Notes: a model not told the origin generated them from the sequence alone. Shown: positions 1 through 64,000, counted from the first letter of the stretch. The stretch: DNA of 64,000 bases from Aporhodopirellula rubra (GCF_014192335.1 NZ_JACHXU010000021.1:1-64000); one strand, 5' to 3'. Translations and numbers: made by a program.

Positions 1-486
1 TTCTCCCTCAAGGGAGTCGTTCCCTATGGGTGGCTTCCGGTTGGTGAACGCACCGATGTGCCTGTCACCGGCGCGCACGGATCGACGGTGCAGGCGCTGG
101 GCTTCGAGCATCAGGACGGTACAACTCAGACTTACCTTCACAAGGGTTACGTCAACACGCAAACCGTCATCGACGTGTTCAACGATTTTTGCGAGACCAT
201 CGACCAAACGACCGTGGTAATCTTGGACAACGCGTCCTGCCACACCAGCAGGACCTTCAGGGCGTCGGTGGAAGGTTGGGCCGAGCGGGGCTTGCTCGTC
301 TACAACATTCCTCCCTACAGCCCAGAACTCAACGCGATCGAACGATTGTGGAAAAAACTCAAGTACCAACTGATGCCCGCAAATGCTTGGGAACGGTTCA
401 AGACTATGCTAGATACTTTGACATCGAAGCTCGCAGAACTCGGTGAAGTGACCTACATGCCGTCGCTTCATCATTACGCCGAATAA
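1..486 (+). CDS. IS630-family transposase, C-terminal part (5' truncated by window edge)
   Basis: The open frame runs unbroken from base 1 to the TAA at 484-486, so the gene starts outside the window and the GTG at 58 is probably internal. The visible 161 residues are the DDE_3 endonuclease end of an IS630/Tc1-mariner-type transposase. The second catalytic Asp lies in VVILDNASCH and the final acidic residue in the signature SPELNAIERLWKKLK. These residues bind the two metal ions used for DNA cleavage and strand transfer at TA targets. No terminal inverted repeat could be paired because the left end is missing. It lies tail to tail with the sulfatase gene, 15 bp away. Whether the copy is intact cannot be judged. 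The family call is firm. Confidence 0.88.
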   Translation, partial: FSLKGVVPYGWLPVGERTDVPVTGAHGSTVQALGFEHQDGTTQTYLHKGYVNTQTVIDVFNDFCETIDQTTVVILDNASCHTSRTFRASVEGWAERGLLVYNIPPYSPELNAIERLWKKLKYQLMPANAWERFKTMLDTLTSKLAELGEVTYMPSLHHYAE

Positions 487-501
487 CTCCTGTTCTCGTG
501 C

Positions 502-2268
502 TTAGTTAGACGTGTTGCGGTGAGCTCTCATTGCGTCGGGAATCAAACTAAACCTAGGATCGTTTTGGATCGTTCGGATCGCCCGATTATCGCCCAGATA
601 TTTGCGTCGCAAATCAGCGAATGGACGTTTCCGCGATTCTTTCGAGGGATCGTAATCGGGGTTGATCGCAGGCGTGTATTTGATGTCGACGTTGGCATCA
701 ATCCAGTCGTTGAGAACAACGAACAACTCGCGGGCCTTCTCAGGCATCGCGGCGGACAATTCGTTCTTCTCATAAGGATCCTCGGCGATGTTATAAAGCC
801 GCAGTGCGCCGGACCAATCAAAGATCAATTTCCAGTCCCCCTTCCGAACAGCCGATGAGGGAGCCGACGGCAATCCGTCCTCAGGGTTTTCAACGATCAC
901 ATTGAGTGGGTAGTGCCAGAAAAAAGTGTCGCGAGGATATCGGCGACTGGTATTCGCCGGGTCGACAAACAGCGGAGTGATACTTCGCCCATCGATCCCG
1001 CCCGGATCGATGTAGGCGGAAACATCGTAGCCGGTCAAATCCAGAACCGTGGGGAAGATATCGTTGCAGTCCACGGGCACATCGCTCCACCGGCCTCCGT
1101 CCACGTGGTTCTTCCATCGAATCACCAACGGCACACGGATGCCGCCTTCAAAGTGCAATGCCTTGCCGCCCTTGAACGGCGAGTTGTTGGTCGCGACCGG
1201 ATCGGTGTACGTCACTCCGCCGTTGTCGCTCATAAAAATGACCAACGTGTTTTCATCCAGCCCGGTTGCTTCGAGCGTGTCGAGAATTCGACCTACCGAA
1301 ACGTCCAACCGTTTCAACATCGCCGCGTAAACGGGATTGTCGTGACCATTCCAACCTCGTGTCGGCTTGCGTTCAAAGTACGCCACATCGTTCGCACGTC
1401 CGTGGAACGGGGTGTGAACGGCGAAGTGACAAAAGTGCAGAAAGAACGGCTTGCCGCCGGATGCCAGGGATTCCGCTCGCCGTTGCAAGTAGTCGACGGC
1501 ATGTTCGGTCAGCTCGTCGGTGAGATATTCCTGACCAAGGTTTCCACCGGACTTACCGCGCAACAATTTCGGTTGTGGCGTTGTCGGGAACATTTTCTTA
1601 CCGCTGTCCCACGCCGCTCGCCAATTGAAATAAGGCGATCCACCTTCGTCAAAATAAGAGATCTCTTCGAACCCCTGATCCGCGGGTTGCCAACCCTGCG
1701 AGCCGTGACCGCCGAGATGCCACTTACCGATGAACGCAGCATCATGGTCCGTCATCGCTTCGGCGAGCGTCGTTTCATCCTGCCCATTATCCGAAGGATG
1801 GCCAGACGCCAACGCGTCGCGAGTGGTGCCGTTGAGCAATGCCTGTTCGATTGGGATCTTGTCTTGCCAAACGAGAGCATCCTGTGCGACGTACCCCGGC
1901 GGTGGCATGATCGCTTGGTTGTAGAACGTGCGTACGTTTCCACCGACGGCCGTCGTGAATCCAGTCCGCGCGGCATACTTCCCCGTCAACAGACTGGCTC
2001 GCGCCGGCGAGCAGAGATGGCAGGCGTAGGATTGAGAAAACGCGAGCCCTTCCCTGGTCAAGCGATCAAGGTTGGGCGTCTCGTAGTACATGTTTGCCGG
2101 TTTGGTTTTCGTAAACCTGGTCGCGTACGCATTGACGTCAACAATTCCGAGATCATCCGCGAGAATCACGATCACATTCGGTCTCTTGCCATCTTCGCCA
2201 TTGACCGAAGGCATGCAAACCAAAGCAAATAGAATTGCGAGCAGCAGAACCGGAATTCGAATTGTCAT
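502..2268 (-). CDS. Secreted sulfatase (formylglycine-dependent)
   Basis: Predicted sulfatase of 588 residues that hydrolyses sulfate esters, probably on algal polysaccharides, outside the cytoplasm. I start it at 2268 (MTIRIPVLLL), which puts a signal peptide ending near PSVNG at the N-terminus; an in-frame ATG 16 codons upstream would bury it. Metal-binding ILADD is at about residues 35-39 and the sulfatase signature CSPARASLLTG at about 86-96, with Cys86 as the residue converted to formylglycine. Further family motifs are GKWHLGGHG and VIFMSDNGG. The C-terminal LRLYNIAEDPYEKNELS block is typical of the family. The substrate cannot be read from sequence. A sulfatase fragment lies just upstream in the same direction (2329-2643), so the locus once held at least two sulfatase genes. 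Confidence 0.93.
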   Translation of the reverse strand: MTIRIPVLLLAILFALVCMPSVNGEDGKRPNVIVILADDLGIVDVNAYATRFTKTKPANMYYETPNLDRLTREGLAFSQSYACHLCSPARASLLTGKYAARTGFTTAVGGNVRTFYNQAIMPPPGYVAQDALVWQDKIPIEQALLNGTTRDALASGHPSDNGQDETTLAEAMTDHDAAFIGKWHLGGHGSQGWQPADQGFEEISYFDEGGSPYFNWRAAWDSGKKMFPTTPQPKLLRGKSGGNLGQEYLTDELTEHAVDYLQRRAESLASGGKPFFLHFCHFAVHTPFHGRANDVAYFERKPTRGWNGHDNPVYAAMLKRLDVSVGRILDTLEATGLDENTLVIFMSDNGGVTYTDPVATNNSPFKGGKALHFEGGIRVPLVIRWKNHVDGGRWSDVPVDCNDIFPTVLDLTGYDVSAYIDPGGIDGRSITPLFVDPANTSRRYPRDTFFWHYPLNVIVENPEDGLPSAPSSAVRKGDWKLIFDWSGALRLYNIAEDPYEKNELSAAMPEKARELFVVLNDWIDANVDIKYTPAINPDYDPSKESRKRPFADLRRKYLGDNRAIRTIQNDPRFSLIPDAMRAHRNTSN

Positions 2269-2328
2269 GAGTGGCGTACGTTTGGGAAGGTGCAATAGCG
2301 TCACGCGGCGGCTCACTTCAGTGGGGAA

Positions 2329-2643
2329 TTACAAACGCGATTGAGGTTGCAAGGGGAAGCCTTGGGAATTCCGCGGCGCGGCGTGCACAGGAATCCCCTC
2401 CGAAAGCCTCGCCTCTGTCTCCGCGTGATCTGGAGAGTGCGCGAGATTGGTAAACTCATCCGGATCATTTTCAAGATCGTACAGTTCCTCGACCCCCTCG
2501 CCATACCGAACCAAGCGTAAACGATGAGCCAAACCATAACCAACTTCCAGAAGGGACAAATTCGATTTGAGATCGCCCCACCTCTCGCGAACCATCTTCC
2601 AGGAAAGATGCCGGACAAAAAACACCTCAACCCAAGGTCGCAT
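2329..2643 (-). pseudogene. Sulfatase C-terminal fragment (5'-truncated remnant)
   Basis: About 104 residues in this frame match only the end of an iduronate-2-sulfatase-like protein. The key piece is RYGEGVEELYDLENDPDEF followed by TNLA, the 'LYD...NDPxExxNL' block that sits near the C-terminus of many sulfatases. No catalytic half (C-x-P-x-R, ILADD) is found upstream on this strand before the DUF1559 gene at 2799, so the 5' four-fifths of the gene is missing. It ends 60 bp before the intact sulfatase. It is probably a dead remnant of a second sulfatase, although the residual frame has no internal stop. Confidence 0.72.
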
Positions 2644-2798
2644 CTTCCCAAACGGGCACCAAAGATTCAGCCGCCCAACGCTAGCAGCGGCCTCAATGCG
2701 GCCTAACGGCGCAACCGAAGCTAGCGTGAAACCGATCAGGAGGCCACAAGACGCCTACCCGATGCCCTTTACGTCGTGATCACACACGACGAACACGA

Positions 2799-4007
2799 TC
2801 AAAACTCTTCGTCGATCACTTCTTTCGAGGCTCGTGTCCCAAGAGCTCCCCACAGTCCATACGGGCTTTCAGATCCCGCAGGCACGCCGCCGCTGAGTTG
2901 AACCGTTTTGCTCGCTTGATTGCCCGCTTCGATGGAATCGGTGATGAACTTCACCGCTCCGTCTGACATCAAGACATGAGCGCCACCTTGGTGGCGGCTA
3001 CTTGGCGGAAAGTTACCAACGTTGATGTGGTTCACTTGCAGACAAACTTCATTGTTCGGCGGAGAAATCGTCGAGACTCCCGTGAAGTAAGGACGCCCCA
3101 ATGCCCACTGATAACCGCGGCGTTGTTCTGCGTTCCCATAGAACGCGATCTGAGCAGGAAGCGTCGACATCCAAAACTGTGGTCGCTCTGCGTCTCTGCC
3201 TCGCTCACACTTCTGCACATCATTCCATACCGACGGTCCTGCCGTTCGCCGCACGCCGCGAGTCCGAACATCGCTGTCACCCAAATCGGTCAAGATTTCA
3301 CCGGCACAGATCGTATTCGACAACCCATCGAGGATATCACGAAATCGCGTGTTCTTGCGAGCAACAAAAACGCCACGGCACGACGCCTGAACATCCGATT
3401 CGTTTCCGTTGCTGGTGCCATTCTGGTTCTTCGCCCCGTTGGACGTTTCCTTCACGGCATCACCAATGCAACCGGCGTAGTTACTTCTTCCTTGCGACGG
3501 AATCCCTACACCGGGATCGGAGGGACAACGTAGCGACGGAATGTTCGTCAACCACGGTTCATAGCGGGCCACTCCGTTTGCCGTCAGCGTTCGGCGCGGA
3601 TTCGGCCCCATCGGTGGAAAAATGTTGCCGCTCACGGGATCGACCAATGGATTGCTGATCTGCTCCCAAACGGCCTGCTGCTCGAAGAACGGAGTCAGGC
3701 CCACGAGAAAGCTCAACTCCAACGCGTTATTCGAAAACGGAACCTCAGCCGCATCCACATTCGCCTGTGATTGGCCCGTGAAGTCCGCGGTGCCTCCCGA
3801 CTGCATCGGCAATTGATTGTAGGCAGAGTGATAGTTGTGCATCGAAAGCCCGAGCTGCTTGAAATTGTTGCTGCAACTCATCCGCCGAGCCGCTTCACGA
3901 GCCGCCTGAACTGCAGGCAACAACAGCCCGACCAAAACGCCAATGATGGCAATAACAACGAGTAATTCAACGAGCGTGAACGCCCGCCGTGATCGCGAGA
4001 AACTCAT
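2799..4007 (-). CDS. DUF1559 protein with prepilin-type N-terminal cleavage/methylation motif
   Basis: A 402-residue member of the large planctomycete DUF1559 family. I start it at 4007 (MSFSRSRR), which places a short basic leader directly before RAFTLVELLVVIAIIGVL, a classic type IV prepilin-like motif with Glu five residues into the hydrophobic helix; the track-longest start would add 22 unlikely residues. After the helix comes the family hallmark AREAARRMSCSNNFKQLGL, then the globular domain (to about 390) with the late H-x-G-G motif RHQGGAHVLMSDGAVKF. The protein is predicted to be anchored in the inner membrane as a pseudopilin-like subunit. Family function is unknown. A small lipoprotein gene lies immediately upstream on the same strand, a common pairing in planctomycetes. 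Confidence 0.92.
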   Translation of the reverse strand: MSFSRSRRAFTLVELLVVIAIIGVLVGLLLPAVQAAREAARRMSCSNNFKQLGLSMHNYHSAYNQLPMQSGGTADFTGQSQANVDAAEVPFSNNALELSFLVGLTPFFEQQAVWEQISNPLVDPVSGNIFPPMGPNPRRTLTANGVARYEPWLTNIPSLRCPSDPGVGIPSQGRSNYAGCIGDAVKETSNGAKNQNGTSNGNESDVQASCRGVFVARKNTRFRDILDGLSNTICAGEILTDLGDSDVRTRGVRRTAGPSVWNDVQKCERGRDAERPQFWMSTLPAQIAFYGNAEQRRGYQWALGRPYFTGVSTISPPNNEVCLQVNHINVGNFPPSSRHQGGAHVLMSDGAVKFITDSIEAGNQASKTVQLSGGVPAGSESPYGLWGALGTRASKEVIDEEF

Positions 4008-4161
4008 AAGAAACCAATCCGAAAAGAGAAATACAAAACACGAGCCCAACACCTGAACTCGCCAATACGCCATAAAACAAACGCACGAACCGCACGATCA
4101 CGCCTGCGCCGCCGAGACAGCACGCACCGATCATCTTCACTGGCACGGCAGCCCGACCAAC

Positions 4162-4332
4162 TCACTCACCAGTGTCGTTTTCGTCGATCACATCGAGCCC
4201 GTCGTCAACGTTGGGATTGGCCTCGATATAGGCTTCAATGGCGTCTTGCTCTGTGCCATCGGGCCCCGGCTTTGCCTCGCCACACCCACAGAAAAACAGC
4301 AACATGGACGCGAACAAAACAGGTTTCAACAT
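4162..4332 (-). CDS. Small putative lipoprotein upstream of DUF1559 gene
   Basis: A 56-residue frame starting at 4332 (MLKPVLFASMLLFFCGCGEA). The N-terminus has a Lys, a hydrophobic run and then FCGCGEA, which is a workable lipobox with Cys at about 16 or 18. The mature part is short and acidic (ANPNVDDGLDVIDENDTGE). Short acidic lipoproteins directly before DUF1559 genes on the same strand are common in Pirellulaceae. The longer frame from 4425 is not used because it would place a 31-residue non-signal stretch before the hydrophobic segment. Function unknown; it may be an accessory of the DUF1559 protein. Confidence 0.6.
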   Translation of the reverse strand: MLKPVLFASMLLFFCGCGEAKPGPDGTEQDAIEAYIEANPNVDDGLDVIDENDTGE

Positions 4333-4724
4333 CGGAGAAACTCCACTCACTAGGTCTTCAAGAGTCGGGGGATAGCAAACAAAATCATTGCGAACGGGCC
4401 GCATCGTCGTCGGCTCCTCCCACAAAAGCTGGACAAGGTCGCCGATTCATCAATTAGTTTGCTAGGCTCCTCAAAATCTCTCACGCGGATTTCTAATTTC
4501 TCGTTTTTAATGACAGTCACACACGCACAGATGCGGCCAACGGGATACCAAGCCAACCACTCGACTAGTAAACGCTCACCTCAAATCGGTCTTTGGGCGG
4601 CGGGGCGTGGTAGGGTGGAGACCCAAAACAGTTCAACTTCCTCGCCCGAATTCACAATGCATTTTCGTTTTGGAGGTGAGATTCCCAACCGAGAGGCAAA
4701 CACTGGATTGAGGAGGAACAATCA

Positions 4725-5282
4725 GTGCCGCATTCAGACCCAATAAAACACGCCGTGCGCCAAGTGCTCTCGGGAGACACGGACGCGTTTCGGTTGCTCG
4801 TACGGGAATACCGGCTCATGATCCGTAGTTACGTAGGCAGCCAATTGCATCGCAGCGACGAGACAGACGATCTTTCCCAAGAAGTTTTCATGAGTGCCTA
4901 TCGCAACCTTGACCAATTTGATCTCGATGGCGACTTCGGGGCTTGGCTCCGAGGAATCGCTCGCAACAAATTGCTGATGCATTTCCGAACGACCCAGCGT
5001 CGATCGCAGCGAGAATCGAAGTTCCGAGAGGAAGTGGCACAACTGCTGGAATATGACCTCGAGAAAATTTTTGTCCGCCAGAGCGATTTCGCGATCGAAG
5101 CACTCCTTCGTTGCATCAGCAAACTGCCGGATCGGATGCGACATGTGGTTCGAGAAGGCTTGGACGGAACCAAAGCTGCCGCATTGGCGGAAGAGCTCTC
5201 GACATCGCTCGGGGCCATCTACAACCTAAATTATCGCGCCAGTAGCCTGCTCCGCGAATGTGTCAAAGCGGAGATGGAATAA
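4725..5282 (+). CDS. ECF-type RNA polymerase sigma factor
   Basis: 185-residue sigma-70 family protein. Region 2 is seen as ETDDLSQEVFMSAYRNLDQF (about residues 45-65) with the following FGAWLRGIARNKLL. Region 4 is the C-terminal helix-turn-helix (ISKLPDRMRHVV through AIYNLNYRASSLLRECV). The GTG start at 4725 is fixed by a perfect AGGAGG at 4711-4716, 8 bases upstream. The stop TAA at 5280-5282 overlaps the ATG of the next gene by one base (TAATG), so the two are translationally coupled. The partner is a membrane FecR-type protein, which suggests a sigma/anti-sigma unit responding to an envelope or substrate signal. The regulon is unknown. Confidence 0.92.
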   Translation: MPHSDPIKHAVRQVLSGDTDAFRLLVREYRLMIRSYVGSQLHRSDETDDLSQEVFMSAYRNLDQFDLDGDFGAWLRGIARNKLLMHFRTTQRRSQRESKFREEVAQLLEYDLEKIFVRQSDFAIEALLRCISKLPDRMRHVVREGLDGTKAAALAEELSTSLGAIYNLNYRASSLLRECVKAEME

Positions 5283-7114
5283 TGGATCAGGACCTACGAA
5301 TTTTGCTGGCCGCATGGTTAACGGGCGAGTGGGACGATGCTGAATTGGCGCCCGCTCTTGAACGGTTGAGAACAGACCGATCGTTGCGTAAATCCTTGGC
5401 CGAAGAACTGGCAATGCTCAGCCAAACGCGAGCGGTTCAGTCCAGCGAGCCCCGGTGGTTGAAGCTGGAAGACGCGTTAGGGGCCGCTTTAGAACACGGT
5501 GAAGACGATGCCGTGTTCGAATCTCGCGTGATGGCGAGCTTGTCCCAAATCGCCCCGGGGTATCAATCGCGACGCAAATGGTTGACGGTGGCTGCGATAG
5601 TGTCGACAGTGGCCGCCTTCGTCGCTTTGGCTTTCCTGCCCGGGTGGCTTAACAACGATGGCGTCGAACGAGAAAACACGATAGCCCACCAACAAAACAC
5701 GCCGCCCATCGAAATCGCCCAAAACAACCAAGACGATACCAACACCCAGACCCGACGGCCCATCGACGGGGTCAACTTAGTCTCCAACTCGAGAGTGTCC
5801 GCGGTCGCCGTTCTCAGTCAGGCCGTCAACGCTCAATGGGGCGGCAACAATCGCCCCGTCGCGGGCGAAGGTCTCGATCTCGGAGACTTCATTCTTCGCC
5901 GTGGTGCCGTCCAAATCGAATTCCTCTCAGGTGTCCGACTGTTGCTGCAGGCCCCCGCGAATATCGAGCTTCGCGCAGCCGATGAAGTGCTCATTCGATA
6001 CGGCGCGGCGAGTTGCTTCGTGACCGACATGGGACATGGGTTCCGAGTTTTAACCAAAGAGATGGAAGTTGCTGATCTTGGGACGGCGTTTAGCATTGAC
6101 GTCAAACAAGACGGTAAACCAGAAGTCCATGTGATCGACGGCTCCGTTGAAATCAAATCGTCTCAACACGAAACGCTCGAAGTACAGGAAATGCACGCGA
6201 TTCGCATGGGCGATGACGGCCCCGAAGACATCGAGTACTCCCCCGATCGATTCCTGAAAACATCCGTCATCCGTGGCCGACAAAACGCCTTCGCTCTACG
6301 TCGATATAACCGCTGGAAAGAATACGCGGAAGCCTTGAGCGCCGACCCGTCGGTCCTCCTGCATTACACGTTCGAGGAAACCGACCCGAGTGCGTTGGAA
6401 TTGATCAACGTCGCAACGGATCCATCGCGAGCGACCAACGGAGTGGTCATTGGGTGCCAATGGGATCGTGGCCGATGGCGATCTAAGCGAGCATTGCTTT
6501 ACCGCAACGCGAGCGATCGGGTGCTGTTCCAGGTACCGGGCGCATTCGACAAAGCGACATTCCTGGTTTGGGCTCGCGTCGATGCGATCACCCAAGAAAC
6601 AACATCGCTATTGATGACCGAACACCCTGGGCGCAGGGCATTGTTCTCACCTGCCGACGACAAATCGATCAGCGAAGCAATGAAGCGACGCAGCAAAACG
6701 ACCGTGGAAACCGTTCGATGGGAATTGTCACAACACACCAACAACGTGATGTTCAGCGTCGGGCACGGTATCAAAGAAAGCGACTATGACAAGCTCGCAG
6801 TCGACCATCCGTACACACGCTCGGATCGCTGGGGAACGTGGGCATGCATGGGCGTCACCTGTGACGTGAAAGAACGCACAGTCACCCATTACCTCAACGG
6901 CCAGCCGATCGGAACGGGGCAGTTCACACGCGCCGAACCCCTACTACTCGACTTCATGGAACTCGGAAATTTCGGAACGACCGTTGAAGAATTGGAACGA
7001 ACCGGCGGCTCCGCTCAACGTCGCTTCTACGGTGCCATTGATGAACTGATGATCGCCGACCGTGTGTTTGATGCGTCAGAGATCAAATCATTCTGGGAAA
7101 ACGGCAAACCTTGA
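5282..7114 (+). CDS. FecR-domain membrane protein with LamG/concanavalin-like C-terminus (putative anti-sigma factor)
   Basis: 610 residues, starting with MDQDLRILLAAWLTGEW on the ATG that overlaps the sigma factor stop. A cytoplasmic N-terminal segment (about 1-95) is followed by one transmembrane helix at about 99-125 (WLTVAAIVSTVAAFVALAFL). A FecR-like domain follows at about 195-300 (ILRRGAVQIEFLSG, EVADLGTAFSIDVK, EVHVIDGSVEI). The remainder (about 350-610) is a LamG/concanavalin A-like beta-sandwich, with LHYTFEET at its start and FYGAIDELMIADRVF near its end, which usually binds carbohydrate. The architecture fits a membrane anti-sigma factor whose outer lectin-like domain senses a glycan and releases the upstream sigma factor. 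The role is inferred from family and order; no ligand is visible. Confidence 0.88.
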   Translation: MDQDLRILLAAWLTGEWDDAELAPALERLRTDRSLRKSLAEELAMLSQTRAVQSSEPRWLKLEDALGAALEHGEDDAVFESRVMASLSQIAPGYQSRRKWLTVAAIVSTVAAFVALAFLPGWLNNDGVERENTIAHQQNTPPIEIAQNNQDDTNTQTRRPIDGVNLVSNSRVSAVAVLSQAVNAQWGGNNRPVAGEGLDLGDFILRRGAVQIEFLSGVRLLLQAPANIELRAADEVLIRYGAASCFVTDMGHGFRVLTKEMEVADLGTAFSIDVKQDGKPEVHVIDGSVEIKSSQHETLEVQEMHAIRMGDDGPEDIEYSPDRFLKTSVIRGRQNAFALRRYNRWKEYAEALSADPSVLLHYTFEETDPSALELINVATDPSRATNGVVIGCQWDRGRWRSKRALLYRNASDRVLFQVPGAFDKATFLVWARVDAITQETTSLLMTEHPGRRALFSPADDKSISEAMKRRSKTTVETVRWELSQHTNNVMFSVGHGIKESDYDKLAVDHPYTRSDRWGTWACMGVTCDVKERTVTHYLNGQPIGTGQFTRAEPLLLDFMELGNFGTTVEELERTGGSAQRRFYGAIDELMIADRVFDASEIKSFWENGKP

Positions 7115-7507
7115 GTGCTGCGGTTCTCTTAACGAGAAATGCAATCAATGCGACACGTTGACCTTGTTTTCTTATCGCCAAACCCCAAACCAACGTCGGC
7201 AACGAGATGACGGCCCTGCCATGTCACTCACCAGATGCATGCATCACACGAGAGCCCATCACTGGCGAACCAACGCTAGGAAATGAGACCTTCTGCCAGC
7301 CGCTAATCGACACAGCCGCACGTCCAGGTGACGACGAAGGCAATCAACAAGAGTTCACACCTTCCTCATCCGTATTCGAGCAACTGCGTCAACCACAACC
7401 GTCTCTCCCGATAACGTAGACCTGCGCGGATTGCCCGGGCGAGCGCCGACTCCAACGAAACGACAGATTCGCCCGTACATCTCGCAATCGAAAAAAGGAC
7501 CACACGC
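7115..7507. other. Intergenic region between FecR-LamG gene and sulfatase
   Basis: 393 bases without a convincing gene. The only short frames are low-quality and lack ribosome sites. The only signal seen is the AAGGA at 7495-7499, which serves the sulfatase start at 7508. Confidence 0.5.
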
Positions 7508-9154
7508 GTGCCCCCCCGAATGATCACCTTTGCTCTCGCCGTCATCAGTTCGGTGCTCTCGTTTCACCGCGTTCACGCGGAACAAACGCCCAACATTATT
7601 TTGATTTTGGCCGACGACATGGGCTATTCCGACCTCGGTTGCTACGGCAGCGAAATCGCGACGCCGAACCTCGACCGACTCGCTCATCGGGGCGTTCGTT
7701 TCACTCAGTTCTACAACTCATCCAAGTGCGAACCGACACGTGCGTCATTGATGAGCGGGCAATACTGGCAAGACACCGGCTTCGGCGTCAAACGCGGGCT
7801 GACCATGGGCGAAGTGATGAAACAAAGAAACTACGCGACGTTTGCAGTCGGAAAATGGCATCTCGATGGAAATCCGGTGGACCGAGGATTCGATCGCTAC
7901 TTCGGACATCTTGCCGGAGGAAGTCACTACTTCCGAGTTGCCGGGTCTCAGCGACTCGACCATAACGTCTTCACACAGCCACCCGGCGATGACTTCTACA
8001 TGACTGACGCCAACGCGGGCTACGCGATCCAGTTTATAGACGAACTGCAGCGGGACGCCCCGGACAAGCCGTTCATGATGTACCTCGCGTTCAATGCCCC
8101 GCATTCACCGTTGCATGCGTTGCCGCAGGACATTGCAAAATACCACGAAACCTATCGCGCCGGTTGGGATATCATCCGTAAACAGAGACACCAAAAACAG
8201 ATCGAACTCGGGGTCACCAAAGAACGATGGAAATTGCCTCCTCGAGATCCGAGCGTTCCCGCATGGGAAACATTGAGCCAGCGAGAAAAGGATTTTGAAT
8301 CAACCCGAATGGCTATCTACGCGGCAATGGTGGATCGGATGGACCAAGCCATTGGACGCGTCCTCAACCGAGTCAAAGAGCACGGCGAAGAAGACAATAC
8401 ATTGGTCATCTTCTTAAGCGACAATGGTGGTAGCGCGTCAGACCCCTCGACCGCCCCCAAAACCGTCGAGGGACTGCTCGGTGAAAACGGAGCGGGCAAA
8501 GATGGCTACTGGGTCGGCATCGGATGGTCAAATGTCAGCAACACGCCCTTTCGACGGTACAAGTGCGACATGGGAAATGGCGGCATTCTGACCTCATGCG
8601 TGGCTTCGTGGCCAGCCGTGATCAAGACCGGAGGGCGTCTGATCGACGAACCATCGCACATCATTGATTTAATGGCTACGATCACGGATGTGGCAGGTCC
8701 ACCAATCTCCGAAACGCCCTCGGAGAAACGTCCGGGGAAAAGCCTTCAACCGTTACTCACCGACAGTCCGCGTGAATCACACGACGCGTTGTACTTTCAT
8801 CTCTTCCACAATCGAGCCATCATTGCCGACGGGATGAAGCTGGTTAGCAGTTGGGACTCACCTTGGACACTGTACGACATGAACGCCGACCGTACCGAAC
8901 AGAACAATCTCGCCAGCCGACACCCAGAGCTCGCGGCGAGTCTGCAAAAGCGTTGGGAAAGCTGGTATGCGGATGTCCCCGAGAAGCGCTGGAACGCGTC
9001 TTTGGGTGAACCACGATACCGACGGATTGATGACCCTGAAGAAACCTACAACCGTCGAACAGGAAACGGTGATGAAATCATCGTGGTCAAACGGTCCGAA
9101 GCCTCACAGCGGCGCAAGCCCCAACCGCGAATGAAGCAAGCAACCTCGAAATGA
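7508..9154 (+). CDS. Secreted arylsulfatase-type sulfatase
   Basis: 548-residue sulfatase. The GTG at 7508 is chosen because AAGGA (7495-7499) lies 8 bases before it; the next in-frame ATG (7520) would be 20 bases away. The signal peptide ends near RVHAEQ. Metal-binding ILADDMGYSDLGCYG is at about 33-47 and the active-site motif CEPTRASLMSG begins at Cys74, the formylglycine precursor. GKWHLDGNPVDRGFD and VIFLSDNGG complete the core. The last 40 residues are basic and Gln/Lys-rich. Its stop overlaps the next start (ATGA at 9151-9154), so it is co-translated with the secreted protein that follows. Likely an extracytoplasmic desulfatase of a polysaccharide pathway; substrate not determinable. 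Confidence 0.94.
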   Translation: MPPRMITFALAVISSVLSFHRVHAEQTPNIILILADDMGYSDLGCYGSEIATPNLDRLAHRGVRFTQFYNSSKCEPTRASLMSGQYWQDTGFGVKRGLTMGEVMKQRNYATFAVGKWHLDGNPVDRGFDRYFGHLAGGSHYFRVAGSQRLDHNVFTQPPGDDFYMTDANAGYAIQFIDELQRDAPDKPFMMYLAFNAPHSPLHALPQDIAKYHETYRAGWDIIRKQRHQKQIELGVTKERWKLPPRDPSVPAWETLSQREKDFESTRMAIYAAMVDRMDQAIGRVLNRVKEHGEEDNTLVIFLSDNGGSASDPSTAPKTVEGLLGENGAGKDGYWVGIGWSNVSNTPFRRYKCDMGNGGILTSCVASWPAVIKTGGRLIDEPSHIIDLMATITDVAGPPISETPSEKRPGKSLQPLLTDSPRESHDALYFHLFHNRAIIADGMKLVSSWDSPWTLYDMNADRTEQNNLASRHPELAASLQKRWESWYADVPEKRWNASLGEPRYRRIDDPEETYNRRTGNGDEIIVVKRSEASQRRKPQPRMKQATSK

Positions 9155-10119
9155 AAACGTTGACATTCCCAGCACTCAGCATGTGCCTCGCATTCATTTG
9201 CGGCGGCCTCACGACGGCGAACGAACCGAAGCCCATCGACCTACTAACGATTGAAGATGACGACGTGAAAGTTGGCATCGATCGGCGGAAAGGGGGTTCG
9301 ATCACTTGGTTATCGTCGAGTGAATATCCCAAAAACATCGTCAACATCGCCGATCCCGGACGACTGATCCAGCAATCTTATTACGCCGGTCGAGCAATTG
9401 ACCGGACATCCGACGGGCAAAATCAAGCGTGGAGCCCCTGGTCTTGGAACCCGATCCAAGGTGGCGGAGTCGGCAGCACGGGCGACCAAGGAAGCTGGGC
9501 TCGCGTGACAACGTTTCGCAAAGACGCCGATGGTCTCTACTCCGAAACCATCCCCAAACTATGGGACATGCCCGACGAGGAAGCGAGCGCGTTGATGCGT
9601 CAATGGACATCACTGGAACCCAACATGCCGGGTGTCGTGTGCGTGCAATGCGAATTCCAAACGATGCGAAAGGCAGGCGATCGATGGGGCGGCGTCACCA
9701 ACAATCCGCAAGAACTCCCCGCCTGCTATTTTACTCGCAATTTCTCCGACATCCGCAGCTATCTCGGAAACGGCGAGTGGCGACCCGAGCACCAACCGCC
9801 CGGCCCACCCTGGGGCACAACCAATCCACCATTCAAAGCAATGGCAATGTTCGCTCCGTCCGGCCAAGGTGTGGCCATCTACTCACCGACGTCGGGACCA
9901 ATCTGGAACTTTGGCCCTCACGGCACGAAACCGTCGAATCGCCCCGAAGACGGCCCTTGCATGCACGTCGCACCGATCGATCGAGTAAGATTAAGCCATG
10001 CGTGCACGTTTCGATATCGATATTGGTTGACCGTCGGAACCGATTCTGAGATCGCAGAACGTCTCGACGTCTTACGGGCAAAGTATTCGTCCGAAACGTC
10101 GGAAATCGCCCATCCATGA
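9151..10119 (+). CDS. Secreted protein of unknown function, possible beta-sandwich (mutarotase-like) fold
   Basis: 322 residues, start fixed by the 4-base overlap with the sulfatase. A signal peptide (MKTLTFPALSMCLAFICGG) is followed by a mature protein with alternating strands. Near its N-terminus, KVGIDRRKGGSITWLSSS and DPGRLIQQSYYAG resemble the start of galactose-mutarotase-like or hydrolase-associated beta-sandwich domains; this is my reading, not a family I can name with certainty. It is rich in Trp and Pro (WSPWSWNP, HQPPGPPWGTTNPPF), as expected for a carbohydrate-handling surface. Its coupling to a sulfatase and position before a glycosidase-like gene suggest a role in degrading a sulfated glycan. 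Confidence 0.75.
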   Translation: MKTLTFPALSMCLAFICGGLTTANEPKPIDLLTIEDDDVKVGIDRRKGGSITWLSSSEYPKNIVNIADPGRLIQQSYYAGRAIDRTSDGQNQAWSPWSWNPIQGGGVGSTGDQGSWARVTTFRKDADGLYSETIPKLWDMPDEEASALMRQWTSLEPNMPGVVCVQCEFQTMRKAGDRWGGVTNNPQELPACYFTRNFSDIRSYLGNGEWRPEHQPPGPPWGTTNPPFKAMAMFAPSGQGVAIYSPTSGPIWNFGPHGTKPSNRPEDGPCMHVAPIDRVRLSHACTFRYRYWLTVGTDSEIAERLDVLRAKYSSETSEIAHP

Positions 10120-10226
10120 CCGATGCCGAAGGGCATGCTCGGTAGACGCCAACACGCCTTCCTGCCTTCCCGGGCCTCACGGCCCTCCCACCTCACATCT
10201 CCCCACCTCACGTCCCCCCGCCTTCC

Positions 10227-12359
10227 ATGTTTCGAACCTGCCTTGCGTTTTGCGCGATCGTTCTATGCTGCGAACTCTCCGCCGAACAAATTGAATGCGT
10301 CCTGAGAACGCCAAACGAAATCAATCGAGAGAACGTTCAACTCAACAACGGAACGATTGAAATTCACGGTTCCGCCTCGATTGAAATCGTTCCGCAATCA
10401 AAAGTCGGCAAAGGCGATTGGGCGATCGAATTCGAAACGTTTTGCGTCGGCGGCGTTGAACAAATGACGCTGGCATCCGCCTTTGACCAATCGACCTCGC
10501 CCAACACGGCTTCTAAAGAGACGTCTGGAAATAAAACCTCGACTCCGCAATCGCTGCCACCGTTCATTCACAGCGAAACGTTTCGTCCGCATGTCGCGAT
10601 TCTCGAAGAGGCAAATGGTTTTCATCTCACCGGTGTGGACGTGTTACGCCTGGACCTCACGATGAAAGACGACGCGGTGCTTCAAATCCGCAACGTTCGT
10701 CTTCGTCGCCCACAGGAGAGCGACCATGAGAAAGACGCTGACTCCTTGGCACACGCGGCGGATCCTGAATTACTGAACGCCTATCTCTCTGGCACCTTCG
10801 CTAGCACGATCACCGGCGTCACCGTCGGCATGTCGGACATCCAAATCACTGGCACCGTCGCGAATCACCGAACCGGCGTGACGCTCGGTGACATCCCCAT
10901 GGAAACTCTCCTGGGCGACCAATCACCTTATCGCGAACTCATTGACATCGAAATCCAAAACGACGGATCCTTCGAAGTCAGCGTACCTCGCTCGACACTC
11001 GTCGACGATCGAAGAGTTGACCGCCTCACTGATCGCTGGCAACTCTTTCACGACGGCCCCTCCGGCAACGTTGCGATCAGTCACGCACGCTACGCCGAAA
11101 CGGTCGCATGCCGTCAACCAAATTTGCCACCGGCAAAGCCGAGTTCGAAAAAGGGTTTGGGTGGATGGTCGGCTCAACGAAGTCCGGCGTTAAAGAACGA
11201 ACTCAAAGACTTGGGCATCACCGCCGTCACCGTGAACGTCGCGGGACTGCACCAATATGTCTCCACGCGCCCGCACCCGAATTTCACCAAATTCAGTTGG
11301 CAGGGACGCGACTACTATGCGAATGGACGAGCACTCCAACAACTCGACCAAACCTTCCGCGAAGCGGCAGCTAACAACGTGATGGTTTCGGCCATCTTGC
11401 TAATCAGCAATCCTGAAAACTCCGGCGACGAAGACCTTCAACGACTCCGCCATCCTGACGCCGACCCGAGCGGGATGTTTGCGATGCCTGCCGTCACCTC
11501 TTCCGAAGGAATCGGATACTACGGCGCGATTTTAAACTTGATGGCCGAGCGTTGGTCTCGCGACGACGGCATCCATGGTCGCGTGCATCACTGGATCGTG
11601 CATAACGAAGTCGACTTCGGTTCGATATGGACGAACGCGGGTCGCAAATCGGATATCACGTACATGGATCTCTACCAACGCTCGATGCGCATGATCGACC
11701 TGATCGCTCGACAATATGATCCCAACGCGAGAGCCTGGATCTCACTGACTCATCATTGGGCCGAACGAGGCAACGAGTACGGCTACGGTTCCAAACGCAT
11801 GCTTGATCTGCTCGTGCAGTTTTGCCAAACCGAAGGCGACTTCCCCTGGGGGCTGGCCTATCATCCATACCCACAGAGCTTGTTCGACCCACGAACTTGG
11901 CAAGACGAGAAGGCGACCTTTGAGTTCGCCACGCCCAAGATCACTCCGAAGAATATTGAGGTGCTCGACGCGTACATGAAGTTGCCACAGAACCGTTACC
12001 ACGATGCCGTACGTCCGGTTCACCTTTCCGAAAACGGATTCAATTCCAAAGACTACTCCGACGCGGCCCAGCAAAATCAAGCGGCGGGCATGGCACTCGC
12101 GTGGAAGAAGATTCAATCGCTCTCATCCATTGAGACCTGGCACTACCACAATTGGATCGACAATCGACATGAAGGTGGACTCAAAATCGGGCTCAGAAAG
12201 TTCAGTGACGAGTCCGGCGACCCGCTCGGCAAAAAGCTGATTTGGAACCTCTACCAAGCATTCGGCACGCCGCGTGAAGACGCCGAGGCGAATCGCTATC
12301 TGCAAACGATCGGTGCCAAATCATGGAACGATTTGATCCATCAAGAGAGTATTCATTGA
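10227..12359 (+). CDS. Secreted DUF5722-like putative glycoside hydrolase
   Basis: 710 residues with an N-terminal signal (MFRTCLAFCAIVLCCELSAE). The first 300 residues are beta-rich. The second half has features of a clan-A (beta/alpha)8 glycosidase: ITAVTVNVAGLHQYVS, a WIVHNEVDFGSIWTNAG segment where NE would supply the acid/base Glu, and PVHLSENGFNS where SEN would supply the nucleophile Glu. This layout matches what I recall of the DUF5722 family of planctomycetes and Bacteroidetes. The 107-bp gap from the previous gene is pyrimidine-rich and holds no gene, so it may be in the same transcript. Substrate unknown; catalytic assignment is inference from motif spacing. Confidence 0.78.
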   Translation: MFRTCLAFCAIVLCCELSAEQIECVLRTPNEINRENVQLNNGTIEIHGSASIEIVPQSKVGKGDWAIEFETFCVGGVEQMTLASAFDQSTSPNTASKETSGNKTSTPQSLPPFIHSETFRPHVAILEEANGFHLTGVDVLRLDLTMKDDAVLQIRNVRLRRPQESDHEKDADSLAHAADPELLNAYLSGTFASTITGVTVGMSDIQITGTVANHRTGVTLGDIPMETLLGDQSPYRELIDIEIQNDGSFEVSVPRSTLVDDRRVDRLTDRWQLFHDGPSGNVAISHARYAETVACRQPNLPPAKPSSKKGLGGWSAQRSPALKNELKDLGITAVTVNVAGLHQYVSTRPHPNFTKFSWQGRDYYANGRALQQLDQTFREAAANNVMVSAILLISNPENSGDEDLQRLRHPDADPSGMFAMPAVTSSEGIGYYGAILNLMAERWSRDDGIHGRVHHWIVHNEVDFGSIWTNAGRKSDITYMDLYQRSMRMIDLIARQYDPNARAWISLTHHWAERGNEYGYGSKRMLDLLVQFCQTEGDFPWGLAYHPYPQSLFDPRTWQDEKATFEFATPKITPKNIEVLDAYMKLPQNRYHDAVRPVHLSENGFNSKDYSDAAQQNQAAGMALAWKKIQSLSSIETWHYHNWIDNRHEGGLKIGLRKFSDESGDPLGKKLIWNLYQAFGTPREDAEANRYLQTIGAKSWNDLIHQESIH

Positions 12360-12522
12360 CTCGAATTTTCCCGTGTCAAATCGAGGGTTCCTTACGTTTC
12401 CCAACCGGTCTTTCGCGATCGTTGAATTCCGGTTGAGGCTCGTGTAGATTGCAGAGCGATGACGGCGAACCGGCGTCTCCGTAATAGCGACGTCTGATTC
12501 AACAACATACTTGACGGACAGC

Positions 12523-13101
12523 ATGCAACTCATCTCGAAAACCAAATCAGTTGTCTCGGCGATCAAGTTCAACCTGAAGGTGCAATCGCTACCCGATCGC
12601 ATTTATCTCCGGCAGGTCATGTTGCCCGAGATGGCGTCGACCAAGCCCGCGAATGTGCTGCTCGCCGGAACGCGGCGATACACTCGTCGATACCCTCAAT
12701 GTTTTGACCAAACAGTGACGACTGTTTGGACGATCGATTTCGATCCCTCGGCCGCTCGGTTCGGCAACGCTGCACGACACCGTGTCGGCGACATGTGCAG
12801 CGTCGATGAAGTCTTTCACGACATTCGTTTTGATATCATTCATATCAACGGCATCCTAGGATTCGGAGTCGACACTCCCGAAAGCATCCGCAGGATGATC
12901 GAGGCCTGCCATCGCGCGATTCAACCGGACGGATACATCATGCTGGGATGGGACGCAGACCGAACTCCCGACCCCACACTGAATCCTGACATCACGTCAC
13001 GGTTTGTGCACACCGCCTTTGCGGGACTTCCCCCGAGACATACCGTCACCGGCCTCGATGGCTACGACCACGTGTTTGACTGGTTTCGGCGAACTGATTG
13101 A
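12523..13101 (+). CDS. Class I SAM-dependent methyltransferase-like protein
   Basis: 192 residues from the ATG at 12523. A Rossmann-type pattern is visible: ANVLLAGTRRYTRRYP (motif I region, though the usual GxGxG is reduced to AGTRRY), VWTIDFDPSAARFG (acidic end of strand 2), FDIIHINGILGFGVD (motif post-II) and EACHRAIQPDGYIMLGWD (strand 5 region typical of Methyltransf_11 proteins). The weak glycine motif means cofactor binding should not be taken for granted. It is convergent with the TolC-like gene, 43 bp apart. Substrate unknown; no partner gene is evident. Confidence 0.7.
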   Translation: MQLISKTKSVVSAIKFNLKVQSLPDRIYLRQVMLPEMASTKPANVLLAGTRRYTRRYPQCFDQTVTTVWTIDFDPSAARFGNAARHRVGDMCSVDEVFHDIRFDIIHINGILGFGVDTPESIRRMIEACHRAIQPDGYIMLGWDADRTPDPTLNPDITSRFVHTAFAGLPPRHTVTGLDGYDHVFDWFRRTD

Positions 13102-13144
13102 GACGAACGGCCAACGCCCGATCACTTCGATGTTGGCACGGGTT

Positions 13145-14677
13145 CTACTGACAACCGACCGTGCGTTCGATCTGGGCGAGCGTGCTGGCCAGGGTCGCTT
13201 CCGTGCGTGCGACATTGACTTGCAACGACAACAGCTCGCGGTAGGTGGCGACCAGATCGATGAAGTCCGCTTTGTTGCCTTGGTAATCCGCTGTCGTGAT
13301 TTCGAGAGTCTGCTCGGTGCGCGGGATCAACCGTTCGCGGAACAGATCGAGCTGTTCGATTGCGGCGTAGGCGGCGGCGACTTGACGGCGAAGCTTACCA
13401 CGTAAACGATCACGTTCGGCTTCGCGACGAAGCACAGCACTGCTGCGAGTGTGGGCGGCTTCACTGACGCCGGCGTTGAGCTTGTCACGCCAAATCGGAA
13501 GCGTGACTCCAACGGAAAAGTTAATGTTGTCATGCCCATTGGCGACCGGACTGAGGACATCCTCATCGTCACTAATGATGGCATAGCCTAACCCGAGTTG
13601 GAAATTAGGGTATCGCTGCAGACACGCGAGCGTCTCTTTCGCCCGGTCGCGGGCGATCTCGGCCGCGAGCCCACGCAACGTCGGGTTGCATTGCTCGGCC
13701 TGAGCGACGAGCAGTTCCAATTGCGGCACCGCTTCGTCCACGTTGAGTGCGTCGACGGCCGTGGGCATGTATTCGAGTGGCATACGAACGAGCGCACCGA
13801 GATCCGCACGAGCTTGCTCGCGTTGTCGGCGCAACACAATCAATTGTTCGGCGAGTCGATCGCCCTCCAATTCCGCACGGAGGACGTCTTGCTGGCTGCC
13901 GCCGGTTTTGTAACGGGCTTCCGAAACGGTGATGAGATCATCGACGAGCTCGCGGTTATCTTCGACGATCCCGATCAATTCGTCGGCGAGCCACAGCTCG
14001 TAATACGCGAGACGAACCGCCTCGGTAATCTCGATTTCCTGCTTCGCAATTTCAGCCATTTGCACTTGCACTTCCCGCGTCGCCACCGTGCCGCGCGCGT
14101 TCAGCTTTTTTGGCCACGGCACATTCTGAGTCAACGAGAATTGATGACCGACGCGACCGCCTGCTGTTTGCAGGGCTTGATCACGAATCGGCCAAAACGT
14201 GTTCCCCAACATCGGGTCGTCGAGCGACGTCGCCTGTGGAATCCGATGCTGCGCCGCCGCAACTCTTTGCCGCGCCGCCGCGATCGACGGATGCGAGGCC
14301 AGAGCCGTCGCGATCAGACCATCGAGCGAAACAGTGTCACTCGATGGTGGTGGCGAAAACTCAACTCCGAGGGCCGATCCGCTCAATTGCGACCGGAATG
14401 AGTTCTCGAGAGGTGTGCTGCCCTCCTCCGCGGAACCGGCATGACTTTTGCCTTCGTCTTCCCCTGAGTCGTCTGACGCTGTCTCGATTTGAAAATCGAC
14501 CAGTGCGACAGGCGATTGTTCCTGGGTCGCGGCCGCGGGAACCGAAGGATTTGACGCCACGAACGCCTTTTGAACACCATTCGCGTGACAACCGGAGCCC
14601 CCGATTAAACACGCCAGCAAAAGTTTTTGCTTCGCGTGACGTCCCGTAATTCGAGAGGATTCCCTCGGTTCAGTCAT
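13145..14677 (-). CDS. TolC-family outer membrane efflux lipoprotein (CusC-like)
   Basis: 510 residues from 14677 (MTEPRESSRITGR); this start gives a signal with lipobox LIGGSGC, so the protein is probably lipidated. After a disordered acidic region (to about 115) the outer membrane efflux protein repeats begin (LIATALASHPSIAAARQRV), with the paired long helices typical of TolC trimers (VRLAYYELWLADELIGIVEDN; second half ending VATYRELLSLQVNVARTEATL). It would form the outer-membrane duct for the CusB/CusA-like proteins encoded divergently at 15859-21542. The shared divergent region holds a palindrome of CsoR-box type at 14752-14768, so it is probably induced by copper or silver. Confidence 0.9.
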   Translation of the reverse strand: MTEPRESSRITGRHAKQKLLLACLIGGSGCHANGVQKAFVASNPSVPAAATQEQSPVALVDFQIETASDDSGEDEGKSHAGSAEEGSTPLENSFRSQLSGSALGVEFSPPPSSDTVSLDGLIATALASHPSIAAARQRVAAAQHRIPQATSLDDPMLGNTFWPIRDQALQTAGGRVGHQFSLTQNVPWPKKLNARGTVATREVQVQMAEIAKQEIEITEAVRLAYYELWLADELIGIVEDNRELVDDLITVSEARYKTGGSQQDVLRAELEGDRLAEQLIVLRRQREQARADLGALVRMPLEYMPTAVDALNVDEAVPQLELLVAQAEQCNPTLRGLAAEIARDRAKETLACLQRYPNFQLGLGYAIISDDEDVLSPVANGHDNINFSVGVTLPIWRDKLNAGVSEAAHTRSSAVLRREAERDRLRGKLRRQVAAAYAAIEQLDLFRERLIPRTEQTLEITTADYQGNKADFIDLVATYRELLSLQVNVARTEATLASTLAQIERTVGCQ

Positions 14678-14751
14678 GCGTTTTGTGCCCTTGATACCAT
14701 TAATGACGAAGATCCGCCTTGAACACTTTTCGGCACGCAACGATAATACAC

Positions 14752-14768
14752 ATGCCCCAATGGGGTAT
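14752..14768. promoter_or_regulatory. Candidate CsoR operator, divergent promoter region 1
   Basis: ATGCCCCAATGGGGTAT is an almost perfect palindrome with half-sites ATRCCCC/GGGGTAT. It lies between the TolC-like gene (minus) and the Cys-rich protein gene (plus), 20 bases before the latter's ATG. The pattern TACC...GGTA with C/G-rich flanks is the known form of Cu(I)-responsive CsoR boxes. A second copy is at 22314-22330, beside csoR itself. Thirteen of 18 aligned bases agree between the two. Confidence 0.68.
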
Positions 14769-14788
14769 ATTTCCTTCTCCGGTCACCG

Positions 14789-15283
14789 ATGAACCTCCCA
14801 ACAATCCGCATTGCCGTCATACTTTGCCTGGTCGTCAGCATGACGATTCAGCCGATGTCGGCGTACGCGATGGCGGGACCATGCAGTGGTAACGTTTGCG
14901 AACAAACGCAAATGTGCAGCGGCTGCGGTTGTTGCGAAGTTTCGCACGACAAAGAGCGTTGCTGTTGCTGCAATCGCCCGTCTCCGGAGACCGTGAAATC
15001 GGATACCGAATCCCAAGATTCAGTCGGTGCCGTCACGTCCACGAGCGAGCTCAACAATGTCGCCGTGGAAGGACGCTGCACTTGTGGCGTTTCCTCTCCA
15101 CCGATGGATCGCACCAATCCTCGCGAGCAGGTGACTCGCCAGACAAGTCCCCGCGTCGCATCGCTGGACTTTGTCGTACTTGATGACGAGGAGTTACCGA
15201 TCCTTCGGCCGCGTGTCATCGACGATGCTTCCGGCAGCCGTGCCGATTTCTCTCAACGCGTTCTCTGCGTTTGGCGGATTTAA
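14789..15283 (+). CDS. Exported cysteine-rich protein of the copper locus
   Basis: 164 residues with an N-terminal signal peptide (ILCLVVSMTIQPMSAYA). Immediately after it comes a dense Cys cluster: ten Cys within about 35 residues, including SGCGCCEVSHDKERCCCC, with a later CTC. The rest is hydrophilic and unremarkable. The density of thiols and location between the TolC-like and CusB-like genes suggest a periplasmic Cu(I)/Ag(I) scavenger or chaperone. I do not recognise a family. A candidate CsoR operator lies 20 bases upstream of the start. Confidence 0.75.
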   Translation: MNLPTIRIAVILCLVVSMTIQPMSAYAMAGPCSGNVCEQTQMCSGCGCCEVSHDKERCCCCNRPSPETVKSDTESQDSVGAVTSTSELNNVAVEGRCTCGVSSPPMDRTNPREQVTRQTSPRVASLDFVVLDDEELPILRPRVIDDASGSRADFSQRVLCVWRI

Positions 15284-15383
15284 CGATTTCCGAGAAGGAG
15301 CGTGCGCGCTCTCAGAACGAAAATCATTGATTCCAAACCAGTCTTCCGACGGAAACGTTCCGTCACAAACCAGAGAAACAAAT

Positions 15384-15761
15384 ATGCGCTACCTTATGGC
15401 TTCAGCAGCCCTGCTGCTTCTATCCGCTGCGATCATCGGATGCGGAAGCACTTCCGAAACCGACACGACGCCCGCCGTTACCGACCCGGTCGAGGCAACC
15501 TCGGTCAGCCTCGCGAATACGAAATGTCCGATCATGGGCGGAACGCCGACTGAGGAACTCACCGTTGACTACGACGGAAAAACGATCGGCTTTTGTTGCG
15601 ACGGTTGCCCTCAAAAATGGGCCACACTCGACGAAGACGAGAAGGCAGAAAAGTTCGCCAAAGTCGATGCTCATGCCGGGCACGATCACGATGTGGATGG
15701 TCATGATGCGGACGCTCACGATGCGGATGGCCACGGCCACTCGGATCAACTCGGCCAATAG
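15384..15761 (+). CDS. Lipoprotein with TRASH/YHS-like metal-binding motif and His-rich tail
   Basis: 125 residues from the ATG at 15384; the longer frame has no signal. The leader MRYLMASAALLLLSAAIIGC is a clear lipoprotein signal with Cys20 as the lipidated residue. The mature part holds KCPIMGGTPTEELTVDYDG and then TIGFCCDGCPQKW, a C-x(n)-C-C-x2-C pattern like the TRASH/YHS metal-binding domains found in heavy-metal systems. The C-terminus is His/Asp-rich (HAGHDHDVDGHDADAHDADG). It probably binds Cu(I) or another soft metal at the inner or outer membrane and passes it to the efflux complex encoded just downstream. Confidence 0.85.
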   Translation: MRYLMASAALLLLSAAIIGCGSTSETDTTPAVTDPVEATSVSLANTKCPIMGGTPTEELTVDYDGKTIGFCCDGCPQKWATLDEDEKAEKFAKVDAHAGHDHDVDGHDADAHDADGHGHSDQLGQ

Positions 15762-15858
15762 CCTTTGAAACCGTCGACCTGTGAGGTATCTCCGGCGGCA
15801 GCGTCACATTGTAGACGCTGTCGTCGGAGGCACTCCTGTTCGCTAACGCTGTGAGGCA

Positions 15859-18033
15859 ATGATGAGCGAGTCCCAAACGGATCCCGAACATCCACAGGAA
15901 CCTCGAGACAAACGGTCGTCGAGTCGGGAGGGAAATCCGCCTGCAACCAAAACGCTTTCGGACCGTCTTGCGCGTTTCAAATGGCTCGGGCGAACGGTCA
16001 CCCATGCGTCGGTGATCCTGTTGGTATTCATCGGTGGAATCGCATTAATCGGCGTGGCCCAGCGGCTCGATTGGATTCAACGCAGTGGTGAAGTTGCATC
16101 CGGCGGTGCGTCGCACGTTCATGAAGGCGAGACCATCTACACTTGCCCGATGCACCCACAAATTCGGCAGAACGAACCCGGCGACTGTCCGATTTGCGGA
16201 ATGAAATTGGTTCCAACGTCCACCAGTGCGAAAGCCAATCCGACAGGCGCAACCGACGATCGCTATCTCTGTCCGATGATGTGCACTCCTCCGTCGAGCG
16301 AACCGGGTCGCTGTCCGGTCTGTGCGATGGAACTAGTCAAATCAACAGGCGGCGGTGGAGGCGATGGTGTGTCCGTCACCATCGAACCAGTGGCCCGCCG
16401 TTTGATCGGAATCCAAACCGCCAAAGCAAAACAAGGTCCGGTCACGCAAACCATTCGTACCATCGGATCAATCAGCTACGACGAAAGCAAACTCGCCACC
16501 ATCTCCGCCTACGTCGGCGGCCGCATCGAAAAACTCTACGCGAACTACGTCGGTGTCCCTGTCGAGAAAGACGACGACCTGGCTCTGATTTACAGCCCGG
16601 ATCTTTATTCCGCACAGGTCGAGTTCCTGACCGCGCAGTCCGGCGGCGGATTGAAGCGTTTGGGTGGTTCCTCCGATTTCCAAAAACTCGCGAAACAGAA
16701 ACTCATTGAACTCGGATTCACCGACGACCAAGTCGCCAACCTGCGTTCACGCGGCAAAGCCGAGAGCCGCATGCGTCTGCGTTCTCCCATCAAGGGAACC
16801 GTTATCGATAAGTTTGCCGTCGAGGGTGACTACCTCAAAACAGGCGACGAGGTCTACCGAATCGCGGACTTGTCGACGGTCTGGTTGATGCTCGATCTGT
16901 ATCCCGACGATGCTTCCCGGATCCGATTCGGACAACAAGTGAAGGCCGAGGTTTCGTCAACACCGGGTCGCGTCCACACCGGTCGAGTGGCATTCATCGA
17001 TCCAACTGTGAACGAAAAAACCCGAACCGTTCGCGTCCGCGTTGAGATGCTGAACACCGACGGCAAACTGCGGCCAGGCGACTATGCCACCGCCCGCATT
17101 GAGGTTCCCGCGATTCGTCAAGACATCCTTTACGATCCGTCGCTCGCGGGTAAATACATCAGCCCCATGCATCCGCAAATCATTCGCAACCAACCTGGTG
17201 AGTGCCCGATTTGTGGAATGGATTTGATCCCAACCTCCCAACTCGGATTCGCCGACGCACCGCTTCCACAGCAAAACGTTGTCACGGTTCCACGAGACAC
17301 CGTGCTGATGACAGGCGACACGAGCGTCGTGTACGTCGAAACCGAACCGGGGCGATTCGAGATCCGACGAGTCAGCGTCGGCCCGATGACGGATGATCGC
17401 GCCGTGATCATCGAGGGCATTACGGCCGGAGAAACGATAGCGACCCACGGAAATTTCCTAATCGATTCGCAAATGCAACTTGCGGGCAACCCGTCGCTGA
17501 TGGACCCACGCAAAGCCTCGAGTTATCCACCGGGTCCGCTCGAATTGTCCGACATCCTAACAACAGTCCTCTCGGGGCAATCGGGCGAACTGTTTGACAA
17601 CGCCTACGCGGCCTATTTTGAAATTCAAAAAACGCTCGCCTCGGATCGTGCTCCCGATGCCAGTGTTGTCGGCGTTCTCCGTGATTCGCTCACTCAACTA
17701 TCGTCGCAGCCTGATTTGCCCAAACGAGCATTCAGCCACGTGCAACGTGCTCAACAATCGTTGGAACGCATGAACAATTCGCTCGAGCGAACACGTGAAG
17801 GTTTCCGCGTTCTCAGCCACGCCCTGTTACGCACCGCTGCGATCGTTCGAGGACCTCAAACGGCCGACAAGCTGTACCACATGTTTTGCCCGATGGTGCC
17901 CGGTGGCGGCGGTGACTGGATGCAACGCGACAGCGAACTCATCAATCCCTACTGGGGCAGCGAAATGCTGTCCTGCGGCGAAGTAGTCGATGACATGTCG
18001 ATCGCACCTCTGCTCGAAAGCCAGAGGAAATAG
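15859..18033 (+). CDS. CusB-like RND periplasmic adaptor with three heavy-metal-binding domains and DUF3347 tail
   Basis: 724-residue membrane fusion protein. ATG at 15859 with GTGAGG just upstream. One TM helix at about 48-68 (HASVILLVFIGGIALIGV). Three short metal-binding knuckles are visible: YTCPMHPQI...CPICGMKL (about 93-118), YLCPMMCTPP...CPVCAMEL (about 135-160) and ISPMHPQI...CPICGMDL (about 432-458). The barrel-sandwich/hairpin core lies between knuckles two and three (GGRIEKLYANYVGVPVEK, GTVIDKFAVEGDYL). The C-terminal 160 residues resemble DUF3347 (MFCPMVPGGGGDWMQ, INPYWGSEMLSCGEV). It would bridge the pump and the TolC-like duct while capturing Cu(I)/Ag(I). The gap to the pump gene is two bases. 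Confidence 0.94.
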   Translation: MMSESQTDPEHPQEPRDKRSSSREGNPPATKTLSDRLARFKWLGRTVTHASVILLVFIGGIALIGVAQRLDWIQRSGEVASGGASHVHEGETIYTCPMHPQIRQNEPGDCPICGMKLVPTSTSAKANPTGATDDRYLCPMMCTPPSSEPGRCPVCAMELVKSTGGGGGDGVSVTIEPVARRLIGIQTAKAKQGPVTQTIRTIGSISYDESKLATISAYVGGRIEKLYANYVGVPVEKDDDLALIYSPDLYSAQVEFLTAQSGGGLKRLGGSSDFQKLAKQKLIELGFTDDQVANLRSRGKAESRMRLRSPIKGTVIDKFAVEGDYLKTGDEVYRIADLSTVWLMLDLYPDDASRIRFGQQVKAEVSSTPGRVHTGRVAFIDPTVNEKTRTVRVRVEMLNTDGKLRPGDYATARIEVPAIRQDILYDPSLAGKYISPMHPQIIRNQPGECPICGMDLIPTSQLGFADAPLPQQNVVTVPRDTVLMTGDTSVVYVETEPGRFEIRRVSVGPMTDDRAVIIEGITAGETIATHGNFLIDSQMQLAGNPSLMDPRKASSYPPGPLELSDILTTVLSGQSGELFDNAYAAYFEIQKTLASDRAPDASVVGVLRDSLTQLSSQPDLPKRAFSHVQRAQQSLERMNNSLERTREGFRVLSHALLRTAAIVRGPQTADKLYHMFCPMVPGGGGDWMQRDSELINPYWGSEMLSCGEVVDDMSIAPLLESQRK

Positions 18034-18035
18034 CG

Positions 18036-21000
18036 ATGCTCGGTGCCGTCATCAAATTCTGCGTTCGCGAACCGTGGTTGGTCGTGCTGCTGTCGGTCGG
18101 ACTCAGTGCATTCGGCTGGCACAGCTACAACACGATACCGATCGATGCGATTCCCAACATCGGCGAAAACCAAGTCATCGTATTGACGCCCTGGCCCGGT
18201 CGGTCTCCCAAAGACATCGAAGACCAAGTCACATACCCACTGAGTGTTTCGCTGTCGGCGGTACCAGGGGCGAAATCGGTACGTGGAAAGAGCATGTTCG
18301 GATACAGCTTCGTTCAGGTAACGTTCGAAGACAACATCGACTTCTACTGGGCCCGCAGCCGAGTCAGCGAGCAACTCGGAACCGCCGCTTCCCAGTTGCC
18401 CGAAGGCGTTGTGCCCCAACTCGGTCCCGATGCTACCGGTCTCGGCCAAGTGTTCTATTACGTGCTCGTGCCGCCGAAAGAAGGCATGAATCTTTCGGAC
18501 CTGCGAACGATGCAGGATTTCGTCATCAAGTACGACCTGCAAGCCGTCGAGGGTGTCAGCGAAGTCGCATCCATCGGTGGCTACGTCCGTCAATATCAGA
18601 TCGAGGTGGCCCCCGACAAACTTCGATTTCATGGCATCCCCTTAGACCAAGTCGTCGCGTCGATTCGCGGCAGTAACGTCGACGTCGGGGCAAAGACGGT
18701 GGAAACCGGTGGAATGGAATTCATCGTTCGAGGGAAAGGATTTTTGGGCAGCGACGGAGATACCGCCAAGGCAATTCGAGATATCGAACAATCTGTCATC
18801 GTGCAGCGTGACGGTGTGCCGATTCGCGTCCGTGACGTCGCCGCAGTGCAGCTCGGACCTGACTTTCGACGCGGTGCCCTCGACTACAACGGTGCCGAGG
18901 CGGTCGGCGGCGTGGTGGTGATGCGATACGGAGAGAACCCGCGTGCCGTCATCGAGCGGGTGAAATCAAAGATCGCCCAAATCGAACCCGCATTGAAGGG
19001 CGTGACAATCAAAGGAATTTACGACCGCACGGGATTGATCGACGAAACGGTATCAACGCTTTCGAGCGCCCTTCGTGACGAAATCATCATTACCGCAGTC
19101 GTGATCTTGCTGTTCCTCCTACACATTCGGAGTAGTTTCATTGTTGCGATCACGCTGCCGGTCGCCGTGCTATTGGCCTTCGTGGCGATGAACCTCTTCG
19201 GTGTCGGAGCCAACATCATGTCGCTCGCAGGCATCGCGATCGCCATCGGCACAATGGTCGACATGGCCATCATCGTCAGCGAAAACATCTATCAGCATCT
19301 AGCGGAATGGGAAAACGAGCCCGAGCGAGATCGCGACCGAGCCGACGTCATCTATGAGGCCGCGACCGAGGTTGCCCCGGCCGTCGTCACCGCGGTCACC
19401 ACCACGATCGTCAGCTTCCTTCCCGTATTCTTTTTGACGGGACGCGACTACAAGCTGTTCGCGCCGCTGGCGATGACCAAGACGTTCGCCATCTCAGCGG
19501 CACTCATTGCCGCAGTGACGATCGTTCCCACCCTCTGCCGATTGATGCTTCGCAGTGCCATACACGAGAAAAAAACAGCGATGGCGGCCGCGTTCGCGGG
19601 GGCATTCATTATCGGCGGCACCTCGTTCTTTCTATGGGGACATCGGGTCGCCGCGGCCTACGGTGTTCCGATGTGGGTGGTCACCATGGCAGCCGCGTTG
19701 TTCGGATTTTTCCTCGGATGGATGCTCGCCCGTGAGCGAGTTCGCCCGATCGAAGAAAACTTCGTCAGCCGCGCCATTATCTGGGGATACCGTCCGACGC
19801 TGTCGCTGTTCCTGCGACACAAGGCAGGTTTCTTGGTGTTGCCGGTTTCGATCATCGTGCTCGGTTTCGGTGGATGGTTCGGGTTGCCCGCGATCATGGC
19901 TCCTGTCGAACGGGCGGCCGCGAAAGTCGGTGTTCGCATGAATGATCTCCCAGGTTACGTCGGTGCCAAACATCTTTTCACAGGACTGCAAACCGATGAC
20001 TGGATTGCGTTAGATGAGGGCAGTTGGTTCTACATGCCGACGCTGTATCCGGCCGCCAGTTTCAGCCAAGCGATGCAAGTGCTGCAAACGCAAGACGTAC
20101 TGATCAGCCAGATCCCCGAGGTCAAAGACGTGCTCGGAAAAATCGGACGCATCGATTCGGCACTCGACCCAGCGCCCGCTGCGATGATCGAAACTTACGT
20201 GATGTTAAAACCACGCGATCAATGGCGATCGGGGGTCACCGCGCGGGACGTTTGGGATGAAATCAATCGGGTGGCGACTCTGCCGGGCGTCACCCCCGCT
20301 TCTCCGCTGCAGCCCATCGAAGGCCGAGTGGTCATGCTGCAGAGCGGCATCAAAGCACCGATGGCGATCCGCATTTATGGTGACGATTTACAACAACTCG
20401 CCGATGCAGCGATTCAAGTATCGAATCAGTTGAAAAAGTCTACGTACGTTAACCCGGGCACCGTCAACCCCGACATCGTTCTCGGCAAACCTTACCTCGA
20501 ATTTTCCGTTGATCGCGAAGCCGCATCACGCTACGGGATGTCCGCGCAAATGGTGAATCAAGTCATCGAAACAGCATTGGGCGGTATGAACTTGATCAAG
20601 ACGGTCGAAGGACGCGAACGTTACCCGGTCCGGTTGCGGTACAACCGCGACCTCCGTGAACGCATCGAACAACTCGACCGGCTTCCCGTTGTCACACATT
20701 CAGGCGCAGTCGTGCCCCTGGGTGAACTCGCCACACTCGAAACCACCTGGGGCCCCGGTGCGATCAACAGTGAGAACGCGCGGTTGATCGCTCACGTGTC
20801 GTTCGCCAGTAACGGGGCAACGGGAGACATCGAAACCGTCTCGGCGATCGAGCAGGCACTGTTCGACGCACAGAAATTGCCCGAAGGAAATGCCAATCGA
20901 CTATCGCTACCACCAGGCTATTCCCTCGAAGCCGTTGGTAGCTTTCGCAACCAGATCGAAGCCAACAATCGCCTGATGTGGCTCGTCCCGTTGGTCATGC

Positions 21001-21542
21001 TGATTAACCTGCTGGTCATCTATCTGCAGTTCCGTCACTTGCCAATCACATTGGCTGTTTTCGCCGGTATCCCCGTCGCCTTCGGTGGCGGCATGATTTT
21101 GCTCGCGATCGACGGCGCCGAAATGAATACCGCGATCTGGGTCGGCTTCATCGCATTGTTCGGCATTGCGGTCGATGATGGTGTGGTGATCGCCACCTAC
21201 CTCGATCAAGTCTTCACGCGTCGCCGGCTAAAAACCATTGCAGACATTCGATCCGCCACGATCGACGCTGGCGTGCGACGCATTCGTCCGTGCTTAATGA
21301 CCACCGCGACAACGCTGGTTGCACTCGTACCTGTCTTGCTGGCAACCGGACGCGGTGCCGACGTTGCACGAGCGATGGCATTGCCCGTGTTCGGAGGCAT
21401 GGCCGTCGAAATCGTCACGCTGTTCGTCGTGCCAGTGGTCTATTGCGGATTCAAAGAATTCAAAATGAACCTCGGCCTGTCAGATCACCACTGGGCGGGC
21501 ATCGAAGAAACACCGAACGAGGAAAGATCTCATGCAAACTAA
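18036..21542 (+). CDS. CusA-like heavy-metal RND efflux pump
   Basis: 1168-residue inner-membrane proton/metal antiporter of the HME-RND class. Family landmarks: start helix with IDAIPNIGENQVIV, pore-domain motifs, TM4 charge pattern AIAIGTMVDMAIIVSENIYQH and the second-half counterpart GIAVDDGVVIATYLDQVF. The periplasmic segment VVMLQSGIKAPMAIRIYG matches the CusA form 'MLxTGIKxP', which carries one of the methionines of the copper triad, favouring Cu(I)/Ag(I) over zinc. It is longer than typical CusA (about 1050). The extra length is an insertion at about 509-570 with two hydrophobic segments, plus extra residues before the DEGSWFYMPT motif. Co-transcribed with the adaptor gene (2-base gap). 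Confidence 0.94.
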   Translation: MLGAVIKFCVREPWLVVLLSVGLSAFGWHSYNTIPIDAIPNIGENQVIVLTPWPGRSPKDIEDQVTYPLSVSLSAVPGAKSVRGKSMFGYSFVQVTFEDNIDFYWARSRVSEQLGTAASQLPEGVVPQLGPDATGLGQVFYYVLVPPKEGMNLSDLRTMQDFVIKYDLQAVEGVSEVASIGGYVRQYQIEVAPDKLRFHGIPLDQVVASIRGSNVDVGAKTVETGGMEFIVRGKGFLGSDGDTAKAIRDIEQSVIVQRDGVPIRVRDVAAVQLGPDFRRGALDYNGAEAVGGVVVMRYGENPRAVIERVKSKIAQIEPALKGVTIKGIYDRTGLIDETVSTLSSALRDEIIITAVVILLFLLHIRSSFIVAITLPVAVLLAFVAMNLFGVGANIMSLAGIAIAIGTMVDMAIIVSENIYQHLAEWENEPERDRDRADVIYEAATEVAPAVVTAVTTTIVSFLPVFFLTGRDYKLFAPLAMTKTFAISAALIAAVTIVPTLCRLMLRSAIHEKKTAMAAAFAGAFIIGGTSFFLWGHRVAAAYGVPMWVVTMAAALFGFFLGWMLARERVRPIEENFVSRAIIWGYRPTLSLFLRHKAGFLVLPVSIIVLGFGGWFGLPAIMAPVERAAAKVGVRMNDLPGYVGAKHLFTGLQTDDWIALDEGSWFYMPTLYPAASFSQAMQVLQTQDVLISQIPEVKDVLGKIGRIDSALDPAPAAMIETYVMLKPRDQWRSGVTARDVWDEINRVATLPGVTPASPLQPIEGRVVMLQSGIKAPMAIRIYGDDLQQLADAAIQVSNQLKKSTYVNPGTVNPDIVLGKPYLEFSVDREAASRYGMSAQMVNQVIETALGGMNLIKTVEGRERYPVRLRYNRDLRERIEQLDRLPVVTHSGAVVPLGELATLETTWGPGAINSENARLIAHVSFASNGATGDIETVSAIEQALFDAQKLPEGNANRLSLPPGYSLEAVGSFRNQIEANNRLMWLVPLVMLINLLVIYLQFRHLPITLAVFAGIPVAFGGGMILLAIDGAEMNTAIWVGFIALFGIAVDDGVVIATYLDQVFTRRRLKTIADIRSATIDAGVRRIRPCLMTTATTLVALVPVLLATGRGADVARAMALPVFGGMAVEIVTLFVVPVVYCGFKEFKMNLGLSDHHWAGIEETPNEERSHAN

Positions 21543-21705
21543 GCCATTTCAAATAAACAGGTCCCCTCTCACAGTAGCCGGATTCGGCAAGGTCATCTCG
21601 ATCTGCTGCCCCGGTGATGCCATGACGTTCGCCACTGATCCCAACCACTGCCTCGACATCTTTTACTCACGCAGCTTTCACGCACCGACGCTGCGTCGAC
21701 AATGA
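21532..21705 (+). CDS. Small ORF overlapping the end of the pump gene (uncertain)
   Basis: A 57-codon frame starts with ATG at 21532, inside the last codons of the pump gene, behind a GAGGAAAG (21519-21526) at good distance. It reads MQTKPFQINRSPLTVAGFGK through a Cys-Cys pair (ISICCPGDAM) to TGA at 21703-21705. The overlap and ribosome site fit translational coupling, as seen for small accessory genes. I recognise no family and codon use is unremarkable, so it may be chance. Confidence 0.35.
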   Translation: MQTKPFQINRSPLTVAGFGKVISICCPGDAMTFATDPNHCLDIFYSRSFHAPTLRRQ

Positions 21706-21771
21706 CCTTCGCGGGGGTGGTGTCTTGGCGGATTTGCGAACGCAATGATGTCACCACGCCACCCCTGCCTG

Positions 21772-22092
21772 TCATTTTCCGTATTTGCGAAAGATCGACA
21801 TAATCTCTTCTAACTTCGTGTCACGATCCGCACTGTCTCCATTCTCCATCGCGTCGCGAACACAACGTTTGAGATGCTGTTCGAGCACCAGTTCTCCGAC
21901 GCGATTGAGAGCCCCCGTGGCAGCCGATATCTGCATCAGAATATCAACGCAATACGCGTCTTCATCGACCATACGACGTACCGCGTCGACCTGGCCGTTA
22001 ACGCGACTGAGTCGATGAACGAGCTTCTTTTTCTCGTCGTCTGAGAGCATTCGATGAACTTTGAACCGGGCAAGACTTGAGGGATGGGACAT
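21772..22092 (-). CDS. csoR: CsoR-type copper-sensing transcriptional repressor
   Basis: 106 residues from 22092 (MSHPSSLARF); all-helical DUF156/CsoR-FrmR family, seen as LVHRLSRVNGQVDAVRRMV. The Cu(I) ligands are present with exact family spacing: Cys48 (DAYCVDIL), His73 and Cys77 (EQHLKRC), the same 25- and 4-residue gaps as Cys36/His61/Cys65 of M. tuberculosis CsoR. As a tetramer it binds GC-rich palindromes and leaves DNA on Cu(I) binding. Two matching palindromes occur at 14752-14768 and 22314-22330, so the targets are probably the efflux genes and the copper-storage gene. It lies convergent to the pump operon and divergent from the storage gene. Confidence 0.93.
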   Translation of the reverse strand: MSHPSSLARFKVHRMLSDDEKKKLVHRLSRVNGQVDAVRRMVDEDAYCVDILMQISAATGALNRVGELVLEQHLKRCVRDAMENGDSADRDTKLEEIMSIFRKYGK

Positions 22093-22313
22093 TTTACCCC
22101 GCAACCGCTCTCCCGGTTAGACCAGCATCGAGCTTGTCCGGTCTCTCGATCGATGACGAACCAACCTGCATGGTCGCTAGCCCACCAAACGATTTGCTGT
22201 CGGCAAGTTCCTGCTCGCAAAATCCGCCCTCAAAATTCAGATCAATGAAATTTTGCCGCGATCGCGGACGGTTTCGGCATTCAAATCCATTCCGAAATAT
22301 TGCCAAACTCAAC

Positions 22314-22330
22314 ATACCCCATGCTGGTAT
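22314..22330. promoter_or_regulatory. Candidate CsoR operator, divergent promoter region 2
   Basis: ATACCCCATGCTGGTAT has outer half-sites ATACC/GGTAT in perfect dyad and the CCCCA core shared with the site at 14752-14768. It sits 70 bases before the copper-storage gene start and 220 bases from the csoR start, in the 307-base divergent region 22093-22399. Likely controls the storage gene and perhaps csoR itself. Confidence 0.62.
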
Positions 22331-22399
22331 GCAAGTTGCAAATGCAAAGGAACAGCGGCAACGGGGCCGCGCCAAAAACTTCCACAAGGAGATTCAAAA

Positions 22400-22732
22400 A
22401 TGAGCACATCAACCGCATCCAAACAAGACTGCATTCAAAACTGCCAAGTGTGCGAAACCACGCTCAATAACATGCTGACCGAAACCTGCCTCGCAGAAGG
22501 TGGCGAACACGTCGAACAAAACCATGTCAAGCTAATGCTCGACTGCGTCGCCGCCTGCAATGCATGCGTCGGATTCATGAGCCGCAACAGTGATTACCAC
22601 GCCCATTACTGCAACGCCTGCGCAGAGATTTGCAAAGCATGTGCAGAAAGTTGTGAGAAAGTCGGCGGCATGGACGAATGTGTCGAGTGCTGCCGCAAGT
22701 GCGAAGAGAGTTGCAGTGCCATGGCCGCATAA
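22400..22732 (+). CDS. Cys-rich four-helix-bundle copper storage protein (DUF326, Csp-like)
   Basis: 110 residues from the ATG at 22400 with AAGGA about 10 bases upstream. There are 17 Cys, most spaced as C-x3-C or C-x2-C along helices (CIQNCQVC, CVAACNAC, CNACAEICKACAESC, CVECCRKCEESC), the hallmark of DUF326/Csp proteins that line the core of a four-helix bundle with thiolates and store many Cu(I) ions. No signal peptide is seen, so it should be cytosolic like Csp3. A candidate CsoR operator is upstream. It completes the island by storing cytosolic copper that the RND pump does not reach. Confidence 0.92.
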   Translation: MSTSTASKQDCIQNCQVCETTLNNMLTETCLAEGGEHVEQNHVKLMLDCVAACNACVGFMSRNSDYHAHYCNACAEICKACAESCEKVGGMDECVECCRKCEESCSAMAA

Positions 22733-22975
22733 CCATCACGGCGAACGCTGCTGTTTTGGGCCTGGAGGTATCTCGCGATTACCGATGTCGACAGATGATC
22801 CTCAGGTCCAAAACTCACGTTGCTGAATGTCATTCCGATCGCGTGACGGCGGCAATCCCCCGTGGAATTGACCGATTCGCTGGAGTAAATGGTGAGTTGT
22901 CCTGTGCGAGGGACCACGCGTTATACTGGTAACGCTTCATCTACTTCAATGAAAATCTGCATCACGCCACCTACC

Positions 22976-24061
22976 ATGAACAATGTTCTCTCGACGCTCG
23001 CTTGCTTCATCATTCTCGGCATTTCTGCCAATACGCACGCGGAAGATTCGATGCGTGAAGACCGTACCTGGGCGGACCGTCTCGAATACGTGTCCGTAGC
23101 GGTCGAAGAGCCGGGATACCACGTTTGGTGCACGTCACCCGTAATCGGCCCCGAGGGCAAGACCCATCTTTTCGTCTCGCGATGGCCGCTTAAGACGACA
23201 TTCGCAGGCTGGACCACCGACTGCGAGATCGCGCGTTATGTCGGCGACACTCCCGAAGGCCCTTTCGAATTCGCCGAGGTCGTGTTGCGTGGGACAGGAA
23301 CGGACACGTGGGATCGACAGTCTCCTCACAACCCGAACGTGCGAAAGGTCGGGGATTCGTATGTGTTGATGTACATCGCAAATGCGGGAGGCAGCTTACT
23401 GAAACAACGTGTCGCGTCGCAACGAATCGGAATGATGATTGCCGACTCGCCCACAGGCCCCTGGAGAAAGGTCGGTAAAGACGGGCTTATGCTGTCGCCT
23501 CCTGATGACACGTCCGTTTGGAGCCATGGATCAGTCGTCGGAGTGAACAACCCCGCGCTCTTTGCCCATCCCGATGGACGATACTTCCTGTACTACAAAG
23601 CCATGAGAAAAGGCGATGTACGACGCATGGGTGTCGCGATCGCCGACAAAATCGAAGGCCCTTACGAGTTCTATCCCGATCCACTGACAAGCAATGACAG
23701 CGAGATTGAAGATGGATACGCGTTCTATGAAAACGGAAAAGTCTACTTACTGACCACCAACAATAAGGGCGGTGCCGGATACCTCTGGGAATCCAGCGAT
23801 GGGATCCACTTCGGCGAGCCCGTCATTGGCTTCGACAAAATGAACCAATATCTTCCCGAGGACTTAATTCAAAATGCCAAGACTCCTCGTGCTAAGAAAT
23901 TCGAGCGTCCTCAAGTCCTCCTGCAAGATGGAACACCCACGCATCTCTACGTCGCCTCAGGAGTCAACTTGACCGGTGGAGTCGAATCCTGCTCCTGCGT
24001 ACTCCGTATCAAACCACCGCGAGAGGTGTCTCAAAAACCAAACGCGACTGCAAAAGAGTAG
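22976..24061 (+). CDS. Secreted GH43-like five-bladed beta-propeller glycosidase
   Basis: About 361 residues from ATG 22976 (MNNVLSTLACFIILG...NTHAED), giving a clean signal peptide; ATG 22949 nine codons upstream is an alternative and neither has a strong ribosome site. The mature protein shows propeller repeats of glycosyl hydrolase families 43/32/68: HVWCTSPVIGPEGKTHLFVS, SPHNPNVRKVGDSYVLMYI, VNNPALFAHPDGRYFLYYK, EDGYAFYENGKVYLLTTNN and FERPQVLLQDGTPTHLYVAS. Catalytic acidic residues are likely within these repeats (for example the Glu of IEDGYAF), but assignment is inference. Likely removes side-chain sugars from plant or algal polysaccharide. Convergent with the next gene. Confidence 0.82.
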   Translation: MNNVLSTLACFIILGISANTHAEDSMREDRTWADRLEYVSVAVEEPGYHVWCTSPVIGPEGKTHLFVSRWPLKTTFAGWTTDCEIARYVGDTPEGPFEFAEVVLRGTGTDTWDRQSPHNPNVRKVGDSYVLMYIANAGGSLLKQRVASQRIGMMIADSPTGPWRKVGKDGLMLSPPDDTSVWSHGSVVGVNNPALFAHPDGRYFLYYKAMRKGDVRRMGVAIADKIEGPYEFYPDPLTSNDSEIEDGYAFYENGKVYLLTTNNKGGAGYLWESSDGIHFGEPVIGFDKMNQYLPEDLIQNAKTPRAKKFERPQVLLQDGTPTHLYVASGVNLTGGVESCSCVLRIKPPREVSQKPNATAKE

Positions 24062-24158
24062 TCGACGTGACGGGGTTAGGCGGCGTCGCGTCCGACGAAC
24101 CCCCCCGGTGCGTGACGCAGACCTAAGACGACAACATCTCCACCGTCGCGAAGTCGAA

Positions 24159-25292
24159 TCAAACCCGTTCGAGCTTCACGGGCGCCGTTCGCTCGCCATT
24201 CCACTGACAGACATAGACGTTTTCATCCTCGTCGATGCAAACATCATGGCCGTGGTAAAACGTCTTCGCCTCGTCTTGTTGAACCCGCTGCAGGACGCCG
24301 TTTTCGTAAACGGGTTGCTCGCCACCAGGACATGACACGACCCGGTCATCATTGTCCATCACCATCGTGAACCCCGACTGATAAAGCCACGGTTTCTCAA
24401 CCTTGACTTCGGAAAAACCGTGGCTCCAACAAACACCGGCATAGACGTGTTCGCCATGAATCACCGGTCGGCAGATCTGCAAGTTCGCTAACGGTACGGT
24501 CTTCAACCATTCCCCATCGAGTGAAAAGTACTTGAACGCCTTTTGCCCACGACTGGTTACGATGAGCCTCGGGTTGGCCGAATCTCGGTTGTCAAACGCG
24601 ACCCCGTGTGCGTTGGCCAAGTTGTAGTTTTTATCTTTGTTATCGCGACCGCCAAATTTCTGAATGAACTTTCCGTGTTGGTCGTACCGCAGGATGAAGT
24701 CCGAACCGTATCCGTCGGCGATGTAGATGTCGCCGTTGGGAGCAACCGCCGTCTCAGTGGGCTGAAACAACATTTCCGGCGTGTAGGCTCCAACCGTCAT
24801 GGGATGGCTGATGGTAAAGATCATTCTTCCGTCAATGGTCATCTTGGCGACATATCCGTTCTGCCGGACCATGGTAACACCGTCATCGAGGCTCCGCGCC
24901 CAACCGCTCTCGCTGACAAACAACACGTCATCGCCGCCCTCATTAACCAAGGTCAAACCATGACCACCGGGCCAATACGTGCCCCAACTATTGAGGATCT
25001 TTCCGGACTTGTCGAACACGATGATGTTGTTCCGCGGGTCGTCACCGACCATCACTAATCGGCCCTTCGAATCCTGCACCATCTCGTGGCAGTTATCGAG
25101 ATGGATTCGGAACGGATTCACCTGCGTCCACTCCTTGTGGACTCGGTAACGAAAATCTCCGTGCCCCACCAATCCGTCATCCCCTGGCGCGTCACCTGAC
25201 GCCGCATGCACCAACGGCAAAGTGTGAGCGAACATGGCGGTAGCCGCAGATGCGACAGCCCCCGTCTTAAGAAAAGAACGACGGTCGGACAT
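24159..25292 (-). CDS. Tat-exported NHL-repeat-like beta-propeller protein
   Basis: 377 residues from 25292; this start gives a twin-arginine leader MSDRRSFLKTGAV with a hydrophobic run ending at LVHAAS. The mature part is built of repeated strand blocks with DxxG-type turns (KGRLVMVGDDPRNNIIVFDK, SGKILNSWGTYWPGGHGLTL, VAPNGDIYIADGYGSDFILR, HGKFIQKFGGRDNKD), typical of six-bladed NHL/SMP-30-like propellers. Folded export through Tat suggests a bound cofactor or metal, but none is identifiable. Many planctomycetes carry paralogues next to carbohydrate or oxidoreductase genes. Function unknown. Confidence 0.85.
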   Translation of the reverse strand: MSDRRSFLKTGAVASAATAMFAHTLPLVHAASGDAPGDDGLVGHGDFRYRVHKEWTQVNPFRIHLDNCHEMVQDSKGRLVMVGDDPRNNIIVFDKSGKILNSWGTYWPGGHGLTLVNEGGDDVLFVSESGWARSLDDGVTMVRQNGYVAKMTIDGRMIFTISHPMTVGAYTPEMLFQPTETAVAPNGDIYIADGYGSDFILRYDQHGKFIQKFGGRDNKDKNYNLANAHGVAFDNRDSANPRLIVTSRGQKAFKYFSLDGEWLKTVPLANLQICRPVIHGEHVYAGVCWSHGFSEVKVEKPWLYQSGFTMVMDNDDRVVSCPGGEQPVYENGVLQRVQQDEAKTFYHGHDVCIDEDENVYVCQWNGERTAPVKLERV

Positions 25293-25750
25293 GGCGGCAC
25301 TCGGTAAAAAAAGCGGAAGCAAAACGACTGAAGAAAACGACTCGGCAATATAACACAGTCTCGTTCAGACAGCCCCAACACGGTTTCATGACCTGGGGCA
25401 GCGCCGACGATGAAAGCAGCCTGCCTTTTGCCTGCATTGATTGTTCCCACTCGAAATTTGCAAAGAACCCAAAGCCGCCACCTCGGGAGGCCCATTTCCG
25501 CAACAACTGTCAGCAAATAATCCCCGCGTCTCTTCAGAGAAGTTCGCCGAAGACGATGCGACCGCACGACGCACCGAACCCTTCAACGAGGATTTTCACG
25601 TGTTAAAACCGGTCCGTTTTCAATCGGCACGCCTTGATCCACGGGGGAATCATGCTGCGAAACCACCTTCCCGGCTCCGCACTCGTATCGAACTTGCCTC
25701 CATTACGATACAGTTCAACGTCTCAACACCTTCTAGTGGCCGAGGAAATA
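25293..25750. other. Divergent intergenic region upstream of small protein/helicase pair
   Basis: 458 bases between divergent genes. The frames present are short, overlapping and without ribosome sites except the GAGGA at 25742-25746 that serves the gene starting at 25751. No repeats, RNA or operator dyads were noticed. Confidence 0.5.
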
Positions 25751-26056
25751 ATGGCAAACGTCGATCAAGCACCCCCGCAGAAAGACGCCCCGTTGGGACA
25801 GTCTGACCACACGGAAAAAATCAAATCGCAGGTTCTCGAGAAAATTGGCAGGCCACCTCGCCTGCATCGTGTCGAGGTTTGTCAGCACCACAACGGCAAT
25901 TATCGAGTTAACATTTGGGAGCAGCAGGAAGCGCAGGGCGACTTCGCGTTATCGACGCGTGTGCATATTCTGTCGTCATATTACTTGAAGGTATCGGATG
26001 AGGGCGAGATTCTGAACAGCAACCCGCCACTGACGAAACTCCGCTTCCCAGCGTAG
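25751..26056 (+). CDS. Small protein of unknown function upstream of double helicase
   Basis: 101 residues from ATG 25751, preceded by GAGGA at 25742-25746. The first 30 residues are hydrophilic; the rest looks like a compact alpha/beta fold: HRVEVCQHHNGNYRVNIWEQ, STRVHILSSYYLKVSDEGEI, NSNPPLTKLRF. No signal peptide or membrane segment. I do not recognise the family. It is 198 bases upstream of the double-helicase gene in the same direction, with no terminator visible between, so the two may be co-transcribed. Confidence 0.7.
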   Translation: MANVDQAPPQKDAPLGQSDHTEKIKSQVLEKIGRPPRLHRVEVCQHHNGNYRVNIWEQQEAQGDFALSTRVHILSSYYLKVSDEGEILNSNPPLTKLRFPA

Positions 26057-26254
26057 CCACGCAAAGCGGACTCGATTACTCGACCCAAACAATCCCGCCC
26101 CTGGCCCCAAACCATGGGGCGTCCGGTCGTATGGCACTGTTCGGTCACGGGCCCCTTGCTCCGCGTAACCGCAAACGCGCCGCATGCGATCACGCCAAGG
26201 GTCTCTCTGAAAGCAGAATCTTTCATCGGGAAATCCCAGACAGGCGATAAAAAA

Positions 26255-29200
26255 ATGGACGACGCCCTCCGCGAGTTCGATTACGACCGCCAAGGCAAAA
26301 CAAACAGCGACACCTTCAAACTGGCACGGTTTGAATCAGACCTTGGATTGCCAACCGGCGACAGCACAAAACTCAACGATGCTGCGACGGCTGTACGCCA
26401 AGAGTACCGTGACAGCTCTCGCTGGAAACGCTTAGCCTGCCATCGAGTCAGCATCTTTGCCGAACGGGACCGTGGCACCATCTACGTCGTTCACGTCGGT
26501 GCGTCAGTTGAGTTTGACTGGACTTGGGAAGGAGCCCAAGCGTTCCGCCCGACATCCCTCGACGATGTAAAACACGAATCAGATCAAGCCAACGCCCCCA
26601 TCGACGAGGACGAGGTCCTTTGGTCCGGTGAAATTGTCGAAGTGGACGAACGCAAGGGATGCCTATTCATCGCGCTGAACGATCCCGAGATGACGCCCAT
26701 GAACGGGCCGTTCTTTGTCCGTCCCTTCGAGTTCATGTCGGTTTTGGACTCGATCTACAACGGTGTCGAGTTCGAGGAGTTGCGTGAGCACCTGTCCTCA
26801 CGATTAATCGCTAGCGAGGGTGATGTGCATCCGAGGATGACGGAACCGTGCAATGCGAGTTTGCCACTCCTACGTGCTTGGTGGCAACATTCGTGGAACA
26901 TTCTCTGGGGTCCTCCCGGCACCGGCAAAACGTGGACGACGGGCCAACAAATCGCCGCGATCATGCAAGACACGAGTGAGCGAGTCCTCGTGGTCTCGAC
27001 GACCAATCGGGCAACGGATGCCGTCGGTATATCAATTGGCGAAGCGGCAAAGAGACACTGCCCTGATCAACTCGATAACGACGCGCTGTTGCGAATCGGC
27101 AAAGGAGCGTCGCTTCAGACGTTCATCAAACGAGAACTCGCTCGAATGCTGAGGGGAACGGAGTCGGAAACTCTGTCACAAATCGATGGACTCGCGCAGC
27201 AACTCCAACTCCTTCAGTCGCCTGAAGAAAAAGCCTTCACACGGAAACAAATCAACGCCTTAAGAGCGTCGGGCAACGATGAAAACAACCGCATCTTTGT
27301 CGATGCTCAGCGACGCGTCGTTATTTCAACGGCATTCAAAGCGATAAGCTATCTGAAGACCGAAACCATCCGCACCATGGTGGAGAATGGCGAAGCACCG
27401 TTCACGACCATCTTCATCGATGAAGCGGGTTTGATCTCGCGTGCTGCAGTGGCAGCGTTATCACTTCTCGCATCCAAACGTGTCGTCCTGGTTGGCGATT
27501 CAAAACAGTTGGCGCCGATCAGTCGGATTTCCCGTATCCTGCCAACTCGCCAGCAAACATGGTTGGCGAGCAGTGGGTTGAGCCATCTCGAAGACACGGA
27601 AAACATTCCCGTAGCGGTTCATTTCCTGTCTGAGCAACGTCGAATGCACCCGGACGTTTGCAAAGTTGTCTCGAGTTACCAGTACAACGGCGTTTTAACA
27701 ACAGCCATCGACCGGGCCGAACAAACCTCCACGCTGTCGCCATTTATCGCTGATCAATCGAGAGCCATTTGGTACGTCCTTGATGAAGAGGATGCGAGTC
27801 TCGCTTCAATTCGTGCCGCCAGGGGCCCCGGCAATCGAAGCTGGGTTCGCGGAGTCACGCGATCGGTGCTGCAAAAATTGTTTTTGGATACCGATTTGCG
27901 TTCCGCAAACGGATTATTCATCTCGCCTTTCAAAGCCCAGGCTCAAGAGATTGGGGAACTCCTGGCGACCTGGGAAATGCCAAATTGGGAAGCCTCCACC
28001 GTCCACAGCCAACAAGGATCCGAAGCCGACTTCGTTATTTTCGATACGGTCAATGCCGGAAGTGGAACATGGCAAATCCCCGAGTGGAAAAGACTCGTCA
28101 ACGTAGCCCTCAGCCGGGCACGCGAGGCAGTCATTGTTCTGGCAAGCCGCAGCGAAATGGACGAGCCATATCTTCGACCACTGAAACAACACATGACCGC
28201 AGCGTTTCTCGTCAACGACGGAACGGGATTCGTTTGGCAAATAGCAAATCAACGTGATACTTCAATAACTCTCAAAGCGGCTGAACAGACAGCGAGCTAC
28301 CGAGAAAAAGCAGCCTGTCGAATGGGAGATCAATTTCACCATCGAAAAGGAATGAAACCAATCCTCTCGCAGGAACAACAACGCCTGACCAACCTCGAAC
28401 TCGATGGCAAACCTCGGTTGGTCCGTGGCGTCGCGGGTAGCGGAAAGTCGGTGGTCCTTTGCAATTGGCTCGCCAAAACGGCAAAACGAATGCAGTTTGA
28501 AAAAGACGCCCGCATTTGGGCCGTCTATGCCAACCGAAGTCTGCAAAAGCTACTGCGGGAGTCAATCGAATCGGCGTGGAGGAATCTGAACGAGGGAGAT
28601 TTATTCGGCGATCCTGATTTCCCGTGGGAGAAGGTATCACTACTTCATGTAAAGGATGTTTTGGCGGGCCTGCTACCTAGCGTCGACATGTCGATTGAAT
28701 CCATCGGGTTTGATTACGACCGAGCTGCAGAGGAATTCCTCAACCGCCAAGACGTAAATGAGTTGATCCCGCGCTGTTCGGCTCTATTCATTGACGAAGC
28801 TCAAGACATGGGACCGGCAACCTTGCGATTGCTTTTGTCGATGGTTGAACAAACCGACGAAAGTGATTCCAACAGCCGTTCGGCACACATTTTCTATGAC
28901 AATGCCCAAAACGTTTACCACACCCGGACACCGAAGTGGTCTGAATTTGGTCTCGACATGCGAGGCCGATCCACCATCATGCGAGAGAGCTTTCGCTCGA
29001 CAACGCCGATCACGGAACTCGCAGTGAACGTGTTAAGCCGATTGTCGGAAACCAGCAAACGGCAAGACCAACAAGAGTTGCTCCAGCTCGGACTTCTGGA
29101 AGCGACGACACGCAACAATGAAAATTGGTTGCGTGTTCGGTACAACCAAATCGACGGCCCTAAGCCGATCTATCACAGCTTCGACAACCGCGATCGCGAA

Positions 29201-29650
29201 ATGGCGTCCATTGCGAGTCACTTGCGATATCTAATTCAGAAAGACGGAATCTCACCAACCGACATTTGCATCCTCTACAACGGACGTGTCCAAGACATCC
29301 TTCATTGCAAACTCGGACCAGCCCTTGCCGAGATCGGCGTCGAACTCTCATTCCAAAAGAATCGCTCCTTCGAAAGACAACCCAATACGCTCATCGCCAC
29401 CACGCCGCACTCCTTCAAAGGTTACGAATCCGAAGTCGTGGTGATCCCTTGCGTTGACAACTACGTCGCTTCCGAAGGAAAAATTTTAGAAAATAGTTTG
29501 TACGTCGCGATGACGCGGGCTCGGTCGCTACTCGCAATCTACGGACTCAACCGGGGATCGACCGCCAGTCGAAAGATCGGCGACACGATTGAAAAATGCG
29601 TTTCAATCCAGAATGCTCGCCCGATAATTCACGACATGAGCGACGATTAA
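26255..29650 (+). CDS. Giant protein with two SF1 helicase modules (Upf1-like + UvrD-like)
   Basis: 1131 residues from ATG 26255 (MDDALREFDYDRQGKT); an ATG at 26114 would add 47 low-quality residues. Residues 1-210 match nothing I recognise. Module 1 is an SF1B Upf1/DNA2-type helicase: Walker A GPPGTGKTWT (about 217), Walker B TIFIDEAGLIS (about 385), motif III VVLVGDSKQLAPIS (about 410), motif V VHSQQGSEADFVIFD (about 580) and motif VI NVALSRAREAVIVLAS. Module 2 is UvrD-like: Walker A RGVAGSGKSVV (about 722), ALFIDEAQDMGP (about 843), SFRSTTPI, HSFKGYESEVVVIP (about 1049) and YVAMTRARSLLAIYG. Both engines look catalytically complete. No nuclease motif is obvious. Nucleic-acid remodelling, perhaps defence; partner could be the 101-residue protein upstream. 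Confidence 0.88.
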   Translation: MDDALREFDYDRQGKTNSDTFKLARFESDLGLPTGDSTKLNDAATAVRQEYRDSSRWKRLACHRVSIFAERDRGTIYVVHVGASVEFDWTWEGAQAFRPTSLDDVKHESDQANAPIDEDEVLWSGEIVEVDERKGCLFIALNDPEMTPMNGPFFVRPFEFMSVLDSIYNGVEFEELREHLSSRLIASEGDVHPRMTEPCNASLPLLRAWWQHSWNILWGPPGTGKTWTTGQQIAAIMQDTSERVLVVSTTNRATDAVGISIGEAAKRHCPDQLDNDALLRIGKGASLQTFIKRELARMLRGTESETLSQIDGLAQQLQLLQSPEEKAFTRKQINALRASGNDENNRIFVDAQRRVVISTAFKAISYLKTETIRTMVENGEAPFTTIFIDEAGLISRAAVAALSLLASKRVVLVGDSKQLAPISRISRILPTRQQTWLASSGLSHLEDTENIPVAVHFLSEQRRMHPDVCKVVSSYQYNGVLTTAIDRAEQTSTLSPFIADQSRAIWYVLDEEDASLASIRAARGPGNRSWVRGVTRSVLQKLFLDTDLRSANGLFISPFKAQAQEIGELLATWEMPNWEASTVHSQQGSEADFVIFDTVNAGSGTWQIPEWKRLVNVALSRAREAVIVLASRSEMDEPYLRPLKQHMTAAFLVNDGTGFVWQIANQRDTSITLKAAEQTASYREKAACRMGDQFHHRKGMKPILSQEQQRLTNLELDGKPRLVRGVAGSGKSVVLCNWLAKTAKRMQFEKDARIWAVYANRSLQKLLRESIESAWRNLNEGDLFGDPDFPWEKVSLLHVKDVLAGLLPSVDMSIESIGFDYDRAAEEFLNRQDVNELIPRCSALFIDEAQDMGPATLRLLLSMVEQTDESDSNSRSAHIFYDNAQNVYHTRTPKWSEFGLDMRGRSTIMRESFRSTTPITELAVNVLSRLSETSKRQDQQELLQLGLLEATTRNNENWLRVRYNQIDGPKPIYHSFDNRDREMASIASHLRYLIQKDGISPTDICILYNGRVQDILHCKLGPALAEIGVELSFQKNRSFERQPNTLIATTPHSFKGYESEVVVIPCVDNYVASEGKILENSLYVAMTRARSLLAIYGLNRGSTASRKIGDTIEKCVSIQNARPIIHDMSDD

Positions 29651-29753
29651 CCCAACTCGGATGGGTTCTGGAACGTTGGTGTCTTGACTAGACTCAGTCG
29701 CCTCTCCGACGGTTCGTTCCGAAGCCGTTTCCTCTCTCACCTAAGGTTGACCG

Positions 29754-30608
29754 ATGTCTCGTTCTTCGCTTCAAATTTTTGTGCCGTTTCTTCTTGCGAC
29801 GCTGGCAACGTCTCTGCTTAACGCCCAGGACCGCGCGGGCGTCTCGACGCAATACAAAACCGAAACGGATGTGTTGTACCGATCCGGCGACGACCTTTCG
29901 GACACCATGAAAGAACGATGCCGATTGGATGTGTACTATCCCACCAACAAAACCGACTACGCGACGGTGGTCTGGTTCCACGGTGGCGGATTGACCGGCG
30001 GAAGCAAATTCATTCCTGACGGTTTGAAGAACCAAGGAATCGCGGTCGTCGCCGCGAATTACCGGCTCAGCCCCGCCGTGCAATCGCCCACCTACGTCGA
30101 AGATGCCGCCGCCGCTGTTGCCTGGACCATCAAGAACATTGAATCCCGTGGCGGATCACGACATCGCGTCTTCGTCGCCGGTCACTCTGCCGGCGGTTAC
30201 TTGACCAGCATGGTGGGTCTGGACCGAAAATACTTGGCGGCTCACGATTTGAACGCTGACGATATCGCCGGTCTGATTCCATACAGCGGCCATACCATCA
30301 CTCACTTTACGGTTCGCAAAGAGCAGGGCATCGACGGTAAACAACCGATCATTGACGAGATGGCACCGCTGTATCACGTTCGTCCGGACGCTCCACCGAT
30401 TCTGCTGATCACGGGCGATCGCGAAATGGAGATGCTTGGACGATACGAAGAGAACGCCTACCTTTGGCGTATGCTGAAGGTGGCGGGTGACGAAGATGTA
30501 GAACTATTCGAACTGGACGGTTTCGACCATGGACAGATGGCAAACCCGGCTCATGCCCTGACGATCAAGTTCGTTCGCCAAATCGTGAACACTCATCTCG
30601 ATCGCTAA
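29754..30608 (+). CDS. Secreted alpha/beta-hydrolase (esterase, hormone-sensitive lipase-like)
   Basis: 284 residues with a signal peptide (MSRSSLQIFVPFLLATLATSLLN ends near NAQD; quoted in part). The oxyanion-hole motif is VVWFHGGGLTGG (about 80) and the nucleophile elbow is VAGHSAGGYLTS (about 142-150), placing Ser in GHSAGG. The acid is probably Asp in LITGDREMEM and the base His in DGFDHGQM near the C-terminus. This matches carbohydrate-esterase-like or lipase-like members of the HGGG class. Upstream of the fucosidase, it may deacylate polysaccharide, but substrate is not shown. Confidence 0.88.
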   Translation: MSRSSLQIFVPFLLATLATSLLNAQDRAGVSTQYKTETDVLYRSGDDLSDTMKERCRLDVYYPTNKTDYATVVWFHGGGLTGGSKFIPDGLKNQGIAVVAANYRLSPAVQSPTYVEDAAAAVAWTIKNIESRGGSRHRVFVAGHSAGGYLTSMVGLDRKYLAAHDLNADDIAGLIPYSGHTITHFTVRKEQGIDGKQPIIDEMAPLYHVRPDAPPILLITGDREMEMLGRYEENAYLWRMLKVAGDEDVELFELDGFDHGQMANPAHALTIKFVRQIVNTHLDR

Positions 30609-31617
30609 GAGAAAACTCCAAAGCCCCGCCGCGTCGATTCATACGCAGAAGTGTTTCGCCTACAAGGGATCGATGGACCGGCTCGCCATCGCATCCATCA
30701 GTAGCTAATCCATCAATTACTACCTTTGCGGCGGCAACACCTTTACCGCCAATGATGGCGTGACCGCCCCCAAGAACCTGACCATCACCGAACCGCAGGT
30801 CACCCAGGTTTACGACAGCAACACGATTACGTTGCCAATTCGACGTCGCCCTCGCCGATTCCGCGTTGAGTCGGTCCGTCTCACAAACCACCAACGACAC
30901 CTTCACGCGTCCAGCTCAGCCAGCCGAAACAGATTTCAACCGTTCGACCACCACCTCGCAACGGCCTGACAGTTGGTTCGAAAAAATGAGATTTCCAAAC
31001 ATCACGTTCTCGGTGCAATGATCGCAAAACGGCTGTGTCTCGATCGTCTTTCGTTGTTTCCCATTTTGGGAAATCACCGATCAAGACGCTGACTGACCAA
31101 CTCAATACCTCGAGCGATAAACCCACTCAACCATCGACAGTCGCCTATCTGAACAGGCATCGAGTAGGGACAGGACAGCAGAGAAGACGATCAGTGCCTG
31201 TGATTTCGCGAATTTCTCCGCCCTTCAACTGCGTTTTTTGTCCAAATAGCACATTGATCCGCCCTGGTCTCAAGGAGAGTCACGGTCTACGGCTTCGCCA
31301 CCGTCACGACAGAACGAGTTTGTTCTTTTGCTCCATGCGAAACCGTTCCCCACCTCAGTGACCAGAAGCCCCGGACGCGGTCATCAGGAAGACGCGGCTC
31401 GTAACCCGGCGACGCAACAGGTCCAACACACCTGCCCCGCGTATCGACCGACAGGAAACGATTCCAGACAGACCGGTTGACCGAAATTTCACTTCTCAAT
31501 TTCTGGCGAGTGAATTTTTGTCGACGCCCTGATGGTGGACGCCTCAAACCTCTCGTCGAGACCAACCCCGTTTATTCGCGACTTACAACACGTTCATTTG
31601 ACAGGAAAAGAAAACCG
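30609..31617. other. Long intergenic region before GH29 gene
   Basis: About 1 kb without a credible gene: frames on both strands are short, Arg-rich and lack ribosome sites. A plus-strand stretch near 30715-30830 reads as protein-like in one frame (NYYLCGGNTFTANDGV, then TITEPQVTQVYDS) and could be a decayed gene, but I cannot name it. One clean small dyad is present at 31057-31073. Confidence 0.45.
31057..31073. repeat. Short perfect inverted repeat
   Basis: TTTCCCA-TTT-TGGGAAA, a 7-bp perfect dyad with 3-base loop in the long gap upstream of the fucosidase gene. Too short and T-poor for a terminator; could be an operator or chance. Confidence 0.35.
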
Positions 31618-33306
31618 ATGTTCTTACGATGTTTAGCGACAGGGATCCTGCTAACGGCAGTCGCATCGAGCACACTCTGCGTGGCTCAAGAAGAGTTTCT
31701 CGAAGACGTCATCAAACAAGCCAATGCGGCTGACGACACGGACAACGTGGGTGAACTCGGGAACAAGCCCGAGCGTCTGGAGTGGTTGCGTGACAACGGC
31801 TTTGGCATGTTTCTGCACTGGGGAGTCGACGCCCAATTGGGATCCGTCATCAGTCATACGTTGGTCGGCGCATCGGACGACTACGTTCAACGCTACGTGA
31901 CGGAGTTACCCAAGACCTTCTATCCCAAAAAGTGGGACGCGGAAGAATTCGTGCTGCTGGCCAAAAGTTGCGGCATGAAGTACATCGCCCTCACGACAAA
32001 ACACCATTCCGGTTTCTGTTTATGGGACACGAAATCGACCGACTTCAACGTCATGAACACGCCCTACGGAAAAGACATCGTTCGCGAGTTTGTCGATGCA
32101 TGCCACAAACATGACTTGGCCGTTGGACTCTACTATTCCCCTGAGGACTTTCTTTACGCCTACCAACACGGGGAACTGATCAAACGCCGACCACACCGGC
32201 CGAGCCCCGATTCCGACCCGGAGTACGTTAAGTTTGTGCAGAAACAAGTGACCGAGTTGATGACCAATTACGGTGACATCAACGTTTTCTTTATCGATGG
32301 CCGAGGCAAGAAGACCACGAAGGAAGTCGTCTGGACACTGCAGCCGGATTGCTTGATCACACGCGGCGCGATTGAAAGTCCCGAGCAAACCGTCCCCGGC
32401 CAACCACCAAAGGAAGTTTGGGAAACCTGCATGACACTCGGCACTCAGTGGCAATACAAACCACAGCAACTCGACAGCCTCAAAGACGGTGACCGCGTTG
32501 TCGAAATCCTCATCGAAACACGTGCCAAGGGAGGCGCATTGCTGCTGAACCTCGGACCACGGCCCGATGGGTCGATCAACGAACTGCAAGAAGACATCAT
32601 GCGGGAAGTTGCCTTGTGGAATTTCGTCAACCGCGAGTCGGTCATCAACGTTCGTCCGTGGATCGTTACTAACGAAGAGAATATTTGGTTTACCAAGAGC
32701 AAAGACGAGGACACCGTTTACGTGTTCCTCACACGACAAAAAGACTGGGAGCGCAAAGATCGTCGTGAATTCGTTATCGGTTCCGTCAAAGCGACAAAAG
32801 ACACCACCATGACTGTGCTCGGCCACAACGGTCAGGTAGTCGAATATACGGGGTGGGAGCCAGAGAAGGCTGCACCGTCATTCCAGCAAGAAGAAGATGG
32901 ACTGCACCTCTCCTTGTTACCTGGACAACGCTTGCTCAATTCAGGAGCCTGGCGAAACCCGGTCGTTGTTAAGTTGACCAACGTCGTTGCATCCTGCAAA
33001 CCGCCACTGGTGGAAAACGGGAAAGCCAAAGGCATCGCTGGACAGATCACCTTCCAAGGCGAACTCAAAGAACTCGGCGATGCGAAATCGGTGCTCGTGG
33101 GTTTTGAATACCAGGAATACCTCGGATTCGCTGAGAACATGTACAACGACGAATGGACCGCGACGCCACTCGTTGAAATGAAAACAAATGGTCCGTTCAC
33201 CAAGACGGTCAAAGTCCCCAACAACAAAACGTACCAGTGGCGTGCCGTTGTCAAACATCCCAAGTTAAAAATGACGGGGGACCACAGCAAAGTTTCGGTG
33301 AAGTGA
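31618..33306 (+). CDS. Secreted alpha-L-fucosidase (GH29)
   Basis: 562 residues from ATG 31618, with AGGAAAAG about 8 bases upstream and a signal peptide ending near CVAQEE. GH29 catalytic-domain signatures: RLEWLRDNGFGMFLHWGVDA, PKKWDAEEFVLLAKSCGMKY, IALTTKHHSGFCLWDTKST and VGLYYSPEDFL. The likely nucleophile Asp is in NVFFIDGRGK. The C-terminal part (about 380-560) is beta-rich, as in other GH29 enzymes. It releases L-fucose from glycans such as fucoidan-type polysaccharide; the sulfatases at the start of the window could supply desulfated substrate, although the genes are not adjacent. Confidence 0.92.
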   Translation: MFLRCLATGILLTAVASSTLCVAQEEFLEDVIKQANAADDTDNVGELGNKPERLEWLRDNGFGMFLHWGVDAQLGSVISHTLVGASDDYVQRYVTELPKTFYPKKWDAEEFVLLAKSCGMKYIALTTKHHSGFCLWDTKSTDFNVMNTPYGKDIVREFVDACHKHDLAVGLYYSPEDFLYAYQHGELIKRRPHRPSPDSDPEYVKFVQKQVTELMTNYGDINVFFIDGRGKKTTKEVVWTLQPDCLITRGAIESPEQTVPGQPPKEVWETCMTLGTQWQYKPQQLDSLKDGDRVVEILIETRAKGGALLLNLGPRPDGSINELQEDIMREVALWNFVNRESVINVRPWIVTNEENIWFTKSKDEDTVYVFLTRQKDWERKDRREFVIGSVKATKDTTMTVLGHNGQVVEYTGWEPEKAAPSFQQEEDGLHLSLLPGQRLLNSGAWRNPVVVKLTNVVASCKPPLVENGKAKGIAGQITFQGELKELGDAKSVLVGFEYQEYLGFAENMYNDEWTATPLVEMKTNGPFTKTVKVPNNKTYQWRAVVKHPKLKMTGDHSKVSVK

Positions 33307-33572
33307 TTGGCAACCGGCCATAACAAATGAGTGCGTCGCGAAGTGCATCGCACCGATCGCCGGACGCCTCAATGCAGGGCGACCCCGGTAACCCCCGATC
33401 GACGACACTTCGCGACACAGCACTTATCGCATGAAACAGAGCATATTCACGCCCTTGAAGAAACAATTCGCCGACTCGCAGGCAACTATTCAGCACACAC
33501 ACTAAACTGCCGCCATGGCGGCCTCGTTCCACAGTTTCTCTTTCAGAAAAGTAACTTGCACGGAATCTTTCT

Positions 33573-34589
33573 ATGAACACGAAGTCGATTCTCTCGTTGA
33601 TGCTCGCGCTGACATTTTCGCTCGAGGCCTACGCTCAAAGCGATGCTAAAGAAACCTCAACAACAAAACCGGAAACGAGGAAAGCCGTCACGTGTTCGGT
33701 GCAGGGATCAGTCTCGATGCCCGAAGATGTGTCCGAGGGCATCAACACGGAAGGACTGTCGCTCGACCAAGTCGTGGTGACACTAGAAGGCAACTACAAA
33801 CACCCACGCAGGCCGTATCCTCCTGAATGGAGTTCGATGGAAAAGGAAGAACGATCCGAGTGGCTCGATGCCTTTAAGAAATCGGAAGAATACCAAGACT
33901 ATCTTCGTAAAGCCGACGAGGCCCGTGCGGAGCGAGAAACTCACCAGACCAAACTGGCTGCGGATGGCACCTATTCATTCGAGAACATCAAACCGGCATG
34001 GTACCAATTGACGGCAACCATCATGCATCCGTATGCGAAAGGCGAGCGCGCACTGCACCTCGCACGTGCACACGCGATGCGGCAGTTCATTATCAAAGAC
34101 GCGGACAAGCCGTTTCGCGCCAACATGACGCTGAAGCTCAAAAATGTACCGACGCCAGGCGACACGGCCACGGACTGGACGGCGACCGCATACGACGACA
34201 GTGAGTTCACGCTGTCTGACTTCCGAGGGAAGTTTGTGTTGGTCGATTTTTGGGCGACGTGGTGTGGCCCCTGCCGAGCCGAATTCCCCAACCTCGAAGC
34301 GGTTTACAAAGATTTCGGAGGCGAGCGTCTCGAAATGATTGGCCTAAGCGTTGATGAATCAATCGATTCACCGAAAGCCTTGCTTGAAGAAACCCCGTCG
34401 ATCTATCGACAGGGATGGATAGGCGACACCGAACGACACAAAACAATCTTTGAAGCCTACGGCATCCAATCAATCCCATCGATCTGGCTCATCGGCCCCG
34501 ACGGCAAAATCGTAGCCCGCGACCTCCGCGGCGAATCGCTGCGAGAAGCCGTCAAGACCGCCCTGGAAGCTCACCCCAAAACAAACTGA
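33573..34589 (+). CDS. Exported TlpA-family thioredoxin-like protein
   Basis: 338 residues with a signal peptide (MNTKSILSLMLALTFSLEA). An N-terminal region (about 40-200) has a carboxypeptidase-regulatory-like or beta-rich character with a charged helix (EYQDYLRKADEARAERETHQ). The thioredoxin domain is at about 205-335: FVLVDFWATWCGPCRAEFPN with redox Cys231 and Cys234, then LEMIGLSVDE, the cis-Pro in IQSIPSIWLIGPDGK. Probably an envelope disulfide reductase or peroxidase-like protein, a common planctomycete architecture. The partner is unknown. Confidence 0.9.
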   Translation: MNTKSILSLMLALTFSLEAYAQSDAKETSTTKPETRKAVTCSVQGSVSMPEDVSEGINTEGLSLDQVVVTLEGNYKHPRRPYPPEWSSMEKEERSEWLDAFKKSEEYQDYLRKADEARAERETHQTKLAADGTYSFENIKPAWYQLTATIMHPYAKGERALHLARAHAMRQFIIKDADKPFRANMTLKLKNVPTPGDTATDWTATAYDDSEFTLSDFRGKFVLVDFWATWCGPCRAEFPNLEAVYKDFGGERLEMIGLSVDESIDSPKALLEETPSIYRQGWIGDTERHKTIFEAYGIQSIPSIWLIGPDGKIVARDLRGESLREAVKTALEAHPKTN

Positions 34590-34596
34590 AACCGAT

Positions 34597-34815
34597 CGAT
34601 CCGGCAGTGTTGGCTGCGTTCGACTGCCCGCTAATTCCTAATACGCCTTCGGCGTATACAAACATAGGTGAGCAAAACTTTCATCGGAGCGATCGCTTCC
34701 CCACAACTCTCTCAAGTTTCCCCAAGGGATTGAAGACAGTAGCCATAGGTCGCACAGCGCACCTACGGATACGGTGACAACATTCAAACACCACGCCCCC
34801 GAATGGGGTCGAAGA
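34597..34815 (+). repeat. Intergenic mosaic repeat, copy 1 (modules X then Y)
   Basis: Module X (34597-34658) begins CGATCCGGCAGTGTT and ends with the hairpin ATACGCC-TTC-GGCGTAT. Module Y (34691-34815) contains AAGGGATTGAAGACAGTAGC and the CCCC-GAAT-GGGG hairpin. Both modules recur, in the same orientation but opposite order, at 50785-51026. They look like REP/BIME-type extragenic palindromic elements. Confidence 0.75.
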
Positions 34816-34883
34816 AAACAAATTTCTTCCTCCCCCAAACACTTTGCGGTGTTGAGAGACTTGAGATCGCTGATCTTCTCCAA

Positions 34884-36341
34884 CTAAACCAATTCTGACA
34901 GCCCGCCGGTGCGACCGGCGAAACTTTCTGTCTCCAATCCCAACTGCTGCAGCATTGTGACGAAAACCTTCGTCAGCGGTTGATCGTCCTTGGCCGGTTC
35001 TTTCATCCAGGGCTCTGGCACCCCGTCGAATAAACCACCGACGGCATCGGAACCGGCGTAGTTGAGGAACTGACCGTGCTTGAAGCCCATCGCCTTGCCA
35101 CCGGCCAGGACGACCGGATAGTTTTGCGATAGGTGGAACGCGCTGGATGCGGAGCCGAGCAGCAACAATGTGTTGTCCAGCATCGTGCCTTCGCCAGCCG
35201 GTTCGGGAGTCTCTTGAAGCCGCGACGCAAACCGATAGAACTCTCGGTTGAGGAATCCACAATAGGTCGAAAACCGTTCCCAGCCACCGGGTTGCTTGGT
35301 TTCGTGCGACAACGCGTGAGCCAAATTGAATCCGACCGCGCGAGCCAAACGGTCGCTGATGCCGAATGCGTTCTCGCGACCGATCTGGTACGTCGCCACC
35401 CGCGTCGAATCGGTGCGAAATGCCAAGTAGATCAATTCAAACATCGTCTGAACATAACGTTGCGGGTCCTCCGGCGACACATCCAAATCGAGATCCCCAG
35501 TCTCCACATTCGGCAACGGAGTGTTGATCCAACGTTTCGCTTTTTCAACACGCTGTTCGGCTTGCCGGACCGAATCGAGGTATTCGTCCAAACGCTCGCG
35601 GTCATCGCCACTCAAGTCACGCCGCAGACTCTTGGCATCGGCGAGCAAGTCATCCAACGCACTTTTACTCAACGCCAAACGTCGCGCAGCATCGGCATCA
35701 CGTTTGACAAACAACATGTCAAACACTCGCTTGGGCCGATGCTCGGCGGGGATCGCACGCCCCGTACGGGAGAATGACATCGTGTGCGTGCCACGCGGTG
35801 TCCCTGTTCCCCCATCGGTCGACAGTACCAAAGACGAGAACCGCGTCTGATCACCGATGTGGTTCGCGTAAACCTGATCCAGCGAGATCGAGTTTTTGTA
35901 AGGCCCATCCGATCCCGTGGCAGCCGCCGTCAAAAACTGATCCGCATTCGAGTGACCGTGAACCTGGCGCACGTCCGGATGAGAAAACCCTGACAGCACC
36001 GTGATCTGATTTCTCAGTGGTTGAAAGACCTCCATGCACTTCGTGAAGGTGAAGTCGGTGCCATTTCCATGAGGAAACCAAGACCAATCCTGATAGGCAG
36101 GGTCCTCCGCCAACGGCATCGGCACCCCGTCGGGAAAATAGAAACACGCCAATCGCTTCACGTCCCGCGGCGAATCACCGTTGGCACCTGACTGCCCGGA
36201 CGTTTCCGGAACCCCGGCGGATGCACCGGCCGAAGCGATGGCAGTCCAATTCGATGTAGAGCCGAACACGGGCAAGGCAAGAGCCACACCAGCGCCACGT
36301 AGAAAACGTCGGCGGTCCAATGAGTCCAGATTCAGTTTCAT
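34884..36341 (-). CDS. DUF1552 protein, Tat-exported
   Basis: 485 residues. The N-terminus LDSLDRRRFLRGAGVALALP is a twin-arginine signal (D-R-R-R-F-L-R). The body shows the DUF1552 pattern: KRLACFYFPDGVPMPL, FQPLRNQITVLSGFSHPDV, GHSNADQFLTAA, SISLDQVYANHIGDQTRF, and the late DNTLLLLGSASSAFHLSQNY and NYPVVLAGGKAMGFKHGQF. These proteins belong to the alkaline-phosphatase-like DUF1501/DUF1552 group; no enzymatic activity is established. The gene lies 178 bases downstream of the DUF1592 gene on the same strand, the usual planctomycete pair. Residue-level catalysis cannot be assigned. Confidence 0.92.
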   Translation of the reverse strand: MKLNLDSLDRRRFLRGAGVALALPVFGSTSNWTAIASAGASAGVPETSGQSGANGDSPRDVKRLACFYFPDGVPMPLAEDPAYQDWSWFPHGNGTDFTFTKCMEVFQPLRNQITVLSGFSHPDVRQVHGHSNADQFLTAAATGSDGPYKNSISLDQVYANHIGDQTRFSSLVLSTDGGTGTPRGTHTMSFSRTGRAIPAEHRPKRVFDMLFVKRDADAARRLALSKSALDDLLADAKSLRRDLSGDDRERLDEYLDSVRQAEQRVEKAKRWINTPLPNVETGDLDLDVSPEDPQRYVQTMFELIYLAFRTDSTRVATYQIGRENAFGISDRLARAVGFNLAHALSHETKQPGGWERFSTYCGFLNREFYRFASRLQETPEPAGEGTMLDNTLLLLGSASSAFHLSQNYPVVLAGGKAMGFKHGQFLNYAGSDAVGGLFDGVPEPWMKEPAKDDQPLTKVFVTMLQQLGLETESFAGRTGGLSELV

Positions 36342-36519
36342 CGTGTCGTTCCTACAAAAGGCGGGGCGAGTGTTGAACGCGGCTGCGAATCAAGTCGTTG
36401 TGGAGGTTTGTGAACAGGATTGGGCGAGCAAAAGTCTTGAGTATCGGAAACAATCATCAGTCATTGCAAAACAAGGATCTGCACCATCGTGCCAGCGTTA
36501 CCACTTACGGAGACAGTAT

Positions 36520-39462
36520 CTACGGCGACAAGAACAGATCACTGGTAACAAGCCGCTGCACCAAAGTTTTCAATCCGTCACCGTCTTGGCGCACAGCCCG
36601 TGTCACCTCGTCGACCGCCGCACTGTCACTGAAGGCCAACAGACGCCCTAGGGCAAAGACGGCGAGCTTTTCGACCATCGCATGCACGATTTGATCCTGA
36701 CGGCTGTTCAACAAATAGCGTTTGAGCCCTTCAACGCCATCCAAGACTTGTTCGTTGTACAACGCGGAACTGGCATCGATCGGTGTCCCTTTGATCTCAT
36801 CTCGCCATTGACCGATCGCATCATAGTTCTCAAACGCGATTCCCCACGGATCGATCTTTTGATGGCACGACATGCAGGCCGGTTGATTGCGGTGGTCCTC
36901 GATGCGTTGCTTCAGCGTCAATTTCATAATTTCCGGATCTGCTAAATCGATCTCCGGGACCGCTGCCGGTGGCGGTGGTGGCGGATCATTCAGCAAACAC
37001 TTCAGTATCCAGACGCCTCGCTTGAGTGGGTGCGAGTGCTCACCGTCGGAATTCATCGCCAACAATCCCGCTTGGGTCAGAATACCGCCGCGTGCCGCAT
37101 CGTCATCTAGCGAAACACATCGAAACTCATTGCCCTCCACACCCGTGATTCCGTAATGGACCGCCAACCGTTCGTTCACCATGGCATAGTCGGCATGGAC
37201 GATGTCCAGGACACTCGCGTCGGTGCGTAGCAGTTCTGCGAAAAAGGCACGAGGCTCTTGTTGCATGGCTTCTTTCAAAGACGGATCGAATTGCGAGAAG
37301 CTCTTATCGACCGCCAAGTACGACAGTGCTCGGAGGTCGAGCCACTGCCCCACAAAATGCCGGACAAAACGTTCGTGACGCGGATCGGCGAGCATCCGGT
37401 CCACTTCCGCGAGCAGCACCTTCGGTTGATGCAGCGTTCCCGAGGCGGCCAATTCCAACAATCGCTCGTCCGGTACGCTGCACCACAAGAACAGCGACAG
37501 CCGAGTCGCGAGGTCTTCCGCGGATAGTTGACGATCGTGCGGCTTCACGTCCGCGGAATTCTGCTGACGAGACGAAACCTGCGTGTCCGGCGGAACTGAA
37601 ACTTCCGTCGATGTGAACGCCCTGGGAGCGAAGTACAGGAACTTGGGAGACGTCAGTACGGTGGCTAGAACCTCCAACATCGCATCCTGAAAATCCTCAC
37701 TCCCCTCACGCATCGCTTGAAAGAGAGCGACTTTGTTTTCCACGGCGGCGGGATCCACCGACGATCGCCACGCGCGTGGCATGAACCGCGTCAGGATGCT
37801 GCGAGCGTAGTCGACTTCTTCCTCGCGTGACAACTCCTCGTTGGGCTCTCGATCAGCAAAGATGAGCTGATGCGATTGGGGCGGCCACTCGGCGTAGATC
37901 GGCGCGTCAACCTCGACCGACTCGATCACGATATCGGCGGGCTGGTCGCTATCCTTTGACACCGAACTGTTGACCACACGAATGTATTCCGATGGACTGG
38001 GAAATCGCCCCATGGTCGATGTCTTGCGTTCGGCATTTCGCGGGTCGATTTCACCGAGCGGAATCAACCATTCGTACGTCTCCGCTGCTCCCGCGGTGGC
38101 GGTCACTGGAGTATCTCGCTTACTGACTCGCACGTCGGCACGCCCCTCATTGGTCGCACGCCAGCCGAAAACCAACTGCATGCTGGGGATTCGCATTTGG
38201 TCGTGACCACGCGACGCACGGACACGAACACGCATCAAACCTTCATCGGGAATTTGGTTCCCCAGTTCGATCGTCAGATAGGATCGTTTACCCGTTGGCA
38301 GCACCGCGACATGCGTCGCCGCTTCGACGACGGGCGCGACTGACGAGGCAGATGCTTCCTGTTCGTCCTGTGACGCATTGGCGGTATCGACAGGTTCGAT
38401 CGCATACACGGCTCCGTTGTATTCCCATTTCGCACGCGCCTTCTCTCCTGTTGCGACGTTCAGGTAGTACGGCCCGGTCCCTGGATTTCGATACAGCCTC
38501 GTCGCCGTCTCGATTTGTTTTTCACGTTTCTCGGCGTCGTCTTCGAATCGCTTTTCCAGCCGTTTGACTTTTGCTTGATACATTCGCTGCTCGATCGCGG
38601 CCGCATCCGACATGCTATGTCGCCAGCGAACAATGTCCGGGCGTGGGCCACGTACGGTAACTCGATCCAACGCACGTCGTGCGAGCTGCCGGTAGGTTTC
38701 GAACTGGGATACCGAAAGATGGAGCGAGTCGGAACTGTTTTGGAAACCGTCCTCGGAGACCGATTCCGGTGGCAGGTCTTTGGCGAAGTCCCATGGCTCG
38801 CCGAGCAGATCCTGCAAGGCGTAATTGTATTCGTACTTCGTTAGCCGGCGGAACGACGAGTGAGAGTCACGTGCCCGACGCGCAATGGATGCGAAATGAA
38901 TTTCATCGCTCAACCATTCGACGACCGTCGCCCGATCTTCATCCTCCATCTCCATCTCATCAGGCGGCGGCATCTCACCTTTGCTCAACGCCGCTAACAC
39001 CTCTTGCCACCATTCGGCGTCTCCGCCATCGATCATGTCGGGATCGATCGCGGTGATGTCAAAGCTAGCTTCGGCGCCATAGGGACCGTGGCAGTCAACG
39101 CAGGCCTCATTCAGAATCGGTTTGATCGTTTGATCAAACACCGAGGCATCACGCTGCGAATGCTGACTAACAGCAGCCCTTGATGGTTTGAGATAGGACG
39201 ACTTCTTCGCCCCCAACACTTTCAATTCGTTTAGCGATGGAAGGGTCGCCAACGTCAACTCAGCAGCTCGATCAGCGTTGGCTTCACGTTCGGAATCAGC
39301 CGCTTCGATTGCGGTCGCGTCCAATCCGGCTGTCTTCAAATCCGCAGCAAAAACTACCTCGAGCCCGCCTTCCAACGCGATGACACTCAATGGCCAAACC
39401 GCGACAAAAACGAACATCCAGCAGACGAGCGGAAATCGTGGAGGGCGACAGGGTAACCGCAT
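36520..39462 (-). CDS. DUF1592-family multidomain protein with two c-haem motifs
   Basis: 980 residues with an N-terminal signal/hydrophobic segment (PLVCWMFVFVAVWPLSVIAL). The cytochrome-like start has NEACVDCHGPYG (CxxCH) and EMPPPDEMEMEDEDRATVVEWL, typical of PSCyt1. DUF1587 follows (FRRLTKYEYNYALQDLLG), then DUF1595/DUF1592 in the middle (ATRLSLFLWCSVPDERLL, FVRHFVGQWLDLR), DUF1588 (RGGILTQAGLLAMNSDGEHS, RGVWILKCLLNDPPPPPP) and DUF1585 at the end with the second CxxCH (CMSCHQKIDPWGIAFENYD). It is exported and probably redox-active together with the DUF1552 partner encoded downstream. The biological reaction is unknown. Confidence 0.93.
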   Translation of the reverse strand: MRLPCRPPRFPLVCWMFVFVAVWPLSVIALEGGLEVVFAADLKTAGLDATAIEAADSEREANADRAAELTLATLPSLNELKVLGAKKSSYLKPSRAAVSQHSQRDASVFDQTIKPILNEACVDCHGPYGAEASFDITAIDPDMIDGGDAEWWQEVLAALSKGEMPPPDEMEMEDEDRATVVEWLSDEIHFASIARRARDSHSSFRRLTKYEYNYALQDLLGEPWDFAKDLPPESVSEDGFQNSSDSLHLSVSQFETYRQLARRALDRVTVRGPRPDIVRWRHSMSDAAAIEQRMYQAKVKRLEKRFEDDAEKREKQIETATRLYRNPGTGPYYLNVATGEKARAKWEYNGAVYAIEPVDTANASQDEQEASASSVAPVVEAATHVAVLPTGKRSYLTIELGNQIPDEGLMRVRVRASRGHDQMRIPSMQLVFGWRATNEGRADVRVSKRDTPVTATAGAAETYEWLIPLGEIDPRNAERKTSTMGRFPSPSEYIRVVNSSVSKDSDQPADIVIESVEVDAPIYAEWPPQSHQLIFADREPNEELSREEEVDYARSILTRFMPRAWRSSVDPAAVENKVALFQAMREGSEDFQDAMLEVLATVLTSPKFLYFAPRAFTSTEVSVPPDTQVSSRQQNSADVKPHDRQLSAEDLATRLSLFLWCSVPDERLLELAASGTLHQPKVLLAEVDRMLADPRHERFVRHFVGQWLDLRALSYLAVDKSFSQFDPSLKEAMQQEPRAFFAELLRTDASVLDIVHADYAMVNERLAVHYGITGVEGNEFRCVSLDDDAARGGILTQAGLLAMNSDGEHSHPLKRGVWILKCLLNDPPPPPPAAVPEIDLADPEIMKLTLKQRIEDHRNQPACMSCHQKIDPWGIAFENYDAIGQWRDEIKGTPIDASSALYNEQVLDGVEGLKRYLLNSRQDQIVHAMVEKLAVFALGRLLAFSDSAAVDEVTRAVRQDGDGLKTLVQRLVTSDLFLSP

Positions 39463-40567
39463 CGAAAACCAACCTTTTGAATTGCCGCCAAACTTCTAAT
39501 CGGCCCACGAGTATCCGGACCATTCTGTGTTCACTCAGTTTAAATCTATACAAGAAATCAACAAGTTTCATAAGTGAATTCGGCTGTTAGATTTCGTGTG
39601 AACAGGCCTACGGTCGACAGCCCTGCGCAACCATGCCCTGTTGAGCAAAAAGCGACCTTTCGAATCTCTAAAAATCAGCACGTAGATAAGAAACCAGATC
39701 GGCATACCAGCATCACAAAACGGTACATGAATGCATTCTCGCAAAAACCATCACCCGATTGCGTTTCGCGACAACCACTCGAGCGAGCTAAGTACTAACG
39801 AGCCTCTACGGTTCGTTGACGCAGATCGAGATCAAATCGGGAATGATGCCAGACGCACACTATGCTGAGACTCGCTCAAAAAGACCCCGACGCGCACAAA
39901 GACCGATATCCACCGCGTTGTATTCGTGCCTATCAATTTGTTGAGGATACGGCAAAAGAGATCAACAGCGGCGTGGTAAGAAAGCCAGATGAATAATGCA
40001 CGCAAAACCGTGCGCCAGGTCACATCAACGCAACGCCGCATTATGAGCTTGACACTCCTCTCGATCACGGTCGCTTTCTGAATCGCGGGTGAGCCCGTCC
40101 GCGTCACTTCCTATACCTTCGACAAACTTACTGGCGTCCTTTTTTGTCGATAGCGGTGCGAATCAGTTGTATCGTTCAATCTGCTATCAATCCAAATAAC
40201 CGGCGTGTCGGCGTCACACCGGAATGATCTCGCAAATGCATAGAAAACTTTTCCAATGGACCACCGAGCACTTGTTTCATCGCGTTTGACACACATTCAC
40301 AAGTGAACGGCACAGCACTCGCGTCCGGTTTGGACGTAAGCAATCCATCCAAGTGCAATCACGAAACCGAATGAATACGCCGCTCCGATCGCCCTCGCAA
40401 TATTCAGTGGTGCACGTGACAGGGCCCCCGGCGGCACTGGTCACGTTAACGATTCCGATACCGGCGACTTATTCGGCGAACATGCCACCAAGGTCGCCCC
40501 CAAACTCGACGTCGACACGCGTGCCTTCTCGCAACCTCGGCGAACACGAGTCGCGCTCCATGTTTGA
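39463..40567. other. Gene-poor region
   Basis: About 1.1 kb. A 91-codon minus frame at 39832-40107 has hydrophobic stretches but no ribosome site and no recognisable family, and the other frames are worse. The final part (about 40440-40565) reads open in the frame of the membrane-protein ORF that follows, up to a TGA at 40565-40567, which hints at a decayed 5' end. No RNA or repeat noticed. Confidence 0.45.
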
Positions 40568-40945
40568 GTGGTGGCGCCTTTCACGTTCGCTGCCCACGGT
40601 TACAAAGCGTTCGAGTGTTACGCGCCGTTCACGGATCTGATCCTTTTGTCAGACATGCAGTGGTCGGACTCGGGCTGCACACAAACAACGGCCGAACAAT
40701 TGCTAGTCGCGATCGGTATTGCCGACATCGTTGTCGCATTCGCCTTACTGCTTATCCGTTCACGATGGGCGGCGTTTTATATGGTCGTGTGGGGTTCGGT
40801 GACGGCAGCGAGTAGAATGACTGCGTTCGGCTTCGATGCTTGGCCCGAAACGTTGATTCGAATTGCCAACGGCGGCGTCCCACTGGCAATCCTGATCTAC
40901 TGGATGACGATCCGAAAGCCAGTCGCCCCCACGTCTTCATCCTAA
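40568..40945 (+). CDS. Small membrane protein, possibly a truncated gene
   Basis: 125 residues from a GTG at 40568 without a clear ribosome site. Three to four hydrophobic helices are visible: TAEQLLVAIGIADIVVAFAL, LIRSRWAAFYMVVWGSV, and ANGGVPLAILIYWM. The pattern resembles the C-terminal half of small DoxX-like or other four-helix membrane proteins, but I cannot name the family. The first helix of such proteins is missing and the upstream frame is interrupted by a TGA, so this is probably the surviving 3' part of a longer gene. Confidence 0.5.
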   Translation: MVAPFTFAAHGYKAFECYAPFTDLILLSDMQWSDSGCTQTTAEQLLVAIGIADIVVAFALLLIRSRWAAFYMVVWGSVTAASRMTAFGFDAWPETLIRIANGGVPLAILIYWMTIRKPVAPTSSS

Positions 40946-40949
40946 CTCC

Positions 40950-41812
40950 CGCCTCGCCGCCACCCTCCCCTCCGCAACACCACCCAAAACCGCACCGAGT
41001 TCAAACAAGCAAACCCAACCCCACAAAAACAAACCCCACGAACCCAAAACCCCGCCCCCAAACTTTCGTGTCGTTCGTACCTTTCGTGGTCAAAAAAAAC
41101 GGCACCACCACGCCCGTCCCTCCACAACACCACCCACAACCGCGCCAAATTCAGGCGTGCAAATTCAACCACGAAAGAAACGAAACACACGAAACCAAAT
41201 CCCAAAGCAACACTTTCGTGCAGTTCGAACCTTTCGTGGTCAACAAAACCGGCACCAACACGCCCATCCCTCCCCGCCGCAACACCACCCACAACCATGC
41301 CAAATTCAGGCGTGCAAATTTAACCACGAAAGAAACGAAACACACGAAACCAAAACCCAAAGCAACACTTTCGTGCAGTTCGAATCTTTCGTGGTCAAAA
41401 AAAACGGCACCAACACGCCCATCCCTCCCCTCCACAACACCACCCAAAACCGCGCCGAATTCAAACGAGCAAACCCAACCCCACAAAAACGAACCACACG
41501 AACCCACAACCCCGCCCCCAAACTTTCGTGTCGTTCGTACCTTTCGTGGTCAAAAAAAACCGGCACCAACACGCCCAGCCCCCCTCCGCAACACCAACCC
41601 AATCCGCGCCGAATTCAAACGAGCAAACCCAACCCCACAAAAACGAACCACACGAACCACACGAACCACACGAACCACACGAACCACACGAACCACACGA
41701 ACCACACGAACCACACGAACCACACGAACCACACGAACCCACACCCCCGCCCGCAAATTTTCGTGTCGTTCGTACCTTTCGTGGTCAAAAAAACGACCAC
41801 ACATCGATCAAC
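40950..41812 (+). repeat. Imperfect ~150-bp tandem repeat block, two unit types in order A-B-B-A-A
   Basis: Five copies of a conserved TTTCGTGGTCAA core occur near 41084, 41228, 41387, 41538 and 41775. Unit type A has GTTCAAACRAGCAAACCCAA and GTCGTTCGTACCTTTCGTGG; type B has CAGGCGTGCAAATTCAACC-type flank and CAGTTCGAACCTTTCGTGGT. The strand is very A/C-rich and pyrimidine-poor in G, so all three frames stay open and produce spurious ORFs on both strands. The last A unit is lengthened by the 9-bp minisatellite at 41643-41740. Confidence 0.85.
41643..41740 (+). repeat. 9-bp minisatellite (ACGAACCAC)n
   Basis: Ten full copies of ACGAACCAC plus a partial eleventh, without a mismatch, inside the last unit of the larger repeat. 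As the period is a multiple of three it reads as Arg-Thr-Thr, Thr-Asn-His or Glu-Pro-His in the three plus frames. The perfect copies suggest recent slippage expansion and likely length variation between strains. Confidence 0.93.
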
Positions 41813-41856
41813 CGCGAACCATTCCATCAAAGCCCACGATGCCCGTGAGTTATTCG

Positions 41857-42870
41857 TTACCCGGATTCTTCCTGCCGGACGATCATCAACAGATCATCTA
41901 AGTCCGCAATCAGTTCACGCATCGACTGATATCGGTTTGCCGTTTGTTTCGCGATCGCTTTGAAAACGATCCGGTCGGCCTCGACCGGAATGTGTTGTTT
42001 GGGCGAACGTTCGCTTGGCGGTGTGGGCTGGCGCATGCAGATGTTGTCGAACGTTTCGTCGCGGTTCTTTCCGCGAAACGGTTCCGCGATCGCCATCGCC
42101 TCGTACAAGCACACTCCCGCGGAAAACACATCACTGCGTTCATCGATGTCTCGGTTCGCAATCTGTTCGGGAGACATGTAAGTCGGGGTCCCGATCAACT
42201 GGTTCGCGGGCGTCAATGTCGGCAGCTCGTAACTCGGCTCGCCATGCTCGACGGTCAGCGAATCGTCCGCCGGTGGCTTGCGACGTACCGGGGAAGCCAG
42301 GTATCGACCTTCGTCCAGCGCCGACTCACCCCAAACCTTTGCCGCGCCCCAGTCCAACAGGGTGACTTCACCGAAGTTGCCGACCCAAATGTTCTCGGGC
42401 TTCACATCGCGGTGAATCACACCTGCCGCGTGCGCAAACACGAGCGTTTGGCAGGTGTCGCGAACGATTTCGATCCGTCGATCCAGCGGGAAGGCTGCTG
42501 CCACATCCTCGTCACCCTTTGCGAGTTGGCGAAGCACCGAGAAAAAGTTCTCACCCGAGATCCGTTTCATCGCATAATAAATCCCGTATTCTTCGTCCTC
42601 CCCGATTTCATGGACAGGAACAGTCCCCGGGTGTTCGAGTTGCGCCGTCACTCGTGCTTCACGCAGCAGGCGACGTCGAAACGCACGGTCGAGCCGGTGT
42701 TCGGGCAACAGCATTTTCAGCACAACGGTGCGGCCAACGATTTGATCGTACGCGGAATACAACACGCCGTTTCCGCCACGAGCCATCTCAGTCAGGTCGC
42801 TGTATTTGGCGAGCCCCTGTGGCCGGGGCGACGGGAGCTGAATATCGGTGTTAGAGAGAGATAGCATCAT
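41857..42870 (-). CDS. Serine/threonine protein kinase (Hanks-type), soluble
   Basis: 337 residues. Kinase motifs: glycine loop MARGGNGVLYSAYD, catalytic Lys in TVVLKMLLPEH, catalytic loop AGVIHRDVKPENIWVGN, a DWG in place of DFG (VTLLDWGAAKVWGE), and GTPTYMSPEQIANRDIDERS. The DWG variant is common in bacterial kinases and is compatible with activity. A 40-residue insertion with charged/Pro residues lies between DWG and the P+1 loop (RYLASPVRRKPPADDSLTV). No transmembrane helix or sensor domain follows, so it is probably cytosolic. The first two codons are both ATG; either could start. Targets unknown. The 3' end abuts the tandem-repeat block. Confidence 0.93.
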   Translation of the reverse strand: MMLSLSNTDIQLPSPRPQGLAKYSDLTEMARGGNGVLYSAYDQIVGRTVVLKMLLPEHRLDRAFRRRLLREARVTAQLEHPGTVPVHEIGEDEEYGIYYAMKRISGENFFSVLRQLAKGDEDVAAAFPLDRRIEIVRDTCQTLVFAHAAGVIHRDVKPENIWVGNFGEVTLLDWGAAKVWGESALDEGRYLASPVRRKPPADDSLTVEHGEPSYELPTLTPANQLIGTPTYMSPEQIANRDIDERSDVFSAGVCLYEAMAIAEPFRGKNRDETFDNICMRQPTPPSERSPKQHIPVEADRIVFKAIAKQTANRYQSMRELIADLDDLLMIVRQEESG

Positions 42871-43082
42871 TCGCAGGAATGGCCGCTTGTTGGAGTTAAC
42901 ATAGAAGTCGAGATAAACGCGGAAGCGACTTCAGATACGAAATCTGTTACTGGCGCCGCGGGCTAGCAAATGAAAACGCCCGCTGCCGCCGGTTCGCAAA
43001 CAATGAACAAAGCCTCAGTGCGACGCGAGCCCGCCAGCAACCTCGACGCTGCTTCTAACCAATCGCTACCCGCAAAAGCATT

Positions 43083-43982
43083 TCACGACTCATCATCGTA
43101 ACCGGCCTCGAGGTATAACTGGGCCGCTTCGCGATACGGTGGATCCCAGCCGAGTTCTTGTAGCAAATCACGTCGCTTCTTAAGGTACCATTTCGGATCG
43201 ATCGAACGTCGGTTCGCTTCCAATAATTCGAGGGCGCGACCTTTCTTTCCCGCCCGTCGAAACATCCGATCCTGCAACAAGATAAACTCGCGGCGGTTGC
43301 CCTTAGTTTGCTCGGCAAGCCGTTCAAAGACGTCGTTGAGTTCGTCTTCATATCGATCCGGATCAGAAATCGGCCACGCCTCTCGAACCTCCGGCAACTC
43401 GCGATAAGCCAACGCTCGCCCCAACCGGTATCGCGTGTACGCGATCGCCCAAGCGATCGGCGTTGCCAACGAATTTGATTCGTCCGCAAACTGCGTGGAC
43501 ATCGCGGCCTCCAGTTGGTGGGCCAGTTCGATGGTGGTTGGCAAGTTTTCTTTGCGTTCATCGTCGTTATCTGTCACGAACAACCGATCCTGCATCGCAA
43601 CCATGGATTGCCAAACGCTCGCGTCAACCGATTCCGGACGCTCCAATTCCCCTAATCGCGGCTCTTCGACCAGTCCCGATTCATCGGGTGCGTCCGCAGG
43701 CGCCGAGGGCATTTGTCCCGGCTCCCATCGGCGAAGCCACGACCGCCTGGCTTCGTATTCGCGACGCTCGCTATCCGAACGGGCACTGTGAATCTGTTCC
43801 GCAACCGCCTCCAACGTTCGGCCTCGCCAACGCTGCGCGGTCATCTGGTGCGAATTCACTCCGCGCGGCTCATCGGCCGCAGAACCAACGACCAACGACG
43901 CGATCAGCAACAACGCGATCCAAACACGCAGTCGACGGACAGAGCAAATACGGAGTCGAGTGTTCAAGGGGTTCGCAGTCAT
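43083..43982 (-). CDS. Secreted or membrane-anchored protein of unknown function
   Basis: 299 residues; N-terminal basic segment then a hydrophobic stretch (RVWIALLLIASLVVGSAADE) that could be a signal peptide or anchor. The rest is helical, charged and Arg/Glu-rich (TLEAVAEQIHSARSDSERRE, IELAHQLEAAMSTQFADESN, DVFERLAEQTKGNRREFILL), with a tail of helix pairs (GKKGRALELLEANRRS, PPYREAAQLYLEAGYDD) that resembles TPR-like hairpins. No family recognised and no catalytic motif seen. Confidence 0.72.
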   Translation of the reverse strand: MTANPLNTRLRICSVRRLRVWIALLLIASLVVGSAADEPRGVNSHQMTAQRWRGRTLEAVAEQIHSARSDSERREYEARRSWLRRWEPGQMPSAPADAPDESGLVEEPRLGELERPESVDASVWQSMVAMQDRLFVTDNDDERKENLPTTIELAHQLEAAMSTQFADESNSLATPIAWAIAYTRYRLGRALAYRELPEVREAWPISDPDRYEDELNDVFERLAEQTKGNRREFILLQDRMFRRAGKKGRALELLEANRRSIDPKWYLKKRRDLLQELGWDPPYREAAQLYLEAGYDDES

Positions 43983-44024
43983 GCTGCGATTATAGGAACC
44001 CGGGCAACAGAACGCGAACGCGCT

Positions 44025-44501
44025 CTACGAGATCGCGTCAGCGGGCTTCTTCAGCAATGGTTCGATATATTGGTGATCGGTTTGAAACGGAACCGCCAAC
44101 CGATTCCAGATGTTGATCATGGCCACTGCGATGCTTAGCCGACTGATGCCTTCTTCTCCGAACTCACGGACCGTCGCTTCGTAAAGTTCATCACTCACGC
44201 CATCGCCTTCGGCTAGCCGCGTCAGCGTTTCGGCCCAACGGAACGCAATTCGTTCCTGTTCCGTGTAACACGGTGCTTCTTCCCAAACACTCACCAAATC
44301 GATGCGTTCGTTCGTTTCACCAAACAGTCGAAGTTGCTGCGTGTGAAGGCTGACGCAAAACGCGCATCCGTTGATCTGCGACACCCGCAGTTTCACCAGC
44401 TCCAATAATTGCTGGCTCATCGGGTACGACGCCATGGTCGCCTCGACGCCAGAAAGCTGCTTGATCTCTTTGGAGATCAGTTGAAAGTAGTCGGCCCGCA
44501 T
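44025..44501 (-). CDS. Carboxymuconolactone decarboxylase/AhpD-family protein
   Basis: 158 residues. The family motif ELVKLRVSQINGCAFCVSLH contains the C-x2-C-x3-H redox triad of AhpD-like proteins (INGCAFCVSLH). The remainder is helical (ERIAFRWAETLTRLAEGDGV; IAVAMINIWNRLAVPF). Such proteins act as thiol-based alkylhydroperoxidases. The gene is divergent from the MocR regulator, with 114 bp between starts; this pairing is frequent, so the regulator may control it. Exact substrate unknown. Confidence 0.9.
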   Translation of the reverse strand: MRADYFQLISKEIKQLSGVEATMASYPMSQQLLELVKLRVSQINGCAFCVSLHTQQLRLFGETNERIDLVSVWEEAPCYTEQERIAFRWAETLTRLAEGDGVSDELYEATVREFGEEGISRLSIAVAMINIWNRLAVPFQTDHQYIEPLLKKPADAIS

Positions 44502-44615
44502 TTTCTTTCTCCGTTTCCATCGATCGAGCGTTGATTCGTTGTAGAATCCTAGGCCCCGAGTGGCCCCAAAACAGATCCATTTTTCAACAAACCGCCAGAA
44601 CCACTTTGAGATGCG

Positions 44616-46091
44616 ATGACTCGCCCCCGAAAGGAACGCTTTGAGTTCGATTCGATTCAGTTCAGCACGGATTCAAAAACACCGGTTTATCAACAACTCG
44701 AAAACCAACTGCGACGTGCCATCTCCAGCCGGACGCTGCTCCCGGGAGACCGCGTTCCCTCAAGCCGCAATTTTGCTGCCGCCGTTGGCGTGTCTCGCAA
44801 CACGGTGCTGGCCGCGTACGAGCAGTTGATTTCAGAAGGTTATCTGGAATCCGTCCGCGGCAGCGGCACGCGGGTGGCCAAGATGCCGCCGCAAGCCTTT
44901 GAGTTTGACTCGGCCACCGGTCCCGCGACTCCACGATTCGATGCCGCGGATTGCCTTTCCGATTTGGGACACCAGTTCGCAGCCGAAGCCGCCTGGATGC
45001 CCGCGGCAAATCCAAACCCGAAAGCGTTCACTCCTCACTTGCCCGCGATCGGCGAGTTCCCCCTCGAGGTCTGGAATCGCTTTACCAATGAACAGTCGCG
45101 GTGGTCCACCAAACACCTGACGTTAGGTGATCCGCAGGGATATCAACCGCTGCGGGAATCGATCGCCCAATACATGGCCGTCTCGCGTGGCTTTTCCTGC
45201 CACGCCGATCAAGTCGTGATCACTTCCGGGGCTCAACAAGCGGTGACGCTGATCTCTCAATTGCTGTTAGAACGAAACGACACGGTGTGGGTCGAAGAAC
45301 CTGGCAACGCGCCCGCGAATCGGCTGCTGGATGTCGCCGGTGCGAACGTCGTGCCCGTGCCACTAGACTGCGAAGGCATCCAACTGCCGCATCAATCCCG
45401 CCGACACACGTCCCCCAAACTCATTTGCGTGACACCCGGTGGCCAGTGGCCGATGGGGATGACGATGAGTCTGAACCGCCGGCTGGAATTAATCGCATTG
45501 GCACAACGACACCAGAGCTGGATCGTCGAAGATGACTACAACAGTGAGTTCCGATACACGGGTCGTCCGCACCCTTCGCTCAGCGGCCTGGATTCCTCCG
45601 GTCGCACAATCTACATGGGCACATTCAGCAAGATGCTCTTCCCGGCGATTCGGTTGGCCTTTCTGATCGTCCCGCCGTCGCTAGCGAAGACGTTTGCCTA
45701 CGCTCGTTTCTTGCAAGATCGCGCGTCACCGCCGGTGGTTCAAATGGTGCTGCACCGGTTCATCGAATCAGGCAACTTCGTCAAACACATTCGACGCATG
45801 CGATCGCTGTATTCGGAGCGTCAAACGGTGTTGTTTGAAGCTTTGCAAAAACATCTCGGCGGCGTCGTGGAAGTCGAACAACCCGAATCGGGAATGCACC
45901 TGGTCGCCCGCGGCGTCACGAAAGCAGCCGAAGACAAGCTGATCTCCGCAGCCATGCGTGCCAAAGTCGAGTTCCATCCCGTCAGCATGTATTCGCGTTC
46001 CGGCGATGCCAGCGGAATGATCCTGGGGTTTGCCGCCTTCGACAAAACCACGATTCAACGAACCGTTCGCCGCTGGGCCAAAGAGCTGTAA
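44616..46091 (+). CDS. MocR/PdxR-family transcriptional regulator (GntR HTH + aminotransferase domain)
   Basis: 491 residues. The GntR winged helix is at about 20-85: TPVYQQLENQLRRAISSRTL, LPGDRVPSSRNFAAAVGVSR, NTVLAAYEQLISEGYLESVR. A fold-type I aminotransferase-like domain follows (about 120-490), with VVITSGAQQAVTLISQLLLE, WVEEPGNAPAN, WIVEDDYNSEFRY and the PLP-binding Lys in MGTFSKMLFPAIRLAF (about residue 338). These proteins sense PLP-linked amino-group metabolites. The divergent gene at 44025-44501 encodes the AhpD-like protein and is the likely target. No binding site could be defined by eye. Confidence 0.93.
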   Translation: MTRPRKERFEFDSIQFSTDSKTPVYQQLENQLRRAISSRTLLPGDRVPSSRNFAAAVGVSRNTVLAAYEQLISEGYLESVRGSGTRVAKMPPQAFEFDSATGPATPRFDAADCLSDLGHQFAAEAAWMPAANPNPKAFTPHLPAIGEFPLEVWNRFTNEQSRWSTKHLTLGDPQGYQPLRESIAQYMAVSRGFSCHADQVVITSGAQQAVTLISQLLLERNDTVWVEEPGNAPANRLLDVAGANVVPVPLDCEGIQLPHQSRRHTSPKLICVTPGGQWPMGMTMSLNRRLELIALAQRHQSWIVEDDYNSEFRYTGRPHPSLSGLDSSGRTIYMGTFSKMLFPAIRLAFLIVPPSLAKTFAYARFLQDRASPPVVQMVLHRFIESGNFVKHIRRMRSLYSERQTVLFEALQKHLGGVVEVEQPESGMHLVARGVTKAAEDKLISAAMRAKVEFHPVSMYSRSGDASGMILGFAAFDKTTIQRTVRRWAKEL

Positions 46092-46147
46092 CGATGACAA
46101 GGAGCCCAATTCGCACGCGACTCACGTTGCGGGGCTGCTCGCAATGA

Positions 46148-46900
46148 CTACCGCGTGTACTTCCTGAGTCGTTCGAGATACAGATGCGATTCGACAAACT
46201 CGCGATGCTCACGATTCGTCATTTCTTCGAGCAACTCGAGCGCCGAGATGTAACTGGCGAGATTGCCGTTGGAGGAAATCATTTTGCCGTCGCGAACGAA
46301 ACTGACTTGGCTGTCGTCTTGCACGACAAGTTCTGGATACGTCTCTTGGAGCAATTCACCTCCACCGATGTACGTCACAATTTTGCGACCATCGGCTACA
46401 CCGGAGGCACCAATCAAGTGAGCACCCGCGCAATTGCTCATCGTGAAGTCGGTGGCGTCGCCCTTTGACTTGACAAACTCCACAATCTCGGCCGACGCGA
46501 CAACCGCCTCCATGTCGTAGGAACTCGAGACAACGAGCACGTTGAGCTCCGGGCAATCGTCAAACGAATAGTCGGGCAGGACACGCAACCCGCTTTCCAT
46601 CGTCACCGGCTGCAATGCCTTTGCGACGGTGACGACATTAAAAAGCTTCTTTCCGTCCTTGGACGGTTTGGAAAAAACGTCGATCGGTGCAGTGACTTCG
46701 GTCATTAAAACGTTGTCAAACAGCAAGACACCGATCGTCGGCAACGACTTGTCAAACCCCGATCGATTGACGCTGTCCTTCACATTCACCGTACACGTCT
46801 CCGCCGACTCAGCCGCGGAATGCTCGGCACAAACAGTGCCCCACGCGGTTCCAAACGAGATCATCACTACGACGCAAGCCAACCAAGTTTTCATTTTCAT
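46148..46900 (-). CDS. Exported DJ-1/PfpI-family protein
   Basis: 250 residues with a signal peptide (WLACVVVMISFGTAWGTVC). The DJ-1/PfpI fold is seen in PTIGVLLFDNVLMTEVTAPI, LNVLVVSSSYDME, and the nucleophile elbow DFTMSNCAGAHLIGASGVAD with the putative reactive Cys in SNCAG. The pattern resembles the GATase1-like transcription-factor/isonitrile-hydratase branch rather than classic proteases. Two Met codons open the gene (46900 and 46894). Export is unusual for this family; role unknown. Confidence 0.87.
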   Translation of the reverse strand: MKMKTWLACVVVMISFGTAWGTVCAEHSAAESAETCTVNVKDSVNRSGFDKSLPTIGVLLFDNVLMTEVTAPIDVFSKPSKDGKKLFNVVTVAKALQPVTMESGLRVLPDYSFDDCPELNVLVVSSSYDMEAVVASAEIVEFVKSKGDATDFTMSNCAGAHLIGASGVADGRKIVTYIGGGELLQETYPELVVQDDSQVSFVRDGKMISSNGNLASYISALELLEEMTNREHREFVESHLYLERLRKYTR

Positions 46901-47216
46901 TCTTCTCTAAGAAACCGCCAAAGGGAACAGAGCGACCCACCGCTCTCATCGACGTCCATTCTCAAAACCAAGTGGACCTTTACCAGATCCACAATCCCCG
47001 AGATCGAGAGAGCCACTTTTTCCTTTCACGATAAGCGTCCCTTCTTAATAACGTCACAAACGGCGTTGGGCTTCGTGCCATCCTACAGGCGCTCGATGCT
47101 CCCTATGTGTTTGGACTTATCGAGGCAGCGTCGCACAAGAGATTGCTGCGCCGTATTGTTCGCAGGCAAACGATCGGCGGATGCAAAAGGCCTGCGTTTT
47201 GCAAGCTTTTTCCGGG

Positions 47217-47272
47217 TAGGTGATACCGAACTCGAACCTAAGAGCTTCACGATGTCGATACTAGCGAGGACG
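47217..47272 (-). pseudogene. Decayed tRNA-Val fragment (3' half)
   Basis: On the minus strand this carries the T-arm, variable loop and anticodon arm of the neighbouring tRNA-Val(GAC): 33 of the first 42 aligned positions agree, including the GATGTC and GAACTCGAA blocks. The D-arm and 5' acceptor half have no counterpart, so no cloverleaf can form. The adjacent downstream sequence also resembles the real tRNA's terminator, with a period of 220 bp. Confidence 0.72.
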
Positions 47273-47402
47273 CCCCAAAACGTCGTTTCCATGGGACTAC
47301 GCAAAGGCCTCGTTTCAGGAAGTTCCCCCGCCGTGTTTCCTGCAGAGAGAGTGAAAACCGGAATACGACGCCGATTCGCCAGCAAGGGAACTTTCGGCGC
47401 AT

Positions 47403-47428
47403 AAAAAAAGCCCGCGTGTTGCGGGCTC
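47403..47428 (-). terminator. Intrinsic terminator after tRNA-Val
   Basis: AGCCCGC (47409-47415), loop GTGTT and GCGGGCT (47421-47427), a perfect 7-bp stem; the A-run at 47403-47409 is a T-run on the minus strand, immediately following the tRNA in its own direction. Confidence 0.9.
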
Positions 47429-47436
47429 TTTTCGAG

Positions 47437-47510
47437 TGGGCGATACAGAACTCGAATCTGTGACCTCCACGATGTCAACGTGGCGCTCTAACCAACTGAG
47501 CTAATCGCCC
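47437..47510 (-). tRNA. tRNA-Val (anticodon GAC)
   Basis: On the minus strand the 74 bases fold as a full cloverleaf: acceptor GGGCGAT/ATCGCCC with discriminator A, D-arm with AGCTCAGTTGGTTAGAGC, anticodon stem CCACG/CGTGG with loop TTGACAT (anticodon GAC), and T-arm ending GATTCGAATC. The 3' CCA is not encoded. Its own intrinsic terminator follows at 47403-47428. Confidence 0.97.
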
Positions 47511-47876
47511 GACTGAGTTGTCAGGTAGCAATGGTCTTCGGACATCGACCTGCGGTCGGTCCAACGAAGCCATTTGTTTGACGGGTGCGTAGTTTGCGTT
47601 GGAAGTGCGGGCGCGTCAAGTGGCCCCAAAACACCGACAAAACCGTTAAAATCTGCTGAATCGCTGTTGACTCACACCCTCATTGAACCGGATACTTTGG
47701 GTAAATTGGGGTTGACGCCGGTTTGAGCCAGCGGATTCACGGTGCTTTCTCGGTCTTTTTCCCGAAACTGCTACGAATCAGCGGCCTTTCGAGCGTGACC
47801 TCAGTTTACGGACTACATTCGAAAAGGGGAATTCCGACGCCATTGTCGGCGAACCTTTTTTCATTTCTTACCTTTT
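47511..47876. other. infC upstream region
   Basis: 366 bases between tRNA-Val and infC. No gene. It probably holds the infC promoter and leader; no ribosomal-protein leader fold could be drawn with confidence. Confidence 0.45.
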
Positions 47877-48443
47877 GTGCCGGAACGCCCCCGGCCGGAG
47901 AAGATTGCTTTAGTGGCATTGGCACGACGAAACGTCCAACCGGAAACTCGCGATGCGACGCGAATCAACCAACAAATTCGTATTACCCCGATCCGTGTGG
48001 TGAGTGAAACGGGCGAACAGCTCGGAATCATTCCAACCGAACAAGCACTCGAAAGGGCCCGCGACGCGGGACTGGATCTTGTCGAAGTCGCCCCCGGCGA
48101 ACGGCCACCGGTCTGCCGAATCATGGATTACGGCAAGTTCAAATACGACAAGAACAAAAAGAAAAACAGCGGTTCTTCGCATACCAAGACGAAGGAAATT
48201 CGCTTGCGTCCTAAAACGGGCGACGAAGACATCCGCACGAAAGTCCGCCAGGCCGAGAAATTCCTCGAGCACAAGGACAAAGTCCAGGTCAGCGTTCTCT
48301 TCCGTGGCCGCGAAATGGCCCACATCGAAGAAGGCCGCAAGGTCATGGAACAGGTCATCGAAATCCTCAGCGAACACGGCAAGGTCGAAACCAAGCCGCA
48401 GCAGCATGGACGCCGAATGATCTGCATGATCGCCCCGAAATGA
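47877..48443 (+). CDS. infC: Translation initiation factor IF-3
   Basis: 188 residues. Both IF-3 domains are present: the N-terminal domain ([40 protein letters not shown]), the linker [15 protein letters not shown] and the C-terminal domain ([40 protein letters not shown]). It blocks premature subunit joining and checks the initiator tRNA. The start is non-AUG: GTG at 47877 gives the longest form, and a start 20-30 codons later is possible since infC commonly uses rare start codons for self-control. The usual partners rpmI and rplT do not follow; 600 bases of non-coding DNA do. Confidence 0.95.
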
Positions 48444-49044
48444 CCCCGGGCGAAACAGCCCCTCGGGCAACATGATACCGAGCCGAGACTCTCGGTTACT
48501 CGAACCGGCGGGCTCGTAGGCTGACGATCTCGTTGAGGTGTGCGTCTTTGCAGTGCCTCATCCGTTATGCCGAAATCGGCCCGGAACGTGGGCGAGTGAA
48601 GGAGATAAAATCTCCTTCTCGCTTCCCGGGCTCGTAAACCTCCGGCTCGGGCGGTGCCGCGAAGACGCACTCGCGAAACGACGCTCATCCCCCAATTTCG
48701 CAGCCGATTGCTCAATGCAAACGAAGCCGCAAGCAGCCTCTAACGCTGCGGCCGCGAACCGTTCGTAATGCGGAAAATAGGATCGACTGCATCATCTCGT
48801 TGACGAGGCGGGGCGATCTGTCCGAACACGGCGATCCCGCGTGACCAACCGCGTCAAGTTGACGCACCGTGGAATCCGATGTGATTCCAGGTCATTTCAG
48901 CATTTTTTCGAGAACGACGTCATTTTTCTGTCCGTCGGTGCAACAAAGTTTGCATTAAACGGTTGATCCAGTTTGCTGGTTGCTACAATTACCCGCAGAT
49001 TCACAGTTAGTCGCTCACACGTCCCTTCTGGGGGAGAAAATTTA
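48444..49044. other. Intergenic region downstream of infC
   Basis: 601 bases without a credible gene. It contains several short GC-rich dyads in the first 250 bases (around 48480-48660), of the kind common between planctomycete genes. A ribosome site GGGGGAG (49030-49036) closes the region in front of the gene at 49045. Confidence 0.45.
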
Positions 49045-49410
49045 ATGCTTGGTTTAAAATGGCGTTCGCTCCTTTTGGTTGGCGCAGTCGCATTGACCGC
49101 CACCACCTTCGCATCCTCCTCCGCTGACGCGGGTTGGGGTTATCGATACGGCTACGGGTATCGCCCTGCCGTTGCACCGGTTCGCGTTTACCGACCTGCC
49201 TATGGGTACGCCGTTCCTCGATACGTCGCCCCGGTACGCCGCGTCTATCGCCCCGTCGTCGTAGCACCGGTTGTCGCTCCTGTGGCGGTGTCACCCTACC
49301 GAGCAGGATACGGATCGTATCCGAGCTACGGCTCCTACCGGGCAGGTTACGGCGGGTATGGCGTGAGCGTTAACTTCGGTGTCGCTCCGGTTGGCTATAT
49401 CGGCTACTAA
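49045..49410 (+). CDS. Secreted Gly/Tyr/Pro/Val-rich low-complexity protein
   Basis: 121 residues from ATG 49045 with strong ribosome site GGGGGAG. Signal peptide ends near SSADAGWG. The mature sequence is almost all G, Y, P, V, R and A in loose repeats: YRYGYGYRPAVAPVRVYRP, VYRPVVVAPVVAPVAVS and SYPSYGSYRAGYGGYGV. Such proteins are common in planctomycetes and probably structural in the periplasm or outer layers; none is characterised here. No catalytic motif. Confidence 0.85.
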   Translation: MLGLKWRSLLLVGAVALTATTFASSSADAGWGYRYGYGYRPAVAPVRVYRPAYGYAVPRYVAPVRRVYRPVVVAPVVAPVAVSPYRAGYGSYPSYGSYRAGYGGYGVSVNFGVAPVGYIGY

Positions 49411-49515
49411 GAGCGTCTGCCTCGTTGCCACGGGCCACCGTCGCTAGGCGGTGGAACACGCTCTGGCAAACGTAGATACCTTTCAAAACCTACGTCATTT
49501 GCAGAAACGCTCTAA

Positions 49516-50757
49516 GTGAACGAGTTCGTCGAAACGGTTGTCATCGGTGCCGGCCCCATCGGCATCGAAACGGCGATCGAACTGCAACATCGCGGCATCG
49601 AGACACACGTCTATGATGCCGGTCCCGTGGGCCACACGATCTCTTGGTGGGCCCCCCAAACTCGCTGGTTCAGCAGCAACGACCGCATCGCGATTGCGGG
49701 CGTTCCTTTGCATACGGTCGACCAAGCCAAAGCGAGCCGCGAAGAGTATCTGAACTATCTACGCGGGGTGGTGGATCAATTCCATGTGCCCATCACGACG
49801 TTCCGCCGCGTCGTTTCGATTCGGCCGATAGACGACAGCGCAAACACTGGCTCAAACGATTCGGACACCGGCGGCGGCCTGACAAACGGCGTCGCGGACG
49901 GGCAAACGAAAGCCGAGTCGGCCCTCGCCCCTCGTTGGCGATTGGGAATCAGTCGTCGCGCCGCCGCAACCGATCATGACCCGCCCCCCGATTACTTCCT
50001 CGACACGCACGCGGTGATCCTCGCGATCGGCGGCACCGACTTCCCTAACCGACTCGGGGTACCCGGCGAGGACCTACCGCATGTCGACGGATACCTTCGC
50101 GAGGTGCATCGCTATCACGGTCGCAACGTTTTAATCATCGGTGGCCGCAATAGCGCCGTCGAAGCCGCAATCCGACTTCATCGCGGCGGCGCCAACGTGA
50201 CGCTGTGCTACCACCGCGACCAGTTGCCCGACGATGGAATTAAGTACTGGCTGCGGCCCGAGATCGAAGGGCTGATTCGCAGCGGGTCGGTGCAGGCATT
50301 CTTCCGGTCACGCGTCACTGAGATCACCGAGCACGCCGTTTCGCTGGAAACAACGGACGACGATGGTAAACCCCATCGACGATCGGTCGAGTTCGATGAT
50401 GTCCTGCCATTGATCGGTTATCGCCAGAACACGTCGCTGTTTCGGCAACTTGACATCGTTTCGGACCTACCCTCGGGCGCCCCGCTGTACGACGCCGAGA
50501 CCATGCAAACGCCACGCGCCGGCATCTACGTCGCGGGGACCGCGATCGGAGGAACGCAGAGCAGCCGCTACCAAATCTTCCTTGAAAATTGTCACGATCA
50601 TCCCGCAAAGATCGCCGACCATCTCTGTCGCGAACGATCCTCGCGAGCAGACTCAAAGGGTGCCACACATCAGAGTCACGGAGATCCGGAGCGAGCCAAC
50701 TCGCCGAGGGGCGACCAAGGATTACGCCAGCGGATTGAACTGCAACCGGAGAGTTGA
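49516..50757 (+). CDS. YpdA-like FAD/NAD(P)-dependent oxidoreductase
   Basis: 413 residues from a GTG start. An FAD-binding Rossmann motif opens the protein (VVIGAGPIGIETAIELQHRG) and a second NAD(P) Rossmann lies at about residue 200 (NVLIIGGRNSAVEAAIRLHR). Typical YpdA segments include HTISWWAPQTRWFSSNDRIA and the FAD-site FDDVLPLIGYRQNTSLFRQL followed by AGIYVAGTAIGGTQSSRYQI. YpdA reduces bacillithiol disulfide in Firmicutes; in planctomycetes the natural substrate is unproven. A 65-residue insertion rich in Asp/Gly (DDSANTGSNDSDTGGGL) sits between the first strands. The last ~25 residues look like read-through into repeat DNA. Confidence 0.88.
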   Translation: MNEFVETVVIGAGPIGIETAIELQHRGIETHVYDAGPVGHTISWWAPQTRWFSSNDRIAIAGVPLHTVDQAKASREEYLNYLRGVVDQFHVPITTFRRVVSIRPIDDSANTGSNDSDTGGGLTNGVADGQTKAESALAPRWRLGISRRAAATDHDPPPDYFLDTHAVILAIGGTDFPNRLGVPGEDLPHVDGYLREVHRYHGRNVLIIGGRNSAVEAAIRLHRGGANVTLCYHRDQLPDDGIKYWLRPEIEGLIRSGSVQAFFRSRVTEITEHAVSLETTDDDGKPHRRSVEFDDVLPLIGYRQNTSLFRQLDIVSDLPSGAPLYDAETMQTPRAGIYVAGTAIGGTQSSRYQIFLENCHDHPAKIADHLCRERSSRADSKGATHQSHGDPERANSPRGDQGLRQRIELQPES

Positions 50758-50784
50758 TGGGTTAACGGGTTGATGAGTTAACGT

Positions 50785-51026
50785 GATCGCTTGCTTTAAC
50801 TCACGCACGTATCCCGAAGGGATCGAAGACAATAGCCGAAGGTCGCGTAGCGCCCCCACGGAGAACGAGGCCAAACCACAACTTCTCGACCCCGAATGGG
50901 GCGCAGAAACCAGCGGCGATATTGCTACGACCACCTTCGGGGTCGATTGCGTCGTCGTCACATCGATCCGGCAGTGTTCGCTTCGCTCGACTGCCGGCTA
51001 ATCTCTGAAACGCCTTCGGCGTAGAC
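50785..51026 (+). repeat. Intergenic mosaic repeat, copy 2 (modules Y then X)
   Basis: Module Y (50785-50910) has AAGGGATCGAAGACAATAGC and the CCCC-GAAT-GGGG hairpin. Module X (50964-51026) has CGATCCGGCAGTGTTCG with dyad CCGGCAGT...ACTGCCGG and the loop ACGCC-TTC-GGCGT. The same two modules occur at 34597-34815 in the opposite order. The rest of the gap 50758-51146 holds no gene. Confidence 0.78.
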
Positions 51027-51142
51027 CAGCCCGTCGGTGGTTATCACCATTTCTGAGTCGCAAAGTACTGGCAACGATTGCTGCTCTCGGCGAGAGCGGG
51101 CTACGTGACGATGCTTGGTTCGGCAAGCTGTTCTCGGAAACG

Positions 51143-51187
51143 AAAAAACGCGTCAGCGAGAAGAGACTTCTCACTGACGCGTTTCGT
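51143..51187 (-). terminator. Bidirectional intrinsic terminator between convergent genes
   Basis: A long stem (ACGCGTCAG paired with CTGACGCGT, extended by GAGAAG/CTTCTC with one mismatch) spans 51148-51182. The A-run at 51143-51148 is a T-run for the minus-strand SHD1 gene, which ends at 51230. It could also stop transcription from the plus-strand gene. Confidence 0.88.
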
Positions 51188-51229
51188 ATTGCTAACGTTC
51201 GATCAGAGCGATCGTGATTTCATCGAGGC

Positions 51230-52795
51230 TTATTTAGCCGCCATCGCGATCACGAACATGTCCATGCGATCGGCGATTTTGCGAACATAATCGCTGTCCT
51301 CGTCGCTCAATCGGGTCATTGGCACCGTGCAGGTTTTGCCGTTGGCCTTGAGCAACTTGACGTGATCGTCACCGATCTTGATCAGGCGGCCTTCGGTGCG
51401 GAACGTTCCGGTGTTGTCGACCCAAGTTCGAACTTCGGTTTGATCAATCGCGGTCAGCGAGCGAGCCGATTGTGGCTTCGACACGGTCTTCTGCGGTGCG
51501 GCTTTGGCAACAGGTGCCGGTTGCGGAGTTTCAATTTCGACGGGAGCTTGCCCGAACAGGTCTTCGATTCCGGCGTCACTCGCATCGCTGGCAGGCGGAT
51601 CACCGAACAGGCCATCGATTCCATCAGCCGGAGTTTCTGGCATTTCCGGTTCCGCAGGTGGTTCGCCGAACAGGTCGTCGATTCCGCCCGAGGCGTCATC
51701 CGGTGTCATTTCGCCTTCGGCGGGTGCTCCGAAGAGATCATCGATACTGCTGTCGTTTGCTGGGGCAGCCGGCTCTGCTTCGGCAGGGGCACCGAACAGG
51801 TCATCGATTCCTCCATCGTCGGCAGGCATTGCGGGCTCTTCGACTGCGGAATCGCCGCCGAAGAGATCGTCGATTCCGCCACCATCGGCTGGTGCGGGAT
51901 CGGCTGCGGGCATGTCAGCGCCGCCACCGAACAAGTCATCGACCGATTCGGTCGCAGGTGCTTCCGGTTCGGCGGGCATTTCGAACGGAGCCTCGGCTTC
52001 CTGTGGCTCAGGGTCACTACCGAACAGGTCGTCGACCGAGGGCTCAGGGGCCGGTTCTGGCTCAGGAGTCATCTCAGGTTCGGGAGCGGGCTCAGGTTCA
52101 GGAGCCGGTTCTGGTTCTGGTTCTGGTTCGGGAGCGGGTTCTGGTTCCGGTGCCGGTTCTGGCTCAGCGACTGGCGCGGCAGGTGCGGGCTCGACGGGGG
52201 CCGCGTCGACGACCGGATCGGGAGTCGGCTCGGGAGCGGGTGCGGGCGGAGCCTGTTCAAACGGGCTCGGCTCGCTGGCCTCGTCGTCGCTCATGACCGA
52301 ATCACCGTCGCTGCTGGAGGAATCTTCCGTTGGCGGCTTGGCGGCGGATGTCTTGCCAGCATCGGAATCCAAGCTAGGCGATTCGAAAACTTGGGCGTCT
52401 TCGAGCGAAGGGATCGACGAGTCCATCGGGACGACGGTTTCGTGCGGGATTACGGTTTCGATGGCAACCGATCCGCCACAGCAACCGGCATCCGTCACGG
52501 GTGCCGATTCGATTGCGATCGGTTCGGGGCAACAGATCGGCTCAGGAGTGCAGACGGGCTCTGGGCAGCACACGGGCTCTGGGCAGCAAACTGGCTCAGG
52601 GCAGCACGTAGGCGGCTCGGGGCAGCAGACCGGAGGGGCGGGGCAGGCGGGCTCGGGGCAGCAGGCGGGTGCGGGATCGCAGCCTCGCATGCGTTTGATC
52701 AGCCAACCAGCCGAAACGGGGCCAGCACTGAGGAAAGTGGCCAACGTGACCACGAGGGTCCAACGCATGGCTCGGCGAATTGAACGCTTCATCAT
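51230..52795 (-). CDS. Exported SHD1-domain protein with Cys-Pro-Glu repeats and eight DLFG motifs
   Basis: 521 residues from 52795 ([12 protein letters not shown]), giving a signal peptide ending near PVSAGW. Three parts: (1) about 30-90, repeats of CCPEP/CTPEP (for example [17 protein letters not shown]); (2) about 130-450, a Pro/Glu/Ala/Asp-rich linker with eight near-identical [SG][IV][DE][DG]LFG motifs; (3) a C-terminal SHD1 domain, [20 protein letters not shown] then [22 protein letters not shown]1 is named after yeast Sla1, where it binds NPFxD peptides in endocytosis, and is abundant in planctomycetes. Mature protein is presumably periplasmic. Role unknown; the motif array suggests multivalent binding. 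Confidence 0.87.
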
Positions 52796-53092
52796 TGTCT
52801 CGGAAGGAGTTGCTAAGGTCAAAAGTAGGCAAATTCGGCACGTTAACTCTGTGTCTTCCCTGACAATACTCACGCATCCTAATTATCAGGCAAGGGGCAA
52901 ACAAGCATCAAATCCTCGGCAGTTCCGCTTGAGCGGGTGAAAATGAAGGAACTAGAACAGATATTCAGTTCGTAGGAAAAGCTTGGATTAGGAGGATTCG
53001 CCTCGTCACCGCGGCCGCTTTCAGTCAAACTAGGGCTGGCGTGCGAAAATGGGTTTCGCCGCCACACCGTCCCCCATCCCACCGTTCTGCCG

Positions 53093-54904
53093 ATGCTGAG
53101 GTTCGTCCAAGGCCTGTTCTCGTCGATGAGCCTGGAACGCAAATGTTTGCTGTTCTTCGGCTCGGCTCTCGTCGTGCTGATGTGCGGGGCGTTCTGCGTC
53201 GTGCTGTTGCTGGCCGACCGATTCGTCAGCATGACGACCCAACAACAGGCTCGAGACGCCGCGGCGACGGAAATGATGCTGCTGCACACCAACGCCATCT
53301 ACAACGAGGACGGCCCCTCCGACGGACAGGATCTCAAACGACAAAAAGTCGAAGCCCTTCGCTCCCAACTGCTCAGCGAAGATATCGAGTTCGACATTCT
53401 CGGCCTCGAAGATCCCCAACCGTTCGACAATCTCGCCCCGCCGAAACCGCCGGCCTCCGAAACCGAACGCCAACTCCTCGAAGAACTCGAACCGCTGTTC
53501 CGTGCCCGGATGGCCAACCGCCTCAGCGAGGACCAACCGGGACTCGCCCAACCGGTGAACCTGGCCGATGACGCCGCGATGAGTCGTATCGGACCGGGCA
53601 ACCGCCCGCTGTTCAAATCGATTGGCCCGGTGCGAGGTCGTTATGTCTATTACGAACCGGTTTTCATCACCCAAGATTGCATCGCCTGCCACACGCCCAC
53701 CGGCGCCACCATCGCACTTTCGCCGGACGTCGATCCCGAAATGCGAGCGGCTCAGTTGCCGTTTCGTGTCAAACGGGTCAGCATGCCGGACGAGAAAATC
53801 CTCAACGACACGACACAGATCCGCGCGACCGTCGTCGCGATGGCCATGCTCATCGTGGCCGTGACACTGTTTGTGCTGCACGCGATCGTCCGCTACCTCG
53901 TGCTGCAACCGCTGCTTCACCTCCGCGACGTCAGCGACGCGATCACGCACGGGGATACCAACCAACGCGCGGTGATCGATACCGAGGATGAGTTCCGCGA
54001 ACTCGCCGATGCGTTCAACCGGATGCTCCGCCACCTCACCGAAACCCAAACTCAACTGCAGAGCGTCAACCGCGAACTCGACGCCCGTGTCGATCAGTTC
54101 GCTCAATTGAACCTGCAACTCTACGAAGCAAACCGATTGAAGACGGACTTCCTGGCCAACATGAGTCATGAGCTGCGCACGCCGCTGAACAGCATCATCG
54201 GGTTCTCCGAGGTGCTGCAGGGAATCGATTCACTCGAAGACAAACAACGCCGTTATGCGACCAATATTCAAAAGAGCGGCCGATTGCTGCTCGAGATGAT
54301 TAACGACATTCTGGATTTGGCAAAAGTCGAAGCGGGCAAGATGGAGGTCCGCCGCAGCGAGTTCAAACTCTCGCGTTTGATCAGCGCCCAGTGCGACATG
54401 ATTCAATCGCTGTCGGAGGACAAGAACATCTCCCTTTCCGTTGACGTACCAGACGAATTGCCTTTGGCCTATCAAGACCCCAACAAGTTTGGCCAGATCA
54501 TCAACAACCTGCTCAGCAACGCGATCAAGTTCACCCCCGAGGGCGGCATGATCACCGTCAAAGTAGTCGACCTGGACGACGGGCGGTTCCGCATGTCGGT
54601 AACCGATACCGGAGTCGGGATCGCCGAAGAAGACCAACCGATCATTTTCCAGAAATTCCGTCAGAGCAAAAAAGTTCTCGACGGCGACGGCCTGACCCGC
54701 GAATTTGCCGGCACAGGCCTCGGGCTTTCGATCGTCAAAGAACTCGCGATTCTGCTCGGTGGCGAAATTGACTTCCAGAGCGAATTGGGACGCGGCAGCA
54801 CGTTCTGGGTGACCTTGCCGTATCGACTCGGCGAACAGGAATACGACGACTCCCCGATTGCCGGATCGACCATGACGGTCAACCCGATCGCGGCGATGAA
54901 CTGA
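53093..54904 (+). CDS. Sensor histidine kinase with haem-binding (CxxCH) DUF3365-like periplasmic domain
   Basis: 603 residues. TM1 at about 18-40 (CLLFFGSALVVLMCGAFCVV), a periplasmic domain to about 245 with VFITQDCIACHTPTGA (haem c motif Cys196, Cys199, His200), typical of Tll0287/DUF3365 sensors. TM2 follows at about 248-268 (VVAMAMLIVAVTLFVLHAIV). A HAMP segment is next (LLHLRDVSDAITHGDT), then a coiled-coil region, HisKA with His359 in NMSHELRTPLNSII, and HATPase_c (IINNLLSNAIKFTPEGG, DTGVGIAEEDQPIIF, FAGTGLGLSIVKELA). No response regulator gene is adjacent, so it is an orphan kinase. Likely senses redox state, oxygen or NO through haem. Confidence 0.93.
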   Translation: MLRFVQGLFSSMSLERKCLLFFGSALVVLMCGAFCVVLLLADRFVSMTTQQQARDAAATEMMLLHTNAIYNEDGPSDGQDLKRQKVEALRSQLLSEDIEFDILGLEDPQPFDNLAPPKPPASETERQLLEELEPLFRARMANRLSEDQPGLAQPVNLADDAAMSRIGPGNRPLFKSIGPVRGRYVYYEPVFITQDCIACHTPTGATIALSPDVDPEMRAAQLPFRVKRVSMPDEKILNDTTQIRATVVAMAMLIVAVTLFVLHAIVRYLVLQPLLHLRDVSDAITHGDTNQRAVIDTEDEFRELADAFNRMLRHLTETQTQLQSVNRELDARVDQFAQLNLQLYEANRLKTDFLANMSHELRTPLNSIIGFSEVLQGIDSLEDKQRRYATNIQKSGRLLLEMINDILDLAKVEAGKMEVRRSEFKLSRLISAQCDMIQSLSEDKNISLSVDVPDELPLAYQDPNKFGQIINNLLSNAIKFTPEGGMITVKVVDLDDGRFRMSVTDTGVGIAEEDQPIIFQKFRQSKKVLDGDGLTREFAGTGLGLSIVKELAILLGGEIDFQSELGRGSTFWVTLPYRLGEQEYDDSPIAGSTMTVNPIAAMN

Positions 54905-55051
54905 ACCTTCGAATCAAACCTCTCAATCGAAAATCCTCGTGTTTTCCCGATCCAATTTCCATCCCGATTGTCTGTGTGATTGCCAGGCCCGGTCGGCTGG
55001 CGTAAAAGTGTTTACTCTTCTCTTCTCCTCCCAAAACGAGAATCCAACTGC

Positions 55052-55795
55052 ATGAGCGATTACGGCGTCTTCGGTGACGAATATTACGTCAACATGAATT
55101 TGTCCACCGAAATGGAACTGCCGCAAGGACGCGAATCGGTGTTGCACTATTTTGAACAGGTTCGGAAACGATATCCGACCATGTCGAACTTCTACTGCCG
55201 GGAGAAAGACGAGTTCGTTCTCGAAGAAGAAAAAGACGGCGGCACCTATCGCTGGGTTTCGACCGAACCGAAACGAATCAACAGCGGGATGGTCAATCCG
55301 GAGTCGTACACTGACGCGTGCGAACAGCATCATGCCATCTTGGAAATGGTGCCCTACGAGCTCTCGATCAGCCCGCTCGACTGCGAATCACTCAGCGTCA
55401 TGTTGGGCTTCGATTTCGCGTGCAAAGGCAACCACAACGAGATCCTTCACGAGGCGATCGGCGTCGCCCCAGGTCTCGACAAGTTCACGAACCTGCCGTA
55501 CGGGAAAATCCTGTCCAACGAACCCGCGATTCAGTTTTCGCTCGATGACGATTGCCGGACGCAGTGCCGGATCAGTTTCGAAACTCGCACGACAGCGTTC
55601 CAAGTTCGCTCGGGTGAGTTCAGCGAAGAACCGCTGAGCGTGTACCTGATGGTACGCCGTTACGATTCGCTCGGGGCGAACGAAAGCTATGCGAGCGAGT
55701 TCAATCGTCTCGCCGGACTATGCCGCGACCTCGTGGACGAATACCTCGTCGAATCGGTGCTGCGTCCGTTGCAAACGGCAATCGCGATCCGGTGA
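55052..55795 (+). CDS. Unknown protein (possible planctomycete-restricted family)
   Basis: 247 residues from ATG 55052. No signal peptide or TM helix. Sequence is alpha/beta mixed, acidic and Cys-containing (SNFYCREKDEFVLEEEKDGG, YRWVSTEPKRINSGMV, LDCESLSVMLGFDFACKGNH, SVYLMVRRYDS). No motif or family recognised. Preceded by a different-strand neighbour pattern, so it is probably monocistronic. Confidence 0.78.
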   Translation: MSDYGVFGDEYYVNMNLSTEMELPQGRESVLHYFEQVRKRYPTMSNFYCREKDEFVLEEEKDGGTYRWVSTEPKRINSGMVNPESYTDACEQHHAILEMVPYELSISPLDCESLSVMLGFDFACKGNHNEILHEAIGVAPGLDKFTNLPYGKILSNEPAIQFSLDDDCRTQCRISFETRTTAFQVRSGEFSEEPLSVYLMVRRYDSLGANESYASEFNRLAGLCRDLVDEYLVESVLRPLQTAIAIR

Positions 55796-55825
55796 AGCCC
55801 GCCGGAGCGTTTCCCTGTTAGCGGT

Positions 55826-55884
55826 CGCCAGAGCCACCGCCACCGCCACCGTCGTCAGAGCCAGAGCCAGAGCCAGAGCCACCG
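55826..55884 (-). repeat. GGTGGC/GGCTCT triplet-like low-complexity tract
   Basis: On the minus strand the tract reads repeated GGCTCT and GGTGGC hexamers. One frame gives Gly/Ser runs ([19 protein letters not shown]) ending at a stop, preceded by 20 codons without ATG. It resembles a linker-coding remnant, not a gene. Confidence 0.6.
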
Positions 55885-55981
55885 TCGATGAAGCGACATT
55901 CGCCAGAATTCAACTCCGCGAAGCCTAGCGATATCAGCTATCTCTTTTTAGACAGTGTACTCACCAACACCTGGCCGTGAT

Positions 55982-56008
55982 CTCGCGACGGGGGTCACTC
56001 GTCGCGAG
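55982..56008. terminator. Perfect 9-bp hairpin just after lysS
   Basis: CTCGCGACG / CGTCGCGAG with a 9-base loop, 21 bases beyond the lysS stop in the lysS direction. There is no T-run, so it is a hairpin-type or Rho-assisted terminator candidate. Confidence 0.5.
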
Positions 56009-56029
56009 CATGTTACCGCGAGGCGCGAC

Positions 56030-57610
56030 TCACTCCGGACGCAGCACTGGGAACAGGATCACGTCTCGGATTGACTTGCTGTTGGTGAGCACCATCACGA
56101 GCCGGTCGATGCCGATTCCGAGCCCACCGGCCGGCGGCATTGCGTAACGTAATGCTCGCACGAAATCGTGGTCCATCTTCGCCATCGAGTCTTCTTCCTC
56201 GAGTCCGGCGAGCTGAGTCTTGAACAACTCCTCTTGCAGATCGGGATCGTTGAGTTCGGTGTACGCGTTGGCAAGCTCCATGCCGCAGATGAACAATTCA
56301 AATCGTTCAGCGATCTCAGGGTTGTCGCGTTTGCGTTTGGTCAACGGGCAGATGCTGGCGGGATAATCGATCACAAAGATCGGCCCTTGCAACGAATCTT
56401 CCACTTTCTCTTCGAAGATTTCGTTGCGGATCACGTCGGGGTGTTTGTCGTTCGTGTCGATTTGCAACTTCGCCGCCAAACTCATCACGGCGTCTTCATC
56501 GGTCGGATTGATACCGGTCGCTTTCTCGAACAGTTCCGCGTAGGTGGCCCGTTGGAACGGTGGCGTGAAATCGATTTCCTGACCGTTGTACTCACGTTTG
56601 TAACCACCACCGATCTTGTCGAGTGCATCGCAAATGATCCGCTCGGTCAATTCCATCATCGATTCGTAGTTGCCGTACGCTTGATAGATTTCGATCATCG
56701 TGAACTCGGGGTTGTGCCGTGGCGACAAACCTTCGTTGCGATAAACCCGTCCGAGTTCATAGACGCGTTCCATGCCGCCGACCATCAATCGCTTCAAGTG
56801 CAACTCGAGCGCGATCCGCATCGTCAATTTCATATCGAGCGCGTTGTGGTGCGTCTCGAACGGACGCGCCGCGGCTCCACCGGGGATCGTATGCAGCGTG
56901 GGCCCTTCGACTTCGCAGAAGCCACGATCGTCGAGCGTTGAACGCACGCTCTTGATGATCTTGGTCCGATCAAGGAACGTTTGCATGACACCGTCGTTGA
57001 ACGCGAGGTCGGCGTAACGCATCCTTTGCCGCAGCTCGATGTTGGTCATCCCGGCGTGCTTCTCCGGTGGAACTTCCAACATTTTGGTGAGCATGAAAAG
57101 TTTTTCGGCAAACACGGTCAACTCACCCGTGTTGGTTCGCCCCAGCCGACCTTCGACTCCGACCAAATCGCCGAGGTCGAACAGTTTTGCGAGCTCGAAA
57201 TCTTCTTCGCCGACTTGTTTCTTACCGATGAAGATCTGGATATCGCCGGTCCAATCTCGCAGGTTTAGGAAGATCAGTTTGCCGGCCGTTCTCGCCAACA
57301 TGATTCGCCCAGCCACGCGGACTGTCGGGCCGACTTCCTCGCCGGGACCGTTGTCGGTTTTCCACTGACGGTAGTCCACATCGGGACTCTCGACGTCCGG
57401 CAGTTCGAGCGTCTCGCCTTCTTTGGTGACAAATTTGACTTCCCCGATTCGGGCTCGGCATTCGCCATTGAGATCGCGATCATCAAACCGCTGCCCCCAC
57501 GGATCGATGCCGCGTTGGACCAATTCGGCGAGTTTGTGCCGCCGGGCCGCGTGCGGATCGGTCAAATCGGGGTTATCGGCGTTCGTATTTGGGGAGGGAG
57601 AATCAGCCAC
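56030..57610 (-). CDS. lysS: Lysyl-tRNA synthetase, class II
   Basis: 526 residues. The anticodon-binding OB fold is in the N-terminal half (VRVAGRIMLARTAGKLIFLN, DLGDLVGVEGRLGRTNTGEL) and the class II core follows: motif 1 (SVRSTLDDRGFCEVEGPTLH), the LysRS-specific GGAAARPFETHHNALDMKL, motif 2 (VYELGRVYRNEGLSPRHNPE) and motif 3 (PPAGGLGIGIDRLVMVLTNS). It charges tRNA-Lys with lysine. Typical length and no truncation. The neighbouring tRNA is on the opposite strand. Confidence 0.98.
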   Translation of the reverse strand: MADSPSPNTNADNPDLTDPHAARRHKLAELVQRGIDPWGQRFDDRDLNGECRARIGEVKFVTKEGETLELPDVESPDVDYRQWKTDNGPGEEVGPTVRVAGRIMLARTAGKLIFLNLRDWTGDIQIFIGKKQVGEEDFELAKLFDLGDLVGVEGRLGRTNTGELTVFAEKLFMLTKMLEVPPEKHAGMTNIELRQRMRYADLAFNDGVMQTFLDRTKIIKSVRSTLDDRGFCEVEGPTLHTIPGGAAARPFETHHNALDMKLTMRIALELHLKRLMVGGMERVYELGRVYRNEGLSPRHNPEFTMIEIYQAYGNYESMMELTERIICDALDKIGGGYKREYNGQEIDFTPPFQRATYAELFEKATGINPTDEDAVMSLAAKLQIDTNDKHPDVIRNEIFEEKVEDSLQGPIFVIDYPASICPLTKRKRDNPEIAERFELFICGMELANAYTELNDPDLQEELFKTQLAGLEEEDSMAKMDHDFVRALRYAMPPAGGLGIGIDRLVMVLTNSKSIRDVILFPVLRPE

Positions 57611-57826
57611 AGCGGATCGGATCGTTAAAAAAGGAGAGGGGCGGAATCAATCGTGCGGCACAGATTGTGGATTTCGCCGACGAAGGACGCAAGCCGACGC
57701 AGAACGCATCTGGCGGAGTGGACCGATTTCCGTCAAACTGCGTCCTGGCTCGAGAGCGCGGCGGGGCCCATCGCCCGCGTGATTCTCAGCATTTCTCAAC
57801 GAATCGGCTCCCAAGATTCGTCCGCC

Positions 57827-57900
57827 GCACCCGTGGCACAATTGGATAGCGCGTCGGCCTCCGAAGCCGAAGGTTGTGGGTTCGAATCCCGCCGGGTGTA
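57827..57900 (+). tRNA. tRNA-Arg (anticodon CCG)
   Basis: 74 bases: acceptor GCACCCG/CGGGTGT (first pair G-U), discriminator A, D-arm GCACAATTGGATAGC, anticodon stem TCGGC/GCCGA with loop CTCCGAA (anticodon CCG), T-arm GTGGG/CCCGC with TTCGAAT. CCA is not encoded. The mobile element starts 280 bp downstream of its 3' end. Confidence 0.96.
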
Positions 57901-58180
57901 CTCTTTTCAATCTGCGAACCAAGGCTGCCACGCCGGTTCGCTCAGAGTGCCCAAGGTCGTGGCGTCATTTTCGCCACGAAAAACGCACGTCTTTTGTAGG
58001 GTTTCTGCAATCGAGAGAGTCTCGGCGATCTCTATCGCGCCGGCACGGTTGAGCCCTCGCGACCCAAAATTGGCGAATCTCCGCCGAGACTATCGCGCTC
58101 TCGCCTTTCAGCCGCGCTCTAAGTTCATTCGCCGTTTGCTTCGGCTTCTCCGAGCCGGACGGCGAAAAATCATGCTCGGG

Positions 58181-58405
58181 TTAACAGCTTGGAGCATCTT
58201 TCGGTGACTCGATGCGTTCGACAACGTCCGGCGGAATTGAAAGCATCAACGATCGGCCGTTGTCCCATTCGACGTCAACCTGGGTCCACCCGCTTTGCGG
58301 GTACAGCCCCGTCAGAGTTCCGGTCGCTCCAATCGGGATTGGGTCGGGATCGTCGGTCATCGAGATCAGCCGAATTCGATCGCCTGACTTGAGTGGTGTC
58401 GTCAT
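58181..58405 (-). CDS. DUF4314-type small protein
   Basis: 74 residues from 58405 (MTTPLKSGDRIRLISMTDDP). The pattern KSGDRIRLI...DPDPIPIGATGTLTGL...WTQVDVEWDNGRSLMLSIPPD is a small beta-barrel of the DUF4314 family, common on plasmids and prophages. Function unknown. It is the last gene of the mobile segment next to tRNA-Arg. The longer frame from 58534 crosses a terminator and is rejected. Confidence 0.8.
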   Translation of the reverse strand: MTTPLKSGDRIRLISMTDDPDPIPIGATGTLTGLYPQSGWTQVDVEWDNGRSLMLSIPPDVVERIESPKDAPSC

Positions 58406-58511
58406 GGCTGAGTTCCTCGTTGGTGGCTTGCTGGGTCTGAATAAAAACCTGGCCCGCTGTCGGCCAGTGTGGTGCGTTTGGTTTGGCTTGGTAGCAGTTT
58501 CCGCACTCACG

Positions 58512-58547
58512 AAAAAACGCCCGCACGTTACCAATGTCGGGCGTTTT
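58512..58547 (-). terminator. Intrinsic terminator, mobile element
   Basis: AACGCCCG (58516-58523) pairs with CGGGCGTT (58538-58545); a six-A run at 58512-58517 reads as Ts on the minus strand. It lies between the 83-residue gene and the DUF4314 gene and separates their transcripts. Confidence 0.85.
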
Positions 58548-58617
58548 CGGCGGCGTTTGGGTTAGAACCCGAGCGGTACCAAAACGTCGGCGTCCACGCC
58601 GGCGTTTCGGCTTTCGT

Positions 58618-58869
58618 TCAAACCACCGCGCCGAGTTCGCTCTTTCGCAGAAGGTCGTACATTTGGATGAAGATGTAGTGTTCTTCCAAAAGCGGTCCTT
58701 CCGGTCCGACGTCCGCGTCGGCAATCTCAAGGGCGTCGGCGAGCGGTTTGAGGTTGTCCGCGATTCGGTAGAAGTCTTCGCGAATGGTTTGGTAGGTGTC
58801 CGCGTCGAGCTTCTTCATCGCGGTACGAAGAGCGTCTTGGCGGACGGCGATTTCTTGTGTCTTGGCCAT
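58618..58869 (-). CDS. Small mobile-element protein, unknown
   Basis: 83 residues from 58869 (MAKTQEIAVRQDALRTAMKK). Highly helical and acidic, with heptad-like spacing (TYQTIREDFYRIADNLKPLA, EEHYIFIQMYDLLRKSELG). No known domain recognised. It stands alone between two terminators (58512-58547 and 59117-59141), so it is its own transcription unit. Confidence 0.7.
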   Translation of the reverse strand: MAKTQEIAVRQDALRTAMKKLDADTYQTIREDFYRIADNLKPLADALEIADADVGPEGPLLEEHYIFIQMYDLLRKSELGAVV

Positions 58870-59178
58870 GGTTGGTATCCTGTGCAAAGGTTTGAGTTAT
58901 TTGCGGTCCGTTGCGTTCAGACACATGAAGCCATGATCCCGCGGAGAACTCAAGAGAAACTGGCAACACTCTGCCTCATTTTTGAATCTTTCTGGATGTC
59001 CCCGTGTGTGCGACACGCACGGCGTGTCGCGTTGTCGCGAAGGATCGGCAAACTGATGCCAGACAAAGAAACGTCGCGGTGGTGGGGCAACGTCGTGGGC
59101 CGTGGTCGTTGAAACGAAAAACGCCGCGGGGGAACACGGCGAGGAGTGGGCGGTTGGTTGGCACGGCCGTCTTGAATC
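58870..59178. other. Intergenic region within mobile element
   Basis: 309 bases. It contains the terminator at 59117-59141 and a perfect dyad CGACACGC-ACG-GCGTGTCG near 59010-59028. A 68-codon minus frame overlaps the preceding gene by ATGA but runs through the terminator, so I do not call it. Confidence 0.5.
59117..59141 (-). terminator. Intrinsic terminator after 53-residue gene
   Basis: CGCCG (59122-59126) pairs with CGGCG (59137-59141), followed on the minus strand by TTTTT (A-run 59117-59121). Confidence 0.75.
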
Positions 59179-59340
59179 TCATTCCGTTTGAACCAAGGTG
59201 TCGGGCGTTGCGACTTGCATTTGTGATCCGTCGACCATCGGGATGTAGTAACCGCCGATGGTCCGCCGGAGGCTGTCGAATACCTCAACGCCGTTGATTC
59301 GATCGCCGGCTTTGATCTCGTGGGCTTTGCGTTGTGTCAT
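59179..59340 (-). CDS. Very small mobile-element protein
   Basis: 53 residues from 59340 (MTQRKAHEIKAGDRINGVEV). Contains AGDRINGVEVFDSLRRTIGG and a beta-hairpin-like GGYYIPMVDGSQMQVATPD. It resembles the small beta-barrel regulators and DUF4314-like proteins of phages. A terminator follows its stop. Function unknown. Confidence 0.6.
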   Translation of the reverse strand: MTQRKAHEIKAGDRINGVEVFDSLRRTIGGYYIPMVDGSQMQVATPDTLVQTE

Positions 59341-59413
59341 ATTGGTTTCGCTTTCCGGGTTGAATCGTGACTTTGAGGGCCGACATACATGGAGCCATGA
59401 AACGTTCGGTGAA

Positions 59414-59839
59414 TCAAGTCGATTGGGAGGTTTCAACGCAACATTGCGACGTTAAGTTCGCCCACATCTTTCTTTGCTCGGCCCAGTCGTGCGTTTTGGC
59501 AATGGGGCGGACTTCGCGTTCCAGGATCGCATCGCGGCCTTGGACGGTTCGCGGGAGGGTGAGGATTTGTGCTTGGATGTCGGGGGCCAGGTTGTCGAGC
59601 CACATGATTTGAGACATGCGGGTTGTGGAGATCCGACCGTAATGGGCCAGTTCGCTTTGGTTGATGATGACGCCGTCGCGGACAAGCTCGCGGCACCGGT
59701 GGGCTAGGGCGAGCAATCGCGTGATGCGTGGGACGCGGCCTTGCAGTTTAGTCGGGGCTTTGCCGTCGGCGAGCGACTTGCTGCCGTTGCGTCGTGTTTG
59801 AACATGGAAGGATCGGTTAACGGTGAGTTTGGAATTCAT
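59414..59839 (-). CDS. Protein with helix-turn-helix-like segment, coupled to serine recombinase
   Basis: 141 residues from 59839; the ATG overlaps the recombinase stop (ATGA), so translation is coupled. The N-terminus is basic (SFHVQTRRNGSKSLADG), and the central LAHRCRELVRDGVIINQSEL followed by AHYGRISTTRMSQIMWLDNL fits a DNA-binding helix-turn-helix. Genes of this type often accompany large serine recombinases and may act as a recombination directionality or regulatory factor; that role is inferred. Confidence 0.72.
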   Translation of the reverse strand: MNSKLTVNRSFHVQTRRNGSKSLADGKAPTKLQGRVPRITRLLALAHRCRELVRDGVIINQSELAHYGRISTTRMSQIMWLDNLAPDIQAQILTLPRTVQGRDAILEREVRPIAKTHDWAEQRKMWANLTSQCCVETSQST

Positions 59840-61374
59840 GCGATCACCTCGATATTTCCGGCGGTCAGGCTTTGCATGCCGGTGTCGTGGAACGTGATGC
59901 CAACATTGCCCGCGACGCCATCGAAGTCGACTCGGTCGACGAGTAACGAAGTGAGGCGAACTTGTTCGCGGGGCTGGATCGTTTGCCACAGTTCTTCAAA
60001 GCCGGCGAGCAGTCGCCGGACGTCGGCGGTGTCGATGGCCTGGGTTTCGAGCGTTTGCAGTTCGGCGGCGATGGCTTTGAGCCGGGTTTCGGCGGTGTCG
60101 ATTCGTTTTTGAATTTCGGGTAGCCCAGCGACTCGTCCGTTGTTGGTTGCGTTAGCCGCAATCGCCCGCAACTTCTCGTGATCGTTTCGGAGTTGCCGTT
60201 GCAGCGATTTGCGTTCGGCTTCGAGGTTGTCGTGGAGTGATGCGGATCGCGATTCGATTTGCCCAATTGTTTGATTGAGCAGGTCTTCATCGGTGCCGAT
60301 GGTTTGAATTTGCTCGACAACGAAACGTTCGATTTCGCCTGCGGGCACTGAGGGAGCCGGGCATTTCGCCCATCCCTCTTGCATCGCTGTGCCGCAAACG
60401 TAGTAGCGGTACCGCTTGTTGCCTTTGCAACTGTACGAGTGCGTCATGGGTCGGCCGCATGACTTGCACCAGATCAAGCCTTTCAACAACGCGTTGTGCT
60501 TGTTGCGAACGCCTGTGCCGCCGGAGTTTCCGTTGGCCTTCAGTTGCGTTTGGACTCGCTGGAAAAGATCGGTGGGCACGATTCCACTATGCTCGCCCTC
60601 GTGTGTTTCATCCTTGTATCGAATCTTGCCGATGTAGGTGACGTTGGTCAGCAGTTTATAGACCGCGTTCTTCGTGAAAGGTCGGCCGCCTCGGTGGTCA
60701 CCCTTCTTCGTCACCCATTGTTTGGTCGTCCAACCGCGAGCTTTGAGTTCTTTCATCACCGGCAACAGTGAGCGATGTTCGACATACAGACTGAAGATTT
60801 GGCGAACACGATCGGCTTCGACTTCATCGACCAGCAGTTTTGTGTTCTCGACCATGTAGCCCAGCAGCGGCATGCCACCGGACCATTTGCCTCGCCGGCG
60901 TGAGGCGGCGACCTTGTCCCGGATCCGTTCGCTGATCATCTCTCGCTCGAATTGGGCGAATGAGAGGAGTACGTTGAGCACCAGCCGGCCCATCGACGTC
61001 GATGTATTGAACTGCTGGGTCACGCTGACGAACGACACTCCGTGCTGGTCGAACGTCTCGACAATCTTGGTGAAGTCGAGCAGCGAGCGGCTGAGGCGGT
61101 CGACCTTGTAAACGATCACGCAATCGACCTCGCCGGCCGCGATGTCCGCCAGCAATCGTTGCAATGCCGGACGTTCCATGTTGCTGCCGGTGAAACCACC
61201 GTCGTCGTAGGTCTTGGGGATGACTTCCCAGCCTTCATGCTTTTGCGAAGCGACATACGCCTCGGCGGCGTCACGCTGAGCATCGAGCGAACTGTATTCT
61301 TGGTCGAGTCCTTCCTCGGTGCTCTTGCGGGTGTAGATCGCACAACGCACGGTCGCTTTTGAGTCTTTCTTCAT
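59836..61374 (-). CDS. Large serine recombinase (site-specific integrase)
   Basis: 512 residues. The resolvase domain carries the nucleophile Ser18 in AIYTRKSTEEGLDQEYSSLD, VYKVDRLSRS and LLSFAQFEREMISERIRDK. The recombinase domain (RGWTTKQWVTKKGDHRGGRP, NAVYKLLTNVTYIGKIRYKD) is followed by the zinc ribbon with Cys pairs CKSCGRPM and VCGTAMQEGWAKC. A long coiled-coil arm (LEAERKSLQRQLRNDHEKLR) fits the integrase-type control motif. It would integrate or excise the element that carries it. Starts and ends overlap neighbours by ATGA on both sides (61371-61374 and 59836-59839). Confidence 0.95.
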   Translation of the reverse strand: MKKDSKATVRCAIYTRKSTEEGLDQEYSSLDAQRDAAEAYVASQKHEGWEVIPKTYDDGGFTGSNMERPALQRLLADIAAGEVDCVIVYKVDRLSRSLLDFTKIVETFDQHGVSFVSVTQQFNTSTSMGRLVLNVLLSFAQFEREMISERIRDKVAASRRRGKWSGGMPLLGYMVENTKLLVDEVEADRVRQIFSLYVEHRSLLPVMKELKARGWTTKQWVTKKGDHRGGRPFTKNAVYKLLTNVTYIGKIRYKDETHEGEHSGIVPTDLFQRVQTQLKANGNSGGTGVRNKHNALLKGLIWCKSCGRPMTHSYSCKGNKRYRYYVCGTAMQEGWAKCPAPSVPAGEIERFVVEQIQTIGTDEDLLNQTIGQIESRSASLHDNLEAERKSLQRQLRNDHEKLRAIAANATNNGRVAGLPEIQKRIDTAETRLKAIAAELQTLETQAIDTADVRRLLAGFEELWQTIQPREQVRLTSLLVDRVDFDGVAGNVGITFHDTGMQSLTAGNIEVIA

Positions 61375-61865
61375 TTGGATTCCTGTTGATCGAGTTTGAA
61401 AAACCGGTTGCCGCTCCAGTGCGACCCGGTGACGTGTTTGGCGACGGCGGAAAGCGAACGAAACAGTTCGCCTTCAAATTCAAAACCGTTGGCTGTGACG
61501 CGAACGCGAATCTCGCGGCCCTTGTAGACGCGTGTGATCAGCGTTCCAGGCAGCGGCGACGTCGATGATTGCACGCCGGTGGGGAGAACTCGCGTGCGTT
61601 TGTCGGCGTCGCTCGATAGCCGCCGCGTGGCCGGCGAAGTGACTCGCAAGTCCGCTCCGTCGGCCAGTTCTCGGAGGCGGTTGATCGCGTCCGCCGAAAG
61701 ACCACCTTCGACGTTGGCCTGCATCCGCCACACGATTCGGCGGACCAACCATTTGCGGTTCTTGGCGTTGGTCGTTTCGCCAGTGACTTTGGCGAATTGG
61801 TCGCGTAGCTCGCCGCAGGTCATCTTCTGCAATCGAGCGACCTCCTTGGCAACGTTGAGCTTCAT
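61371..61865 (-). CDS. DUF2924 protein
   Basis: 164 residues from 61865; ATGA overlaps at both ends with neighbours. The sequence VARLQKMTCGELRDQFAKVT, RKWLVRRIVWRMQANVEGGL and the C-terminal LITRVYKGREIRVRVTANGF / FRSLSAVAKHVTGSHWSGNR match the DUF2924 family, which almost always lies beside a serine recombinase in mobile elements of proteobacteria and planctomycetes. Probably an accessory DNA-binding protein of the recombination module; unproven. Confidence 0.88.
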   Translation of the reverse strand: MKLNVAKEVARLQKMTCGELRDQFAKVTGETTNAKNRKWLVRRIVWRMQANVEGGLSADAINRLRELADGADLRVTSPATRRLSSDADKRTRVLPTGVQSSTSPLPGTLITRVYKGREIRVRVTANGFEFEGELFRSLSAVAKHVTGSHWSGNRFFKLDQQESK

Positions 61866-62101
61866 TTGGGACTCTTGGGCTCGCGTGTTTCTTCCGCCGA
61901 GACGTTCGGCGTCGTGACACTGAGCCATGGGTTCGCAGACGAGTCAACCGAGCGTTCGGCACTTTCGGAAGAACTCTCGGGGATCGACCGCGACACCCGC
62001 GATAACGCTCGCAGGTTGATGATCGCGTCGGCCAGACAAGTGGCGATTTGTAGACGGCGAGACTGGGGTGAGGGCGTTGATGATTTGACTTTCGTGAGCA
62101 T
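61862..62101 (-). CDS. Small Ser-rich protein of the recombinase operon
   Basis: 79 residues from 62101, ending in an ATGA overlap with the DUF2924 start, which supports it as a real gene. RLQIATCLADAIINLRALSR suggests a helix, followed by a Ser-rich acidic tail (PESSSESAERSVDSSANP). No family recognised. Confidence 0.6.
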   Translation of the reverse strand: MLTKVKSSTPSPQSRRLQIATCLADAIINLRALSRVSRSIPESSSESAERSVDSSANPWLSVTTPNVSAEETREPKSPK

Positions 62102-62200
62102 CCAAACTCGGGGGAAAGAGGTTGCCGAGATTCATCGGCGTTGGGCCAAAAGCTTCCATGGGAGGGTTGGTTGTTTTGTTCATTCGATCTTTGCTGCGGT

Positions 62201-62623
62201 TCAGACTTGGCCGTGCGAGTTGGGTTTGAGTTGTTCGCGAATGGGCGCGATCAGGTCGCGACCCCATTGAGTTTTGAACAAGCCGGCAAAGATATGGGTG
62301 CGAGAGGCTTCGACATCGAGCTGCGTGATGGTCTCGGCAAGAAGGTCGGCCGTGGGCACGACATGGCTGGTGCGATCCTTGCGATGCAAGGTGAGCCGTT
62401 GCAGATGCCGAAGTTCGACAAGTTTTTTGGTAGTTCGCACCAGCCGCATCTTCTTTCTTGTGTCTTTGCGAGTGGCCCAATAGGTCGGCTCGAAGGGCAC
62501 GCCGTGGTATTCCATGCCGATCAGCCATTTAGTGCGAATGGGAAACTTCGCCATGCCCAATTCGCCAAAGACTTCGATCTCGGCGACCAAGCAACGTGCC
62601 AGTTCAAAATGATTTTTCTTCAT
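62201..62623 (-). CDS. Unknown mobile-element protein
   Basis: 140 residues from 62623, with GGAGA just upstream on the minus strand. Mixed alpha/beta (MKKNHFELARCLVAEIEVFG, LIGMEYHGVPFEPTYWATRK, THVVPTADLLAETITQLDVE-like segment near residues 90-105). No motif recognised; the gene lies after the hairpin tract 62738-62945, so that tract is its leader region. Confidence 0.65.
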   Translation of the reverse strand: MKKNHFELARCLVAEIEVFGELGMAKFPIRTKWLIGMEYHGVPFEPTYWATRKDTRKKMRLVRTTKKLVELRHLQRLTLHRKDRTSHVVPTADLLAETITQLDVEASRTHIFAGLFKTQWGRDLIAPIREQLKPNSHGQV

Positions 62624-62737
62624 GCTTTTCTCCAAAAGTCGGACAACGTGTTCCAGAAAACAAACCCTCTCTATGAGGACCGCTGGTTCGTGGGGCCTGA
62701 CCTGAACGCATCCCGGCGGGAGGACCCGTTCGATCTT

Positions 62738-62945
62738 CTGTGTGTGTGTGCGCGCACTGCGAGCGCGCTCACAAAGGGGGCGGGCGTGCTCGCACCGCCC
62801 CTGGGGGTTGTAGGGGGTGCGCGCGCGGCACACACAGACCCGATTTCTGTGTGTGTGCGTGCACCAGCAAGTGCGCGCGCGGCATACAGAACCGCAATGA
62901 AATCCTGTCGGTGCGCGCAGTGATTTGGTTGCGCGCACACACAGC
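62738..62945. repeat. Alternating GT/GC hairpin tract
   Basis: 208 bases dominated by GTGTGTGCGCGC-type alternation. A near-perfect stem runs from 62816 (GGTGC) to 62865 (GCACC), about 19 bp with a 9-base loop. A second stem at 62776-62801 pairs GGGGCGG with CCGCCCC. GTGTGTGTGCGCGCA at the left end is the inverse of TGCGCGCACACACAG at the right end. The alternating purine/pyrimidine runs could adopt Z-form. It fills the gap between the RepA-like gene and the next gene. Confidence 0.75.
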
Positions 62946-62952
62946 GACCACT

Positions 62953-64000
62953 TCAAAAATCGTCTTCGTCCGAAGGCTGTTTGACCGTGGCCAACCGAAC
63001 GGGCTGGTTCGCACCGGACTTCCACAGGTGGATCAATCCGAGATCGACGGCTTCTTGCTGAAGCTCCTTCGCCTTTCTCTGAGACCCCATGGCATCGCCG
63101 GCACGACTGCGGACCGTCGTCATGCGCTGCGGTTCTTGACAGACAAACCGCTCGGCGAACATTTCGGCGGTCCATTCCTCTTTGGCCAACTTCTTCTTCT
63201 CGGACTTGCTTCCGGTTGATCGAGTCTTGCCCCTGTGTTCAGACTTCAAGTCTTTCGGTTCTAGCAAGTCGTCGGTGTGCCAGGCTGGGAACGACCACCG
63301 CAGGCACCGCGGTTCAATCGGAGGCCAAGATCGGACCGCGGCATCAACGACGACGCAGCCGGGTTCTTGATGATGCCGCAGGACTAGGTGGGTATCGGTC
63401 GCCCGCGATTGACTGCCCGCGCCGGCACCCACGTCGGTCACGGACTTCGCGGATTGGTTGCCCTTACTCGCGTGATGGACCAGAACGAACGAGCACTGCA
63501 ACTCGGAAGCGTAACGGTCCAAAGTGTTGTAAAGGTCGGTGACGTTACCGTTGCTGTTCTCATCCGTGTCCTTCGGCATGAAGCGGTAGAACGCGTCCAG
63601 AATGATCAACTTGAAGAAGCCGGGTTTGAAGGTGTCAAAGTAAGACCGCAGCGAATTGATGTCGGGAAGCCGGCCACGCAAATTGTCGATGAACATCGAC
63701 TGATTCAGGGACTCGACCGGGATGTCGCGAGCCCAGGCCACGCGGGGAATCCGATCAGAAGATGTTTCCGCATGCAGTTCGTTGTCGAGCAGCAAGACGT
63801 TTCCCTGGTGCGTCGGGTAGGCATCCAACCAATCTCGCCCCGTGGCCACCGCCATCGCCAAATCCAACACCAACCAGGACTTACCCAGCTTCGGCGGTGC
63901 GATCACGTTCATCGTTTCGCCGACTCGCAGCAAGCCGTCAATAATTGGATCACGCAAAACCGGAAAGTCGCTGAGCAGTTCGCCGACGGGTCTGATTTGT
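62953..64000 (-). CDS. RepA-like AAA (RecA-fold) ATPase, 5' end beyond window
   Basis: The minus-strand frame is open to the right window edge, so the true start is outside; 348 codons are visible. Walker A APPKLGKSWLVLDLAMAVA, Walker B FFKLIILDAFYRFMP, and the family motif FVLVHHASKGNQSAKSVTDV GAG (quoted in two parts: HHASKG, DVGAGAGSQSR) mark an AAA_25/RepA hexameric helicase-like protein of plasmids and integrated elements. The C-terminal 90 residues are basic with a winged-helix-like end (GSQRKAKELQQEAVDLGLIH). Probably helps replication of the excised element. Confidence 0.88.
   Translation of the reverse strand, partial: QIRPVGELLSDFPVLRDPIIDGLLRVGETMNVIAPPKLGKSWLVLDLAMAVATGRDWLDAYPTHQGNVLLLDNELHAETSSDRIPRVAWARDIPVESLNQSMFIDNLRGRLPDINSLRSYFDTFKPGFFKLIILDAFYRFMPKDTDENSNGNVTDLYNTLDRYASELQCSFVLVHHASKGNQSAKSVTDVGAGAGSQSRATDTHLVLRHHQEPGCVVVDAAVRSWPPIEPRCLRWSFPAWHTDDLLEPKDLKSEHRGKTRSTGSKSEKKKLAKEEWTAEMFAERFVCQEPQRMTTVRSRAGDAMGSQRKAKELQQEAVDLGLIHLWKSGANQPVRLATVKQPSDEDDF

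Follow-up and report, generated by a model that had tools for sequence, protein, structure and literature searches.

A two-motor SF1 helicase gene of Aporhodopirellula rubra, a candidate for stand-alone defence

The window analysed here is a stretch of 64,000 nucleotides from Aporhodopirellula rubra (NZ_JACHXU010000021.1:1-64000), in which a gene for an 1131-residue protein with two sets of SF1 helicase domains (Pfam) is preceded by a gene for a protein of 101 residues. The locus raises the question of what a single chain with two helicase motors does, and whether it works together with the product of the small gene, as proposed in the initial annotation. The features are the following, first in the DNA and then in the helicase protein:

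25751..26056, + strand: gene for a 101-residue protein, of genus level, adjacent to the helicase in this genome only and not part of its system; the call rests on conservation in relatives.
26255..29650, + strand: dual SF1 helicase gene, 1131 residues, from the ATG at 26255 to the stop at 29650 (profiles, alignment and model).
26351..26884, + strand: Upf1-like module, stalk helix plus 1B beta-barrel, residues 33-210 (model and superposition).
26909..28123, + strand: SF1B motor motifs I-VI, residues 219-623 (Pfam AAA_11/AAA_12 and 37 relatives).
28427..29524, + strand: SF1A (UvrD-like) motor motifs I-VI, without 2B, residues 725-1090.
Residues 33-655 (approximate): Upf1-like SF1B module.
Residues 667-687 (approximate): inter-module linker, of low confidence in the model.
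Residues 702-1121 (approximate): UvrD-like SF1A module, about 430 residues, without 2B.

The mechanical open reading frame of the helicase begins at 26114 (1178 residues). This longer start is unsupported because the alignment of the relatives begins at 26255, and many of them start with MDDE or MDDP at the matching point. The first module contains GPPGTGKT (219-226), DEAG (389-392), GDSKQ (414-418), QRR (461-463), HSQQGSE (584-590) and NVALSRAR (616-623), and the second GVAGSGKS (725-732), DEAQD (847-851), DNAQN (882-886), ESFR (911-914), SFKGYESE (1053-1060) and YVAMTRAR (1083-1090). The aligned set comprises 37 helicases from Planctomycetota and from records labelled Chloroflexota, Riflebacteria, Nitrospirae, Myxococcales and proteobacterium. 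In both modules the Walker A lysines, the DEA boxes and the arginines of motif VI are invariant in all 37, and since they are so conserved the two motif sets are far beyond chance. A dead motor is thereby ruled out, neither module having decayed in any aligned relative. The two full modules with intact Walker A, motif II and motif VI that had been read at first in the 1131-residue protein are thus borne out, and the alignment establishes one chain with two complete, predicted ATP-driven SF1 motors, kept intact across several phyla.

An AlphaFold2 model of the protein, built on the relatives, reached a mean pLDDT of 82 and a pTM of 0.57, a value at which the placing of one motor against the other is unreliable; residues 1-18 are of low confidence as well. 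Residues 33-655 (approximate limits) superpose on Upf1 295-912 and on Ighmbp2 3-645 with 514-524 residues aligned, including human and yeast Upf1 (2gk6 and 2xzo, 514-523 residues), the alignment beginning at human Upf1 residue 295. The model has a helix at H37-54 followed by strands at 58-156, and residues 37-156 correspond to two elements of Upf1-like helicases, the stalk helix and the 1B beta-barrel domain. The 210 N-terminal residues first listed as unmatched are therefore assigned to the first motor, as its stalk and 1B barrel, because these superpose on Upf1-like helicases; a new domain at the N-terminus was rejected, residues 33-210 superposing together with the rest of the module. With motifs I-VI, the DEAG box, the stalk and the 1B barrel, this module has the characters of an SF1B Upf1-like motor.

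The second module has those of an SF1A UvrD-like motor: motifs I-VI (GxAGSGKS/T, DEAQD, ESFR and YVAMTRAR) and a 1A/2A fold. Residues 701-1118 superpose on UvrD (4c2t) with a Z of 28.7, covering 353 of the 650 UvrD residues. The canonical 2B auxiliary domain of UvrD/Rep is missing, the spacing between motifs IV and V being about 140 residues. SLFN11 (Z 24.9) and SLFN14 are also high in superposition, and the module passes the Pfam cut-off for SLFN-g3_helicase. Together with the closest solved relatives of module 1 by sequence and fold, which include Upf1, Ighmbp2 and nidovirus nsp13, these Schlafen likenesses would fit RNA-directed immunity or surveillance, in which the two motors act on phage mRNA or stalled translation and not on DNA. 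Such a role is rather unlikely, as module 2 superposes best on a DNA helicase, UvrD, and the relatives sit with the DNA-targeting systems BREX and restriction-modification (see below), although neither point is decisive.

No nuclease profile matched the window protein in the profile searches, in agreement with the first reading. In the alignment, a C-terminal extension of about 95 residues is present in many relatives; the window clade does not have this domain, which we describe as lost from it. The modelled order of this domain is alpha-beta-beta-beta-alpha-beta, and the folds that it weakly resembles are for the most part PD-(D/E)XK nucleases (VRR_NUC, with the best Z of 4.7, Bax1 and Hjc), with Z below a trustworthy level. 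The search of its sequence against solved structures gave nothing significant, and no D...ExK signature is conserved in it among the relatives. A nuclease in this domain was rejected, the fold matches being too weak to claim one; as a guess from the model, it may be a degenerate nuclease-like domain.

The protein was compared with described families and systems. Residues 33-655 resemble Upf1/IGHMBP2, including the stalk, the 1B barrel and the AAA_11/AAA_12 profiles, but are fused to a second motor. The score against the IGHMBP2 family TIGR00376 was 77.3 bits, with a curated cut-off of 348.9, so that by score the protein falls in no described housekeeping family, an assignment that would have counted against the initial annotation. 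Residues 702-1121 resemble UvrD/Rep/PcrA and Schlafen group 3, with all the SF1A motifs and superposition on UvrD and SLFN11; they differ from UvrD/Rep/PcrA in their length of about 430 residues and the missing 2B domain, and Pfam identified no Schlafen AlbA nuclease core in the window protein. RecBCD, AddAB and AdnAB are alike by analogy, in that one machine combines an SF1A with an SF1B motor (as RecB and RecD), whereas the window protein is a single chain with an Upf1-like and not a RecD-like SF1B motor, matches no nuclease-domain profile and is not a member of this class.

Among defence systems, the PADLOC model of Mokosh MkoA matches module 1 (E 6.6e-41) in its helicase part only (627-1074 of the 1112 profile positions) and not over its whole length, and the Mokosh partner genes are absent from the window locus. 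Both modules have partial matches to GajB models, but the GajB-GajA arrangement of Gabija is not found around the window copy, where no GajA-like gene was seen by eye among the surrounding open reading frames. BREX, Shango and Hma likewise include helicases, and homologues of the window gene lie in a BREX operon (L035), beside Shango (L124) and beside HmaC (L041). BrxHI, SngC and HmaA, however, are of a different helicase class (DEAD/SNF2 type), and their PADLOC models were not among the matches listed for the window protein or for the homologue in the BREX operon.

Pfam, NCBIfam, PHROGs and PADLOC each describe the two halves, and the full architecture is in none of these collections. Full-text searches of open-licence papers, weak evidence given that coverage, returned no relevant description of a two-motor SF1 fusion in defence. 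In the searched text of a 2026 BREX survey, no UvrD, Upf1, DnaJ or tandem/dual helicase was found (PMC12839542), and the list of SF1/SF2 helicase-containing defence systems in the Hachiman paper has no such fusion by name (PMC12278908). We could not find, in the literature searched, a description of a defence-associated SF1 helicase with this two-motor architecture.

The small upstream gene is real, being about 65-77% conserved in relatives, and eight of 12 further congeneric genomes keep it, as does one genome of the family (nine relatives). The search of its protein sequence against solved structures gave nothing significant. The helicase was identified in four of the 12 congeneric genomes. 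Evidence for a two-gene system is that both genes lie on the same strand, separated by a 198-bp gap in which a simple scan found no + strand terminator, as had been noted from the sequence. Against it, no homologue of the small gene was identified at any of 51 helicase loci with flanks of up to 8 kb; five of the nine relatives have the small gene without the helicase; and four genomes (G002, G004, G007 and G025) hold both, unlinked. In one congener (G001) the small gene keeps the upstream neighbour that it has in the window (the gene at 24159-25322) and is followed by an S1-domain-like gene. The downstream segment with this gene is common to other congeners, where the S1-like gene is the usual downstream neighbour; in the window genome it is on a different contig from the small gene. 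Adjacency of the small gene and the helicase was found only in the window genome, among the relatives examined. The small protein was thus rejected as a helicase partner, as no adjacency is conserved among relatives; the gene is a chance neighbour only, and the proposed two-gene system is most improbable.

The helicase gene is rare. It was identified in at least 8 of 392 Planctomycetota genomes (a whole-phylum sample), one of which has two copies 81 kb apart, and in at least 1 of 400 genomes sampled from the phylum of the Anaerolinea record, the one being the query's own; these counts are lower bounds, two candidates per genome having been scored in the large samples. At the congeneric loci DNA similarity is mostly confined to the gene and the surroundings are dissimilar. 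In the FastTree phylogeny the window copy groups with those of two congeners (G002 and G007) and of a Neorhodopirellula (L010, identical to G010), while the copy of another congener (G004) belongs to a separate clade with genomes of other genera, one of them of another order (G749). The gene is therefore shown to be rare, patchy and moving without its neighbours. Horizontal transfer is the simplest reading, although it may reflect ancient paralogy instead. No matches to the helicase were found in phages or plasmids, and a scan of viral contigs gave just short UvrD-like matches among those listed, which is weak evidence; the candidate phage or plasmid gene was rejected on these results.

The neighbourhoods of the relatives contain many defence genes. 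In Anaerolinea (L035) the genes run in a single direction in the order brxC, helicase, pglX, PD-Lambda-2-like gene, pglZ, and this helicase carries an added N-terminal J-domain. Other copies adjoin Shango SngABC (L124, in G787), a CBASS phospholipase and cyclase (L122, in G816), a ThsB-type TIR protein with a DrmD-like helicase (L120, in G704) or HmaC (L041). A type III restriction-modification pair lies near the helicase in G004 (L129), a DrmD-like gene in L128, a PDC-S02 gene in L089, a GajB-like helicase and a type III methylase in L123 and an NsnA-like gene in L121. One copy is by an Mrr nuclease and has a neighbouring 3'-5' exonuclease as well (L032), and another has an OLD-like ATPase gene directly upstream and an HsdM-type gene nearby (L009). 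No defence gene was identified near the helicase at L090, L091, L125, L126 and L127.

In a matched test, the nearest proteins at 14 helicase loci of the searched genomes were compared with those at 14 randomly chosen positions, for which these same genomes were used. The sets comprised proteins of 150-1300 residues, the helicase and the kinases having been removed, the latter because unspecific kinase hits had dominated an earlier PADLOC scan of neighbours; one of the random positions overlapped a helicase and was shifted by 1 Mb. With a threshold of E<=1e-30, matches to 79 PADLOC families were obtained for the 106 neighbours and to none for the 110 control proteins. By locus, 8 of 14 helicase loci and 0 of 14 control loci had a match (Fisher p about 0.001), related loci being not fully independent and the control being small, with one region per genome. 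The contrast is strong, though drawn from a small control with related loci. Defence islands also carry repair genes and passengers, and location in an island is guilt by association. The survey of neighbourhoods suggested at the outset thus divides, with enrichment in defence genes and no conserved pairing with the 101-residue gene; likewise the early guess at defence gains independent support from the relatives and the empty matched control, but fails in its two-gene form.

No defence island is visible around the window copy itself. Read by eye, its surroundings consist of copper-efflux-like genes to one side and, to the other, planctomycete DUF genes, a glycosidase-like gene and an esterase; no defence gene was evident among these reading frames, nor any brxC, pglX or pglZ, which surround the Anaerolinea copy. 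The esterase, the one flank protein scanned, had no PADLOC match. This ordinary chromosomal neighbourhood, the fact that SF1 motors are typical of repair and the exonuclease beside the copy in L032 would agree with an accessory repair or recombination helicase carried on genomic islands, the defence genes being merely fellow passengers. This reading is unlikely, as the gene is too rare and patchy for housekeeping repair, the contrast with the control regions is strong and a relative is placed inside a BREX operon.

Clustering of the helicase neighbours gave mostly common planctomycete families. Two flanks recur in a subset of loci, sometimes overlapping the helicase gene. An XRE-type regulator lies directly upstream at six loci (L129, L128, L052, L045, L123 and L088) and is broken at two (L028 and L018); an alpha/beta hydrolase lies directly downstream at six (L009, L013, L042, L049, L027 and L129), truncated in L128 and a remnant in L088. 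The working unit could then be a cassette of regulator, helicase and hydrolase, of which the window copy, with neither flank, would be a remnant, and the G002 copy (L088, 81% identical to the window protein) has an intact XRE gene and the hydrolase remnant. This is improbable: most of the 65 loci are without both flanks, and the window helicase itself has no decay. The hydrolase, with no match in the window genome, is common in the order: 16 of 60 genomes have it but no helicase, and its contexts are partly ordinary and partly close to XRE genes; being common and often unrelated to the helicase, it is not called a partner. An obligate third gene was accordingly rejected.

The window gene probably encodes an element of bacterial immunity that works by itself, because its relatives often sit among anti-virus genes. 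That the gene is a solo, horizontally acquired gene of defence-island type, with a DNA-directed role of this general kind, has in our judgement about an even chance. The narrower proposal, a previously undescribed single-protein immune machine in which a bipolar SF1B and SF1A DNA motor acts alone on invading forks or ends and is recruited by BREX, Hma-like and XRE-hydrolase cassettes, is put forward tentatively.

Upf1-like SF1B enzymes run 5'->3' and UvrD-like SF1A enzymes 3'->5'; therefore both motors could pull in one overall direction, each on its own strand of a single duplex or fork. The protein probably has two motors of opposite polarities on two strands and no nuclease of its own, a polarity and a substrate (DNA or RNA) that we infer from the families only. 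Its target would be phage or plasmid DNA in replication, which it would load on at ends, forks or gaps and then unwind or strip. Replication would thereby be aborted, or single strands would become accessible to other nucleases, whether the host's own or those of neighbouring defence systems. With SF1B and SF1A on opposite strands, the logic would be that of RecB and RecD in a single, nuclease-free polypeptide. In some relatives the helicase may be a gene of a defence system, as between brxC and pglX in the BREX operon; the window copy most likely acts alone.

A motor of this kind can form part of a BREX operon, and its helicase type was not found in the searched text of the BREX survey (PMC12839542). 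If the stand-alone reading is correct, bacterial immunity gains a dual-motor protein that acts by itself, and the protein would offer a compact single-chain test case for the cooperation of two motors of opposite polarity, best known from the multi-subunit RecBCD class.

The copper/heavy-metal cluster of the window is, as judged from sequence reading, an ordinary one, and was assigned the following elements on the same basis:

15859-22732, copper/heavy-metal cluster
within 15859-22732, CusB-like and CusA-like efflux genes
21772-22104 (-), CsoR-like regulator
within 15859-22732, Cys-rich Csp/DUF326-like protein

The 101-aa protein encoded at 25751-26056 is genus-level, with conservation of ~65-77%, and in several congeners its gene adjoins an S1-domain-like gene in one syntenic block.

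In Pirellulales relatives one arrangement is repeated, formed by an XRE regulator, variable cargo and an alpha/beta hydrolase with the sequence 'MKILFLHGWHS..GGVKPT':

L129:7807-12974, and loci L128, L123, L088, L009 and L013, XRE - cargo - hydrolase arrangement

The same arrangement also occurs without the helicase, at L215, L219 and L220. The arrangement looks like a cassette whose cargo is exchangeable.

One genome (G704) contains two helicase copies, L120 and L121, separated by 81 kb and differing in their defence-gene neighbourhoods.

A C-terminal domain of ~95 aa, with W-L, E-P, G, P and G as invariant positions, was identified in L025:11301-11606 and its relatives and is absent from the window clade (alignment A5). 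It weakly resembles PD-(D/E)XK folds, with the catalytic residues missing. At the N-terminus, the Anaerolinea homologue located within a BREX operon (L035:3709-7641) presents a DnaJ domain (PF00226), and the L055 homologue a weak Prok-RING-like match. These varying N-terminal additions suggest that helicase homologues have been recruited into different complexes.
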